Assembly (NCBI GenBank): GCA_030549495.1
Contig: JAUIRK010000535.1
Location: 106,660 to 170,659 of the forward strand
DNA from: Nectonema munidae
Taxonomy: Eukaryota > Nematomorpha > Nectonematoida > Nectonematidae
Direction of reading: 5' to 3'
Length of the DNA stretch: 64,000 nucleotides
In this document: in pieces, positions 1-64,000 of the stretch
Layout: each line of letters starts with the position of its first letter
How positions within the stretch are numbered: position 1 is the first letter of the stretch
Made by a program: the position numbers and the translations under genes
Notes under the pieces: generated by a model
Told to the model about the DNA's origin: nothing
The model's input: the letters and a program-made list of their open reading frames with translations, nothing else
The model's database searches: none

Positions 1-1139
1 TTTCAAGAAGGAAACGCTTTTACTCATTGATTTTTTCGGAGTAAATGTGTAGTTTAATATATTATCAACATCATTATTTACAATTTATTTTGGAGAAGGG
101 ACTCAATGAGAGTTTGATATATTTCGTTTATTATTAAATTTGAAAATTTAATTTTTCATAATTAAATCACAAAAACTTAGCAAACTCTATGACTTTTAAG
201 GGTATGCTTTTTTAACACATTTACTGTATGTGTAGACATAGCAAAATATATTGAAATTGAAAAAAGAACATATTGTTTCACTGTATGGGCACATCTTTAT
301 ATTTCAAGTTGATCAAAATGCAAATGTTAAAATGCAGTTTTAGACATATTAAAATTAATTTGTCAAAAGCATGAGTGTACGCTGCAACATTTCCAGGGTG
401 AGCAAAAAATGTTAAATGGAAAAGAATGCATTTTTTGGTCAAAATTATTCAGCAAGAATGCAATGCAAAATTAGAGGAATTTCTAGGGGGTGTACCCCCC
501 CCCCCCCAGCGAACGCCCATGTCGACAAAGGTTATATAGTTTTCAGTATTATGTTTTGAAAAAAGAACACTGTTAACTAACTATGACAAAGCAACTCAAA
601 TGCACTTCTAGTGAAATTAAATTTATTCTTAATGAAATTAATGAATTTGTGATCGGATAATTTTGTCTTTGTTATCACTCAAAGGAGGAAAGAGCTGTCT
701 TTCAGATGCGGAAGCACTAGCTATTTGTTTTAGATATAAGAAAAGACTTTAACAAGCCGTCCCTAAATTTCTAATCATTACTCCTTTTTTCTTTTTAAGA
801 GACGAGGCGAATAGGTAATTCACTATGATGTTTTGTTGAACAATGAACATACAATCATTTAATTTAGGGGACGAAATAGGTTGGTTTCGTTTGAGTAGTT
901 ATTTCTGTGGGATGAGTCTTTTGAGTTGGATCATGCATTCCTGAAAGCGGTGAGGATGCATGACACATTTAAGGTAAGATAATCTAATTTTTCATTGTGC
1001 AACTGTAAAAGAGGGAAAGCAATTCTAGGTTAGTTACATTAAGAAATGTTGGCAAAATTTTCAAATCCATAAGTACATAAATCCATTCGGATGTTACCAC
1101 ATTGATTTAAAATAAAGAAGATCCCAAAAGTCGAGGTCT
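1..1139. other. No gene seen; contains a 13-base C run
   Basis: A+T-rich sequence with no persuasive coding on either strand. A C run at 495-507 is followed by AGCGAACGCCCATG, which looks like the worn end of a poly-C-bearing repeat of the kind found elsewhere in this window. Confidence 0.5.
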
Positions 1140-2140
1140 TGCCCTGATTGGAACGACATCTACGCTCCGTAGATGCAAATCTCGACAACAATTCTTCCAT
1201 ACGCAAGTTTGGCGACCTCAGCCGTTTTTTGGTTGGGCCTGACTTTTATCACACTCCCTTTCTAGTCTGGATAATTCTTTTAGGCGGAGACATAAAAATA
1301 AACACAGGACCAGGTCTATAAAAATTCATCTACTCAATTTGCAACAAATACATATATACAAAAACACATGCAGCATTAAATGTAACCATGCATAGACAGA
1401 CACACTGGATTTATCTAAAATGCTCAAACATACTCCTTAACAACACTAATTGAATTTGTGCAAATCACTCTCACACCTTGTCAGAACTATTTTAGGAATA
1501 ACCTAGAACACACAACATGTTTAACCTACCATTCTAAACCCTCATCGAAAAATCAACAACCTTCTCACCACCACAAACCCCACCATATTCCAATCACCGC
1601 CTAATCTCGTCCTACTACTCACCAGACACAAACAAAGCATTCAAGTATATTCAAAATATTGCAAATTAACACCAACGGCACCTCAAACAAAATCACGGAG
1701 CACACTTCTCAACAAACAACTTAATCCAAACATCATCATTATCCAGGAAACCAAACAGTAAAACCCCCCTCGCATTCCACATACACACACACATCAGAAC
1801 CGACCGAAACAGCAATTCAAGAGGCGGCTTAATAATATAAATTCCGGTAAACACGAAGTATACAGAACTCACATCTGAACATAAAAACAGATTCTAGAAC
1901 ATCAAATATTTCAAGTTATTCTAAATAACAACCGCTATCATATAGCTAACATTTACATACCACCCAAAAAACATCCGAATTCAATAAATAATGCCAACAT
2001 AACTAACTATTTCACACACTTCTTTAACCGAAAAATCTTATTCTAACCGGCGACATCAATACACATTCAACAATGTTTTTCTCCTTACATGGACAACTGA
2101 GGCGAAATTATCCAAAAACTCACACACAGCTAACAGAGGT
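1140..2140 (+). mobile_element. LINE relic: 2A-like peptide, Cys/His finger and endonuclease remnants
   Basis: The translation, read across several frameshifts and stops, gives the start of a non-LTR retrotransposon ORF. At 1271-1315 it reads IILLGGDIKINTGPG, a degenerate 2A-like motif (consensus GDxExNPGP). A Cys/His-rich stretch (about 1330-1480, with ICNKYI and YLKCSN) resembles the zinc finger often found there. From about 1640 the apurinic-type endonuclease is readable: RTDRNSNSRGGL, NNNRYHIANIYIPPK and TGDINTHS. No reverse transcriptase follows, so the copy is truncated after the endonuclease. Its composition is richer in C than its surroundings. Confidence 0.75.
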
Positions 2141-3049
2141 AGGCAAAGTGATCGATATCGACCACTGGCGGTCAATAATAATAGATACTTAGGGGGTCGA
2201 TGAGATAGACAAACTTACCAAATTGTGCTATGCTTTTTTTACCTTATAGTAGCAATAAATCTCCTTTTCTTTTAAAACATAATTTAGGACATTGTATAGT
2301 ATAGGATATATGAAACATTTTGGTTGAATTTTTTCTCTCATTAATGTTTTTATGAAACATTTCTATGTGGGGCAGGGGTTGATGTGAAGACAAATGTTCT
2401 ATGAAAGGGTCGACGAATAAAAAAGTTTGCCGATTCATAAATACACTCGTCAGACCTCATAAGAAACCTGACCCTCCTGTTCTTGAATGTGATGCAAAAA
2501 TATGAAGGAGTTTTTAGCTTCTTTTTTACTCAAAGTTTGATAAGACATATATATGAATGCAGCAAAGCAAAACTCGAAGAAAATTACAGGTAAAAAATTA
2601 ATTCCTTTGCATAAGTAGTTTTTAATATTTTATTTTTATAGTTTGGCGGAATCTTCTTTTGGAAATTAGGGTTATTGTTATGACAAGTTCTCAATAGAGG
2701 ATATCCTAGTATATTTTCACTGTCTATTTCACATTGGCCAGTTTAAAAACCAACAGATCGATATAAAGGCTAACATAATAGCCAACATCGTAAAACGCTT
2801 GGTCACTCCAAGGTACCTTCAGGTTGTGGAATTTATGTAGACCGTTTTTTATGGTACATGAACTTTGCATTTGGGCTAAAAATCAAGGGTTAACTATATG
2901 CGGCACCATCAGAAGTGTTCGTAGATGTATACCATATCTGTTACGACCTTAACAGTTAAAAAATTTGAAGCTGGCGGAATGTGAAAGTAGGTTTTTTTTA
3001 CGAAGTATGCTTCTCTGAGTATAAACATTCCCCAAAAACACGCAAAAAA
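2141..3049. other. No gene recognised
   Basis: Open frames here are short and match nothing I know. GGCAAA...GTCGACC-like blocks near 2142-2165 and 2409-2435 are in rough inverted orientation and might be ends of a small worn element, but the match is too poor to call. Confidence 0.4.
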
Positions 3050-3473
3050 ATGTTGATGAGTTTGAAGAAGAATCTCTAGCTCAAAGTTTAAATAGAGAAA
3101 TTAAAGAAATCATGTATGATAAAAAAAAGTTAGTACAATAGAAGAACTACAGATGTTCAAACAAAACAAAAATTTTGATTTATCAGAATCGATACAATTG
3201 TTAAAAAATTCTCTTTTATGCATCCAACCAACTTCTTGTTAATGCAAAAGAATCTTCTCAAATGTATCAAATACTTTATCTCCAAAACGATTGAGTTTGA
3301 AAAACGAATCTTTTAGTGCTCTTGTTTTTTTTAAATTATTTTAGTAATAAAACAAAATAATTTTTTTTCCCGTAAAATATTTTTTAACTTCTCGAAACTT
3401 TTCTCGAGTCTAGAGAATCATTTTTTTTCTCGTTTCTCGAGAATTAAATTTTATCGAGAAATCAGAAGCTCTA
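3050..3473 (+). mobile_element. hAT transposase C-terminal relic with 3' terminal region
   Basis: The frame around 3218-3345 reads CIQPTSC*CKRIFSN then LSPKRLSLKNESFSALVFF. This is the hAT dimerisation region, normally PTSxxSERVFS...RxRLxxxxFxxLxFL. One stop interrupts it. The downstream sequence ends in AGAAGCTCTAGTG at 3473, preceded by repeated CTCGAG-type blocks, as in hAT subterminal regions. The N-terminal catalytic part is missing. Confidence 0.7.
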
Positions 3474-4329
3474 GTGATAGTAAAAGCCAACATGCCAAGT
3501 TTATATCCTAGTATTTCAAACGGTGGGAGAAAATACTTTATCAGTAGGCCTTATCTCTCACGGAAAGGTCTATGCGAATCAGTTGTGATAAGGCATCTCT
3601 ACTCGTATCATGGCTAAAAACCTTTTGACTTTTTACGGATTCAATAAAACATATGATACAGTCCCCTCATCAAGTCGTCGTGGTTATTGTTTTGTGTCAA
3701 ATTGCCACCCAAGAAAAAGAAGGTCGATATGTAAGTCATACCATACTTGTATGTTCTGAATGTGGAAATACACAAACGCGATTGTTTTATAAATACTATT
3801 ATTGTTTATCTTAATTTTTTTTCATTCTTGTTCGACGTTTTATCTCATTTATTTTATTTCTAAACTAATAAATCTTTTTGTTCAATATTTTAATTTTTGA
3901 TAGATGGCGTTGAAATTGACCGATTTCAAAACTTAGCCCATTTTTTCAAAAGATTTTTCATAAAACAGAAAAAATTTACATGTTAATTTCAACATGACTT
4001 ACATATTAACTTCCTTGTGTAAATTGCCTTTGAAAATGATAGGTGACATAAAACTCCCACTCCGTACAAGCAAACACAAATTTAAAAAATATTAAAATGT
4101 AATAATTAATTTTTTATGAAGCAAAATAAAATAGTTAAATGATACAAACGAAAATAGTCAAACCATAAATTCAGATACTCTTACATGGTGGTTCTGATTC
4201 AAGATCTACAAAAAGTAAAATAACAATTTTAGGGAAAAAAGCCTATCAAAAAAGTTATAGAGCTTCAACAAAAAAAATTTTACAGCATAACTCAGGTTTT
4301 TTGAAAACTAATTTGACGTATCCATAGAG
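3474..4329. other. No gene recognised
   Basis: A+T-rich sequence without credible ORFs. About 4200-4230 (CTACAAAAAGTAAAATAAC) recurs near 30085, marking a dispersed repeat family. Confidence 0.45.
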
Positions 4330-4558
4330 CAGCGTTATTCAAACTGTGGGTCCCGAAAATCTAAAAGTATTAATATTTTATTCATACAAATAAATAAAGC
4401 GATGTGCAGATCATAAAAAAATATACATATGAATTGTCGATGCTGAATAAATGAACGCAGTGATCAGAGTTTGTCTCATTACACCTAAGTATTATGGGTC
4501 GCGATGCAAACTGTGCTTCTTGCTAAGGGTCTCAGTAAAAAAAGTTTGAAAAACGCTG
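4330..4558. mobile_element. hAT-type MITE, 229 bp
   Basis: The left end CAGCGTTATTCAAACT matches the inverted right end CAGCGTTTTTCAAACT at 15 of 16 positions, followed by GTGGGTC-type sequence. CAGNGTTNTTCAAACT is a typical hAT terminus. The flanking octamers (CCATAGAG and CACTACAG) match poorly, so the target duplication has decayed. There is no coding. Confidence 0.7.
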
Positions 4559-4572
4559 CACTACAGCATACT

Positions 4573-4645
4573 CTATGAGTGGCATGGCAGGTTGTTGAGA
4601 TGATGGGCTCAGCACGAAACCTCTGGGTTCGATTCCTCATCGATA
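4573..4645 (+). repeat. tRNA-derived SINE head (pol III A and B boxes)
   Basis: A B box (GGTTCGATTCC, 4626-4636) lies 46 bases after an A-box-like TGGCATGGCAGG (4580-4591), the spacing of a tRNA gene. The cloverleaf is badly worn, so this is not a working tRNA. The downstream sequence (TTCATAGTTTGACAAAGCGG, from about 4656) recurs near 30122, as expected for a dispersed SINE or composite repeat. Confidence 0.5.
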
Positions 4646-5984
4646 CCAATTTGTTCATAGTTTGACAAAGCGGTACATCAGTGAATTGTCGATGAAAACA
4701 CCCCCACCTTTTACTCAAAATTGGAAAATTTGCTACATAATTAACATAAGAGAGAAAGGAGACAAAATAAACTAATAAAGCAATTTTCACTATTTTAAAA
4801 TGAAACTGTCTGTTCTCAGAATAATTTCACAATAATAGGGGGCATAAAAAATGAGATAGTCGGCACTTTATTTGATATTTTCAAGTTTTTATAAGCAGCA
4901 AAAGCCAACGTAGCTAACCCTTATAGGGTGATTTTGTAACGCTTGTATTTTTTACATTTTGTAAATAATCATAGTATACAAAAAACGGTAGTTTAATCAC
5001 TTTTCATAAAATTAAAGAACACAAAATCATTAAAAAACTATTTAAACTAACATAAATCATAAAAATCATAGTATGCGAGAACAAGAAAATCATTGCCTTT
5101 TTAGACTATTTCTCTGTCTACAAATAAACTTCTGACAGCTGTCATAAATAGATCAAGTACATTTTTAACTACTGAAACATTTTGTTTCGATATTATATTT
5201 TTATTATAATAATCAACAAATTTTCCTAAAAAAATTATTTATTAATTATGAAAAATATCTTTGCTTAAATATTAAACAAATAGAGTATTCTTGCTTTTAA
5301 ACTGAATAGCTAGTCAAAATATTCATACCCAAATAGCTATTTAAAAAAAATTTCTTGACTTGAAAAAATTAAAGTTTTCAAATGTTACAAAATGTAACAA
5401 GCGTACTCATAAAGATTAAAAAAATTTTAACACGAGTCTGACAATATTCATTGATATAAAATTATAACGATTGAAAACTATTTTTCCCTCATTCAAAAAC
5501 AAACAAATTTTCATTTTTGCAAAATGTTTGGTGTATTGATGGAACTAAATTTTAAAAAAAAAATCGGTGATTAATTTGAATTGCTGAACTTTGGTATCAT
5601 GAAATAAGCTTCTGAAAATATTGAACTTATATTACGCTAAAAACTAGTTTCTAATGAGACAAAATAAAATTATATTTAATTTAACTCTAAATACAAATGA
5701 GAGAGAAGAGAGGTGAATGAGAGTAGAAAGCTTGAGTGAGAGAAGAGGGCTTGAGCCATTGAGTTTTAGCAAAGAAAGCGGAAGAGAAAAACAGAGGAGA
5801 CAGAAAGAGAAATAGAATCACAGTAACAGAAGATGAGAAAAATCTCGTAGATCATCAACATGTGTTTGCTCAAAAATACATTTTCGCCCCTGCTAGGATC
5901 ACGAGGATTTTCCAAACCAAGAAATCAGATGTGGCGATATAATTTATTCTAAAGACCCACCCATAGTTGATCCTTCTCAGGAAA
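4646..5984. repeat. Dispersed repeat and purine-rich tract; no gene
   Basis: About 4775-4830 (TTTTCACTATTTTAAAATG and onward) recurs at 16570-16625. From 5695 to 5835 the plus strand is almost purely GA-rich, a purine tract of about 140 bases. It sits just upstream of the piggyBac relic and could be its decayed 5' end. No credible coding. Confidence 0.45.
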
Positions 5985-7060
5985 CATATTGAAAGAGTTA
6001 CCTCGACCTATTTGTAGTCCAAAAGATGAACTACTATTGGGCATCAGAGATTTAAATTTTTCCTCAGATGCCTGAGATTGGATAAATTCAAAATAGAGAA
6101 AAAAGAAAACATGCTGATAAGTTGGCTGCAGTCAGAGAGTTGTGGACTGCAGCCAAAATATTAATTTAGATGTTTGGCCCAGGAAAAATACACTTAATGT
6201 AGATGAACAACTTTACGGCTACAGAGGTGACATACCTGGAAAAACTTTCCTAATAAGCCAAGGAAATATGGCGTCAAAATTTGCCACAAGAAATTGTCGT
6301 GGAGCTAGTCAAACCTTTTACTAACACGGGAAGAGATTTAGTGACAGATCGCTACTTCACCTTGCAAAAGAACTTGATCGGCACTATCAACAAATGTTGA
6401 AAAGAAGTTTCGCTTCTGATGAAGTCAGCAAAAAACAAGCCTGTGTTTTCAACCTCTTGTTTATATGACAGGAACAACACAATTACTCTTTGTGAGTACA
6501 TTCCAAAAAACAAGAACGTCCTAATGCTTTCTTCTTCACATATGCTAATTGATATATCACTAAGAAGTGATAAAAAACCTGTTGTGATTTTGGAGTACAA
6601 TAAAGGAAAGTGTGGAGTCGAACTGATGGATTCTATCAACGAAGAGTTTACTACAAGAAGAAAAACAAACAGATGGCCCAGGCTCATCAACCACAACATG
6701 TTAATGTTTCATGGAGTAACTCCTTTATTTTGTTGAAAAAAATGGATATAATGAAACTCAAAAAGAATTTATAAAAAACCTGTCTTTCAAACAGGCTTTT
6801 CCCTTTTCTTCAACAAAAATGAATAACGAATCTCTTTCGGTATCCATCAAAGAAGCTGGACTAAAAGTTGGGTTCAATGAAGTTGGTGTTAGTTGCAAAA
6901 GAAAAAAAACAAGTTTCTCAAGATCTTCAACTTTTGGAAAAAAAACTGTAGAAGTAGCTGCTGTTCTTGTGGTGTCTCAATTTGTTCTGAACACCGTATT
7001 CAAGTAAAAGAAGAATTTTGCTTTTTTGTAGAAAAAAGTAAAATAGAACTCTTTTTTTCC
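5985..7060 (+). mobile_element. piggyBac transposase relic
   Basis: Fragments of a DDE_Tnp_1_7 (piggyBac) transposase appear in order across frames: HADKLAAVRELW (about 6112-6150), NVDEQLYGYRG with the first catalytic Asp (about 6200), KKPVVILEYNKGKCGVE with RRKTNRWPRL (6570-6680), and a C-terminal zinc finger CCSCGVSICSEHR (6960-7000). In the last catalytic motif the usual GVD reads GVE. Multiple frameshifts and stops make it inactive. Termini were not found. Confidence 0.85.
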
Positions 7061-7494
7061 TTTTAATAAATTTTTTTTTACATTTTCAATATTTCAAGGT
7101 ATATTTACATTACATAAATTTGTAATATATATATATAGATATTACAAGGTAAAACAAATTTTCGAAAGTTTTCTCTTTGTTAAAAAATGATTTTACAAAA
7201 TGGAGTAGCTTGTACAAGTAAAGTTTTTTTTCGCTGTACGATTGAGGGTTAAACCTTTCGCTTTTAATCTAATATATAATAATTATTTATAAAAATTACA
7301 AGGGATAAGAAAATCAATTTTTTACGTATAATATCAAATAAAACATGACATTCTTGTTTTTAGGAAAAAAGAAATATTTGATGATTAAAATTTTTTGCCA
7401 ATGTGCATAAAAATGTTACATTGTTAAGTACAACACTGTGTAACAATTTCCAAGAAAATAGAGTATTTAAGAACATCATCATTAACATCAAAGT
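7061..7494. other. A+T-rich, no gene
   Basis: Poly-T and ATATAT stretches with no coding signal; likely the non-coding 3' part of the piggyBac relic and its flank. Confidence 0.4.
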
Positions 7495-7870
7495 GCCGTG
7501 TCCTTTTAGACGTGGGCAACCAGGAACGCTTAGGATTGTTGTTTTCTAGTTTACCGTGGTTAGTCTTGGATATTAAGTGGTGAGGTCTCCATTAATTGTA
7601 GGCTACGGACCTAGGCTTTGTCTAATTTGACCAACTCCAAGGCAGAAGTAACTAGGATTATTTGAAGGCGGCCTTTCTCGCCTTGTCACGACATCGTCTG
7701 AACATGGAGCATTTAAACCTGTGGGAAGGAGTCTACTACTCCGTCTCGTTGTGTCGTCGCTGTTTGTATTCGGGGCTGCTTATTCATCAAGCTAAGCTTG
7801 CTTATGACGCAGCTAACCACCATATCCGATGGCCCTTCCACTACCCACAACCTGCGAACCCGCTCTTTAG
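7495..7870. other. Unexplained GC-richer island
   Basis: This stretch is clearly richer in G+C than its neighbours. It holds one plus-strand open frame (7662-7970, 102 codons) with no recognisable motif and many Cys, Arg and aromatic residues; it runs on into A+T-rich sequence. The reverse strand has only interrupted frames. There is no rRNA or tRNA signature I can identify. It could be an exapted or captured fragment, or part of an element I do not know. Confidence 0.3.
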
Positions 7871-7979
7871 CTGTTCCAGCTTAGCAGAGATAAAATATAA
7901 GCTAAAAGGCCAAATTAAATGGAAGATTAAAAAATTTATTATTCCTTATTCATTGAAACAGACTGCATAAAAGTTAAAA

Positions 7980-8805
7980 CAATGCTTTCAACACATGGTA
8001 TGTTTAGCAGCATTATATACTTTTATTTGCTATCATTTTTGCACAAAAAATATCTTATTTAAAGTTTTATAACTTTGTCATTTGAACCATGTGTAATGAG
8101 ACAATAGATTGATAGTGTCTTTGTAAACAATTTGCAGAAATCTAGTGCTTATCTGATTATTATCATCTATATAACTACTACTTTTAAAAACTGATAATGT
8201 TATAAACAAGATCTGAATGTATATCTGAAGTTTTTGTTTATTTCTATTCACAAAAGCTCTATAATGTAGGTATTTGTGATTTATACTTTAGTTTATTTCC
8301 AGGGAAATCTAGACATCTCGCTAAATTTCTGAATAAAATAACTTCAAACTGGAATCTAAAATTTTTTCAAGAATCTTTACTCTTATAAATTGGTATCCTC
8401 CAGCCTGGACAAAGGCGCAAATGGGACAACTGATTGGCGGAGAATCAGCTAATGATCAGCTTGTGGATCAACACAACTGCTCAATTAAAATAACTATCCG
8501 TTTAGAACAAATATTGATTTGAAAGAATCATCTTGATCAACCTGAGACAGGTGTTAAAAACTGTTAATTATTATACTGCATGATTAAATCAATAATATAT
8601 AATAATAATAATAATAATAATGAATATATTTATTTGTGAAAATTTACTTTTATTTAAATAAATTAAACAAAAAATATGAAATCTTTTTTCGTCAATTTAT
8701 TACTTATTTGAATGAAATGATTAAAAAATAAAGAAAATTACGCAAAAACATATGTTGAAAATAATAAAATATTTAATAGAGTAATACATATTTATTAATT
8801 TAATG
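7980..8805. repeat. A+T-rich, no gene; contains an (AAT)n microsatellite at 8600-8622
   Basis: No coding signal. The (AAT)n tract is followed by GAAT, the same ending as the tract at 12935-12964. Confidence 0.6.
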
Positions 8806-9161
8806 CAGGGGTTAGAAACCTTTTTGTTGTTGTGTACTTATTCTGTAGATGAGGACCACATTACTTTAACGATTCGTTTTGGGGCATAAAAGAACCATAT
8901 AAAAGGAACCATATATTCGCATTAAAAGAATATACAAAAGTAAACGTAACGCGGTGTCTGCTACGTTGTACACATGTACATATTTAAGCTGAGAAGAAAA
9001 AGAAAATCAACTTGAGCCAAATTCACATTACAACATTTCTCTGCGCGGCAATTTTTATGAAAAAAATACTTTTATTACATTTTTGAAAAATATCTCGCAT
9101 TCCATTTGGAAAGCTTCCGTGTACAACCAGTGGTACGCGTACAAAAGGCTGGGAACCCCTG
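8806..9161. mobile_element. hAT-type MITE, 356 bp
   Basis: The left end CAGGGGTTAGAAACC and the inverted right end CAGGGGTTCCCAGCC agree in the first eight bases and again in parts, the usual hAT form. Flanks ATTTAATG and ATCAATG are similar but not identical, suggesting a worn target duplication. No coding. Confidence 0.6.
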
Positions 9162-10654
9162 ATCAATGTGTAGCTGTCCATCGGGAATTCTCGCCCGGGC
9201 AGTTCAACGAAAAAAATTATAAATCCAAGGTAAAATTATAAGATTAATTCACTTTTTCATAAAATATAAGATGTAAGTTTCAGAATTATTTGAATTATAA
9301 GCAAAACACATTTAATTTTGTAAACTTATTCAAATTTTAAAAATATTTCTTAAACTTCAGTTGAGTTAGAGACAGTTTTTAAGTTGCGAAAGTTATATGA
9401 TATAAACGTTGTTAGTTCATCTTTTTGTAGAGTTATTATAAGAATTTAAAATATAAAAAATTATGCCATTTTTAATAAATTTTTGTCTGTGCTTATTTTT
9501 CATGTTCATCGGAAAACAGTAAAAAATAACCTTTCGATATAAGTATAAATATAACTTAAATTGTTTATTCGTTTCAAATTTTTGGAAAAAGGATCTCAAA
9601 AGGAATTGCCGTTGTAAAAGCCGAATCACAATTTGCCTGAAGAATACAACTTCCAATTATTTCAAAACTTAGCGTTGGTAAGGTGAATTTTTGAAACATC
9701 AGCCATGGAACAGGGCCATTTTCAACAGCAATTTTCTTTTTCTTATTTCCATATAGAACATTGATGTTTTTTGATATATGTTATTAAATTACTCTATTTT
9801 GGAAAAATTTCTTAAACTATTTCAAAAAGAAAAAAAAGAAAAATGCATTATAAAGGATTCATATAGTTAATAAACTATATGGAGAAAACTCAAAATAATA
9901 CGCGCTAAAATAGAGATTACATTAATTTATTTTTTGCATAATAAAATTTTGAAATTACCAACAAAAATTTAGACAGAATCAGTGTATATTTATTAGAAAA
10001 TAATGGCAAAAATAAAGAATAAAAATGATGAATCCTTAAAAAATAGTGTGGTTCAAAAAGACTTACAACGCCAGGGTTAAAGTTAAGTTGTAAACTTATA
10101 AAAATTAATGATACATTAAAAGGACCAAGTTATAAATAATAATTATTATTGTGAAGGAGGTACGAGTGGTTAGCAAATGGATAAACGAAAAAACAAATAT
10201 CGCATGCAAGGATGCTTTTCGTTGCATAAAGACTCTGCAGTTGTTTTCTTGCGAGTAAACGAAAAAAATTACTAAAAAACAAATTTACAAGAATAAACTT
10301 TTGTCAATTAAAGCAAACAACTCTACCAAATTTCTTCACAGAAAATAAAAAATATTTCACTTTCAACTTCGCTACTTTGATGTAGACTGCAGCGTATGTT
10401 TTTTATTTTTTATAGCGGAATCATCATTTTATATTTGAATGACAAAGCGCTGTGATAAAAATATCCACAGTACAAATTATTATTAGCTATAGAAGCACTC
10501 GTCTAATGCAAGGAAAGTATTAAAATAGAACAAATGTCTAATGCAGGAAGAATGTAGTAAGAAAGGGGGATGAGGAGGTGCATATAATTTTAGCTTTGGT
10601 GAAATAAAATAATTTGATGGGTTTGCAAGTATGTGTTCTATTATCATATTATTA
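9162..10654. other. A+T-rich, no gene recognised
   Basis: A short GC patch at 9180-9206 (GGGAATTCTCGCCCGGGCAG) may be the end of another element. Short open frames such as the minus-strand one at 9417-9656 are Lys/Phe/Ile-rich and look like chance frames in A+T-rich DNA. Confidence 0.45.
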
Positions 10655-11510
10655 TTAATGATGTGTTTGTTGTTGTGTCAAAATTGTTTCAAACAACAAA
10701 CGATAGGTTAAAAAAGGAAATATTCCCTGAATAGTTAATTTGGCGCAAAGTGCCTCCTGGTGAATTAAGCAGTGAATTGGGACTATTGCCTTAGCTCCCA
10801 TTCCCTTTTGTTTTTCCTTGATTAGACGAACAAGCCCTGACTTCTCATAACACATCGCCGGTACACCGTCAGTAGAAACGGATGTAAGTTTGTTCCAATT
10901 TAGATCAAAAGCACGAAAAACTATTTTCAAACCTTCGGAAATATCTATCTACACCTCTCTCTCATGGTGTCTTTGAGAAAGATTAACCGGTTATCGACCA
11001 CAGTCGACCTTACAAAAGTATGAATCCTCTGTGTTTATTAATGCACAACTCTTCTGCTTTACATTAGATAACGTCGGATCATTCTGGTCGATAACGGGTT
11101 AAGTCAAGTAACTCTTCATGAACAGATAACTATCAACACCTCTACTAAAAATTGCACAAAAAGAGGTATCACCGATACCAGTTCTTTCATCTAATGCCAA
11201 TGAAGAACAGTGCTTTCATCTAATGCCAATGAAAAACAGTCTAACTTTCTAACCAAAGATTTCACCTGCTCTTCTAAGTTCGATGACATTTCTGTTATAC
11301 TTCTCACAAGTGTGTTGCGTGAAAGACTTATTTCAGAAAATAATTTTGTTTTGTCTGGACACAGAACAATATAACTAGCCTTCACCAAATCTTCTGACGT
11401 TTTAGTTACATCCATGCTCATTTTTTGTTTTGAGTGGGACGCTTTCAGATGAGCCAACTTTTCTGTTCTTGAATCATCTTTAAAAGCCACGTGTTGGACT
11501 ACATCAACAA
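10655..11510 (-). mobile_element. hAT transposase relic (ZBED5/GTF2IRD2-like), split by a MITE
   Basis: On the minus strand the order is: ISLSRNTLVRSITEMSSNLE and CFSLALDEST (first catalytic Asp; about 11210-11490), RGVDSYLFMK, LLDLIFLKDTMRE, NWNKLTSVSTDGVPAMCYEK (second Asp), and VPIHCLIHQEALCAKL (the C-x-x-H motif), ending near 10655. The frame breaks several times. A 29-base direct duplication (about 11178-11235) lies just after LDEST. A 112-bp insertion at 10987-11098 splits the LLDLI codons. The C-terminal dimerisation region is missing. Confidence 0.85.
10987..11098. mobile_element. piggyBac-type MITE, 112 bp, with TTAA target duplication
   Basis: TTAA stands directly on both sides (10983-10986 and 11099-11102). 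The left end CCGGTTATCGACCA and the inverted right end CCCGTTATCGACCA agree at 13 of 14. TTAA duplication is the hallmark of piggyBac transposition. Taking out the insert with one TTAA restores the hAT reading frame (…LLDLI…), which independently supports these exact borders. Confidence 0.88.
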
Positions 11511-12934
11511 TTATCCTAAATCATTATAAATAATTCACTAATCTCATGCAAAAGATCTTTCGCACAAAACGATGCATTTCTCATAGAAGAATATTTATTT
11601 TATTTCAGAAAATTAGAATCATTCTTACATCTTTATATCTTATTAATTTCCAAACCTAAACATTACATAAAACATATTATAAAAATAATTTCTTGGAAAC
11701 AAACGGCCCTTATAAAACAAAGATTGTATATATAAAATAAATCGTAACAACTGTATAACTTCATACATAGAAAAAACTTACAGACACCTACATCAACGCC
11801 TCCATGAGCACCAAATCCACATTAACATATACAAACACATCATTAATAATATGATAATAGACGCATAATTTCAAACCCATCACATTCTTTAAATTTCATC
11901 AAAGCCTAAATTTATGCACCTCCTCATCTGAAAATTTACTATTTCTAGAAGCCTGGCACTTCCTATTATAACATAATGCCATCAATCAACACATAAATAA
12001 ATATATCTTAACTTAATGTGATTAACTATTTTACTCTTATATATGCATGATCAAAAAAATCATACACACTCATCACCTCCACCATTCATATATAGGTAAG
12101 CGGAGAATAGTATCCAGAAGACAAAATTGTCCAGATAGAAAGAGCTATCATTGTTTCGTAATTATTGACTTGTGAAATTGCCTTAAGTGCATATAGTGCT
12201 CGCTTTTCTCTTCTGGTCACTTTTCGCCTAGAACCTTCATATATTCTTATATGCAATTATTAACAAAAAGAGCAGCTATTATTAATTAAACACATGCAAC
12301 TATCAGTACTACCGTTCATACTATGATCTTCAACACTTCTTCTTTATACTACTTGATAAAGGAAGGTAGTCAGTCGTTCCGAAATATATCCTTTGTTTTC
12401 AAATAGTCTTCCTTTAATATCCTATTCCATTACGATTTTTGTATATTTTCTTACACAATGGAACAAAGTATTACACGCACTACTTAATATAGTATTATAC
12501 CTACATAATTCAATTCATATTTCTGATGTTGTTGTTGGAAATTATAAATTAATATAAACACAGATTATAAAGCTATGACCGCAGAGATTATAAAGCTCCT
12601 GTCCACCAAAAAATTTAACTGAGTCAAATTTTTCTCTGCAAAAGTACTCGCAGGGTTATTTCTATTAAAATAAATCAAACAGGGTACTTTGCAAGGAGCT
12701 AGGATTTTGTGAGTTGTCGTAATCAATTGAAATAAGACATCAGGACAGGGCGAAAGAAAGCGATATTCGTTTATTGAATAAATAAACACTTTCCAAAAAA
12801 GGATATGAAATCTTATAAGGTTGATTATAAGAAAATTAGCAATAATGAACAAAAAAATTGTTTAAATTATTTTGAATTATTATTTTTTCATAATATAGAC
12901 TAAAGCTTTGAAATGGAAAAGGCAAACGTTTTTG

Positions 12935-12965
<31 letters not shown>

Positions 12966-13686
12966 ATAGTGTTTTGCTGAGCACATGATACAAAATGCAA
13001 ACAATCATCGTTATAATTCAGGAGTTAAAAGCAGCATTTAGTTTAAGTTTCTTTAATTCGTGAAAATAAAATTAAATATTTTCAAAAATCTCTATAATAC
13101 AAATTTTCAATTCCAAAGAGACAGATAAAATTATTTGTTAATTATTATATTGTTAATAATTTTAGAAATGAATGGACTTTTTCGTGATCTAATTTGGGTG
13201 TTCGTTCATCTTGGTGGCAACATAAAAAGGTCAGGATTCTTTCTTCAACTTTTTAAAAGTAGGTTTTCTATTATTATTATTATAGCTTATAAAAATATAT
13301 TTATATTTTAAATTTAGTCAATATTGCGGAAACTATTGTATATTTAGAAAGTGATTAAAATGAAGATAAATTATAAAATTCTATTAAATTTAGAAGAATG
13401 TTAACATCAAAATTCACCAATTTAATATTCAAAATAGGATTTCAATTAGATAAAGTGAAAAAGCAAAAAGAATCGACAATCATGTTCCAATAAAAAGAAT
13501 AACAATAACAAAGTAAAACAACACAACACCGGTATTACTATGACGATTAGTGACAAAAGCAGGGAAAACAACTCAAAACTTTAAAATTGAGACGGGAATA
13601 TATTATTTTCTATTAAATAATATAATATTAAAGTTGAGATGATTTATAAAATGGTCATTCACTAAACGTTTAAATGAAAGAAGACA
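11511..13686. other. A+T-rich, no gene; (ATA)n microsatellite at 12935-12964
   Basis: No coding region is convincing. The minus-strand frame at 12565-12852 (95 codons) has no recognisable motif. The microsatellite ends in GAAT as at 8622. Confidence 0.45.
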
Positions 13687-13692
13687 TTTATT
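13687..13692 (-). promoter_or_regulatory. Candidate polyadenylation signal for the NONO-like gene
   Basis: AATAAA on the minus strand lies about 420 bases past the stop codon. Such hexamers are common by chance in DNA this A+T-rich, so this is only a candidate. Confidence 0.25.
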
Positions 13693-14109
13693 TCTTGAAT
13701 AGTCCAATTTTGTTAACACACAATAAAACTGCTATTCACCATATATAAAAATTCAGGTGCTCCTTTTAAAATTTAATATTAAAATCTCAAATCCACACTG
13801 CAATACATTCACTGCTTATAAAACAATGCACATGCAAAGAGAGTGAGCAAATTTCTCTCCATTTGTCTCTTTTGTTTAAACGTGTTTTGCAAATTGAATA
13901 GACCCATCTATCTCAACCCATTAGATCCAATAACTTTTAAAAAAAGGTTTAAGCATCAGGTTTTGAAAATTAAGTCTGCTCATCTTTTTCAATCATTTTT
14001 AAAGAGGTCATTTAGACATTCGTGTTGCCTGAAAGGATCAATGTAGGTAGTTAGGCTCTTTCTGGGATCAAATGGCTTAACACTAAAGTATATAAAAAGA
14101 CGAGCGTTC

Positions 14110-14940
14110 TTAAAGAGAGAGAGAGAATGAAGGCTGGAATTGAAAAATTTTAATAAGTACTATTTGCGGAGGGGTAAATTGATGTTGAGATGAAGCGTTG
14201 TTCATTTGATTGTCCATCAGAGGTTTCATGTTATTAGAAGACACAGCTGGCTTAGATAACTGTTGAAACGCTTGAGATTTACTACTTGGTTTAGCATCTT
14301 TAACTTTTAAAAATGAAAAGGTATTAAGCCTTAATTTTGTATATTATGAAATGCTACTATTTGGAAAGCCTTGAGACATGTTTGCGGGAGACTCGCTGCT
14401 GTAACTATTCATCTGAGATATGCCCTAAACAAATTTCAATAAAATATGCATATATTGCTATTGACTAATGTTTAACCTTGAAAGAATTCTTGCTTTGTTG
14501 CATCAGGGCCTCGGTTTCTTTGCGACGGCGATCTTCGCGAATCATATCAGATTCTTGTTTAGCCCTTAAAAGAAACGTCATGATTAAAACCAAAATTACA
14601 AAGACTAATGATAAAAAAACTTTAATCTCTCTAAACGAGCCTCATCTAGCTTCCTTAATTCTTCTTGTCTCTGAAGTAACTCTAAACAAGAAGGGACTTT
14701 GTTTAAAAAAAGGTCAATTGTAAGAAAAGAAATCAGGTTTAACCTTGACGAAGTGTAATGGCTTGATGCTCTTGTAATGCATTTTCCATATCTGATTCTA
14801 AGGCCTCTCTATCTTCTAGAATTTTCTTTTCAATGGAATCTCTTTGGATCTTCTCATTTTGATATAGTTCTTTCCATCTATTACCATATTCATACTCAAA
14901 AGAGCCCGGGATAGCAAATCTAGGCTCCATTTCAGTCTGT
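14110..14940 (-). CDS. nonA/NONO-like: NONO-like exons 4-8: NOPS end, coiled coil, C-terminal tail
   Basis: Exon 4 starts at 14940 after ATAG. This site, not the CAG four bases further in, keeps the phase-2 frame from exon 3. It encodes QTEMEPRFAIPGSFEYEYGN and the start of a long charged helix. Exons 5 and 6 continue the coiled coil (RQEELRKLDEARLERLK; AKQESDMIREDRRRKETEAL). Exons 7 and 8 encode a Ser/Asn/Gln-rich tail that ends at TAA (complement of 14110-14112). The last 16 or so residues, after TPPQ, are translated through to the first stop and could instead be lost to splicing. Confidence 0.88.
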
Positions 14941-17900
14941 CTATAAATTGAGTAAAATAAATAAATAATAAAAATTTGAAATAAAAGGATACCAAATCGA
15001 AAATCTTTTATTTTATTAAAATGTATTAAAAAAAAATTTTGTACAGTGAACTGTCCCCTTTTGTGAATCTTAATCACAAAGTTTAAGATTAATCAAAGTT
15101 TAAGGGTAGTAAATAAAAGTGTAATTGTAATTGAAAGTTATAATTGACCCCAACCCTGCCACGGGAGACCAAATATTCAAGTAATCCTTAAAAGGTCCTC
15201 AGACATTTCGCCCCATTATTTTCATAAGACAGTTCGCCTCATGGACAATTCGCCCCATTATTTTCATAAGACCGTTCGTCCTATGGACAATTCGCCCCAT
15301 TATTTTCATAAGACCGTTCGTCCTATGGACAATTCGCCCCATTATTTTCATAAGACATTTTGTCTCATGGACAATTCTCCCCATTATTTCATAAAATAAT
15401 TCGCCTCATAATTTTCATAAGACGATTTGCCTCATGCTCAATTTGCCCCATTATTTTTATAAGAGAATGCGCTCTATTATTTTTATAAAACTTTCAGTCC
15501 TTCTATTGTTATAAGACAATTCTTTCCATTAAAAATTTGCTCTATTTTTATAATACAATTCTTGCCATAGACAATTTACTCTATTTATGCAGATCAATTA
15601 GCACTATTGTTTTATAAACCCTTTTTTCAATTTTTTTACTCTTTTACCCTTTTTTCATAAGACTATTTTTCGTAAAACGGATTGGCATATAAACGTTTTG
15701 CTTAATATCACAACTCATCTCAATAAAAATAAATATATTTTAATTTTATTTAGTTTTTTGAAGAATTGTTTTTTGAAAGGCAGTTATTTTATAAATGAAA
15801 CAAATATTTAAAAATTTTAAACAAAATAAAAATTAATATCTTGTAATTGTAATAGCATCGTAATTATCTTTTTCTTCAATTTCATCATCAATAATTAAAA
15901 AATATTTAAAAGTGATAAAAAAAATTAACAGTTAAAATTAGAGATAAAATAAACAAGAATATAAAATTTTTTAATAATTTTACACATAATAAACAAAGAT
16001 GAATGAAACAAATAGCCTATGAGACAATTTTGCCATGGGGTGAATTATCTATGGGGCGAAATGTCTGTCGATCCTTTAAAATAGAGTGTATTCCACGCAT
16101 ACCTAAAGTCCTAAATTTATAGGACTACTTTATTTTTTTTACAAAATTGGTGAATTTAAATACTATACTTCCAGCGAAAATATTTTAATTAAGTTTGCAG
16201 AATATACACTAGTTTAAAAAAATCCAAAATTGTTAGAGGGTGGAATAGGCTTTTCATTTGAAAAATGAAGTAGTCTACCAGGCACATTACAGGAATTGAT
16301 GAAAGGATATTTGATTCATAGAGAAAACAAATAACTGAAGGTTGGATAGTTTTATGAGTGAATGTAGTCTAAAGGCAAAGAGTCTACTAGACACCCTGCG
16401 ATGTTTATATGAAAAAATGTGATTGATTCAGGAGCAAGGGTATAAAATGAAATTATAATTGTGCAAACAAAAAATTAAGCTCGTGTTATTTCATTTTACT
16501 CAGCATCATTCAAAAATAGTTTAAAAGCTAAATTGATACAAGCTACAAAAAGTAATAAACTAAAAAAGTAATTTTCACTATTTTAAAATGGAACCGTCTG
16601 CTCTCAGAATAATTTCAAAATAATATGATAAATAGATGATGATTTCATTTCTGAACAGTTTTCGCATTTAGGTTTTACTGCTTGTGCCAATCCAAATATC
16701 CCAAAATATTCTCACTAATTTCACACGAAATATATGTTTTTATACCAACTCGACCATAATAATTTTTTTTTCTGAAATTATTTTTTGCATTTAGAGGTTT
16801 TAATGTCTGAAAGTGTCAATCAAATGTTCGATTTACGTCTAATGTCTACAGAAATATTTTTGAAATTTAAATAAAATATCTGTTTTTATGCCAAATGGAA
16901 GATGCTGGTTTCATTTTTGGACTCAGGTTTGGCATTTATAGTTTTAAAATATCTGAAAGCTTCAATAAGATTTGCGGTTTACTTCTAGATACTGTCTTCA
17001 AAAATATTTTTTAAAAAATAATATATGTTTTATACCAAATCGACTATGCTTATTTTATTTCTGTACTGGATTTTGGATAATACGGTTAAAAAATATCTCG
17101 AAGTGGCAATTGAATTAGTAATGTATGCCTGAAAATCAGTTCTGTAAAAAATTTTCAAAAAATCGTTGCATATTAGATATTATATAGTAAAAATTTGTTT
17201 TTGTATATTTTGGCTTATAATACTTTCTTCAATCATCTTGAGTATGAAATATGTATCAAAAAAAACAAAACGTATTATAAAATCTTTTGAAAATTTGTAT
17301 GAGAGAAGGAACGAAGTTGAAAACTAATTGAAAAGAGAACATGTGATCAAAACAAATAATTAAAAAAATATATGTATCTTGACTAAATGGAAGATCTACC
17401 ATGTTCTAATGAACTAGGAAGTGGTTTAATTATATAATATTAGGTGCTTCAAAAAAGATTTTGACCGTGAAAAAGAAGTTCCTCTTTTACAAATGAAAAA
17501 TATTTAAATCTATAGCTTATCATCTAGGATTACAATGAACATTTAGCTAAGATGGGTAGGAAATCTGAAAATTTAGAATAGGTCAGATTTATCAAAAATT
17601 GCACAAATGCCAATATGTGAGAATTTAGTCACTATCAAGATATTTTTAATTTAAATTGAATTTGTCCATTTTTTGCTTTTGCGCCAAAGGAATAATTTTT
17701 CAGATGAAGAACGTGGACAACTTTTTGTAATTGAACAATGAACATCACGAATGATTCATCAGAAATAAACCTTTGAAATGAGAGTGGTTGACAAATATTT
17801 AGGCATGATAATAAAATACACGATACTGATAAAAAAGTCTAAGATCATCAAGAAGATTCTTTAATCAGAATGCTTTGAGAGAGGAAAAAAGTAATTTTAT

Positions 17901-20900
17901 CATTATAAAAAAATTTTGAACCACATTGAAGAATATAAATTTCTAATGAAAAAAGCGCTACCAAAAAAGGATCATCGTAGAATGAATAGCAAAATTACAT
18001 ACCGTAAATTATAAAATGACGTAGAGACTACGAGCCGATAACAAATTTGTAGCCAAAAAGATGGAGGTCGTATCGAGATGCATAAGTTACTGTAGAATGA
18101 AATATTTTGAGTGAATTAAACACCTAAAGTTGGTTTATTAAATAAATTAAGAAAATAATTACCAGAGAAATACTGCAAGTAGAAGTTATTTTTATGTTTA
18201 TAAATTCTACATACTTGAAATGTATAAAAAAAACTTTTTATAAGAATAAAAATTTTAATTTTGACATGGGCTGTCATATTTAAATTATTTTGTCAGGTTT
18301 GACTAATATTTATAAAAAAAAAGGAATATAACCAGTAAACACAGCCTACTTGAAAATGGGTATATATATGTAAAATGCCATACACGGTAAACTTCATCAT
18401 CTCCCTATACTTTTATTTAACGTAATTCTCTAATTCAAAAAACCGTGCCTGATCCTTTCTTTTTGGGATAAATCAATTTTTTGACAGTTTTGATTGTTTT
18501 TCATTAAAAAAGAATATCACCACTGAATTAGGCATGCTTAAAAATGGGTATATATGTGTAAAAAAACTTTATATTATTACTTAGATAAAAAGTTTCTTTT
18601 TAAGATGAGCTGTCATATATAAATCAATGCTTTGATAACTTTAATTGATTTTTATAAAAAAAAATGAATATCACCGCTGAATTCAGCATGCTTGAAAATC
18701 GGTGTATATCAGAGTGGTCCATCAAAGCATGGTAAAAATTTTTTTTTAGATAATTTTGATTAGAACCCTGCATTTGGTTTTGACACTTAAAAGATTATTG
18801 AGGCAGAAATTTGAAAGAAAAATATGTTTTAAAGGCTGCACAAGTCGGTCAAAGTTTCTTGGCAATTACATAACTTTGCGTTTTTGGCAAAAAAAAAGAT
18901 AGATATAAGTAGCAGCCGTTTTTGAGTAATATATTAAATAAATAGGGCGAATACCAAGTTAAATTACTCTGATTTATGTTAATAATTGCTTTTTTAGACA
19001 TATAGAGCAGATGGAGTGCAATAGTAGCCAAGCAATCGACAAAACAAAAACCAGATCTACATCTCAGGTATGGTTAGTTGGTCCTGTCAATTCAACTTTC
19101 CCACAGCAAGGGAGGCTGCCAACACTTCCTGAAACACTTGCTGTTTTCTTCCACTATCACACAGATGGCAAACAGAAACTTAAACAAAGTGCTCGAATGA
19201 CAGTGTCACAGTTAATACCATTCTGGCAAAAAGCTGGTTTACCAACCGCTTTAAGCTATGATATAGAAAAACGCCTAATGAAAGTCCACAGACAATTCCA
19301 AGGGTTGAAGAAAGCAATTAAGCGCAAATCTAAGACACAACAAGCAAATGAACAGCAATTTATTGAAAAATTAAAACAATTATTTGACATTGCTCATCAA
19401 AGTGCTAATAAATTGATCAAGTTACCAGAAGACCGTCAATTTCTCAACCTCCAAGATACATGACATGTGTAGATGAAGAATGGACAAAGAAAGAAGGAAT
19501 GATCAAGAGAAAGGAGTCCTTTAAAAGGCGTAGAGAGATGGCAAAAGAAGAGCAACGGGACTTTTAGGAAAGCCGCATTAGTGCTGTGATTTCTTGCTCT
19601 GATTCAGAATCTACCAGCCAAGATTCAGAACAAGATAACACTACCAAGCCAATAAAACCTCCCAAAAAAGAACTGACATTTCTAAATCAAAGACATCTCT
19701 AATGTCCAGCAATGTGACAACTGCTTTGGACACCTTAAAAGTCACTGACCGCCAAGCTGTCTCCTTACTCGCAAATGCAGCACATTCTCTTGGTCACAGT
19801 GTTGAAGATATGACATTGAGTCGTAGTTCAATTCGTCGGGCAAGACTAACAAATAGGAAAAAATGGTAAATGCCATAAAAGAAAGTTACAATGCAGATGG
19901 ACCATTGACAGTTCATTGGGATGGAAAGTTGATTCCAGGTATTACTGGATGTGAGAAGGTCGACAGGTTACCAGTAATTATTACCGGTGCAGATACAGAT
20001 ATTCTTCTTGGCGTTCCAAAATTACACAATGGAACAGGACAAACTCAAGCAAATGCTGTGCTCACATGCATGAATGGAAAGTATCCAACCAAGTGACCGG
20101 CATATGTTTTGACACAACAGCCAGCAACACTGGGCGTATCAATGGAGCCTGTATTCTGATTGAAAACGCACTAGGAAGAAATGTTTTACACTTTGCCTGC
20201 CAACATCACATCTTTGAAATAATCTTAGAAAAAGTCTTTACTGCACTACAAATAACCCAAACATCATCTGGGCCGGATATTGCCCTATTCAAACGTTTCA
20301 AAGAAAAATAGTCCACGATTGATACCCGTTATTACTCCACAGCTTCAGAGAGAAGCGAGATTGCTGAATTTAAGGAAGATACAATTCAGTTTGTAAGAGA
20401 ACAACTTAGTCAACAGCAACCACGGGATGACTACAGAGAATTTTTGGAGCTTACGGTCATTTTTCTTGGAGAGAATCCACCTCGGGGAGTTCATTTCCAA
20501 GCTCATGGCGCTCTTCATAGAGCGAGATGGATGGCAAAGTAGTTTACTGCTATAAAATGTGGATGTTTAGAAAGCAGTTTACCTTGAAAGCATCGGAAGA
20601 GCGCGGAATGCTGCAATTTCTACTTTTTGTTGCAAGTCTCTACACGAAAGTCTGGTTTGAAGCGCCATCACCAGCCAAAGCTCCTCAAAATGATTTAACA
20701 TTTCTCAAAAAGCTGTCAACGTATAGAAATTCAGTTGTCAAAAAAGCAGCTTTAAAATCCTTTGGCCGACATCTTTGGTACTTAAGTGAAGAAATGGTTG
20801 GCTTGGCATTCTTTGACTCGAGTGTGACAGAAGAGCAGAAAAGGCTGATGGCTCATAACATTATAGAAAAGAAGGGTTCACAGGTTCCATCAAGACGTTG

Positions 20901-23900
20901 TAACGCTCTCAATCAAGCAGATTATGAGAGAAAGCAGATCAGCGATTTTGTCACCAAGAACACGGTGCGTTTCTTTGAAACTCTGGATTTGCCACAAACA
21001 TTCCTATAAATTCCTCCTGTAGAGTGGGCTGATAATGCAGACTTTCAGAAGGCTGCTTAAATTGTGCATTCCAGAAAAGTTGTCAACGATGTTGCTGAAA
21101 GGGCAATCAAGTTGATTCAAGACTTCAACCGTAACCTAATGAAGAACGAAGAACAGCTCCAGTACTTACTGCAAGCTGTCAACGAGCATAGGCATCTGTT
21201 TTCTGATGCCAATAAAGTTACATTGATTGCTGGACTTTCTAAGTAACATATTTATGTGTGTTTCAGTTAATTTTTTCATAAATAAAAACACAAATGATTA
21301 CAACATATTTTTTCTTTTTAGCTCGTTTGTTATTGCATTAGGCCTTTTTCAAGTGTCATGTGCAACATTTAAAAAATATTTTTTTTGCATGAAATTTGGA
21401 CTTAAATAATTGGAACAGATATGGAATCGAATTCGGGGTTCTAATCTTAAGATTTAAAAAAAAAAATTTTTGACCACTCTAGTGTATATGTGTAAAAAAC
21501 TTTAAAAAACTTTATATACTTATTTAGATAAAAAGTTCCTTTTTCAGATGAGCTGTCACATTTAAATAAATTTTTTGATAGGTTTAATTGATTTTCATAA
21601 AAAATGAATATCACCACTGAATTCAGCATATTTGAAAATGGGTATACATGTGTAAAAAACTTTATATACTTATTTAGATAAAAAGTTCTTTTTTGAGATG
21701 AGCTGTCGCATTTAGATCAATTTTTTGACAGGTTTGATTGATTTTCATAAAAAATGAATATCACCACTGAATTCAGCATATTTGAAAATGGGTATACAGT
21801 AGACTCCCTCCTAGCGACCAGCCCTCTAAAACGACTAGACCACTATTTTAAGACCAATTCCTTGCAGTCCCATTTTTTGTGTATATTCCTACATAATAAA
21901 GACTCTCTCCAAAACGACCAGTTCTCTATTCAGAATTACAACCATTGAATCATGTCCCAAATCTAGTTTTACTCTCTCTACTACGACCATTTGTTGTTTT
22001 TTACGAGTGTTGTCAACTTTGATTGTCAACATTTAAAGATAGTGTTATGGAAACTACAGAGAGAGAGAGGTCTTTACATCACGAAAAGAATTTTAAAAAT
22101 TTTTAATTGCTGTATTCAATTGTACAACGGGCCATCTTAATTTTTATAACAACGCGTATCAAACTTGATACATATTTTACACATGTTGGTGCGAGACAGA
22201 GATAGCAATTTAAAAAACTTAATTAATCAAACTCAAATTTTTATTCAGCCCTCTTGTTACCGCATATACAAAAAAAATGTCCCTGAATTTTGCCAGTGTT
22301 GCAAAAATGCAACACCGTTTTAAGCTTCTTGAATATGAAGTATTTAATAAGCTTTTCAAAGGGGCAGGGCACCAACCATTGAAATAAATTGCTTTTTTAT
22401 TTGAATTTTTGAAATCTCGACATTCTAACTCAAATTATGATTTTCTGGAAAACTTTTCTTTGGTTTTTATGGAAACTAAAGTAAAGTGTTGCTAATAGTT
22501 GAAACATTTTATATATGAAAAACTTTCATTGAATATTTTGATTTATCACATTAACTTCTTTTGTTTTATTGTGTTGCATTAATACAACAGTGGATATTAC
22601 TGTGTACAAAAAAGTGTATGCTGAAAAAATAAGCTTCTCATGTTATTTTTCGAATATTTACAGACTATTATTTGATCATATGATATAATCTATGTATGCA
22701 CCTTTGTATCGCACAGTTTTTTGATCAATATAAGTGCATGCATTCAACATGCACTACATTCATTCAAACATGACACGCATAACTTTGTTTACAGTTCAAT
22801 AAAGGCATGCATTCATACAATTTTTTATCATATATATGTTCATCTTACAATACATTTTTCCATGTGTCAAACATAAGCAAAAATTTGGTGCATGCTAATA
22901 ATAACTCAAATGTTATTTCCGTTTTTTTAACAAAAATTCATGAGTTGCTTTTTCGGTCCAAAATTTTTATATATAGTACACATATGTGTTTGTTTCCTTT
23001 ATCATTATTTCAAGTTTTTTTCATTATGGAAGACCGAGTTGAGTTAAGCTTGAATGATGCTCTAAATCTAACATAAGACGAAAGCCAAGGCACTTTCATG
23101 ATATATATTACTCCTCCGTGCCTAAATACTAACAATTTTGATACTGAAGAAGATTCGGCTGATGATGAAAACGATGATAAGGGCGTCGATATTGACAATT
23201 TTTCTAAAAACATGCTTGAAGCAGAAGCGGAACTTGTTTTTTCGAATCAAATCAAAGTCCACAACCTTTAATTATGGGTGAACAAAATCAGGGTGATTGG
23301 ATTGATGGAGAGATGATGAATTTATGTTTACTACAAAAGTTTGAATTAGCTGCTCAATCAGAACAAAGTGTTTCTCATACCTATTCATCAGCTTCTGAAG
23401 TATTCGAATTCTTTTTTTTCAATAATATAATATTAGATAAAATTATAGAATATTCCACCGTTTATGCTCGTTTTAAAGGTGTAAATTTTAGTATAGATAG
23501 AAATGAAATAAAAGTGTTTTTTTGCATACTAATTCTGAGTGGTTATGTGAAATGTAGAAAAAGGTCTATGTATTGGGGGAGTAGTAATGATACTCATAAT
23601 CAGGCTATTTCAGAGGCAATGTCTAGAAATAGATTTACAGAGATTATGAAATATATTTATTTTAATGATAAAACTCAGATAAATCAGATTTTTTTGTCTA
23701 CCAAAGATAAAATAACTAAAATAAGACCTATCGTTGATAGTTTGAGGGTTTTATTTGATAAGCATTCTCCCTCTTTTAAATATTTTGACATCGACGAAAC
23801 AATGCTTCCTTACTTTGGGAGCTATGGTTGTGGCATAAAACAAGCAGTTAGAAATAAGCCAATACGGTATGGATATAAAGTATTTTGTTTAAATCTCGAT

Positions 23901-26900
23901 TGTAGCTATCTCAAAAACTTTGAAATTTATCAGAGTAAGAGTGGCCTTCAAAATTTACACAATGAAAAACTTGGGTTGGGAGCAAATGTAGTTTTAAATT
24001 TATTAGACCAGCAATGTGTGCATAAACATTTGTTTATAGATAATTACTTCACATCTATAAAACTGTTAGAAGAAGTAAATAAAAGAGAAATTCTATGCAC
24101 CGGAGTGATAAGAAAAGATAGGGCCAAAAAGTGTGGTTTAAACAAAAAACTTACAAATAGAGGAGATTTTTTTTCAAAAGTAAATAATAATTCAACTATT
24201 GGCATTGTTGCATGGAAGGATAATGTAATAGTCAACGTTATCTCTAATGTCAACAGTGTATGTATATCCTTTGAAAAAAGCAAAGCGGTGGAATGTTGCT
24301 TTGAGAAAAAAAGTTGAACTTCCGATTCCGAATTCAATTTATTTGTATAATAAAAACATGGGATTTACAGACTCGATGAATTATTTGCTGTCTTTATATA
24401 GACCAACAATCAGGTCTAAGAAATGACATTTTCCTTTAGTAGTTTTTCTATTACAAGCTTCACTTTACAACGCTTCAATATTATTCAATTTGAATCGCAA
24501 AAATAAAGTTTCCTTGATTTTACAAGAGACGTTGTTATGGAAACATTACAAAAGTATAGCAATAAAAATTCATCAAAAAAAATTGGCGGGAAAACAGTAG
24601 CATCGAGAAATTCCAAAGAAGCTCGATTTGATGGGCAAAATCACATTTTAGAAAAGAAAATCAAAAGGACTAGATGTGCAGTATGTAAATCTCAAACATA
24701 TTACTTTTGCTCAAAATGTGATGTTACTTTGCACATATCGTGTTTCAAAGATTTTCACGAAAAATGATACAAAGTTTTCTTTTTCATTACTACACTTTAT
24801 AAATAAAAAATTACACGCTTTGAATTTACTTTTTACATTTTCAAAGTAATATTTTATTTTTAATATTTATCAGTTACATTTTTCATTCATAAATAGCGAA
24901 AAAATGAAACTATGTATAAACAAGTTTCAAAAAAATTGTACTCCTAATGTTTTGTACCCTAAATTTCCATTTCCATTTTGAAAATTTATTACGAAACGTT
25001 TTATCCATTTATAGGCATTTTGCACTCAATTTTAACATATTGTTATGAGTTCAGAAAGTTTCATACTGATGAAAGAAACAAAATGGGGAGAAATAACAAA
25101 ACAAAGGGTACAAAACATCTTAAATATAAACGTCAAGAACACGACTAAAATTGTTTTAGAGTAGAAAATGTCAAAAAAAAATAAGAACGAATTTTCTTTG
25201 GTATGAAACTCTAAAATAGTGATAAAAAACTTTTGGTATAAAATGCAGTGAAACCGTACAAAAAATCTTATATATATACAAAACGTCGTGGGTACAAAAC
25301 TTCTAGACTTCGAAAACTATTCTGTAGTTTTGTACTAAATCTCTTTCAATGTTTGAATCAACATCAGTATTTTTGATTTTTAAGTTAATTTCAAAATGTT
25401 AAATTTGAATAACGACTAATTAATTCAAAAGTACACATTTTAACTTTTAAAGCAACGACTTTATATTTTTGTTTGAATATTTTGGAAAAAATTGACTTTT
25501 ACTCAGAGAAAAAATTGACTTTATTGACTTTTTAAAGTTTCATTGAATTGAACAACTATGAACACTTTAGAGAAAGTATTGAAAATTATTTCAAAGAATC
25601 CATGACTTTGTAATACAACAACATATAATTAATCGAATTTTCTGATTTAAAAAATTCGATCATTTTCTAGCCGTTTTTTTTCAGTTTAGAAAAAGATCTT
25701 TCTACTTCTAAAGTTAAAACTTGACAAATTTGTAATTTGGGATAAGTACTGCGAGATTTTTCCGTATTCGTGATTTTATTGATTTCATTTTATTTGAATC
25801 GATTTTCAAGATACCTTTTAACGCCACATTCGTCTTAAATGAAATAATGTTGAAGAAACAAGTAAATGCATCTTCGACTGAAAATGTCTCTATTTTGACT
25901 TTTTCCGACTAAATCAATAAATCGTGAATATTCTCTAATTATTGTTAGCAAGTTTTGACACAGATTTTCTTTTTTTTAACAATTTCTTGATATTTGGCAA
26001 TAAAATTCCATCATTTTCATCATTAATTTCTTCACTGCTGGAAGATTTTGCCGATAAGTTTGAAAAGAGAACGTATTTTTCTATTACTAATTTTGAATGA
26101 TTTAATGCCGGTAATCTACAATTTTGTAGGATACTTTTAGGGTAAACTTGTGTAAAAGATGTGAAAAACATGCAATGATAAAAAAGTTTGGGAATAAAAT
26201 TCCATAACTTCTGCAGCGAATATATCGTATGTAACTGCATTTGTCAACAAAAAAATTTGTCTTACAAAAAACTTTTTTCATGTTTAACCTCAGTCAGGCA
26301 AACTTTAGAGTAAAACCTTTTATTAGATGAAAAAAAGCCCAACTATTGTGGAAGTGTTAATATAAAGAAGAAATCTTGTATGTATCGATTATAACAATTT
26401 TTGCACATTGAAGCAAAAAGTGTTAAATATAAAAATGGACTTTATTGACCTAAGCTCGAAAAATTGACTTTGATTGACTTAAAAATTTGAAATTAGTTAA
26501 AAAAAATGTAGACAAAACAAGTAAAGATCTTCTTCAAAGAGTTTTTGCTAAACGGAAATAATAGTTGACTTTATTGACTTTTACTCGCCCTGAATTACTA
26601 TGACTAGCCTGTGTATATTCTGTAATTTTTTTAAATCTGAAAGCTAAAAGAGAAATATGGTCAATTGGTCATACTGTAAGAATAATATTCGAATAATTAT
26701 TCTGTATTCTTTATTTATTAGGTTATAAAATAAACTTGATTTTGTGAAGTCTAACAATACATAGTATTTTTTATTTTCAATTATATTTCTATTTTGAACT
26801 TTTTTTTTGCTCATTTTTTTCTTGTTTTTTCCAAAATATTTTAGGTTTATTTTTATGGAATTTTTAAAAAGGTAAAACATTATGAAAATATAATTTGTTT

Positions 26901-29900
26901 ATTTTCAAATTTTTTAAACAGATTCAATAGTTAGACTTGAAAGTTTCTTTTTCAAAATTAAATTTTTTATTTAAGTAATATTTGAATATTTAATGTTTTA
27001 CATTGAAAAAATAATTTTAATAGTATTAAAAAAACCTTTTTTTTCATTTTGTACACTGCAAATACCAGTGTTGTATTTATGCAACATTAACAAAAGCAGG
27101 CTTATAAAATCAAAAAATTTCAAATTTTAATTATAGACTAATTTTAACATATAATTATAGAAAAACTTGTGAAAATTTTGGCTATACACTTAAATTTATC
27201 ATGGCGGTAACACCGCATTATGTTGCAAAAATGCAACGCTGGTAACATTCGGGTTAAATCAAAGCGTCTGTAAACTTTATTCACCACGTTACCCCCACTC
27301 CTTAATTCATTTTTTTCCCATTGACTTTACTTGATCACTTTGATATTAGAGCTTTTTGGTGAAGTAATCATTATTATTCTCTTAAAATAAAAATGTTTAT
27401 ATTTTTTGGAACATTCTTGATTTTGAACCCATTATTGACTGAATTAAGCAGACATTACTTTACAAAACGAAGACGAAACATAATTGCATTCAAAGAGAGC
27501 AGACGATTTTCAATTTTTGAAAGTCGTCATATGTTGACTATGGTCAATAATGCGTTCAATTATTGATTTTCAAAGTAAGACTATGAGAATTTAGGTTAAT
27601 TTACTATACTTTTCAATAAAGTTTTCATTTTTGTCATAATTTTTCTCTGTAAATTCAATTCTTCAAAAATTTATCTTAAATTATCTTAATTAATTTTATT
27701 TCTGTATTTTTAGTAAAATTCAATTTTTTGGTCTCTTTGTTACTGAAAGTTGAGTTTTAAAGCTTTGGTTTTCATGTGTTTTGACATAGGAACTCATTTT
27801 TTTTCTCTGCATTAATCAAAAATTTCCAAAAGGCCTTCTACCAAAGTGTCCGATTCTAAAGCTCCCATTATTGTAACTTTTTGAGTATTTGTATAAAGGT
27901 AAAGGTATATTCATTTTAAGTTTTGGTTTCAAGGAATTTTGGTAGAGGACGTTTTGAAGATTGACCATTTTTATTAAAATACAAAATACTAGCTTTATCT
28001 AAAATTCCAAAGTGTGAAAACTTAATTTCACACTTTAAAACTTTAACTACCTTTTTGTTTAAGTTTAAGATAAAAACTTCATATGTCTCTTCGCAAAGAA
28101 TTAAAAATTTCTGAAAAAATAAAAGTGATAAAAAGTTATGACGTAAATAAAGCAAGTCAACGCGAGTTAGCAAAAGAATTTGGTGTAGGCAAAACACAAA
28201 TAGCCAGCATACTCAAACGTAAGGAGGAGTATTTAAAAGCGTATGAAGATGACTTACCTGTCTCTCGAAAAAGACTGTGCTCAGGGATTGAAAGTGAAGA
28301 GCTCGAAAAAACCATTCGGACATGGTATCAAAAAGCTAGAGTAATGCTAATACCGGTCTCTGGACCAATGATTCAAGAAAAAGCTCTCTTAGTAGCTTCA
28401 AAACTTAACTTGCCAAACTTCAAAGCATCTGATGGTTGGCCACAAGATTTATAGCCAGGCACAATATTGTTAACCGCACTATAAGCGGAGAGAAGGGCGT
28501 TGTCGATAACCTGAGTATCGAATCTTTTAAAAATAAGTTGTTGGAAGTTATTTCTAAATATGAACCTGAAAATATTTACAACATGGACGAAACCGGTCTT
28601 GGTTTTAGAGCGTTGCCTGACAAAACCCTTGGTATAAAGGGCAAGGGCAAAAGTTGCACAGGCTTGAAAAAATGCAAAGAAAGACTGACTGTCTCTCTAT
28701 GTGTGAAACAAATCGGTAATTTCGAAAAAACAGTTGTTATTGGAAAGACCCAAAGCCCAAGATGTTTTAAAAATATTAAAGTGGATGAATTACCTGTCAC
28801 CTACTATAATAATAATAATCGTAAAGCGTGGATGACCTCATGTATATTTACTGATTGGACAAAGTGTATCAATAAACGCATGAAAACGCAAAAAAAAAGT
28901 TTTATTGATTCTTGACAACTGCCCATCACATCCTCATCTAGAACTCAGCAATGTTAAGCTGCTTTTTTTGCCTCCTAATACATCTTCTGTTTTACAGCCC
29001 CTCGACCAAGGCATTATTAAAACCTTTAAAAGCTTTTACAAAAGTAAACTTTTACGTCATGTCATAAGTCTCATAAATGATGAAATTACTCCCTTGAAAT
29101 TATCAAAAAGTGTGTTTTAGATGCCTGCTATTGGATAGCTTCTTCTGTTAAAGAAATCAAGACGACAACAGTAGAGAAATGCTTCAATCGATGCATGCAG
29201 ACAACAAACAATGATTTTTCTTTTTCAGAAGGGGTTGGCGAAACCGTTTGTGATGAACTTTTAAAAGTTCTTGCACCCCAATTACCAGATCCAATCTTCA
29301 CTACTGAAGAATATATTAGACAAGTTGATGACCTGCCTGAAATCGAAACTTTATCAGAAAACTGGGAGCAAGAGCTTTTGAGTGAAATACCCTCTTCTAC
29401 TCAGGCTATTCAAATGGGAAACCTTTCTGATGACACTGAAGAGCAAGAAATTTCTCCAAAGTCTACAATAAAAACTTTAGGCAAAGCTTTATTAAACGCG
29501 ATAGAATTGAAAAGATTTTTGAAAGAAAAAAACCTCATAAAGTCTCTAGAAGACATTGAGAAAATAATAGAAGCTATTCAAGCAAAAATTATTGAAAGCC
29601 AAACAAGACAGACATTAATAACAAATTTTTTCAATTAATAAAGTAGATTTACACTTTAAATCTTTTCAGTAGTGTACTTACAATTGTTTTTACTACAAAC
29701 TTTCAATCACTCTCTCTAATAAGGGCATCTCTATATTAAGACCACTTTTTATCAGTCCTGAAGGTGGTCGCTTTACTGAGAGTCTACTACTTTATAGTTA
29801 TTTATATAAAAAGTTCCTTTTTGAGATGAGCTGTCACATTTAGATCAATTTTTTGACAGGTTTGATTGATTTTCATAAAAAATGAATATCACCACTGAAT

Positions 29901-32900
29901 TCAGCATATTTGAAAAAGGGTATATATGTGTAAAAAACTTTATATAATTATTTAAATAAAAAGCTTTTCATTTGAAAATGAAGTTATAATTGTGCAAACA
30001 AAAATAAGACAATAAATTAAGATTGCATTATTTCATTTTTCTCAGTATCATTCAAAAATAGTTTAAAAAGCTAAATTGATGCAAAGCTACAAAAAGTAAA
30101 ATAACTTAACATTTTGCAATTCATAGTTTGACATAAGCGGTACATGTGATGTCTGACGCTTTTCATAGAATTAAAAATGTGCGTGAAGTTGCTAAGCTAT
30201 CAATGTTTGACACATCATGATATATTTGCTACAAATGTTGTATTATAGAGACCAAAGCTTCTAAAAACACATTGAGTAGCAGATATTCCCATTTGTTTCT
30301 TTTGAATTTTATTGCCTCAATCCCTTTCTTACTTGTTTCCAATGGCAATAAATAATCAAAGCGAAACAACGTGTGGCAGCAAATTTATAATGATTTATGT
30401 TTCCACGCTTTCAAACTGAAGCAAATATGTTCTTTTGGAAGATAAAAGCAAGTGTAACGGTAAAATAAACAAATTGTGTAATCAAAGAATCGAAAAATAT
30501 TCTTTAAAAATCAAAAAATATAAACTTTCTCTTCATATTTTGCTAGATGTAAGATTTGATATACCTCATACGATGTTACAAAAGGTATTACCTATATTTT
30601 GCAATTTGCACGATTTTAAATATATTTGTCAAATAATCAAAATAAAATTTTGTAATCAAAGTATCTTTGTAAATATATTGTTGGCTCCTGTTACATTTAG
30701 AATAGAAAGATAAACCTAGTCTCTAATAATTTTTATCAAATCATGTATATACAAAACTAAAAGTAAGAGAACTTTAAAAAATGTGAATGTTTTTAAGAGT
30801 AGTGGTATTGTTCATTTAGGAGGCCTTTTAAATACGAAAAATGTGAATGTTTTTTAATAGTAATGCAACTGTTCACTAAGAAGGGCATTTCGGAAAAATG
30901 TGAATGTTTTTAAGAGTAGTGATATTGTTCATTAGGAGGACTTTAAAAAAGGAAAAGTGTGAATAGGTCTATAGTTTTTTACGGGTAGATATCAAAATGC
31001 ATAAAGCTTTAGTTTAACCTTTGTTGCATTACTCTATTTTGAATTGGGGACATGTAAATAAAAATAATGTGTTTGAAACTCAAAAAAGAATTATTAGATC
31101 GGTGTTCAACCTGAAATATAAGTCACACGAATAGAAAGTTTATTGAATGTAACATCTTGAAGATTGGTGATCTTCATTTTTATAGACTCTGCTTGTTTTT
31201 TCAAATATCTTAAAGGTTTGTGCTCTCCAATGTTGGCCAATATATTAACATTCAATTCGAAGGTACATGGACACTATACTCGTAGTGCCTTTCTTTGTTG
31301 CATACGGGATCGAATACAAATATGCAATTGCTGGCTGGATAAATAATTTGCTGATTTTAAAAAAGAGGTTGGAAACACTTTTTAATGAATATCACGCATG
31401 AAAACGCATTCCTTCATTTCCTTGTTGGTTGGTGACTTCCTGATTGCTGACATGTTCTAATATAAGAGCTGGAAGCTAAAATCTTAAACTGCAGCTAGAG
31501 TCTATCTCACGTTTACTATACATTTTTTTAATTCAGCCCATTATTCTTGGTGCTAATATTTTATAAACATTTCTGGTACGTAATTCTTGTATATTTATAA
31601 TCGAAATTAATTTGATATTTTTAGTCTAAATGATTGTAATGAGATTGTTCAAAAATCAACTGTACTAAAAACTAAATAAGAGTTTTTAAACCAATTGAAC
31701 AATATATCTTGAAAGATAATAAAATATTTTCAAAATATTTTTTTGAGGCTGAAAGTTATTTTCCTTTATTACAAATGTTTTATTAAATATGAATGTTAAA
31801 TGTTCATGTTAATTTTATTAACGAAACTTACCAAACCAATATTGTCATAATAACGTAAAATTACTTCAGGTATTGAGAATTTTTATTCATATATTTTTCA
31901 CTAAAGCCATCTTCTTCATCAATACTTTCAAATGGTTCCACAACAACAGGGCGAGGACAGCTGAAAATGAAAAATTTTAATAATAGCAAAGCAAAACCTC
32001 CAAATTGTGTAATAACCTTGTTAATAAGAAGACGCCTTCATTGATAGTTGCCATGGCATTTTGAGAGTTGGCCTTTCTTTGAAATTCAACTATGCCATAA
32101 CCCTTACTTTTTCCTCTTTCGTCTGCCGCAACGATAGCGGTCTCAATCGGACCAAACTGCTTAAAAGCCTTTTCCAGTATTTCATTAGTGACCCAGTTAG
32201 AAAGATTTATGACTTTTATAGTTGACCCAGAAGAAGCATTTTTAACCTTCAATTGTTTTCCGTTATAATTTTTACCATCTAGTTCAGTTTTTGCCTTTTC
32301 AGCAAGGTATCGGTTTTCCTAAAACATAGACGTTTTAGCTTCGATTAATTGCATGCAATAAAAATTAATAATAACCACTTATTCTTAGAAAGGCAAATAT
32401 GATGACCAGGGCGGATAAAAGTCTAAACATTTGCTTAATATTTTTTTCTGCCCAAAAATACTTTTGGGTGCATTTCAAGTATATATGTGAGTTTTTGTTA
32501 GGTCAATAAAGTCAAAAAACTATATATAGTCTTTAAAATGTTTTTTTTTAATTTTATAACCCAAGTTTTATTGTGATCTAGTAAATAATTTTAAGTTAAT
32601 TGAAGGGAAGTATTTATCTAATTGTAATGGAAACCTCTTCCAACTCCTTTTTAGTCAAAAATATTTTTTCAGATATCAAAGATTCACTGATTGATAAATT
32701 CGCTGAATTACAATTAGATAAATCAAGCTCATCAAAAAAGCCCATGTTTTCTTATGCGGAGGCAGCAAAAGCTCCTCCTAAGTTGACTGCCGACTTCTAT
32801 AGTCCTAATAAATGTACAACTTGGTTTTGATCAATGAGCCATATCTCTTTAAGAATTATTTTCCGTTCATTCCTAATCCACACTATTTGGTAATTCATAG

Positions 32901-35900
32901 CCACCCTCCCTACCTTTCATCCATCTTATTTAAAAAACATATTGATATTAGGCTTGTCACAGAACTTTCTAAACTACATTACTACAGCCTTATGCTCAAT
33001 TCATAATCTTAATTTTTATTGTGTGTCGGCTTATTTTCCACCGATTTCTAGTGATTGTGTAGATTTCTTTTTTAACGCAATATTCCCGATCATTGCTGGC
33101 GAACGAATACTGATAGTTGGAGACACGAATGCACGGCACGTTTTTTGGGATTCCAAAAGTAACTATCAAGGTAACCTTTTGTATAAAAAGTTTTTAAATT
33201 TTTTTCTGTCCCCTTAATTAGTTTAGGGTGAGTTTATCATAGATCCTCAGAGATTGCAATCGAGCGTGCCACCAATGTATCATCAGAAATATGTTTAGGA
33301 TGAAGTTTCCTCTATATTTGATCAAGTTCATCAAATCGTATTTGTCAGAACGTGTTATTTTCCTTACAGGTTACACCAATGTTTTCAAGAAATTGAACTG
33401 CTCAACGCCTCAGTGAGGATGGCTCTCAGATATTCTCTTCATAATTTTGATTGATCCATTATTAGAATTTCTTAGTAACTCAGCTTGTTTTTACCAAGAT
33501 TTTTCCGATGACCTTGTTATTGGAGTTGGTGGCAAAAACCCCACAGATAATCTAGTTAAACGGGACATTCTCTTAACTAAAACCAAACAGTTTGCGGACT
33601 TGCTAAATTTGAAACTTAACCTAAAGAAGTGTGCTCTCATGAACTTTAGTAAGAATGTTCTTCCTTCTTTCACATCCTGGGGTATGATTTTCAAGCATAA
33701 AAAATATCTGAACATCTTCAGTGTACTATTTAACTCTATATTAACCCTAATTGTGCAGAGCTTTTTCTCATTCCTCTGTGCAAGGGGGGGGGGGGGGGGG
33801 GGGGGTCTTTTCAAACCTCCCCCCCCCCTTCTGTTCATCCTTAATTTTTTTTAAAATATCTGAAATTTGAGTTGTCTTTTCAAACCTCCCCCCCCCCCCT
33901 TCTGTTCATCCTTAATTTTTTTTAAAATATCTGAAATTTGAGTTGTAACTAGTTTCTAAACTTTCAAGTGTATGTTTAGACAAGGTTTAAGCGCTTAAAA
34001 TCTTCTCATTAGATATAGAATTAAAATTTCATACTCATCTCCCGGAAAAAAGTTTGTAAAAGGATAAATTTTCACTTATAGCGAAGTTAATATATTTACC
34101 TGAACAAAAAAATCTAAATCAAATTATTTGTGTTCAGAGCACGGCGTAGTTCCCATTTGTCTTTTGAAATAAAGTTGAAAATATAAAAAACTTGTTTGGG
34201 CAGGTAAACTCTTCTGATTTATAAACTAAGAATAGGTTGATTAGGTGATACTTTGTGCGAGAAAAACTATTCTTTGTTTGATGAGCCACAAAATGAGGAA
34301 AATTTTGTTTCGTGTGCAGATGGAGTCATGGAAGAGATAACTTGGACAAATTATGAACCTGTTAGGTTTGGAAGACAAAGAGCTGCTGATATTATAAGAG
34401 ATGTACCAGGTGTTAAAGGGTTGGCCAAAAATATTTTAGATTGCAGGAATCTTTTTTTTGATAAGAAAATAGTTACAAAAATTTTGAATTATACAAATTC
34501 ACGAATTGATAATTATATGAAAAAGCCTCTCATATTTGAAAAGCTAAAGAAAAACCGAACCACTTGTGTCAGAAAAATATCTAGTGTTGAATTTTATGCT
34601 TACATTGGGTTATGCTACTTGAGGGCTTTTTCAGGTCAAAATGTCCATAATCTACTGGCGCCATCGGAGGGGGACTTCGAGGACTCTTTATGCCAGAAGG
34701 AAAGCGCAAAGCGCCCTAAAGAGAGCCTCCTTTTGCCATAAGGAACACCCATTGTCCGCGGACGGAGGTGCAGTTGGGCCCCGAGAAACTTATGAATCCA
34801 CATTAAATCGAAAAAGTGGTGGTGGCCACATTTCACCAACCTTTTGTCTACGCTTATGACATCTTACTTCATGCTGTAAAAGATGGCAAACGACAACAAT
34901 GGCCACGATTTACTGTGGTTTTTGAGAAGTGTTTCATCTTCCTATCTGAGCGATAAAAAAGCATGTATTAATATTTTCCCGAGAAAATCTTTCAAAAAAG
35001 GCAAAGTGAGAGTATATGAAAGTGTACGACTTAATGGAAGATCACACTGGCTAAAACAGATGGACAAAGTGAGATGTGCTGTTTCTTCATGGGCAAGGCG
35101 AACCAGAGTGATATGTGAAACTTGTGATGTGGCTTTATGCATTGACAATGGACATTTTAAACTCTTCCATACTTCAAAAGTGTACTAATATTTTTAAGAT
35201 TAAATAAAATCCCTTTTATAACATTATCTTTTCTAAATTTGATAGATTGGAAACTCCCTAGCGTGGACATATGTGTACGCTAGGGTGTACCACGCCATAA
35301 GGGTAAAAAATGAAGTTTTGAATTTATAAGCGCACACATGCTCAGTCGAATCTCCCAAGCATTTAGGCGAAATTTGAGCAAATTTTAACAAAGTCACCCC
35401 TCGTGGACGGGACATTTTACTCAATTTATATCATTTAGACAATTGTTCGCTGCTGTTCGGTTATGTTTTGGCATGATTTTTTACGTTATGTTATCTCGTA
35501 TCACGAACTAATACGAGTATAATAGAATAGCAGGCTGAAATTTTTCATTATATATCTTTGTAAGACACAATAAATGTATTACACTAGAACGTACGTTTTA
35601 CGTACGGCACGGCACCGAATGGCGGACGTAAAACGTAGGATTCGTAAAATCCAGGTTGACCTTTAAATTGACATACAACACGAAAATCCTAGTCTGGATC
35701 ACACATGGTCACTAGGGTGACAAAAAATGTATGGTAAAAATTTAAAAATAGAAAATTCATTTTCTTAGCCTCTTATTTTTTTCCTTTTAGGTCTTTAAAC
35801 TTCCATGCAAAAAACTTTTTGATTTGCTATGATTAAAGGGTTGCGCACGCTCAATAAAATAGGGCAGTAGAATTTCCATTTCAATTTTTTAATGCTCTAG

Positions 35901-38900
35901 AAATGATTTTTTTACATGAAAGAACAAACATTTTATGGTTAGTCGGCCAAACATACGAATCGGTTTCTGCAAGCAAGCTGCCATTCAATAGAATTGTATT
36001 AGGTAGATTTTTGCATCTTCATCGAATCAAAGGAAAAACACTCACAGAAAGTGCAAAAATAACTGTTGAGGAACTTCTTTCGAATTGGAATAAAGCAAAA
36101 ATACCCACTAAACAAAGCTATAAAATTACTAAAAAGAGTTTTATTCGCAGTGGCAAAATCTTCGAAAAAGCGTGAAAAGAAAATCTGAAACTCAAAAAAA
36201 GAAAGACGAAAAGTTTTTGAACATTCTTGATGATTTATTTGATGTTGCACATCAAGATGCCTTGAAATTAATACTTTGTAAAGAAGACAAAGAGTTTTTG
36301 CTTGCTCAAAGGTAGGAGAGGATCGATGGATAAAGTTGATAGAAAGCTTGCGGGTTTAGAAAAAAAAGAAAGAAAAGAGTAGAAGATGAAGAAAAAGGAA
36401 AGAAAAAGAAGTGAAAAGAAGAAAAGAAACAGAACGTGTTTTGCAAAATGAAACTAATTCGGATTTCACTGTTGAGGAAAATGAAAATGATGATACTACT
36501 ACAGTAAAACTATCCAAAAGTCAAAACAGAGTAGTAAAAACCAGGAACATAATGACATCCGAACTATCATCGGCTTTGGATCGAACAGGTGTTAGTGACA
36601 GAAATGCTATGCACATACTTTTTGCTACTCTAAAGGCTTTAAATCATGAACCCAACCAATACACTCTCAAAGAGAGTCTTTGAGGCAAGCTAGAAGATTA
36701 AATCGAGAAAGTTCAAGTAAGACAATCATGGAAATTTTCAATCCATTGCATTGCTGTTATCGTTTCTGGCAAAGGCATTACAAAGCTTCTTGCTGTTCCT
36801 TTAATTGAAAACAGTAGTGGTTTTTCTCAAGCTAAAGTTGTTTTAGAAACTTTACTGAAATGGAATTTGCTTGATAAAGTTACAAGCATGTCATTCGACA
36901 CTACAAGCAGCAACACGGGTAAAAACCTGGGAGCTTGTATGATTTTGCAGGAAAAAATCGGCAAAAAATTGTTACCTCTAGCTTGCAGACATCATGTACA
37001 TGAACTGATTGTTAAACATGTTTTTGACGCTTTACTAGAAGAAAAATCATCTAGTCCAAACAAAAAAAATGTCTTCGAAGAGTTTCGTGAGTCTTGGAAA
37101 AAGATTGATAAGTCATCCTTAGAGTGCTTACCAACTGAAGAAAAGTGGGAAGTTTTTGATTCTGATGAATATGAAAATCTGATCGACTTCATCAAAGAAC
37201 AGTTGTCCAGATTTCAACCAAGAGATGACTATAAAGAACTTCTCAATCTTAGTTTAATATTTCTTGGAGAACAAAGAACAGATGTTAAAATCTATGCCCC
37301 TGGTGCAGTGGCGTAGCCAGAGGCACCCCCCCCAATACCTTTTCTGCCCCCCCCCCCCAAATAATTTTATTTCCAATATGCTTGCCCCCCTAAATTCCTT
37401 GCATGCCCCCCCCCCCCCCTCTAAATTCCTTGCATGCCCTGGTGCTTTTTGGCTACGCCACTGCCCTGGTGCTCATCAGAGGGCAAGATGGATGTCAAAG
37501 TTTATATATTGCTTGAAGATAACCTTGAAGTATATTAAACATAAACTTAAATCATAGTGAGGCCTTAAAGAAATTCAATATATTCATTGTCAAAATATAT
37601 TTAAAAAAATGGTTCATGAGCTCTTGTTCTAGCTTTGCACCATTAAATGATCTTCAACTACTTCAAAGTTTCATAAAATATAAAAAAGTAAGTAACAAAG
37701 TAGCAACAACAGCTTTAAAGGTTTTTCTTCTTCCCTTGGCTTTATTCGATTGAAGAATAAACAAACAAGAAAAACTTAACATAGTCCAATCAATCCAAAA
37801 ACCACGAAATCTTTATCATCCTTTAACCCTATTAGTGCTGGGGGGCGTAAAACGCCCCCCCCCCCTTCACTAAAAAATTAATTGTAGAAAATTGGCTGAA
37901 TCATATCCCTTCAAATTTTGTGACTTTTCCTAAAATCGCTAGCTGCATCTTTTGAAACCATTTTCATGGTAGTTGAATGACCCCTTCATGTTCAAAACTG
38001 TCAATCAAAAACAAAAATTAAAATTTTTCAGCAAAATTTTGACATTATCTGTACTTAACCTTATAACTTAGGATCTATATTATATACTACCCTGAAAATT
38101 TTTAATTATATACAGTTTGGAACGCATACCACTTTATATATTTAATTTTTTCATTAATCATGGCTACTTTTTAGAAAATGTCAATCAAAATTTTGATTAA
38201 TCAAAAATATACCTAATAAAATATACCTTCAAATTTTACATAAAATATATGTTTTTATACTAAATCGGTCATGCTGTTTTCATTTCTGAACTCATTTTTT
38301 ACATTTAGGATTTGAAAATGCCTATAAGTAGTAATCAAATTTGCAGTTTACTTCTGAAAATTGTCTCCAAAAACATTCCTTCACATTTTACATAAAATAT
38401 ATGTGTTATACTAAATCGGCCATGCTGGTTTCATTTCTGGACTCATTTTTTACGTTTAGGATCTGGAAATACTTATAAGTGTTAATCAAATTTGCGGTTT
38501 ACTTCTAAAAATTGTCTCCAAAAACATTCATTCAAATTTTACAATGAAATATGTTTTATACCAAATCAGCCATGCTGTTTTCATTTCTGAACTCATTTTT
38601 CACATTTAGAGGTTTTAAAATATCAGTCAATGTCAATCAAATTTGCGGTTTACTTCTAAAAGCTATCTCCAAAAATATTCTCTCAATTTTACATGAAATA
38701 TATGTTTTTATACCAAATCAATCATGCTGTTTTCATTTCTGAACTCATTTTTACATTTAGGATGTGAAAATACCTATAAGTGTTAATCAAATTTGCGGTT
38801 TACTTCTAAAAATTGTCTACAAAAACATTCATTCAAATTTTACAATTAAATATATGTTTTTATACCAAATCAACCATGCTAGTTTCATTTATGGACTCAA

Positions 38901-41900
38901 TTTTTGGGGTTTGAATTTGAAAATACATATAAGTATCAATTAAATTTGCGTTTAGTTCTAAAATTTGTTTTTATAGCAAATAGATCATGATGATTTCATT
39001 TCTGAACACAGTTTTTGCATTTAGAGGTTTTACTGCTAGTGTCAATCAAATGTGCAGTTTATGTCTGAAAACTATATCCCAAAATATTCTCTCTAATTTT
39101 ACATGAAAAATATGTTTTTATACCAATTCGACCATAATAATTTTATTTCTGAAATCATTTTTTGCATTTAGAGGTTTTAAATGTCTGAAAGTGTCAATCA
39201 AATTTTCGATTTACGTCTAATGTCTACAGAAATATTTTTGAAATTTAAATAAATATCTGTTTTTATGCCAAATGGAAGATGCTGGTTTCATTTTTGGACT
39301 CAGGTTTGACATTTATGGTTTTAAAATATCTGAAAGCTTGAATCAGATTTGCGGTTTACTTCTAGATACTGTCTTCAAAAATATTTTCAAAAAAATAAAA
39401 TATCTGTTTTATACCAAATCGACTATGCTTATTAACTCTTTTTCTAAAGTAAAAAATTAAAAAGTTACGATTCTTCATTTTGAAGAAAAAGTAAAAAATA
39501 CCTCAAGTGACATTGACGTCAATTTGACCACACAGTGATAAACATGTGCTACACAAGGTATTTTGCTACCTGAAAACAATAATTGGAAAAGAGAACCCAA
39601 ATATATATAATTATAAAATATTGTATGATGTTGTAAAGTTGACACACTTGGCACGTTGATATAAAAAAGCATAAATCACTTTATTTGACACATTTATTTT
39701 TTCAAATAAATGAAAGATCACAAGAAGAGCTGTCAAGTTTGTTTTGATATGCAATACTGCAGCTTTATTTATTATTTTCCTTCTTTCTTTCTGTTCACTA
39801 ACGATTTTTGACAGTCTTTATTTCCTGTTGTAATTTACTTTAGCTTTTCTTATGGATAAACCAACTCGTGATGCAGCCGCAAAAGCCTCAATTTATATGA
39901 AAGATGCGTTTGATAATATCTCTGGTAGTGATGATGAACTAGTATGCTATGAGTCTGAAGTTGAATCATACTCTTGTTTCAATCAAGATTCAAGTGATTC
40001 TGAAAGTTTTTTTCACGATGATGAAGGAAGTCAAAACTCTAACTTTGATCAAACAAGTGCTCCTTATGAAACTAGAACTGAGGATGATTGCACGGTTCTA
40101 GCTAAAGATGGGACTGAATGGAATAAAACTAGTGTTGTAAGAGGAAGAACTTTGTCTCAGAATATTTTCAAAGTTAAACCTGGTCCTACTTGTTATTCTT
40201 TTCGTGAAATAGACGATAATGCAACGTCGGCATTCAGGTGCATTTTTGACGAAAGATTTTACGTCACATTCAAAAATGTACAATTGAAGAAGGAAATAGA
40301 GAGGAAAGTGGATGGAATCTTTCAATTAGAGATTTAGAAATTTTTTTAGCCTTGTGCATGCTTAGAGGAGTTGTTGGAGCAAGAAAACTCCCACTAAGAA
40401 GTTTATGGTCAAAAAAATGGGGAATACAATTTTTCAAAGATAACATTCAAAGAGAAAGATTTGAAGAAGTACTAAAGTTTTTACGATTTGATCTTAAAAC
40501 TCAAAGAAGATTTCGTTTAAAAGAAGATAAGTTTGCGATGATTTCTGAAGTTTGGTCAATATTTTTGGAAAATAGCAGAAGGTGTTATGTTCCTTTTTCC
40601 GAACTCACTATAGATGAGCAACTATTGCCAAAAAAAGCAAGATGTCCATTCACACAGTATTTACCTAGCAAACCAGACAAATATGGAATAAAGTTCTGGC
40701 TGATGGTTGATGTAAAGACAAAATATTTGTGTTCTGGTTTTCCATATCTTGGGAAAGATGAAGAAGGGACCATTGTCCTCTTGGTGAATATGTAGTGAAA
40801 AAGTTAGTCAAGCAAGCTATGGTTACTAAAAAAGGTTACAACATTACTTGCGACAACTTTTTCACTTCAAAAAAATTAGTCTCTGACTTAATTTTAGAAA
40901 ACATAAGCTTTGTAGGTACTTTACGTCATAATAGAAAAGAAGTTCCGATTGAAGTGGAAAAAATGTAGGGTCTAACTTTTTACCCAAACTCGGTTTTATT
41001 TTTTCTTCCATTAAAACATCTACAAAATTTGGAGTAGATATTATTGATCAAATGTGTCGTATGTACTCGACTAAAGTAAAGACAAAGAGGTGGCCTTTGG
41101 CTGTATTTTCAATATTTTAGACCTTGCTTTGATAAACTCTTGAATTTTATACAAACTAGTAAATAGTTCTGAAATGTCTCGTCGGGAATACATCTTGAAG
41201 TTAGTTGAAGAACTCTGTGATACTTCTGATAATCTTTTGGAATCTCAAAAGCGTAAAAAAATAAATAGACGAGAATCAGAAACAAGAGAAGAATGCTCAA
41301 ATAAAGCTACACGTAAGACTTGTTTTATATATAGATGTCGAAACAAAGCTTCAAAAAATTGCGATGAATGCAAACACCCAGTTTGTGGAAAGTGCTCAGC
41401 TAAAACAATTACGTTTTGTAAAAATTGTACATAATTCTTTTTTTATGTTACTTTTTCAAATAATTTTTTAATAAACGCAAATATCTTTACATATTTTCCA
41501 CGTGGAGTATTATTTTCCATACTGCGGTCAAATTGACCGCATTGTCATTTTAGTAAGTTCTTTTTTCCTGTCGTTTTAGTGTTAAATTCTACATACTTGA
41601 AATGTATAAAAAACTTTTTATAAGAATTAAAATTTTAATTTTGACATGGGCTGTCATATTTAAATTATTTTGTCAGGTTTGACTAATATTTATTAAAAAA
41701 GGAATATAACCAGTAAACACAGCCTACTTGAAAATGGGTATATGTGTGTAAAATGCCATACACGGTAAACTTCATCATCTCCCTATACTTTCTATTAAAC
41801 GTAATTCTCAAATTCAAAAAACCGTGCCTGATCCTTTTATTTTTGGGATAAATCAATTTTTTGACAGGTTTGATTGATTTTCATAAAAAAATGAATATCA

Positions 41901-44900
41901 CCACTGAATTCAGCATATTTGAAAATGGGTATACATGTGTAAAAAACTTTATATAATTATTTAGATAAAAAGTTCCTTTTTGAGATGAGCTGTCAAATAT
42001 AAATCAATATTTTGACAGGTTTAATTGATTTTGATAAAAATAGACATCACCTCTCGCATAGTTGAAATATATATGTAACATTAAAAATATTTATAAAAAC
42101 TTATTAATATCTGAGAAAAATAGGATTCCTAGAATATTATTTATATTCTCAATAAAATATATTTTTTATACTAGATCTCCATGACGATTTCATTTGTGGA
42201 CTCCTGAATTTTCTTTAATTCACATTTTAAGTAAAATATTTTTAAAACTATATTGATCACCTGATACCATTTTTTGGCTAAGTGTTAACCATTACTATGA
42301 AAAAATGTATCAAATTAAAGATAGAATTAGTGATGTATGTCTGAAAATTATCTCATTAACGTACTTTAATATTTTAAATAAAATATATTTTCTGAAAAAA
42401 CTCAAATCAAAAAATTCGTTTTTGATTTATCATCATTATTAAAATTTTGATTTAGGATAAATTCCACATTAAAAATATCCTTCAAATTTAAAATAATTTT
42501 TTAAACAATATCGTCCATGTTTTTCATTTCTGTACTCATTTTCGAGCATTAGTCTAAAAAATAGATGAAAGTGTCAATCGAATTCGTAAAATTCAGTTTT
42601 TTCCAAAAATCATTTGTGATGTTTTTCTGACAATCGTTTTATTATAGTACAAAAATTTAAGTATGCGAGAAGTAAGGGAATGCACATTGAAATAAGAAGG
42701 CTTGATCATAAAAAATGAAATAGTAACACATTTAATAAAGTGATTTTATATCGTCGATATAGCATTCTTATAGAGGAGTAGGAAAGAAACAACTATTTAA
42801 CTTGTCTACACGGAAGATATACCGTTTTCCAATGAACTAGGAGTTGGTCTAAAAATATTATAATGAGATTTTCAAAAAAAATCTTGAACGTCAAGAAGTT
42901 CCAACATTGTGAAACAAAAATCTTATTAGTTAATATTTCAATCATCAATTGACTAAAAAGTGATATAGAAATTTTCAAACATTTAGTACCATAAATATGA
43001 CAGACACCAATATGTAAAAAGATATAGCTATTCTCAAAAAAAATTCAATTATACTCCATAGGCTCCAATTAAACAGTTCTTAGAGGGAATTCAGGATGTA
43101 ACTGATCAACGTAAGATCAAACCTATCAGCACCATGGCGCCAACGAAGTTTGGCCAGCCAATAAGTGCTCATGCACTAGATGTCTGGTACACAACCTGGC
43201 TTGATCATTATTTATTTTGATTCTCTCGCTCTTACTTACTACTCCCAATCTCTCCAATTTCCAACTCATGCTGCAACTGAACGGTCGCTCAAATCTGCAC
43301 CAAAAATCTAAACTCAAACTTTAAGTAACCTTAGTATACAACGGACCAACCATCTAGGTGTCCAGCACCAGGTTTGAGAACAACAGACACAGGAACTTAT
43401 TTGCAGAATTATTCGCAGCCATTCTTTTCGGCGGGCCGGGTCCTGATCAGCGGGACGACGAGAAGCCAAAACCCAAAGGCAAAACCAAAACGCCTCCAGC
43501 GACTCCCAATAATGGAGAAAACGATCAATTGATAATTTAATGATAAATAACTCTAATTCTGCTTTACAATTTTGATAGAAATTACCTCAGAAAAGTCATG
43601 TAATTTGGATGTGTTTTTGTTTATTTATTTTTCTCAATAAAACATTTTCATTTTTTAGGAAGAAGAAATGGAACAACTGAAAATTAATGAATGATTTTTT
43701 TCATTCAATAAAATTTTCAATTTTTTATTGTTAATTGATATTTTTACCCCTTTTCTACACATAATTTGGAGATGGTGCGCATCTATTTGAAGGGAGAAAG
43801 TTTTGTTATGCATGTTGCTATTTATAAGTCCTCATTCATTGTTTACGTTGAGCAATAGGGCGGGGGTTAAAGTTTACATTAAGTTTAATTAAGAATGAAA
43901 TAGAATAGACAAGAGAGGAGTAGGAATTCAGAAAAATTTGTTGTCCTTTTTGGAAGACGCTTGAAAGTCTCCCCCCCCCCCCCCCCCCCAAATAATTTCA
44001 AGAATGTGCGGCCCTGGTGTTGGAAGTCACCTATAAAAGTTAATTTACTTACAAGTAAAATATTCTGTGTGAATTAACGATCAAATGTTGATTTATCAAA
44101 TAAATTAAGACAATATTAACCCATGCCATTCCATCGTCAGTTCAAACTTACGCAGAAGATTTCTTGATTTTAAGAGATTTTTATATCAAATTACGTAATC
44201 TCATCTGCTTTCTCTGGGGTGATATGGAGTACCCCAAAAAATGTAGAATTTATAAAATATTTTCATGTGTATATATTTGGCATTGATTGACAGGTTTGAT
44301 CGATTTTCATGAAAAATAAATGACACCATCAGATTCACAATCAATTATTGTGTTCACGCGAGATTTTGTAAAAATATTCAATAGAAAAAAGAAATATGAC
44401 GATTGAAATATGACGCTTCAACTGAAATAAAAGACTTCATGATTAAATAGTTATAGGTAGCTATATATGTAATTTATTTTGTCACAGAACAAATAGAATT
44501 ATAAGTAGGCAAAACAAAATTGCATAAAAAAAATATATAACTGAAAATAATATAGAACTAAAAATGGGATTTTATACCGAATTCAATGAGGTGATTTTTT
44601 TTTTAATGAAATTAATTAAATACAAAACAAGGACTCTGTAGAGCAGTGGTTCCCAACCGGGGGTCCATGGACCCCTAGGGGTCCATAGAAGAATTTCAAG
44701 GGGTCCATGGAAATTCTACTTCAAACTACTTATGCTGAATCTCCTAATATACTTCTATTTTCCATATAAATATTATTTTGGTTAGCAAATAAGTAGTTAT
44801 TTTTTATATATTGAATTTTTGTATTTACAACTATTAACAATAAAGATTATAAATTTCATAAAAATTACCAACTTATAAAATAATCTTTTATGGTTGTGCT

Positions 44901-47900
44901 ATAAAAAGCTGTGTTCTCGTATTTATACGAAAAAATTTAGCAATTTTTTAGCAATAAATTTTTGCATTCGCTTCCCATTTTTGCATTCGTTTATAAATCT
45001 AAAATCATAAAATGCACTAATTTTTCCTGTTGTTTTCATTTTTTGTTTAAAATATGAATACCCTTGTTGGTGTTATATGTTAACCTTCATTTTTTACCGA
45101 GTGGCTTACTTAGTAGCCCGAAAAAAAAATCAAACACAATTGCTGAAGAATTGATTCACCTTGTGCAAAAGGGTTATTGGAAAAGAAGCAGCACAGAAAC
45201 CGACTGATATACCTATCTCGAATAATACGATGCAGCGAAGAATTAGCGACATGTCAGTTGATGTGAAAGAACAAATTATCGGATTTTTGTCCCGCTTTTT
45301 TTCTTTTTGCGAAAACGTTAAAATGTTTCTTGTCTTAAAGAAAAAATATGAGCTGTTGGATATATTGAAATCTGAACACTTTGAGCTCCGTCTGGCTTAT
45401 CTTGTAGACATATTTGAAATATTGAACCAGGTGAACTTAAAACTTAAAGGAAAAGAATTTGCTCAACCACTGTGACTCAATACTAGCATTTTTGGCGAAA
45501 TTGAAGCTGTATAAGAACAGAATGAGTTTAGGAAAATTTATGTTTCCATTAAATAGTGAAATTCTTGCTGATGGTCACGTCGCAAGCACTTTATCCAAGG
45601 AAATCATGGATCACTTGTCTCAGCTAGACGATGAATTTGGCCGATACTTTCCTTACTTAAGCCCTAAAAATGCAGAACTAGCTAAAAATCCGTTTTTATG
45701 TCAGGTTGATGATGCCTTAGAAGAGGCTCAAGAAGAGTTTATTGAGCTGATCCACGATTCAACAGCCAAGAATTTGTTCCTATCAAACTCCTTGCCTAGC
45801 TTCTGGTGTTCAATGATGGAATCATATACAAAAATTAGTGATCCAGCAGTTCGAGTTCTTTTGCCTTTTGCTTCAACCTACCTGTGCGAAAAACAAAATC
45901 AAGGAACAAGCTGCCTGTGGAAGATGGCTCGAGGTATGTCATACTCATATTACATTAATATAGTGTCTTAATCACATCAATTCATACTTACCTACATATA
46001 ACCTCAATACTTTTCATAAGTTTTAGAGTTAAGTTTTAATAAAGTTAAGTTTATACTAATTCATGCCTTCTTTAACAATTGAAGGTGTCCACTGGCTGTC
46101 ACTGAGCCAAGGATTCATGAACTGGTTGCTCAAAAACAACAACAAAAGTCCCATTGAGAAGGAAGCATAACTGATGCTTTTTTTGCAACCAATAAGGAAT
46201 TTCATTCTCTACTCTTTTGTTATTTTTTTGTGTTTTATTCATACAGGTTATATGATATTTTTATTCAAATATGGCATAATAATATATGTTATATATTAAC
46301 AAAACACATAAAATAATTTTTTATTTATAAATATATTTCATATATGATTTTTATTTTATGTTATTTTGTTTTTGCGTGCAATATACACATACACTCTGCA
46401 ACTAGAACAACATTTTAAAATATTATTTTTGCTGTGTATTTTACTCTTAAATAAAAATGCTTTAGGATTTCTCTGATTTCATATGAATAAGCATACGATT
46501 TAATCAAATGACTACAATCATTTTCGCATAAAAATCTTTGATTAATCTTCTTGGCTCAAACTATTCAGTTGTAGGGATCCACAGGTAGAAAAGGAACTGA
46601 AAAAGGGGGGACGGGATAAAAAAGGTTGGGAGCCACTGCTGTAGAGGCATATTTTGATGTACATCATTTTATTTGAAGGAGAAAGACAGTTCATTTATAC
46701 CATTCACTCTACAATATCTCGAAACAAGCTGAATCCGTCAATTTAATTGACAATTTTGAGAAAGTTTTATACGTATAATCAAACAATATACAAATGAACG
46801 AAGATGATAAAGTTGAAACAAAATTTATTTATAATTAAAATTTGATCGTTTTTTATATCTAATCATTTGGTTGTCGTATCGTTTCCCTAAAATAAAAAAT
46901 ATTTTCACCTCAACATGAGTTTTCTCCATAAAATTTGATATTTTATTTAATAATTGGTGGCAGTATTTAAAAAAATAAATGATCTCCTTTATTAAAAACT
47001 GTCAAGGATAATAAAAATAGTTTAAAAAAATTGAAAAACTTTATTCGAAAATTTGCCTTTTTGATAATCAAGATTCAAAAAACATTTCCATTCAAAAACA
47101 TTTAAAAGAAATTTACATTTCTTGCGTTTTTCTCTTTATTAAAAGCAAAAATAGTACCTTATTTTACTCTTGCCATATCTAATAGATAAGAAAAAGCAGC
47201 TACTGTCCATTTTTTTGTTTTTCTATTTGTGTAATAATTTCTTATTCTCTGATCGACTATATCCGTTCGACCCATGGAAAAATCGTACTGTTTAAAAATT
47301 GCAAGTTTACTTTTTTCATCGTCTACTGTAGTTCCTAAAATGGGGATGGGGGGTCTGGAAGTCAAAACTAATACATTTTTCTTTCCTTTTGATTTAGAAG
47401 ATACTACATAACTATTCATCTCTATTATCTAAACATTTTATACTTTGCGGAATACCTTTTCTTCTTGTCTCTATTGTACCGACTATGGTATAATCTATAG
47501 AGGTATACAAACGGCCAATGGTTAAATTTCGACCTCTCAAAGATAAATATGCAGTGATGAAGCCTCTTATAAGTGTATAAGTTGGATGGCATTTTCAGAA
47601 GAAGAGGGAGCCTACTTTATATATACAAATATAAGAAAGTTTGAGAAGTTATAACTTCATTCCTCCAAAATAGAAACCTATCAAATTTTGCATATCTGTA
47701 TGCACATACAAATGGAATATTCAAAGTTTGGAAAAATTCGAAAAAGTTATCCATAATATTTAAAAAACAGGATGTAATCATGCAAACTCCAGTCGAAATA
47801 TAATTCAAAGCATAATTTTCATTCTATAGTCTAAAAATGAAAAAAAAAATTTTGCACATAAATATATGAATCAATTTTATATTATAATGATGAGTATCAA

Positions 47901-49923
47901 AATTAATATTCGTGCCTCATTGGAAATTTTGATATTGAAAAAATTTGTTTTATTATAGATTCCAAATAAAATCTAAACTTCAAAGAGAAATAAATTCATT
48001 TGTGAAACTAAAAATTTGAATATAGTCTTTAGAAAATAGAATCAAAATAAATCGTTCAAAAATCAGTACAACATATCTGACCACAAACATACCACGATTT
48101 TAGTCACAAATCAATCAAAAATGAAAAAAACTTTATATAACTACTTAATTGAAGAGTTAATTTTTTCAGTTTAGCTGTCATATGTCAATCAATTTTTGAT
48201 AAGTTTGATTGATATTTAAAAAAAATAAACGTGACCACCGTATTCAGCATACATGAAAACGGGTGTATATAAATAGGAAATTTTGTATAACCATTTAAAC
48301 TAAGTTTCTTTTCTTAGTTGAGCTGTCATATATAAATTAATTTTTTGACAGGTTTGGTTGATTTAAAAAAAAATAAACGTGACCATTGTGTTCAGCACAC
48401 TTGAAAATGGCTATATATGTGTAAAAAAATTTGCATACCCATTTAAACTAAGAGTTTCTTTTTTTAGTTGAGCTGTCAAATATCAATCAATTTTTGACAA
48501 GTTTGATTGGTTTTTATAAAAAATTAAAAAATCAATCATTTAGTAGGTTCACCCTAAAATTTTGTAATTTACGAAATTATTGAAACGAAGTAACAGTCCA
48601 CATGTATAATCTATTGCTAGATATGCCATACTCTAAAAAATGATGATTTTATACCATGAGTAAAAATAATCTATTTTGTAAAAATTTAGTAACTAAATTT
48701 TTGGTTGAGCCGATTTTATATTTGGTGTTCGAAGGCTATAAATGTCTTTGTTTTCTAAGAACCATATGGAAAGGGTTGAATTAGAAGATTCATTGGTAAT
48801 AAAGTCAGAGCTCATTTATCCGAAAGTAGATTATTCGACAACCCCACTATCCGATGTAATATTGATTAGGAGTGAACGATTTTTCTCGGCCTCGCATTTC
48901 AATTGTCAACAAACCTGGTTCATATCAAATGAATTGGTTAGGTGGATTGATTACTCTGTATTACTTAAAATTAAATTTTAAAATTTTTAGCAACAAAATG
49001 TTACCAAGCTTGATTAATAACACAGAACAAAGAATCATCTTATATAATCTTCATATTCTACCTATACATATTCAGTCAGTATAAATTGTTTGACAATTTA
49101 TTTAGAATACGGCTCTATGAATTGACAAAGAGGATAAATATACATGTAAGAGTACAAAATATTTTGATTGTTGCGACCTTCGTGAGTTATAAGATAAATT
49201 AAGTGTTGTATGTGCAAAAAGTAAGGTTTTGGTTGAGTAAGTGTTAATTAAGGAGAGATTGACTTAATATTAAGGTTTGCGTTTAAGTTGTTTTTAAAGT
49301 AGTTGTTGATATGTTGTTTCAGAGATTTAGTGTTTTTCCTAATAATGATAAAAAAATTATATTTTATACGGTTATTTTTGTATTATAATATATTATTCAT
49401 ACTAGTTATTTCTATTAGGAATAAAAAACTTGTAAAGCTAGTATTTTTCTCCGAAAATTAAAAAATAGCACCCCTAGTTTAATTGCAATTACTATTGTTA
49501 CCTAAAATGACAATAGAAAATAAAAATTTTTAAATTAAAATGAAAATTAAAAATTACGCATTTAACAAATCCAAATCCTCTGTTTGACATATATGATTCC
49601 AAAAGTTTTCCATAGGGAAGAAAAATCTTTTCAAATTGCTTTTGTGTAATATCGTTAGGTAAATTTCCAATAAACAATCTGCACTTACCACTTTTTTTCA
49701 TAAATTCACCTTCGACAGAACTACTATCTAATGAGCTTTTGGCATTGGCTTTATTTTCCACTTTTGAATTACAAATAGTATTCAAAGAATTCAATTTTTC
49801 ATCAGAAAAATAAAGATTATCTGTATTTTTTTTATTATCTTCTTGCAATGAATTATCTAAATGTGAATTTACTTTGTTTTTATCCTGCAAATTTTCGTTC
49901 GGTTTTTTAATTGAACGATCCAT
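14110..49923 (-). CDS. nonA/NONO-like: DBHS-family RNA-binding protein (NONO/SFPQ/PSPC1; nonA-like), 8 exons
   Basis: DBHS proteins bind RNA and DNA, dimerise, and act in the nucleus in splicing, transcription and paraspeckle-type bodies. I assembled eight minus-strand exons: 49558-49923, 32017-32318, 31865-31960, 14744-14940, 14621-14681, 14477-14564, 14358-14424 and 14110-14303. All introns are GT...AG, phases agree at every junction, and the total of 1371 bases gives 456 residues plus stop. Human NONO is 471. Order of parts: acidic/Asn-rich N-terminus (1-80), RRM1 (about 81-153; RNP2 LFIGNL, RNP1 RGFGFVKC), RRM2 (about 154-222; KGYGIVEF), NOPS (about 224-275; PRPVVVEPF, then EPRFAIPGSFEYEYGNRW), coiled coil (about 276-365; RQEELRKLDEARLERLK), and a low-complexity Asn/Ser/Gln tail. 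Introns 1 and 3 are about 17 kb and transposon-filled; the others are 52-62 bases. Human paralogues cannot be told apart here, since invertebrates usually have one DBHS gene. The last exon's end is the least certain point. Confidence 0.93.
15194..16075. mobile_element. Terminal-inverted-repeat element with subterminal 42-bp repeats
   Basis: The left end carries AGACATTTCGCCCCAT (15201-15216) and the right end carries its complement ATGGGGCGAAATGTCT (about 16050-16065). Inward from the left, a unit containing AATTCGCCCCATTATTTTCA repeats every 42 bases (CCCC at 15211, 15253, 15295, 15337), then degenerates to about 15620. The short minus-strand frame over these repeats (15199-15384) is an artefact of the repetition, not a gene. 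There is no transposase. TTAA occurs near both borders but the exact ends are unsure. Confidence 0.6.
16440..17170 (+). repeat. Satellite A (about 150 bp unit), tail of an array
   Basis: Units share the pattern TTTATACCAAATCGACCATG, TTTCATTTCTGAACTCA, and CAATCAAATTTGCGGTTTAC. About 16640-17080 matches 38990-39430 nearly base for base. It is the same array tail duplicated elsewhere in the same gene's other giant intron. About 16440-16640 is the dispersed repeat also seen at 4775-4830 and 29960-30160. Confidence 0.7.
17171..18189. repeat. Long-repeat segment, no gene
   Basis: About 17290-17640 is homologous to 42670-43020 (shared landmarks: AATGAACTAGGA followed by GTGGT or GTTGGT, then a TTCAAAAAA stretch). 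No coding signal. Confidence 0.5.
18190..18709 (+). repeat. Satellite B (about 150 bp unit)
   Basis: Units carry TGACAGGTTTGATTGATTTT, AATATCACCACTGAATTCAG and TTGAAAATGGGTATATATG. The last unit is cut at 18709 by the hAT-like element and resumes at 21482. Confidence 0.75.
18710..21481 (+). mobile_element. Divergent hAT-like transposon, copy 1 (2,772 bp)
   Basis: Termini are CAGAGTGGTC and, inverted, TAGAGTGGTC. GTGTATAT is duplicated at 18702-18709 and 21482-21489. The interrupted transposase runs from about 19011 to 21246. It has an N-terminal helical region (LKQSARMTVSQLIPFWQKAG, LFDIAHQSANKLIK), an acidic linker, LTVHWDGKLIPG (candidate first Asp), CFDTTASNTG (candidate second Asp), then ACQHH (C-x-x-H), PRDDYREFLELTVIFLGE, HRARWMAK, LWYLSEEMVGLAFFD and a C-terminal NDVAERAIKLIQDFNRNLM. 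The D / D / C-x-x-H / RW order is that of hAT-group transposases, but the sequence is far from ordinary hATs. I know it only as an uncharacterised repeated protein in invertebrate genomes. At least four frame breaks or stops disable it, including TAG for Trp near 20311. Confidence 0.82.
21482..21796 (+). repeat. Satellite B, two units
   Basis: ATTCAGCATA recurs at 21621 and 21771, a period of exactly 150. The array is interrupted at 21797 by the Tigger element and resumes at about 29790. Confidence 0.8.
22281..27253 (+). mobile_element. piggyBac transposon, about 5 kb, nested in the Tigger element
   Basis: The left end CCCTGAATTTTGCCAG plus TGTTGCAAAAATGCAACA mirrors the right end, inverted: CCCGAATGTTACCAG plus CGTTGCATTTTTGCAACA. 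TTAA adjoins the right end at 27254; the left flank no longer reads TTAA. A second, inner inverted pair (GTTGCATTAATACAACAG near 22572; CTGTTGTATT-like complement near 27070) adds subterminal symmetry. The transposase occupies only 23026-24767. The roughly 2.3 kb from 24770 to 27040 has no recognisable gene, and includes several GGTACAAAA/TTTTGTACC blocks (24950-25340). The left border is approximate. Confidence 0.65.
23026..24767 (+). pseudogene. piggyBac transposase (PGBD2/3-like), near complete but broken
   Basis: The ATG at 23026 starts an N-terminus typical of PGBD3-like proteins (ELSLNDALNL, YITPPCLN, EEDSADDENDD). A stop lies at about 23074, and a frame change precedes the long open frame at 23274-24317. 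Catalytic landmarks are FDIDETMLPYFGSYGC with NKPIRYGYKVF (first Asp), HLFIDNYFTS (second), and, after a frameshift near 24262, RWNVALRKKVELPIP and YNKNMGFTDSMNY (third). The usual Trp of the KKW motif is a TGA stop near 24424. The C-terminal zinc finger RCAVCKSQTYYFCSKCDVTL (24537-24767) is intact. Confidence 0.9.
28083..29640 (+). pseudogene. Tigger/pogo transposase (CENP-B-type HTH plus DDE_1), frameshifted
   Basis: The ATG at 28083 opens a CENP-B/pogo DNA-binding region (ISEKIKVIKSYDVNKASQRE, then ELAKEFGVGKTQIASILKRK), followed by a second helix-turn-helix (about residues 70-120, ending NFKASDGW). The catalytic domain keeps all three acidic positions: NMDETGLGFRALP (about 28583), LLILDNCPSHPHLEL (about 28905) and LQPLDQGIIKTFKSFYK (about 28996). 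A long acidic C-terminus runs to 29637. Single-base frameshifts near 28434, 28900 and 29118 break the frame. The copy is otherwise nearly complete, so it is a fairly young loss. Confidence 0.9.
29790..30160 (+). repeat. Satellite B unit, then dispersed repeat
   Basis: 29790-29960 resumes satellite B after the Tigger insertion. 29960-30160 matches the dispersed repeat at 16440-16560 and 4200-4700 (CTACAAAAAGTAA; TTCATAGTTTGACA). Confidence 0.65.
30161..31039 (+). repeat. No gene; minisatellite of about 60 bp at 30777-30965
   Basis: Three units contain AATGTGAATGTTTTTAAGAG, TATTGTTCATT and AGGAGG. The open frame at 30435-30713 (92 codons) has no motif I recognise and is probably chance. Confidence 0.6.
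31040..31390 (+). mobile_element. LINE reverse-transcriptase C-terminal relic
   Basis: The translation gives QKRIIRSVFNLKYKSH, then ILKIGDLHFYRLCLFFQ and LTFNSKVHGHYTRSAFL. This is the conserved tail that follows the reverse transcriptase in CR1/Jockey-type LINEs. Compare the better-kept tail at 63390-63825. Stops and a frame change are present. Confidence 0.7.
31391..31864. other. A+T-rich intron sequence, no gene
   Basis: I see nothing in it beyond the A+T-rich flank of the LINE relic. It runs up to the exon 3 donor at 31864. Confidence 0.5.
31865..32318 (-). CDS. nonA/NONO-like: NONO-like exons 2 and 3: end of RRM1, RRM2, start of NOPS
   Basis: Exon 2 (32017-32318) starts after a TTTTAG acceptor with ENRYLAEKAKTELDGKNYNG, which completes RRM1. 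It continues through RRM2 (STIKVINLSNWVTNEILEKA, ADERGKSKGYGIVEF, EGVFLLT). A 56-base intron follows. Exon 3 (31865-31960) encodes CPRPVVVEPFESIDEEDGF and KYMNKNSQYLK, the start of the NOPS domain. The phase-2 junction completes a Ser codon. The GTAATT donor at 31864 opens the second giant intron. Confidence 0.93.
32319..32599. other. 5'-most... end of intron 1 next to exon 2; nothing recognised
   Basis: This is the 3' end of the host intron 1 (minus strand), directly upstream of the exon 2 acceptor. No repeat or gene recognised. Confidence 0.4.
32600..33760 (+). mobile_element. LINE relic: endonuclease and part of reverse transcriptase
   Basis: After a short leader (SYAEAAKAPPKL, 32600-32830), frames at 32820-33217 give a Jockey/R1-like endonuclease end: LNFYCVSAYFPP, ERILIVGDTNARHVFWDS, LLYKKFLNFFL. 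From about 33300, LIKFIKSYLSERVIFLTGYT, STPQ and LFIILIDPLLEFLS lead to YQDFSDDLVIG, an altered YADD active site, and LLNLKLNLKKCALM. Part of the polymerase between the domains and everything after 33760 is missing. It lies antisense to the host gene. Confidence 0.8.
33785..33950. repeat. Poly-G run and 68-bp tandem duplication with poly-C
   Basis: A G run of about 20 bases (33785-33806) is followed at once by TCTTTTCAAACCTCCCCCCC. A unit of about 68 bases (TCTTTTCAAACC through GAAATTTGAGTTG) then appears twice in tandem. The G run faces the C runs, so the strand can fold on itself. Confidence 0.8.
33951..34252. other. No gene recognised
   Basis: Possible non-coding 5' region of the following piggyBac copy. 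No terminal repeat found. Confidence 0.35.
34253..35190 (+). mobile_element. piggyBac transposase relic lacking its catalytic core
   Basis: The N-terminal third is recognisable: TNYEPVRFGRQRAADIIRDV, NLFFDKKIVTKILNYTNSRI, FYAYIGLCYLRAFSGQN. The C-terminal end is also present: KKWWWPHFTNLLSTLMTSYF (about 34810-34870), then NGRSHWLKQMDKVRCAVSS and VICETCDVALCIDNGHFKLF (34883-35188). Between them (about 34650-34800) lies only about 150 bases of markedly GC-richer sequence instead of the DDE domain. This is an internally deleted, non-autonomous copy. The open frame has no ATG at its start. Confidence 0.8.
35191..35709. other. No gene; two strong hairpins
   Basis: 35257-35285 pairs CCCTAGCGT with ACGCTAGGG (9-bp stem, 11-base loop). 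Around 35593-35635, TACGTTTTACGT pairs with ACGTAAAACGTA, within CGTACGTTTTACGTACG. These are probably ends of the piggyBac copy or of another element. Confidence 0.5.
35710..37822 (+). mobile_element. Divergent hAT-like transposon, copy 2, 3'-truncated
   Basis: The left end CACTAGGGTGAC is followed by ATGGTAAAAATTT, matching copy 1 at the same distance from its end. The coding relic parallels copy 1: LTESAKITVEELLSNWNKAK, LFDVAHQDALKLI, MSFDTTSSNTGKNLGAC, LACRHHVHELIVKHVFDALL, PRDDYKELLNLSLIFLGE, then after an inserted MITE PGAHQRARWMSKFIYCLK, and near 37640-37750 DLQLLQSFIKYKK and ATTALKV. The repeated C-x-x-H (CRHH) and the FDTT.SNTG block support one family. The copies are quite diverged at protein level. 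It stops where the TTAA-bordered leader begins at 37823. Confidence 0.78.
37306..37463. mobile_element. hAT-type MITE, 158 bp, poly-C-rich, exact 8-bp target duplication
   Basis: Termini are CAGTGGCGTAGCCA and its perfect complement TGGCTACGCCACTG. CCCTGGTG is duplicated at 37298-37305 and 37464-37471. The interior is mostly long C runs separated by TAAATTCCTTGCATG. Removing the insert and one octamer rejoins the host relic in frame (YAPGAHQRARWM), matching copy 1's HGALHRARWM. Confidence 0.92.
37823..39431 (+). repeat. TTAA-bordered leader followed by satellite A array
   Basis: The leader starts TTAACCCTATTAGTGCTG, then a hairpin (GGGGGGCG, loop TAAAA, CGCCCCCC), and runs to about 38210. 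Satellite A units follow: CATGCT anchors at 38270, 38421, 38571, 38723 and 38874 give a period of 150-152, then shorter or diverged units reach 39431. Short open frames here (for example 38551-38742) are repeat artefacts. Confidence 0.85.
39432..41585 (+). mobile_element. piggyBac transposon between satellites A and B
   Basis: TTAA stands at 39432-39435 and 41582-41585. Subterminal inverted similarity is clear: left TGACGTCAATTTGACCACA (about 39512-39530) against the complement of right TGCGGTCAAATTGACCGCA (about 41522-41540), itself a perfect 19-bp palindrome. The extreme ends match poorly, so the left border could be another TTAA at 39458. The transposase lies at 39852-41434. Confidence 0.65.
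39852..41434 (+). pseudogene. piggyBac transposase, complete in outline, frameshifted
   Basis: The ATG at 39852 gives an acidic N-terminus (SGSDDELVCYESEVESYS), then a frame change near 40330. The next frame carries RGVVGARKLPLRSLWSKKWG, RERFEEVLKFLRFD, and ELTIDEQLLPKKARCPFTQY with LPSKPDKYGIKFWLMVD (first catalytic Asp). After 40795 the other frame has YNITCDNFFTSKKLV (second Asp). FGVDIIDQMCRMYSTK with TKRWPLAVFS holds the third (about 41030-41110). The C-terminal Cys finger CRNKASKNCDECKHPVCGKC is open in 41174-41434. All three Asp are kept but several frame changes and stops intervene. Confidence 0.9.
41586..42060 (+). repeat. Satellite B array
   Basis: It starts with TTCTACATACTTGAAATG as at 18205 and follows the 18190-18700 order (TTGACATGGGCTGTCATATT; ACCGTGCCTGATCC; AATATCACCACTGAATTCAG). 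This is the same array tract in duplicate. Confidence 0.8.
42061..43133. repeat. Degenerate satellite A-like units and long repeat; no gene
   Basis: 42100-42660 holds worn satellite A-like blocks (GATTTCATTTGTGGACTC and similar). 42670-43020 matches 17290-17640. No credible coding. Confidence 0.5.
43134..43540 (+). CDS. Possible small two-exon gene nested in NONO-like intron 1
   Basis: I do not recognise this gene. Exon 1 (43134-43186) begins with ATG in a GC-richer stretch and encodes MAPTKFGQPISAHALDV. A GTACAC donor and a CCAG acceptor (exon 2, 43366-43540) join in phase 2 to give 75 residues. The second exon has an amphipathic stretch (RNLFAELFAAILFGGPGP) and a Lys/Pro-rich hydrophilic tail (DDEKPKPKGKTKTPPATP) before TAA. 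An AATAAA follows about 95 bases later. Codon use and composition look unlike the surrounding A+T-rich repeat. The acceptor has a poor pyrimidine tract. It could instead be a processed or captured fragment, or chance. Confidence 0.35.
43541..44635. repeat. Poly-C run and satellite B fragment; no further gene
   Basis: A C run of 19 bases spans 43971-43989, followed by AAATAATTTCAAGAATGTGC. 44267-44330 is a single worn satellite B unit (TTGACAGGTTTGATCGATTT). Confidence 0.55.
44644..46638 (+). mobile_element. hAT transposon (ZBED5-like), internally deleted, with intact ends
   Basis: Termini are CAGTGGTTCCCAACC and, inverted, CAGTGGCTCCCAACC. CTGTAGAG is duplicated exactly at 44636-44643 and 46639-46646. 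Coding remnants are DIPISNNTMQRRISDMSVDV (45161-45280), HCDSILAFLAKLKLYKNRMS, SQLDDEFGRYFPYLS, NPFLCQVDDALEEAQEEFIE, LPSFWCSM and VLLPFASTYLCE (45459-45900), and a C-terminal LAVTEPRIHELVAQK (46095-46145). The middle of the catalytic domain is deleted, so it cannot transpose itself. Its length of 1,995 bp is short for a coding hAT. Confidence 0.92.
46647..47158. other. A+T-rich, no gene
   Basis: No coding or repeat structure recognised. Confidence 0.45.
47159..47535 (-). mobile_element. piggyBac transposase fragment
   Basis: On the minus strand, TIVGTIETRRKGIPQSIKCL precedes KSKGKKNVLVLTSRPP, KLAIFKQYDFSMGRTDIVDQ (third catalytic Asp region), and YYTNRKTKKWTVAAFSYLLD. This is the C-terminal part of the DDE domain only. 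One stop separates the first block from the rest. Confidence 0.82.
47536..48120. other. A+T-rich, no gene
   Basis: No recognisable feature. Confidence 0.45.
48121..48540 (+). repeat. Satellite B, three diverged units
   Basis: Each unit carries GAGCTGTCA, TTTTTGACAAGTTTGATTG and a GAAAATGG block. They are more diverged than the 21.5-kb units (CGTGACCACC in place of ATATCACCACT). Confidence 0.7.
48541..49557. other. No recognised gene; two overlapping open frames at 48742-49084
   Basis: The frames at 48742-48981 and 48872-49084 overlap and could be one frameshifted protein. I recognise no domain. The rest is A+T-rich intron 1 sequence up to the exon 1 donor. Confidence 0.3.
49558..49923 (-). 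CDS. nonA/NONO-like: NONO-like exon 1: N-terminal tail and first half of RRM1
   Basis: The exon opens at an ATG (complement of 49921-49923) and encodes 122 residues. The first 80 are hydrophilic, rich in Asn, Lys, Ser and Asp. RRM1 then begins with CRLFIGNLPNDITQKQFEKI. The exon ends in phase 0 directly after the RNP1 core RGFGFVKC, before a GTAATT donor. RRM1 is therefore interrupted by the 17-kb intron 1. A further 5' non-coding exon cannot be excluded. Confidence 0.92.
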
Positions 49924-50460
49924 AATAAAATGTCGGATAGGTTTTATTGGAGGATTTGTATCAAAAAATTATTTTTTAAAATATTCCTTAATTCTTTGAG
50001 AAAAAATATATTAATATATTAGTTTCAAAAAATATATAATTATTTATTTTTCATGCTTAATATTAAAAAAAAATTTTTACTTATGATTCATTTTAATTTG
50101 TAGGTTGTTTGATACGCCATCTTTACATTAGCCACATACGCTAATTACAGGTTTACAGGCAACTACACATTGCACGGCAAAATGATTCATTTTGACTTTT
50201 CAAGTAAATTTAATTTTCTTTTTTTTAAGTATGGTATTTTTCTAATATATGCTCATTACTATATTTATAGTATTTATTTTTAACTCAATATGCTAAAAAG
50301 CTTTATCTCTTTATGCTTTTTTGTGTAAATAATTATGTGTAAAATTGATTTGGTATCCAGGACATTCTGGCATTATTTGAAATGAATTTGTTGACACTAG
50401 TGATTCCTTAAAAGAAAGTCTATTGACACTTGAGTTCAAAAGCTGCTTTCATCCCCACAC
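49924..50460. other. Region upstream of the NONO-like start codon
   Basis: This should hold the 5' UTR and promoter. I see no clear TATA box or other element distinct from the general A+T richness. Confidence 0.4.
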
Positions 50461-50892
50461 TTAACCCTATTAGTGTTGGGGCGTAAAACGCCCCCCCCCC
50501 CTCCTTCACTAAAAAATTAATTGTAGAAAATTGGCTGAATCATATCCCTTCAAATTTTGTGACTTTTCCTAAAATCGCTAGCTGCATCTTTTGAAATCAT
50601 ATTCATCGTAGTTGAATGAACCATTCATTTCCAAAACTGTCAATCAACATCAAAAATTAAAATTTTTCAGCAAAATTTTGACATTATCTGTACTTAACCT
50701 TATAACTTAGGATCTATATTATATAATACCCTGAAAATTTATAATTATATACAGTTTGGAACGCATAACACTTTATATATTTACTTTTTTCAATAATCAT
50801 GGCTATTTTTTAGAAAATGTCAATCAAAATTTTGATTGATCAAAAATGTATCTGATAAAATATACCTTCAAATTTTACATAAAATATATGTT

Positions 50893-51060
50893 TTTTGAAG
50901 AAGAAGAAGAAGAATTTATTGTATTACAAAATTATTCAACGAAAAAATGGCAAGTAAATCAAACTTAAAATAACATATTTTTCGATGGCTTGTGGTGAGC
51001 AAAATTGTAAAAAAAAAGATTTATTAAAATCACTTGAGTATCCATAATCTTGCAAAAGCT
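50893..51060 (-). mobile_element. LINE 3' end, minus strand, with (TTC)n tail
   Basis: Read on the minus strand it ends TTGTAATACAATAAATTC followed by (TTC)n, a polyadenylation-signal-like and microsatellite tail typical of some LINEs. It interrupts the satellite A unit at 50892. No coding remains. The inner border is approximate. Confidence 0.45.
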
Positions 51061-51167
51061 TGTTGTAGGGCGTACTATCAAGAATGGGTGTTTATTTGTG
51101 TAAGAAGATCATCACTTAAAATTTGTTGTCAATCTTATTATTGTTGATATATAGATGTCATTTGTAT

Positions 51168-51298
51168 CAGAGGTCTGGCAAGACCTCCGGGGAGACAACT
51201 TGCCAAACTTGCCAGCCTTATTATATATTTAAATGTGTAAATCGTAAAATGCTTAAAAAATATACTTAAAATAAAAATTTTCAAAAAATATTTTACAT
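51168..51298 (+). mobile_element. LINE 3' UTR copy with conserved hairpin
   Basis: This matches 63870-64000, the sequence just after a LINE ORF, almost base for base over about 130 bases. It includes the hairpin GAGGTCT-GGCA-AGACCTC (51170-51187). It is therefore a severely 5'-truncated LINE insertion. Confidence 0.8.
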
Positions 51299-51978
51299 AC
51301 ATATTGAAAGCCACATTTCAAAAATTCTACCTAAAAGTTCAAAAAATTTAACTTTGAAATTGCAGTTTTATTTCATAAAAACTATATGATTGGTTGAAAT
51401 GTTTATGTAATATATAATAATAATAATATTAATACTACCAATACTACTTTTTGAAAATTTTTACTTGTTTGATTTGAAGAAAGAATTAAACTGTTTTTCA
51501 ATATTTCTTTTTCATGATATATATATCATTAGAAAGCTTATCGTTTGCTACATACTCTAGAATAATTTATTATTGAAAAAGTTTTAAAAATTTTAATAAA
51601 TGGACTTTACTTCGAAAAATTTTGTCTAAATTTTTGAAAAAATTACGGACCACCTTTTGAGTGAAGCATAATGTGAAGATTTTTAAAAAAAAATTGAATG
51701 AAAATGATATCATTGGAATCCTCTTTTATGTGAGGTCAGTCAACTTTTATCTAGTTTCAAAAAATACCAATAATTAACGTGATGAGTTTATATATTATTT
51801 CTTCAAAATTTTATATTCACAAAAGTAGAATATGGTTTTTAACATTTTAAAATGTCATAGTTAAATAAAACTGTCGAAAATTAATATATATTTTTTACTT
51901 TTTTATGGGTCAGTAGTATAGGTCAGTATAATATTTTTCTAATAAATTTTAAATTATTTTTCAAGTGAAAAAAGTCGA
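51299..51978. other. A+T-rich, no gene
   Basis: It may include the rest of the LINE tail; extent unknown because the other copy runs off the window. Confidence 0.4.
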
Positions 51979-52503
51979 TTAAATGTACGAGTTTTGTTTG
52001 ATAATCGTAGTCTACTTTTATTTAGTTTAGATACAACATTTCTAATTTTTAACGAAGGGCATTCGTTATATTTATACCGACAGTGTGCGAAGAATAAATC
52101 ACATTATTGATTGATTTTAGAGCATAATTATGCGAAGAAAGATTAACACATGTTGCATTACGCGTTTGTGAGCGCAGTGAATTCTTATCTCACATACGCT
52201 TCACCACATCTTTAGCACGCGTGTGTGGTTTATTATGTCGATTGAATGTAAGAGTTTTGTTGGATAATCGTAGTCTACTTTTATTTAGTTTAGATACAAC
52301 CTTTCTAATTTTTAACGAAAAACATTCGTTATATTTATACCGACAGTGTGCGAAGAATAAATCACATTATTGATTGATTTTAGAGCATAATTATGCGAAG
52401 AAAGATTAACACATGTTGCATTACGCGTTTGTGAGCGCAGTGAATTCTTATCTCGCATACGCTTCACCACATCTTTAGCACGCGTGTGTGGTTTATTTTA
52501 TCG
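51979..52503. repeat. Two-copy tandem repeat, about 262 bp unit
   Basis: The units begin AATGTACGAGTTTTGT (51982) and AATGTAAGAGTTTTGT (52244) and differ at few positions. Each holds a CpG-bearing stretch with ACGCGTTTGTGAGCGCAG and CACGCGTGTG. Partial copies of the unit start recur near 52966 and 53330. Confidence 0.85.
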
Positions 52504-52719
52504 GGTAGTGTACGTTAGTTTATTTGTAGTGTTCCTAGCTTAAATCTTAGTCAAATATTAAAACCTTATAACTTTCACATTTCTCAACAAAATGCATCAT
52601 GCGATATACCAAATTAAAGCATTTTTCTGGCCTTTCAGAATACATTACTTATATCATAAGTACTTAAGAAATGCCATTTTACTGTTTTATTTTATGGGCT
52701 TCATACCATTAATTAGCAG

Positions 52720-53755
52720 ATAAGGGATGCATTTTAAACTAAAGCTCCTTTCATTATGACAAATTTTTACCTATATTATGTGACAATTTCCAGCACAATT
52801 ATAAAGCGACTCTACTCTCAGAATCTAAATTTATTTGTAGATTTTTATAAAATAGTATTAGTTTTTCCATTTTTTTTATAAATTAACCTTCGTTTTTTTA
52901 TTGGTCAGTATAATCTTTTTCTAATAAATTTAAAATTATTTTTGAAGTGAAAAATGTAGATCGAATGTACAAGTTTTGTTGGATAATTGTAGTCCACTAT
53001 TTATTTTTAGATTTTTATAAAATCATTTTAGTTTTCGGTTTTTTTTATAAATTAACATTAGTTTTTACTTCTTTTGAAATAATCATCCAAAATTTAAGTG
53101 CGGGTTTGATTTACACTTTGATTCGAAAAAAATATGTTTTGGATAAATATTATTTTTATTATTGTTTACTGCATATAAATTTCTAAAGAGAAGATAAATA
53201 GATCAAAATATGTGTTTTAATCAATTTTTATCAATAAGTAATCTCATGAATTTTTTTTTCACTTTAATCCTAAATTTATTTCTATATTTTTATAAAATAA
53301 TTATAATTTTCGACATCCACATTGAAGAAATAATGAGTTTTGTTGGATAATCATAGTCTACTTTTATTTAGATTAGATACAACCATTATAAGGGATGCAT
53401 TTTAAACTAAAGCTCCTTTCATTTGGACAAATTTTTAGCTATATTATGTGATAATTTCTAACACAATTATAAAGCGACTCTACTCTCAGAATCTAAATTT
53501 ATTTGTAGATTTTGAATTAATCAACCAAAATTTAAATGCGGTTTTGATTTACACTTTGATTCGAAAAAATATGTTTTGGATAAATATTATTTTTATTATT
53601 GTTTAGTGCATTAAATTTAAGGAGATAAGGGATGCATTTTAAACTAAAGCTTTTTTCATTTGGACAAATTTTTACCTATATTCTGTGACAATTTCCAGCC
53701 CAATTATAAAGCGACTCTACTTTCAGAATCTAAATTTATTTGTATATTGAAGAAA
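52720..53755. repeat. Three spaced copies of a ~125-bp repeat
   Basis: Copies begin AAGGGATGCATTTTAAACTA at 52722, 53390 and 53627 and end near AATCTAAATTTATTTGTA. A second block, ATATGTTTTGGATAAATATT, lies between them twice. The array is composite and partly rearranged. Confidence 0.75.
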
Positions 53756-53857
53756 TATTTTTTCAGTATAAAGAGTTTAGAAAACTTTTCTCTAATATGT
53801 AATGATATATTCTCATAACCTGTACGGTTGAACGCGGGTAGACAACTTGCGTGTTAT

Positions 53858-53992
53858 CTCCAAACTGTATATTACGATGATTCTTCTCCAACCTGTATTC
53901 TACGATAATTCACCTCCAACCTGTATACTACGATGATTCATCTCTAACCTGTATACTACGATGATTCATCTTCAACCTGTATACTACGATGG
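53858..53992. repeat. 28-bp minisatellite, about five units
   Basis: The unit contains CCAACCTGTATACTACGATG then ATTCATCT; period 28. It lies immediately before the inverted satellite A units. Confidence 0.85.
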
Positions 53993-53999
53993 TTTCTAT

Positions 54000-54470
54000 A
54001 AAAACATATATTTCATGTAAAATTGAGAAAATCTTTTTGCAGATAACTTTTAGAAGTAAATCGCAAATTTGATTGACATTGACAGATATCTTAAAAGTGA
54101 AAAATGAGTTCAGAAATGAAAACAGCATAGTTGATTTGGTATAAAAACATATATTTCAGTGTAAAATGTGAATGAATGTATTGGAGACAATTTTTTGAAG
54201 TAAACCGCAAATTTAATTAACATGTATAGGTATTTTCAGATCCTAAACGTAAAAAATGAGTCCAGAAATGAAACCAGCATGGCCGATTTAGTATAACAAA
54301 TATATTTTATGTAAAATGTGAAGGAATGTTTTTGGAGACAATTTTAAAAAGTAAACCGCAAATTTAATTAATACTTATAGGTATTTTCAAATCCTAAATG
54401 TAAAAAATGTGTCCAGAAATCAGCATGACCGATTTAGTATAAAAACATATATTTTATGTTAAATTTTAAG
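54000..54470 (-). repeat. Satellite A units, inverted orientation
   Basis: Reverse complement of the array at 38.2-39.4 kb (AAACCGCAAATTTAATTAAC; GAAACCAGCATGGCCGATTT). It joins the inverted leader at about 54470, the same order as at 37823-38270. Confidence 0.8.
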
Positions 54471-54868
54471 GTATATTTTATTTGATATATTTTTGATCAA
54501 TCAAAATTTTGATTGACATTTTGTAAAAAGTAGCCAGGATTATTGAAAAAATTAAATATAAAGTGTTATGCGTTCCAAACTGTACATAATTATAAATTTT
54601 CAGGGTATTATATAATATAGATCCTAAGTTATAAGGTTAAGTACAGATAATGTCAAAATTTTGCTGAAAAAATTTTAATTTTTGATTTTGATTGACAGTT
54701 TTGGACATGAAAGGGTCATTCAACTACCATGAATATGGTTTCAAAAGATGCAGCTAGCGATTTTAGGAAAAGTCGCAAAATTTGAAGGGATATGATTCAG
54801 CCAATTTTCTACAAATAATTTTTTAGTGAAGGGGGGCGTTTTACGCCTCCCAGCACTAATAGGGTAAA

Positions 54869-56029
54869 TTTGTAATTTGTAATTCTGAATTTTATTTATA
54901 AAAAATGCTTGTAGATTTTTAAAATGTTAAGATATATTTGCTTTCATGCATGAACCAATCAAACTATTATCTTATTTCGATAATTTTTTAGTCTGCAATT
55001 TAAAAGAACTAAATATTTCCTTTCTCCTTATTCTTACTCTTAGTCCCTAAAAATTGTTAATTCCCTTACTCTTACTCCCAGCGGTGATTTGAATTATTTT
55101 AGCCTTCTTGATAGAACAAAACAGTTTGAATTTTGATTTGGAGATAGCTTTATGTACAGAAGATATTTAATTCACCTAATTTTAGAGCTGAAATTTGAGT
55201 GATATTCACAGATGATTTTCAAGAATGTTAGTCTATCCTCCCTTTGATTTTTTTCTAGTTAAGAAAATGTTCTCCTCAACGTTTTTCCGTGACATTCATG
55301 TGTGAACCCATGGGGAACATCAATCCCTAATGTCTGCTCCATCAGCATACCTGAGATAATGATCTTCAAGTCGTGAAATTCTGAGAAGGAATCAAAGCTT
55401 TGAACAATAAATGTTTCCATTCTTTTTTTTTAAACTATTTCAAACTATAAATCAAAAAATTACAAAAAGGTTTCTCTAAAAGATATTTTTTCTATATGAT
55501 AAATTCTATTAAAACCTTATTATTTTGATTGAGATATGATTATCAATAAATAAAGAATTTTGTTCTGGTAGATATGATTATCAATAAATAAAGAATTTTG
55601 TTCTGGTTGTGATTGTTTGTATGAAAACATTTTTATTTTAGATTTATAATTTTTCATGTTTATTTGTAGTAATTTTTTTTATTTTTTCATAGAAACAGGA
55701 TCTTTCATGTGGGAACTGTTTGCAGATGATTTTCTCCGATTTTCTCCATTGTTTTCTTTGCTTCAAACATTTTCATTATTTATGTGAAGATCTATGTTTT
55801 ATTGCGTATAAACTTTTCTCATCTTCAAAGTTCAAACTATATATGTATTAAGTGTCTAACTATAAATAATAAATTTAATTTTCTACTCCAACTTTTGAAG
55901 GAGGTACCGTACAGTCCAGGATGTGAAAAGAATTTTTTTTTGTTAGTTTGAACATTTTGTTACGGACGGAAATATGCCCAATGACAAAAAAATACAGTGA
56001 ACCTTTTGTTTTTGACATTTTACAGTAGA
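54869..56029. other. No gene; 38-bp direct duplication at 55531-55608
   Basis: GATATGATTATCAATAAATA followed by AAGAATTTTGTTCTGG occurs twice in tandem. Otherwise A+T-rich without coding. Confidence 0.55.
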
Positions 56030-57773
56030 TTATCCATCAAATATGATCCATGTATCTGATCTAACTCCAATCTCATTTTTCGATTCCATCTCTATACTTC
56101 TTTGTGGTAACGAAAGTTTATCCCCTGAACTGAGAATAAAGACTGCAATTGAACTTAACTTATTCAAAGAATAATATATAAGTGTTGGTTTAGAGAATAA
56201 TATTTATAAAGTATCAACAGAAATTGATGAGGAACTCATGGGGTTCTGTATACACCATAATGGCTACTGCGACAGTTTTAGGTCGTCCTATAACTTCAGT
56301 ATACCCTTCGATAAATGGTGAAAAAGATTTAGTGTTTGATATTTTAAATCATACGTTTTCCCCAAGAAACAAATATTCCAATTTGGAAAGTTTTAAAATA
56401 TTATGGACAAATTCCAATTATGTTGAATGTCAATATTTTATATCCAACCATTTCGTTCCACTTGTTAGCTTTATTAATAATACAGATAGTGACATTTTTC
56501 TTCTTAATCATCAAAAGAACGCCATGTGTTTGTCTAAGAAGCCGTTGTCAGAACCTTCGTTTGATGAATATAAAAATATAAAGAAAAAAATGGGAAATAC
56601 CGAAACAAATTTAGCCCTTCTATCTCCTATTATGAAAACAGAACCTCTGAAAAAGAATGAAATAAGAGGATTTTTATCAACTTTAGAGATAGTTGATTTG
56701 TTAGAATCACATTCTGAATCCTTGAATTATGTTCCTCGGCATAAAAAAGAGAATGTTTTCTTTGTTGTTAAGAGAAGCTTTAAAAATAATATAAATAGCT
56801 TCAATGACAATTGCGGTGCTTGGGTGTGAATGTCCAATAAGATATATTACTTTATTAAAAATACTAATGGCTTACAAAATGTAACTAAAATTGAAGGAAA
56901 ACACAACGGGGTATTAGGGATTAGTATGAGATAAAAGAAGAAAGTTTGATAATACTGCATATGTATTATTCCTCTTTAAAAGTTGCTCCTTCATACAAAA
57001 GAAGAATTTCGTACTTTAAACAACATCCAGATAATTTTGTTCATCTTTTCAGTCACTGTGTTTATGAATATATTGGTTCATACCCTGATATTATATCTTA
57101 TCATGGTAATTGTCAAGATCATCAGAGTCATTTTACAAAGACAAATCCCTCAGTCTTTGAATACGTTAAGGACAAACTTAAAACAGATTCTCCTAAAACT
57201 ATATATATAAGTTGCCTCAAGTCAAAAGAAAACATTCCTCGCGATTCAAAATTCATTTACAATGTAAAGTACTCTAATAACATAAGTTAAGATCCTCCAA
57301 AACTAGCAGATAATTTTCAACATGTTATGTCATTGATATCTTCGGATCATCCTTTTATCAAGCGAATGTCTGTGCTGTCTGGTGGTAGCCCAACAATCGT
57401 ATGCTACACTGAGAATCAACTAAAACATATGAAAAACTGTATTTTTTTTTACAAAATAGTGCTACATAAGTGTTGAGTATTGACAAGACTTATAATTTAA
57501 GTTCAAGCTTTGTCACCTTTACTGTTTTTCAAAATGAAAATATTGAAACTAAACTAACAAAAAAAACTTCAATTTTTCTGGGTCAGTTTTCATACATTTT
57601 AACTCTACATATCAAACATTCAATGAATTTTTCGCATTTTTACATAAAAAATTATACTCTGAATCGCTTTATACTTTTCAAAGTTTGGTCATAAGCTTGG
57701 ACAGGGAACTAGTTCTACTGAATCTATTGAATTTAATATTCCTAATGCAAAAATAATCCTATGTACACGTCAT
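56030..57773 (+). mobile_element. Transposon relic: OTU-like domain joined to a DDE-type transposase
   Basis: 56060-56470 reads SFFDSISILLCGNESLSPEL, RIKTAIELNLFKE, WGSVYTIMATATVLGRPITS, VYPSINGE and NHFVPLV, the layout of an OTU-like peptidase domain with its C-terminal His. The residue at the Cys position appears to be Ser. A linker follows, then YKRRISYFKQHPDNF and a Cys/His region. The transposase part has SIDKTYNLSSSFVTFTVFQ (first Asp, about 57475), IFLG, a worn LDRE block (candidate second Asp) and NAKIILCTRH (57744-57773), a C-x-x-H motif. It resembles MULE-like proteins of invertebrates. Stops and frame changes are frequent. A minus-strand LINE cuts it at 57774. Confidence 0.65.
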
Positions 57774-60700
57774 TTAATTTAATTTATTTAATAAAAAAAA
57801 AGCAAAGAATAATAACATACAGCATGGTGGATCAAACCAAATAGGTTATTGTCACACCTATAAAAAAATAGGAACACTATACTAAATTCATATTTACAAC
57901 AGGACTTAAAAATGATATAAAAAATAGGAGAAAAAATCCAGAAAATAATTATAAAGGCAAAAAAAGAAGTGAGGAACAGTTATATAATAGGATAAAAAAA
58001 ACTCCAAAACGTATCATTTTAAAATCAATATAGAAGAAAGAAAATTTTCAAACATGTTCACAAAGCATATAATTTTCAAAAAAAATATATATATATATAC
58101 ATACGTAAAAAAAAGAGAGAAGAAAGCAAATATCAATTATTGCTGATAGAGAAGCAATGAACTGGCGAAAAATTGATGTTGGATGTAGAGATGCATTGTG
58201 GTTGGAAGGGGAATATGAAAAGGAATTACCTAAAAAAAAATACAAAAGAGCACGAGTACCAAAATCTCAAAGATATAAAATATAGTATGGGTAATAAATA
58301 TACTCAAAGACACTAACGAGTTGAAATAAAAAAATTTTTACATTTACGTTTGAAACTACAAGTGTTTTTCAGAAGCCTAATACAAATGGGAAGGCTATTC
58401 CAGGTTTTTATGGACTTTTGGTACATAATTTATCATGGTATGAACCAATATATTCATAAACACAGTGACTGAAAAGATGAACAAATCTTATATTTCTTAA
58501 ATTGTGTTTGTTGCGTAAGTTGTGCTGATGAAACTGGCGATTTTAACAATAATTAAAATTAATTTCATGTTTTAGATTTATACATTTATGAACAAAAAGA
58601 GATAATTGAATTTGTCTAATTTGTAAAAGATTCCGGATTTTATATAAACTACGTATATACTCAGCATCCCTATTGAATAGAACTTTCAAAGCCCTGTCTT
58701 GTTTCTTCTGTAATGTTGGGAGTTTGGACAAGTTAGATGAAGACCAAATAAAGTTAGAGTAAAGAATCTTAGAATGAAAAAGGGCATAATAAATATTTAT
58801 TTTGGTCTTAGTATCAAGATTTTTAATTTTGAACAACATGCCAAGTGCTATTGAGGTATCTTTTAAAACATTATTGAAATGATTTGAAAAACTAAGATTA
58901 AAATCTATAGTTACTCCTAAATAATTATAAGTATTCGTCCTCTGAAGATAGTTTTCTCCAATTTTTAAAAAAAGACAAATATTTTTGTTAAACTTACTGA
59001 AAATCATATATTTAGACTTTGGTACATTTATATATAGCTCATTAGTGCAACACCAATTATAAAATTCAGAGAGAAACTTATTAATAATATATTGATCCAA
59101 AAAAAGATTTTTACTTGTGCAATCATCAGCGTACAAATAAAGAGTAAAATCAGAATTTTGAAGAGCAAAAATATCATTAACATAGAGAATAAATAAAAGT
59201 GGGCCAAGGATAGAGCCTTGTGGCACACCCTTATTTAATTTAGAATACTTAGACGCACTGTTATTTAAAAAACATATTGTTGACGATTGGAAAGGTAACT
59301 TTTTAAAAGTTCTAAAAATTTATCTCTAAAACCATATCTATGTAATTTAGCTAGTAGGTATTCATAATTTATACTTTCAAAAGCTTTTTAAAAATCTATA
59401 TAAATAACACACGATTCCAAACCATTGTCCAAGGTCTCTAAATTATAATTTACTAAATTTCCAACAGCTAAATCACTCGACATACCAGGCCGGAAACCAA
59501 ACTGTCTTGAATTGATAATATCAAATTTATTTAAATACTTTATCATCCGGTTAAAAATAATTTTCTCGAAGATTTTACCTAAAAGGAAGGATGCTAATGG
59601 GTCTATAATTACGTGGATAGCATTAATTACCTGATTTAAAGACTGGAATTACTTTGGCGATTTTTAAACTGATTGGATAACAACTTTCAAGAAAAATTTT
59701 GTTAAAAAGTAAACAAATATTTTTAGATAAGAAACTTATAAGAATCATACCGATTTTATTAGAAATATTGTCCCAACCAGCAGAAGAAGATGAATTAAAA
59801 GAAATAGCTGTAATTACAATATCATCAACAGAAATTTCATCAAAAAAGAAGGAATTCATAACTGGGGAGATATTAAAGCTGGAAAAATGATGACAATTAG
59901 ATTGATAGGAAAAAGAAGAGAAAAAATTATTAAAATCATTTGGCTTCAATGGGATTAACATATTACGTTTACGCCCAAGTAAAGGATTTATAACTTTCCA
60001 TGAATCCTTTACATTATTCCGTAAATTTGAAAACTTTGTACGGTAAAACTCATTTTTTAAAAACGTTACTTTTTTATTATACTTACTTCTAATTGACTTG
60101 TGTAAATTCCACGTTTCAAGGGTTCTGTTTTTCAAGAATTTATGAAACAGCATATCTTTGACTTTCTTAATACTTTTAAGTTCACTCGTTTACCACGTAT
60201 TTACTTTATGTGATGGATAGGTTCTTTTTACCAAAGGAAAGCTTATATCAATTATTTTAGTATTTCATCATAATACTTATTTGCACCTTTATTAATGCCA
60301 ATGAACCAATCTTCTATATACAAGTTTGAATAAAAATTCTTAAAATTTTTGTTATTATATATTCTGCAGTATTCATCATTTAAATTAAAGTGATTGACAT
60401 TTTTAAAATAATTTTTGCACACAATAAAATTGGGAAGATGGTCAGAGATATCCAAAGCTATGTTACCTGAAATACTACCAGCACAACTAAAATTAGAAAA
60501 AATATTATCAATGCAGCTTGAAGTTAATTTACCAAAACGAGTTGGACCTAAAATGCAGCTAAAATTTTTCATACATTAAATTGTAAAAATTAGAAACATT
60601 TCTGCAAATCTCAAACTTGTTCAAATCTAAATTAAAGTCTCCTAAAATGAAAGTATTTTTCTTAGCATCGGTGTTTAAAAATAATGTTTCTAATTCTAAT

Positions 60701-61020
60701 AAAAATAGCTTGTAGTTCAGACAAGGAGGTCTGTAGATTATAATAATTCTAAAATTTGAAACATCAACAATCATGACTTCAAAAGAAGTGAAAGTAAGAT
60801 TATTACAAACTAGATTGAATGCATACTTATTATCAACGTAAAGACCCACCACCTCTACCTTGCTTACGCTCAAAACAAATAAAGTTATATCCATCTATAT
60901 CATTGTTACATCTATATGTTTCTATATTTCCGTAAGGGCAAATATGTCAATTTTAGAAGAACCTATTTCATCAATCAATAATTTAATATCATCATAATTT
61001 TTAAATGATTTAATTTAAAG
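57774..61020 (-). mobile_element. LINE (CR1/Jockey-like), nearly full ORF2, frameshifted
   Basis: From 5' to 3' on the minus strand: IDEIGSSKIDIFALTEI and GRGGG (about 60960-60860), endonuclease FRIIIIYRPPCLNYKLFLLE, TFILGDFNLDLNKFE (60559-60894) and LDISDHLPNFIVCKN (60252-60572), linker and fingers to SLKIAKVIPVFKSGN (59623-60153), then reverse transcriptase PQGSILGPLLFILYVNDI and LYLYADDCTS, with LGVTIDFNLSFSNHF and LQKKQDRALKVLFNRD (58543-59226). A tail HNLRNKHNLRNI precedes the 3' UTR. The 3' end (57774-57800) is an A-rich, ATTAA-like tail at the junction with the OTU relic. A few frameshifts and stops near 59230-59620 and between the open frames disable it. Confidence 0.88.
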
Positions 61021-61252
61021 GATAATATTATAGGTAATTTGAGAAAAAAAGTGAATATGAAAGAAATTGAAATAAATAAACTTGTAAATTCACTGTTAGG
61101 TACAAAAGGAGTAACAGACTCATCTTCTAATATTGATTTCGCTACTGAATTACTCAAAATATAAGAAATTGATACGGTTAATTATTTGAAAAAAAAAATT
61201 ATACCAATTTAAAAAAAATATGTTCTTGACGTATACAGAGCGTTTCCATATA

Positions 61253-62861
61253 CAGTGAAACCTGCTTAAGCGAGCCAGTTTCGGGACCAAATTAAACTGG
61301 CTCACTTAGGCAGGTGGCTCGTTTAAGCAGAAAACAAAAAATTTTTTATTTAACATTGAAATAATCACTAATAAAAGATTGTTTTAGCCTTTTTATGCCC
61401 ATCGTAGATGTTATATTATCCAAATCCATAACTTTGCTTAGATATGAGGCGTTTCCATGGTGAGAAGCGATTTTTAGTTCTTCGAGATAACCTAATGCTT
61501 TAAGCACTGAACAAGGTTCAGGTTCATTGTATACATTATCCATATCATTCTCAGAGTCTTCGCTATCACTTGAGTTGACATTTTCAGAATCGAGTAGTTC
61601 CTGAGAAGGTAAATCCCAATTTACTAACTCATTGTTAGTCGCCAGCTCTTTATCGATTTCATCAAGTTTATCATACTCTTGACTAAACCAGTTTTTCGAA
61701 AGTAGAAGTATTGAAGTTGATACATCGTTTAAATTTTCATTTTCTTCGTCCCTTTCGCATACTACCTGATTGTTTTCTTCTGAGTTAAAACCACAATGAG
61801 CAAAACATTTCTGAATTGTCAAACGTTCAACTTCGTCCCATGAGTTACTTAGCCAATATATTGCTTGAAGAAGAGTAATTTTATTAAGAACTTCAGGTCC
61901 TGTGATGGTTTCATCAATTTGCAATTGATTTAAATATATGTGAGTTGTTTTTTCTGTATTTCAATTTAACAATCTGAATAACCCCTTGATCCATTGGTTG
62001 GTATACATGTGTTGTGTTTGCAGGTAAAAAAATTAATTTTGTTTTCAAGGTGAAGATGAAAATGAGAAGACGCGTTATCTAAAAAAAGCAAAAATTTTCG
62101 TTTTTGGGCTTGCATGCTTTGTTTAAATTTTTTAACCAAATCGTAAAGAAATCACCAGTCATCCAAGCTTTCGAATTATTCAAGTAGGTGACAGGCAAAT
62201 TTTCAACTTTTATAGCTTTGAAACAACGAGGTTTTTTGTTCTTCCCAATCACGACAGGCTTGAGTTTTCTCCTGACATAAAAGAACATAATAGAACTGTT
62301 ACTCGTACTTTTGAACTCTTAATACCATGGCAATCTTGATTTTTAACTTGATATGTTTTTCTTGACGTATTGCTTCGATAAAATAGCCCTGTTCCGTCCA
62401 TATTAAATATATTCTCAGATTTATAATCTTTGCAAATTTCATGTAAGCTTTCTCTCCAGTTTTTAATAAAACTTAAATCAGCACAATACTGTTTCTTTTT
62501 AAAAAACTTTGCAACCATCCGTTAGAAGCGTGAAATGTCGTTATTTTTAAATCATTGGCATAGCGTGAAGCCTGGGCTTGTATTAAAGGACCATTGACAA
62601 GTACTTTTCTTGAGGTTACATCTTTAAACCATTCAAACGTTAAATAGTTTATTTCCTCATTACCTGTTTTTCGACCTTTGTGTTTTCGTGTTGAAGAAGC
62701 ATTTCCTTCATATTCCTTTAAAATTTCACTTTTTTTAAGAATAATTCTTTGCACCTGATCTTTGCTAACACCAAACATTTCTCCTACTAAGCGAGAGCTT
62801 TTTAGTTTTTCATAGGCTTCACTTACCTTTACTTTTTCAGAAAGCATTAAAGTCTTCATTT
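61253..62861 (-). mobile_element. Tigger/pogo transposon relic with one terminus
   Basis: Minus-strand frames give the DNA-binding region (LSEKVKVSEAYEKLKSSRLV, 62473-62859), NMDGTGLFYRS (first Asp kept; the next residue, usually Glu, is Gly), VVIGKNKKPRCFKAIKVENL, FLLFLDNASSHFHLHLE (second Asp, about 62050-62090), VYQPMDQGVIQ (third Asp, about 61975-62010), and an acidic C-terminus (61346-61924). The 3' terminus CAGTGAAACCTGCTTAAGCG begins at 61253 after a TA. GGCTC and TTAAGCAG blocks repeat inside it. The partner terminus is not found before 63.4 kb. Confidence 0.87.
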
Positions 62862-63389
62862 TTTAATTAATTTTAACTTAAAAATCTAAAAAAAAAACAC
62901 AAAAAACTTAAAACGTAACAACATATACTTAATTATGAATAGAGATTCAGTTACAAAAAAGACTGTAAATTAGCTAATTCAAACCAATAATTGTTTTTTA
63001 CAGAATTATTACATTTGTAAGTAAAGTTGAATCCTATGTTTAAAAACTTTAATTTATCATTTACACATCAATAAGAGTAGAATAAATTGACTATGATATT
63101 TAGTCTTAATAAAGATGAAAAAGTTAAGAAACGCTCATCTGTTTCTAAAATGTATTTTAATTAGTTTTTAACAATAAATACCCCAAAAAACATTTAGAGC
63201 TTTTAATACTCTACACCAAAATTATTGTGACTTTTAAAAAAGATAAATGATTACTTATTTTATAAGATTTATTAGAGAAAAGCAACAGTTTTTTAATGCC
63301 AATAATAATTTTTAGAGAACCAATAAATTTACTATCTTTTAAATTCAAATTTGATAAAACATATCTATTACAAAAAACGTTATTACCAA
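62862..63389. other. No gene recognised
   Basis: A+T-rich. The minus-strand frame at 63211-63399 (62 codons) shows no motif I recognise. Confidence 0.35.
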
Positions 63390-64000
63390 ACTGTTTCAAC
63401 TTCAGAAAAAGTCAATAAGATTAGTATTTAATCAGCCCTCATTAAGTCATACATCTCTCTTTTTCATGCAAAACAATTTATTGAAATTAAAAGATATATA
63501 CTATATGCAAATATCTAATTTTACATACAAGCTCTTTTCGAATACTTTGCCTAAAATATTCAGTCCATGGATTGCAATCAATTGTGCATCTAAGAATTAT
63601 TGTCTTAGAAATTCTAGTAGTTTACCAATAATAAGGACTAAGCTTGTCTCTACGAAAAATTCCTTAAGACATAGAATAATAAAACACTGGAATAAATTTC
63701 TTTTGAAATTCGGAATAGAAAAGTCTTTGAGATATTTCAAGAATACACTACAAATGTTTTTGTTAAATAAATATGATCAGACCTGTACAAATAAAAAATG
63801 TTTTGTTTGTAAACTGCAAATGTAAACTTATCATGTTTTAATGTTCTTTCGCTCCTCTTTATTATACATCAGAGGTCTGGCAAGACCTCCGGGGAGACAA
63901 CTCGCAAAACTTGCCAGCTTTATTATATATTTAAATGTGTAAATCGTAAAATGCTTAAAAAATATACTTAAAATAAAAATTTTCAAAAAATATTTTACAT
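63390..64000 (+). mobile_element. LINE 3' end: ORF2 tail and 3' UTR, running off the window
   Basis: The frame around 63390-63825 gives LQKKSIRLVFNQPSLSHTSL, LKLKDIYYMQISNFTYKLFS, RNSSSLPIIRTKLVSTKNSL and HRIIKHWNKF, ending NKKCFVCKLQM and TAA. This is the conserved C-terminal region of CR1/Jockey-type LINEs. The 3' UTR follows, with the hairpin at 63872-63889 shared with 51170-51187. The upstream reverse transcriptase is missing. Confidence 0.82.

Follow-up and report, generated by a model that had tools for sequence, protein, structure and literature searches.

A decayed hAT-like DNA transposon in satellite B of Nectonema munidae and the family to which its transposase relic belongs

A 64,000-nucleotide stretch of the Nectonema munidae genome (contig JAUIRK010000535.1; hereafter the window) contains, at 18702–21489, a sequence with inverted ends, a flanking octamer repeat and a coding relic that lies within an array of a satellite, satellite B. 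A first-pass annotation read this sequence as a far-diverged member of the hAT group of transposons. Is the octamer a genuine target site duplication, and does the relic derive from a hAT-type transposase? The insertion has the following parts.

18710..21481, + strand: whole element, a decayed hAT-like DNA transposon of 2,772 bp (ends common to copies genome-wide)
18702..18709, + strand: target site duplication, left copy, GTGTATAT (sequence inspection, flank comparison across copies)
21482..21489, + strand: target site duplication, right copy, GTGTATAT (sequence inspection, flank comparison across copies)
18710..18719, + strand: left terminal inverted repeat, CAGAGTGGTC here and TAGAGTGGTC in the majority of other copies
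21472..21481, - strand: right terminal inverted repeat TAGAGTGGTC
18729..18943, + strand: imperfect, gapped subterminal inverted repeat, left arm (local alignment of both ends)
21270..21477, - strand: imperfect subterminal inverted repeat, right arm (local alignment of both ends)

The inverted termini and the GTGTATAT direct repeats are present as the first-pass annotation had claimed. When the flanks are joined without the element they are satellite B, aligning at 87% over 300 columns to the array at 21504–21790 and also to satellite B arrays elsewhere in the window. The empty-site sequence AAAATGGGTATATATGTGTAAAAAAC occurs at seven places in the window within three mismatches, compared to a mean of 0.00 in shuffled sequences. 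The further claims that empty sites exist in the same window, and that removal of the element and one octamer restores ordinary satellite B, are thus borne out. A gapped and imperfect inverted repeat of the element ends extends ~230 bp inward (local alignment, without a shuffled control), and copies at three other genomic loci (L009, L014 and L020) contain inverted self-matches of ~110–120 bp at 70–72%.

The coding relic within the element was delimited by blastx against the protein P0019, whose residue numbers are used below.

19011..21246, + strand: transposase relic in six frame pieces, interrupted by in-frame stops (blastx against P0019)
19011..19460, + strand: N-terminal domain, mostly helical and open over 150 codons, without a BED zinc finger
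19914..19928, + strand: HWDGK, with the proposed first catalytic Asp codon at 19920–19922 (P0019 D319; predicted structure)
20108..20134, + strand: FDTTASNTG, with the second catalytic Asp codon at 20111–20113 (P0019 D384; profile comparison)
20198..20209, + strand: C-Q-H-H, the CxxH motif (C-R-H-H in relatives; profile comparison)
20519..20533, + strand: RARWM, putative counterpart of the R-W that hATs carry in their insertion domain (P0019 R522, W523)
21085..21105, + strand: NDVAERA, with the proposed third catalytic acid, Glu codon at 21097–21099 (P0019 E712; structure)

Matches to P0019 fall between 19029 and 21237, with 55–63% identity in five pieces and 32% in the sixth, and the matched pieces (two of which overlap) contain six in-frame stops. 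All five motifs, NDVAERA being an addition to the four named earlier, are read in frame in the relic. Intact relatives in the same genome (L029, L030 and L034–L038) have one uninterrupted frame of 697–765 codons.

At least 208 related proteins were found at E ≤ 0.001 in a first search and at least 509 in a profile search. Source organisms named among the listed relatives are a limpet, aphids, a moth, an ant and a brine shrimp, though most rows lack an organism name. Across 103 members, D384, C413, W523 and D709 are conserved in all 103, and D319 and E712 in 102. None of the best 120 relatives listed per search has a precomputed Pfam domain, and the BED finger (PF02892) is not among the domains of the listed relatives. 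Pfam scans of the relic pieces and relatives returned weak matches below curated cut-offs or matches to unrelated families, and neither a single protein nor the family profile, searched by sequence against the PDB, reached a match below E 0.06. A viral structure library yielded no match at E ≤ 0.001, and 59 IMG/VR stretches fit a pattern, none of which was confirmed. The N-terminal domain, common to the relatives, has no Pfam or PDB match, though its model is mostly confident, and no Cys is found among its 90%-conserved columns. Among the open-access papers listed by our searches, no title or abstract opening names the family.

In the predicted fold, a helical insertion interrupts an RNase H-like core, as the hAT reading would have it, and Hermes ranked first among structural matches (Foldseek, VIA). 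This house fly hAT (PDB 4D1Q, 6DWW, 6DWZ, 8EDG, 8SJD, 2BW3) resembles the present family in the large helical insertion of its RNase H-like core, which is predicted here, and in the T2/A7 bias of its 8-base duplication (PMC8721813). It differs in its length (612 residues according to PMC3942097, versus ~750), and the present family is set apart by the helical N-terminal domain described above in place of a BED zinc finger, by TAGRGTG ends and by sequence identities of 10–13% in the Hermes alignments. For the top Foldseek row the TM-score is only 0.33 by query length and 0.46 by target.

We next turn to profile–profile comparison, for which the hAT profile was built from 35 BED-type (ZBED4-like) hATs (alignment A3), collected with L042, itself a hAT from this genome. 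The full-length family profile matched these hATs weakly (15.9% probability, E 0.0016). The core profile alone reached 79.5% with a score of 35.7, and the second catalytic D and the CxxH fell in register; the best of 30 column shuffles scored 19.2, and the reversed profile scored 16.2. The C-terminal profile scored 13.2, below its shuffle maximum of 15.3. All 35 of these hATs carry both BED (PF02892) and Dimer_Tnp_hAT (PF05699), in contrast to the listed family members, which have no Pfam domain. PF05699, a model with 150 scored matches in the same genome, was not found in the L029 and L030 proteins or among the precomputed domains of the listed relatives. Nor do hAT Pfam models, PF05699 included, appear among the 25 of 37 families listed when 44 members were scanned at E up to 1. 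A similar comparison applies to hATx-6 of Hydra, which likewise makes an 8-bp duplication biased at positions 2 and 7 and is described in the same article as carrying BED at its N terminus and PF05699 at its C terminus (PMC8721813), neither of which was found in the present family.

The motif equivalences, four of which the first-pass annotation had proposed, differ in their basis. FDTTASNTG corresponds to the second catalytic D and C-R-H-H to the CxxH of canonical hATs by profile, and a small MULE control produced no such score. HWDGK is proposed as the first catalytic D from the predicted structure. The Glu of N-D-x-A-E-R (E712) would be the third catalytic acid, judging from the fold as opposed to a sequence alignment. 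For RARWM, equivalence to the hAT R-W is a proposal from motif order and the general form of the hAT motif.

A CxxH motif and helical insertions are known from several superfamilies of eukaryotic transposases, and the family could in principle belong to another DDE superfamily, unrelated or intermediate (MULE, Kolobok, KDZ/Zisupton or an undescribed one), whose hAT-like ends and 8-bp duplication arose by convergence. To our knowledge the PDB contains no structure of a MULE or Kolobok transposase, and the structure search therefore could not rank these two. The profile comparison speaks against this reading, since the core aligns in register with hAT (35.7) and not with MULE, for which a control of only nine sequences, all from this genome, scored 14.0 with the core and 18.1 with the catalytic part. 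hAT alignments of equal depth scored 27.1–33.9 in five draws, at probabilities of only 8.2–37.2%. Neither the MULE domain PF10551 nor KDZ is among the 25 of 37 Pfam families listed for the 44 members. Kolobok and piggyBac duplicate TTAA, whereas the duplications here are 8 bp and not TTAA; Kolobok was compared by this trait. We regard convergence of another superfamily as improbable.

A slightly smaller chance falls to a P-element-like (THAP9-like) transposase. P elements make an 8-bp duplication and have a DDE core with an insertion, features shared with the predicted RNase H-like core and insertion domain here, and the Drosophila P element strand transfer complex (6P5A) comes directly below the Hermes chains in the PDB ranking (Foldseek 3.3e-03, probability 0.99). 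This second-best PDB family is nonetheless a weaker fold match than Hermes, with an E-value ~3,900 times worse than that of the best Hermes chain and ~77 times worse than that of the eighth. A second structural comparison does not list the P element among its 50 rows, an absence that we do not count against this reading. The ends of P elements differ, while the CAGAGTGG/TAGGGTG ends and T2/A7 target bias observed here are of hAT type. Pfam models for THAP or P-element domains are listed neither for the L029 and L030 proteins nor among the 25 of 37 families of the 44 members. This reading was judged by PDB ranking and Pfam listing; P/THAP9 has five matches in the genome.

The hAT-like reading also makes a prediction about other copies, for which we searched the genome (211.6 Mb, 748 contigs). 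The N-terminal piece of the relic has at least 150 genome matches, from 382 candidates. Among these, 33 rows (window included) exceed 70% identity, many of them matching a fraction of its length, and the remaining rows are divergent; open frames of 690–767 codons contain 10 of all listed matches. The left-end pattern occurs at 30 genome places with up to two mismatches, versus one for a control. A survey of ends and duplications covered the window copy and 29 loci (20 from one search, nine from another). A regular-expression scan for ends was discarded after giving false or shifted right ends in L009, L016, L023, L046 and L050.

Both ends are kept in 11 surveyed copies, the 19 others lacking one or both, and an exact in-register 8-bp duplication flanks nine of the 11 (the window, L009, L010, L013, L014, L015, L019, L020 and L022). 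L010 and L013 have common flanks and are counted as one event. At L023, where the right end is damaged, eight bases match after a two-base shift, and L052 has no duplication, though both of its ends are kept. When the left flank of one copy is paired with the right flank of another, 4 of 108 pairs match over eight bases. Several duplications are TATATA runs, in which chance matches are commoner. Set against the cross-paired flanks, the duplications are not due to chance, and other copies share the ends and, in most cases where both ends are kept, the 8-bp duplication, as the first-pass annotation had anticipated.

More divergent subfamilies were represented by ten loci (L029, L030 and L034–L041), five of which have TAGGGTG ends and an exact 8-bp repeat (L034 ATGTATAC, L036 ATGTCCAC, L039 GTGGGGAA, L040 ATACACAC and L041 ATGCGTAC). 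Because 8-bp identity was a condition of this search and the shared TAGGGTG was not, the TAGGGTG start is the sole independent evidence in these subfamilies. L030 has both ends, yet only six shared bases that are out of register, and L029, L035, L037 and L038 have a single recognisable end each. One subfamily (L029, L030, L034 and L035) contains several long open frames (697–751 codons), and its compared copies are 97.5–98.8% identical at the DNA level in long alignments, which together suggest recent movement. Beside the L030 copy, at 3805–4791 of that locus, lies a Tc5/pogo-like open frame (DDE_1, HTH_Tnp_Tc5, CENP-B_N).

The window itself contains a second copy from another subfamily.

35714..37846 (end approximate), + strand: second decayed copy of the same transposase family

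Its left end, TAGGGTG at 35714, resembles those of L040 and L041. Its right end was not found, and matches to other relatives reach 38023. A C-rich insert of ~145 bp, judged by eye, lies near 37316–37460.

That the 8-bp repeats are a by-product of satellite or AT-alternating sequence, to which similar octamers at satellite junctions of the window and the few matching cross-pairs would lend some weight, is scarcely credible given the exact register of nine of 11 pairs, including the L015 duplication GGCAATAT outside satellite B and without a TATA run, the duplication of ATGTCCAC, GTGGGGAA and ATGCGTAC in other subfamilies, and the normal satellite monomer that the junction forms once the element is removed.

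Taken as target site duplications, the octamers disclose a target preference. Over 14 events (L013 omitted as a duplicate), position 7 is A in all 14 and position 2 is T in 13; a binomial test of this bias assumes independent positions at 35% and is too optimistic for TATA runs. Hermes favours the same T at 2 and A at 7 of its 8-base duplication, according to PMC8721813. Four of 13 joined insertion sites (the window, L009, L014 and L034) lie in satellite B, from two subfamilies and in both orientations, and all are at one octamer, which reads GTATATAT, GTATACAT or GTGTATAT on the satellite strand. The claim that the duplication is proven by its own satellite host is thus right and can be extended beyond the window. 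The consensus RTRYRYAY, derived partly from these same satellite B insertions, fits only the insertion octamer in the tested 150-bp monomer, and the looser NTNNNNAN fits 28 of its octamers. The satellite is a natural record of target choice, with filled sites beside empty ones.

Satellite B ends at 21797 with CAGTAGACTCCC and restarts near 29793 after ...GAGTCTACTA. The interval 21797–29792 has the look of a further insertion into satellite B, larger than the element described above and also with inverted ends.

How should the family be classified? hAT terminal inverted repeats are of the CAGNG/TAGGG type, and hAT excision leaves hairpins on the flanking DNA. According to PMC3942097, hAT elements have 8-bp target site duplications and measure 2.5–5 kb with short inverted repeats. 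The window element, at 2,772 bp with CAGAGTGGTC/TAGAGTGGTC ends (TAGGGTG in divergent subfamilies), falls within this description, as do the duplications, a tenth two-ended copy matching after the two-base shift. The shared ends, 8-bp duplications, predicted fold and core profile support the interpretation as a far-diverged hAT-group transposase, and the element is very probably a defunct copy of a DNA transposon that moved by cut-and-paste in the manner of hAT elements. Because the hAT duplication, ends, target bias, predicted fold and core motifs were found, and PF05699, BED and a matching C-terminal sequence were not, the family is a hAT-like lineage, inside or beside hAT, that we do not file under Ac, Buster or Tip. 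A bolder reading, to which we give a little less than an even chance, is that it is a separate invertebrate branch of superfamily rank that never possessed the BED finger or lost it, that binds its ends with a helical fold not recognised before, that has so far escaped Pfam, and that uses satellite arrays, with a single ideal octamer in each monomer, as landing strips.

Under the hAT-like reading, a single open frame would encode one transposase of ~750 residues, laid out as a mostly helical N-terminal domain and an RNase H-like DDE core, with a helical insertion of ~280 residues predicted between the fifth strand and last helix of the core. The N-terminal domain presumably binds the element ends. 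The transposase would bind the short TAGRGTG terminal inverted repeats that the copies share and then excise the element, by a chemistry that may include a hairpin intermediate and in which E712 would serve as the third acid beside D319 and D384. Integration with an 8-base stagger, preferentially at alternating purine/pyrimidine sequence with T at 2 and A at 7, followed by host repair, would produce the 8-bp duplications observed.

Hundreds of proteins that are now nameless, ‘hypothetical’ or ‘uncharacterized’, with invertebrates as the source of the named ones listed, would become identifiable as hAT-like transposases, an identification that changes both repeat and gene annotation.
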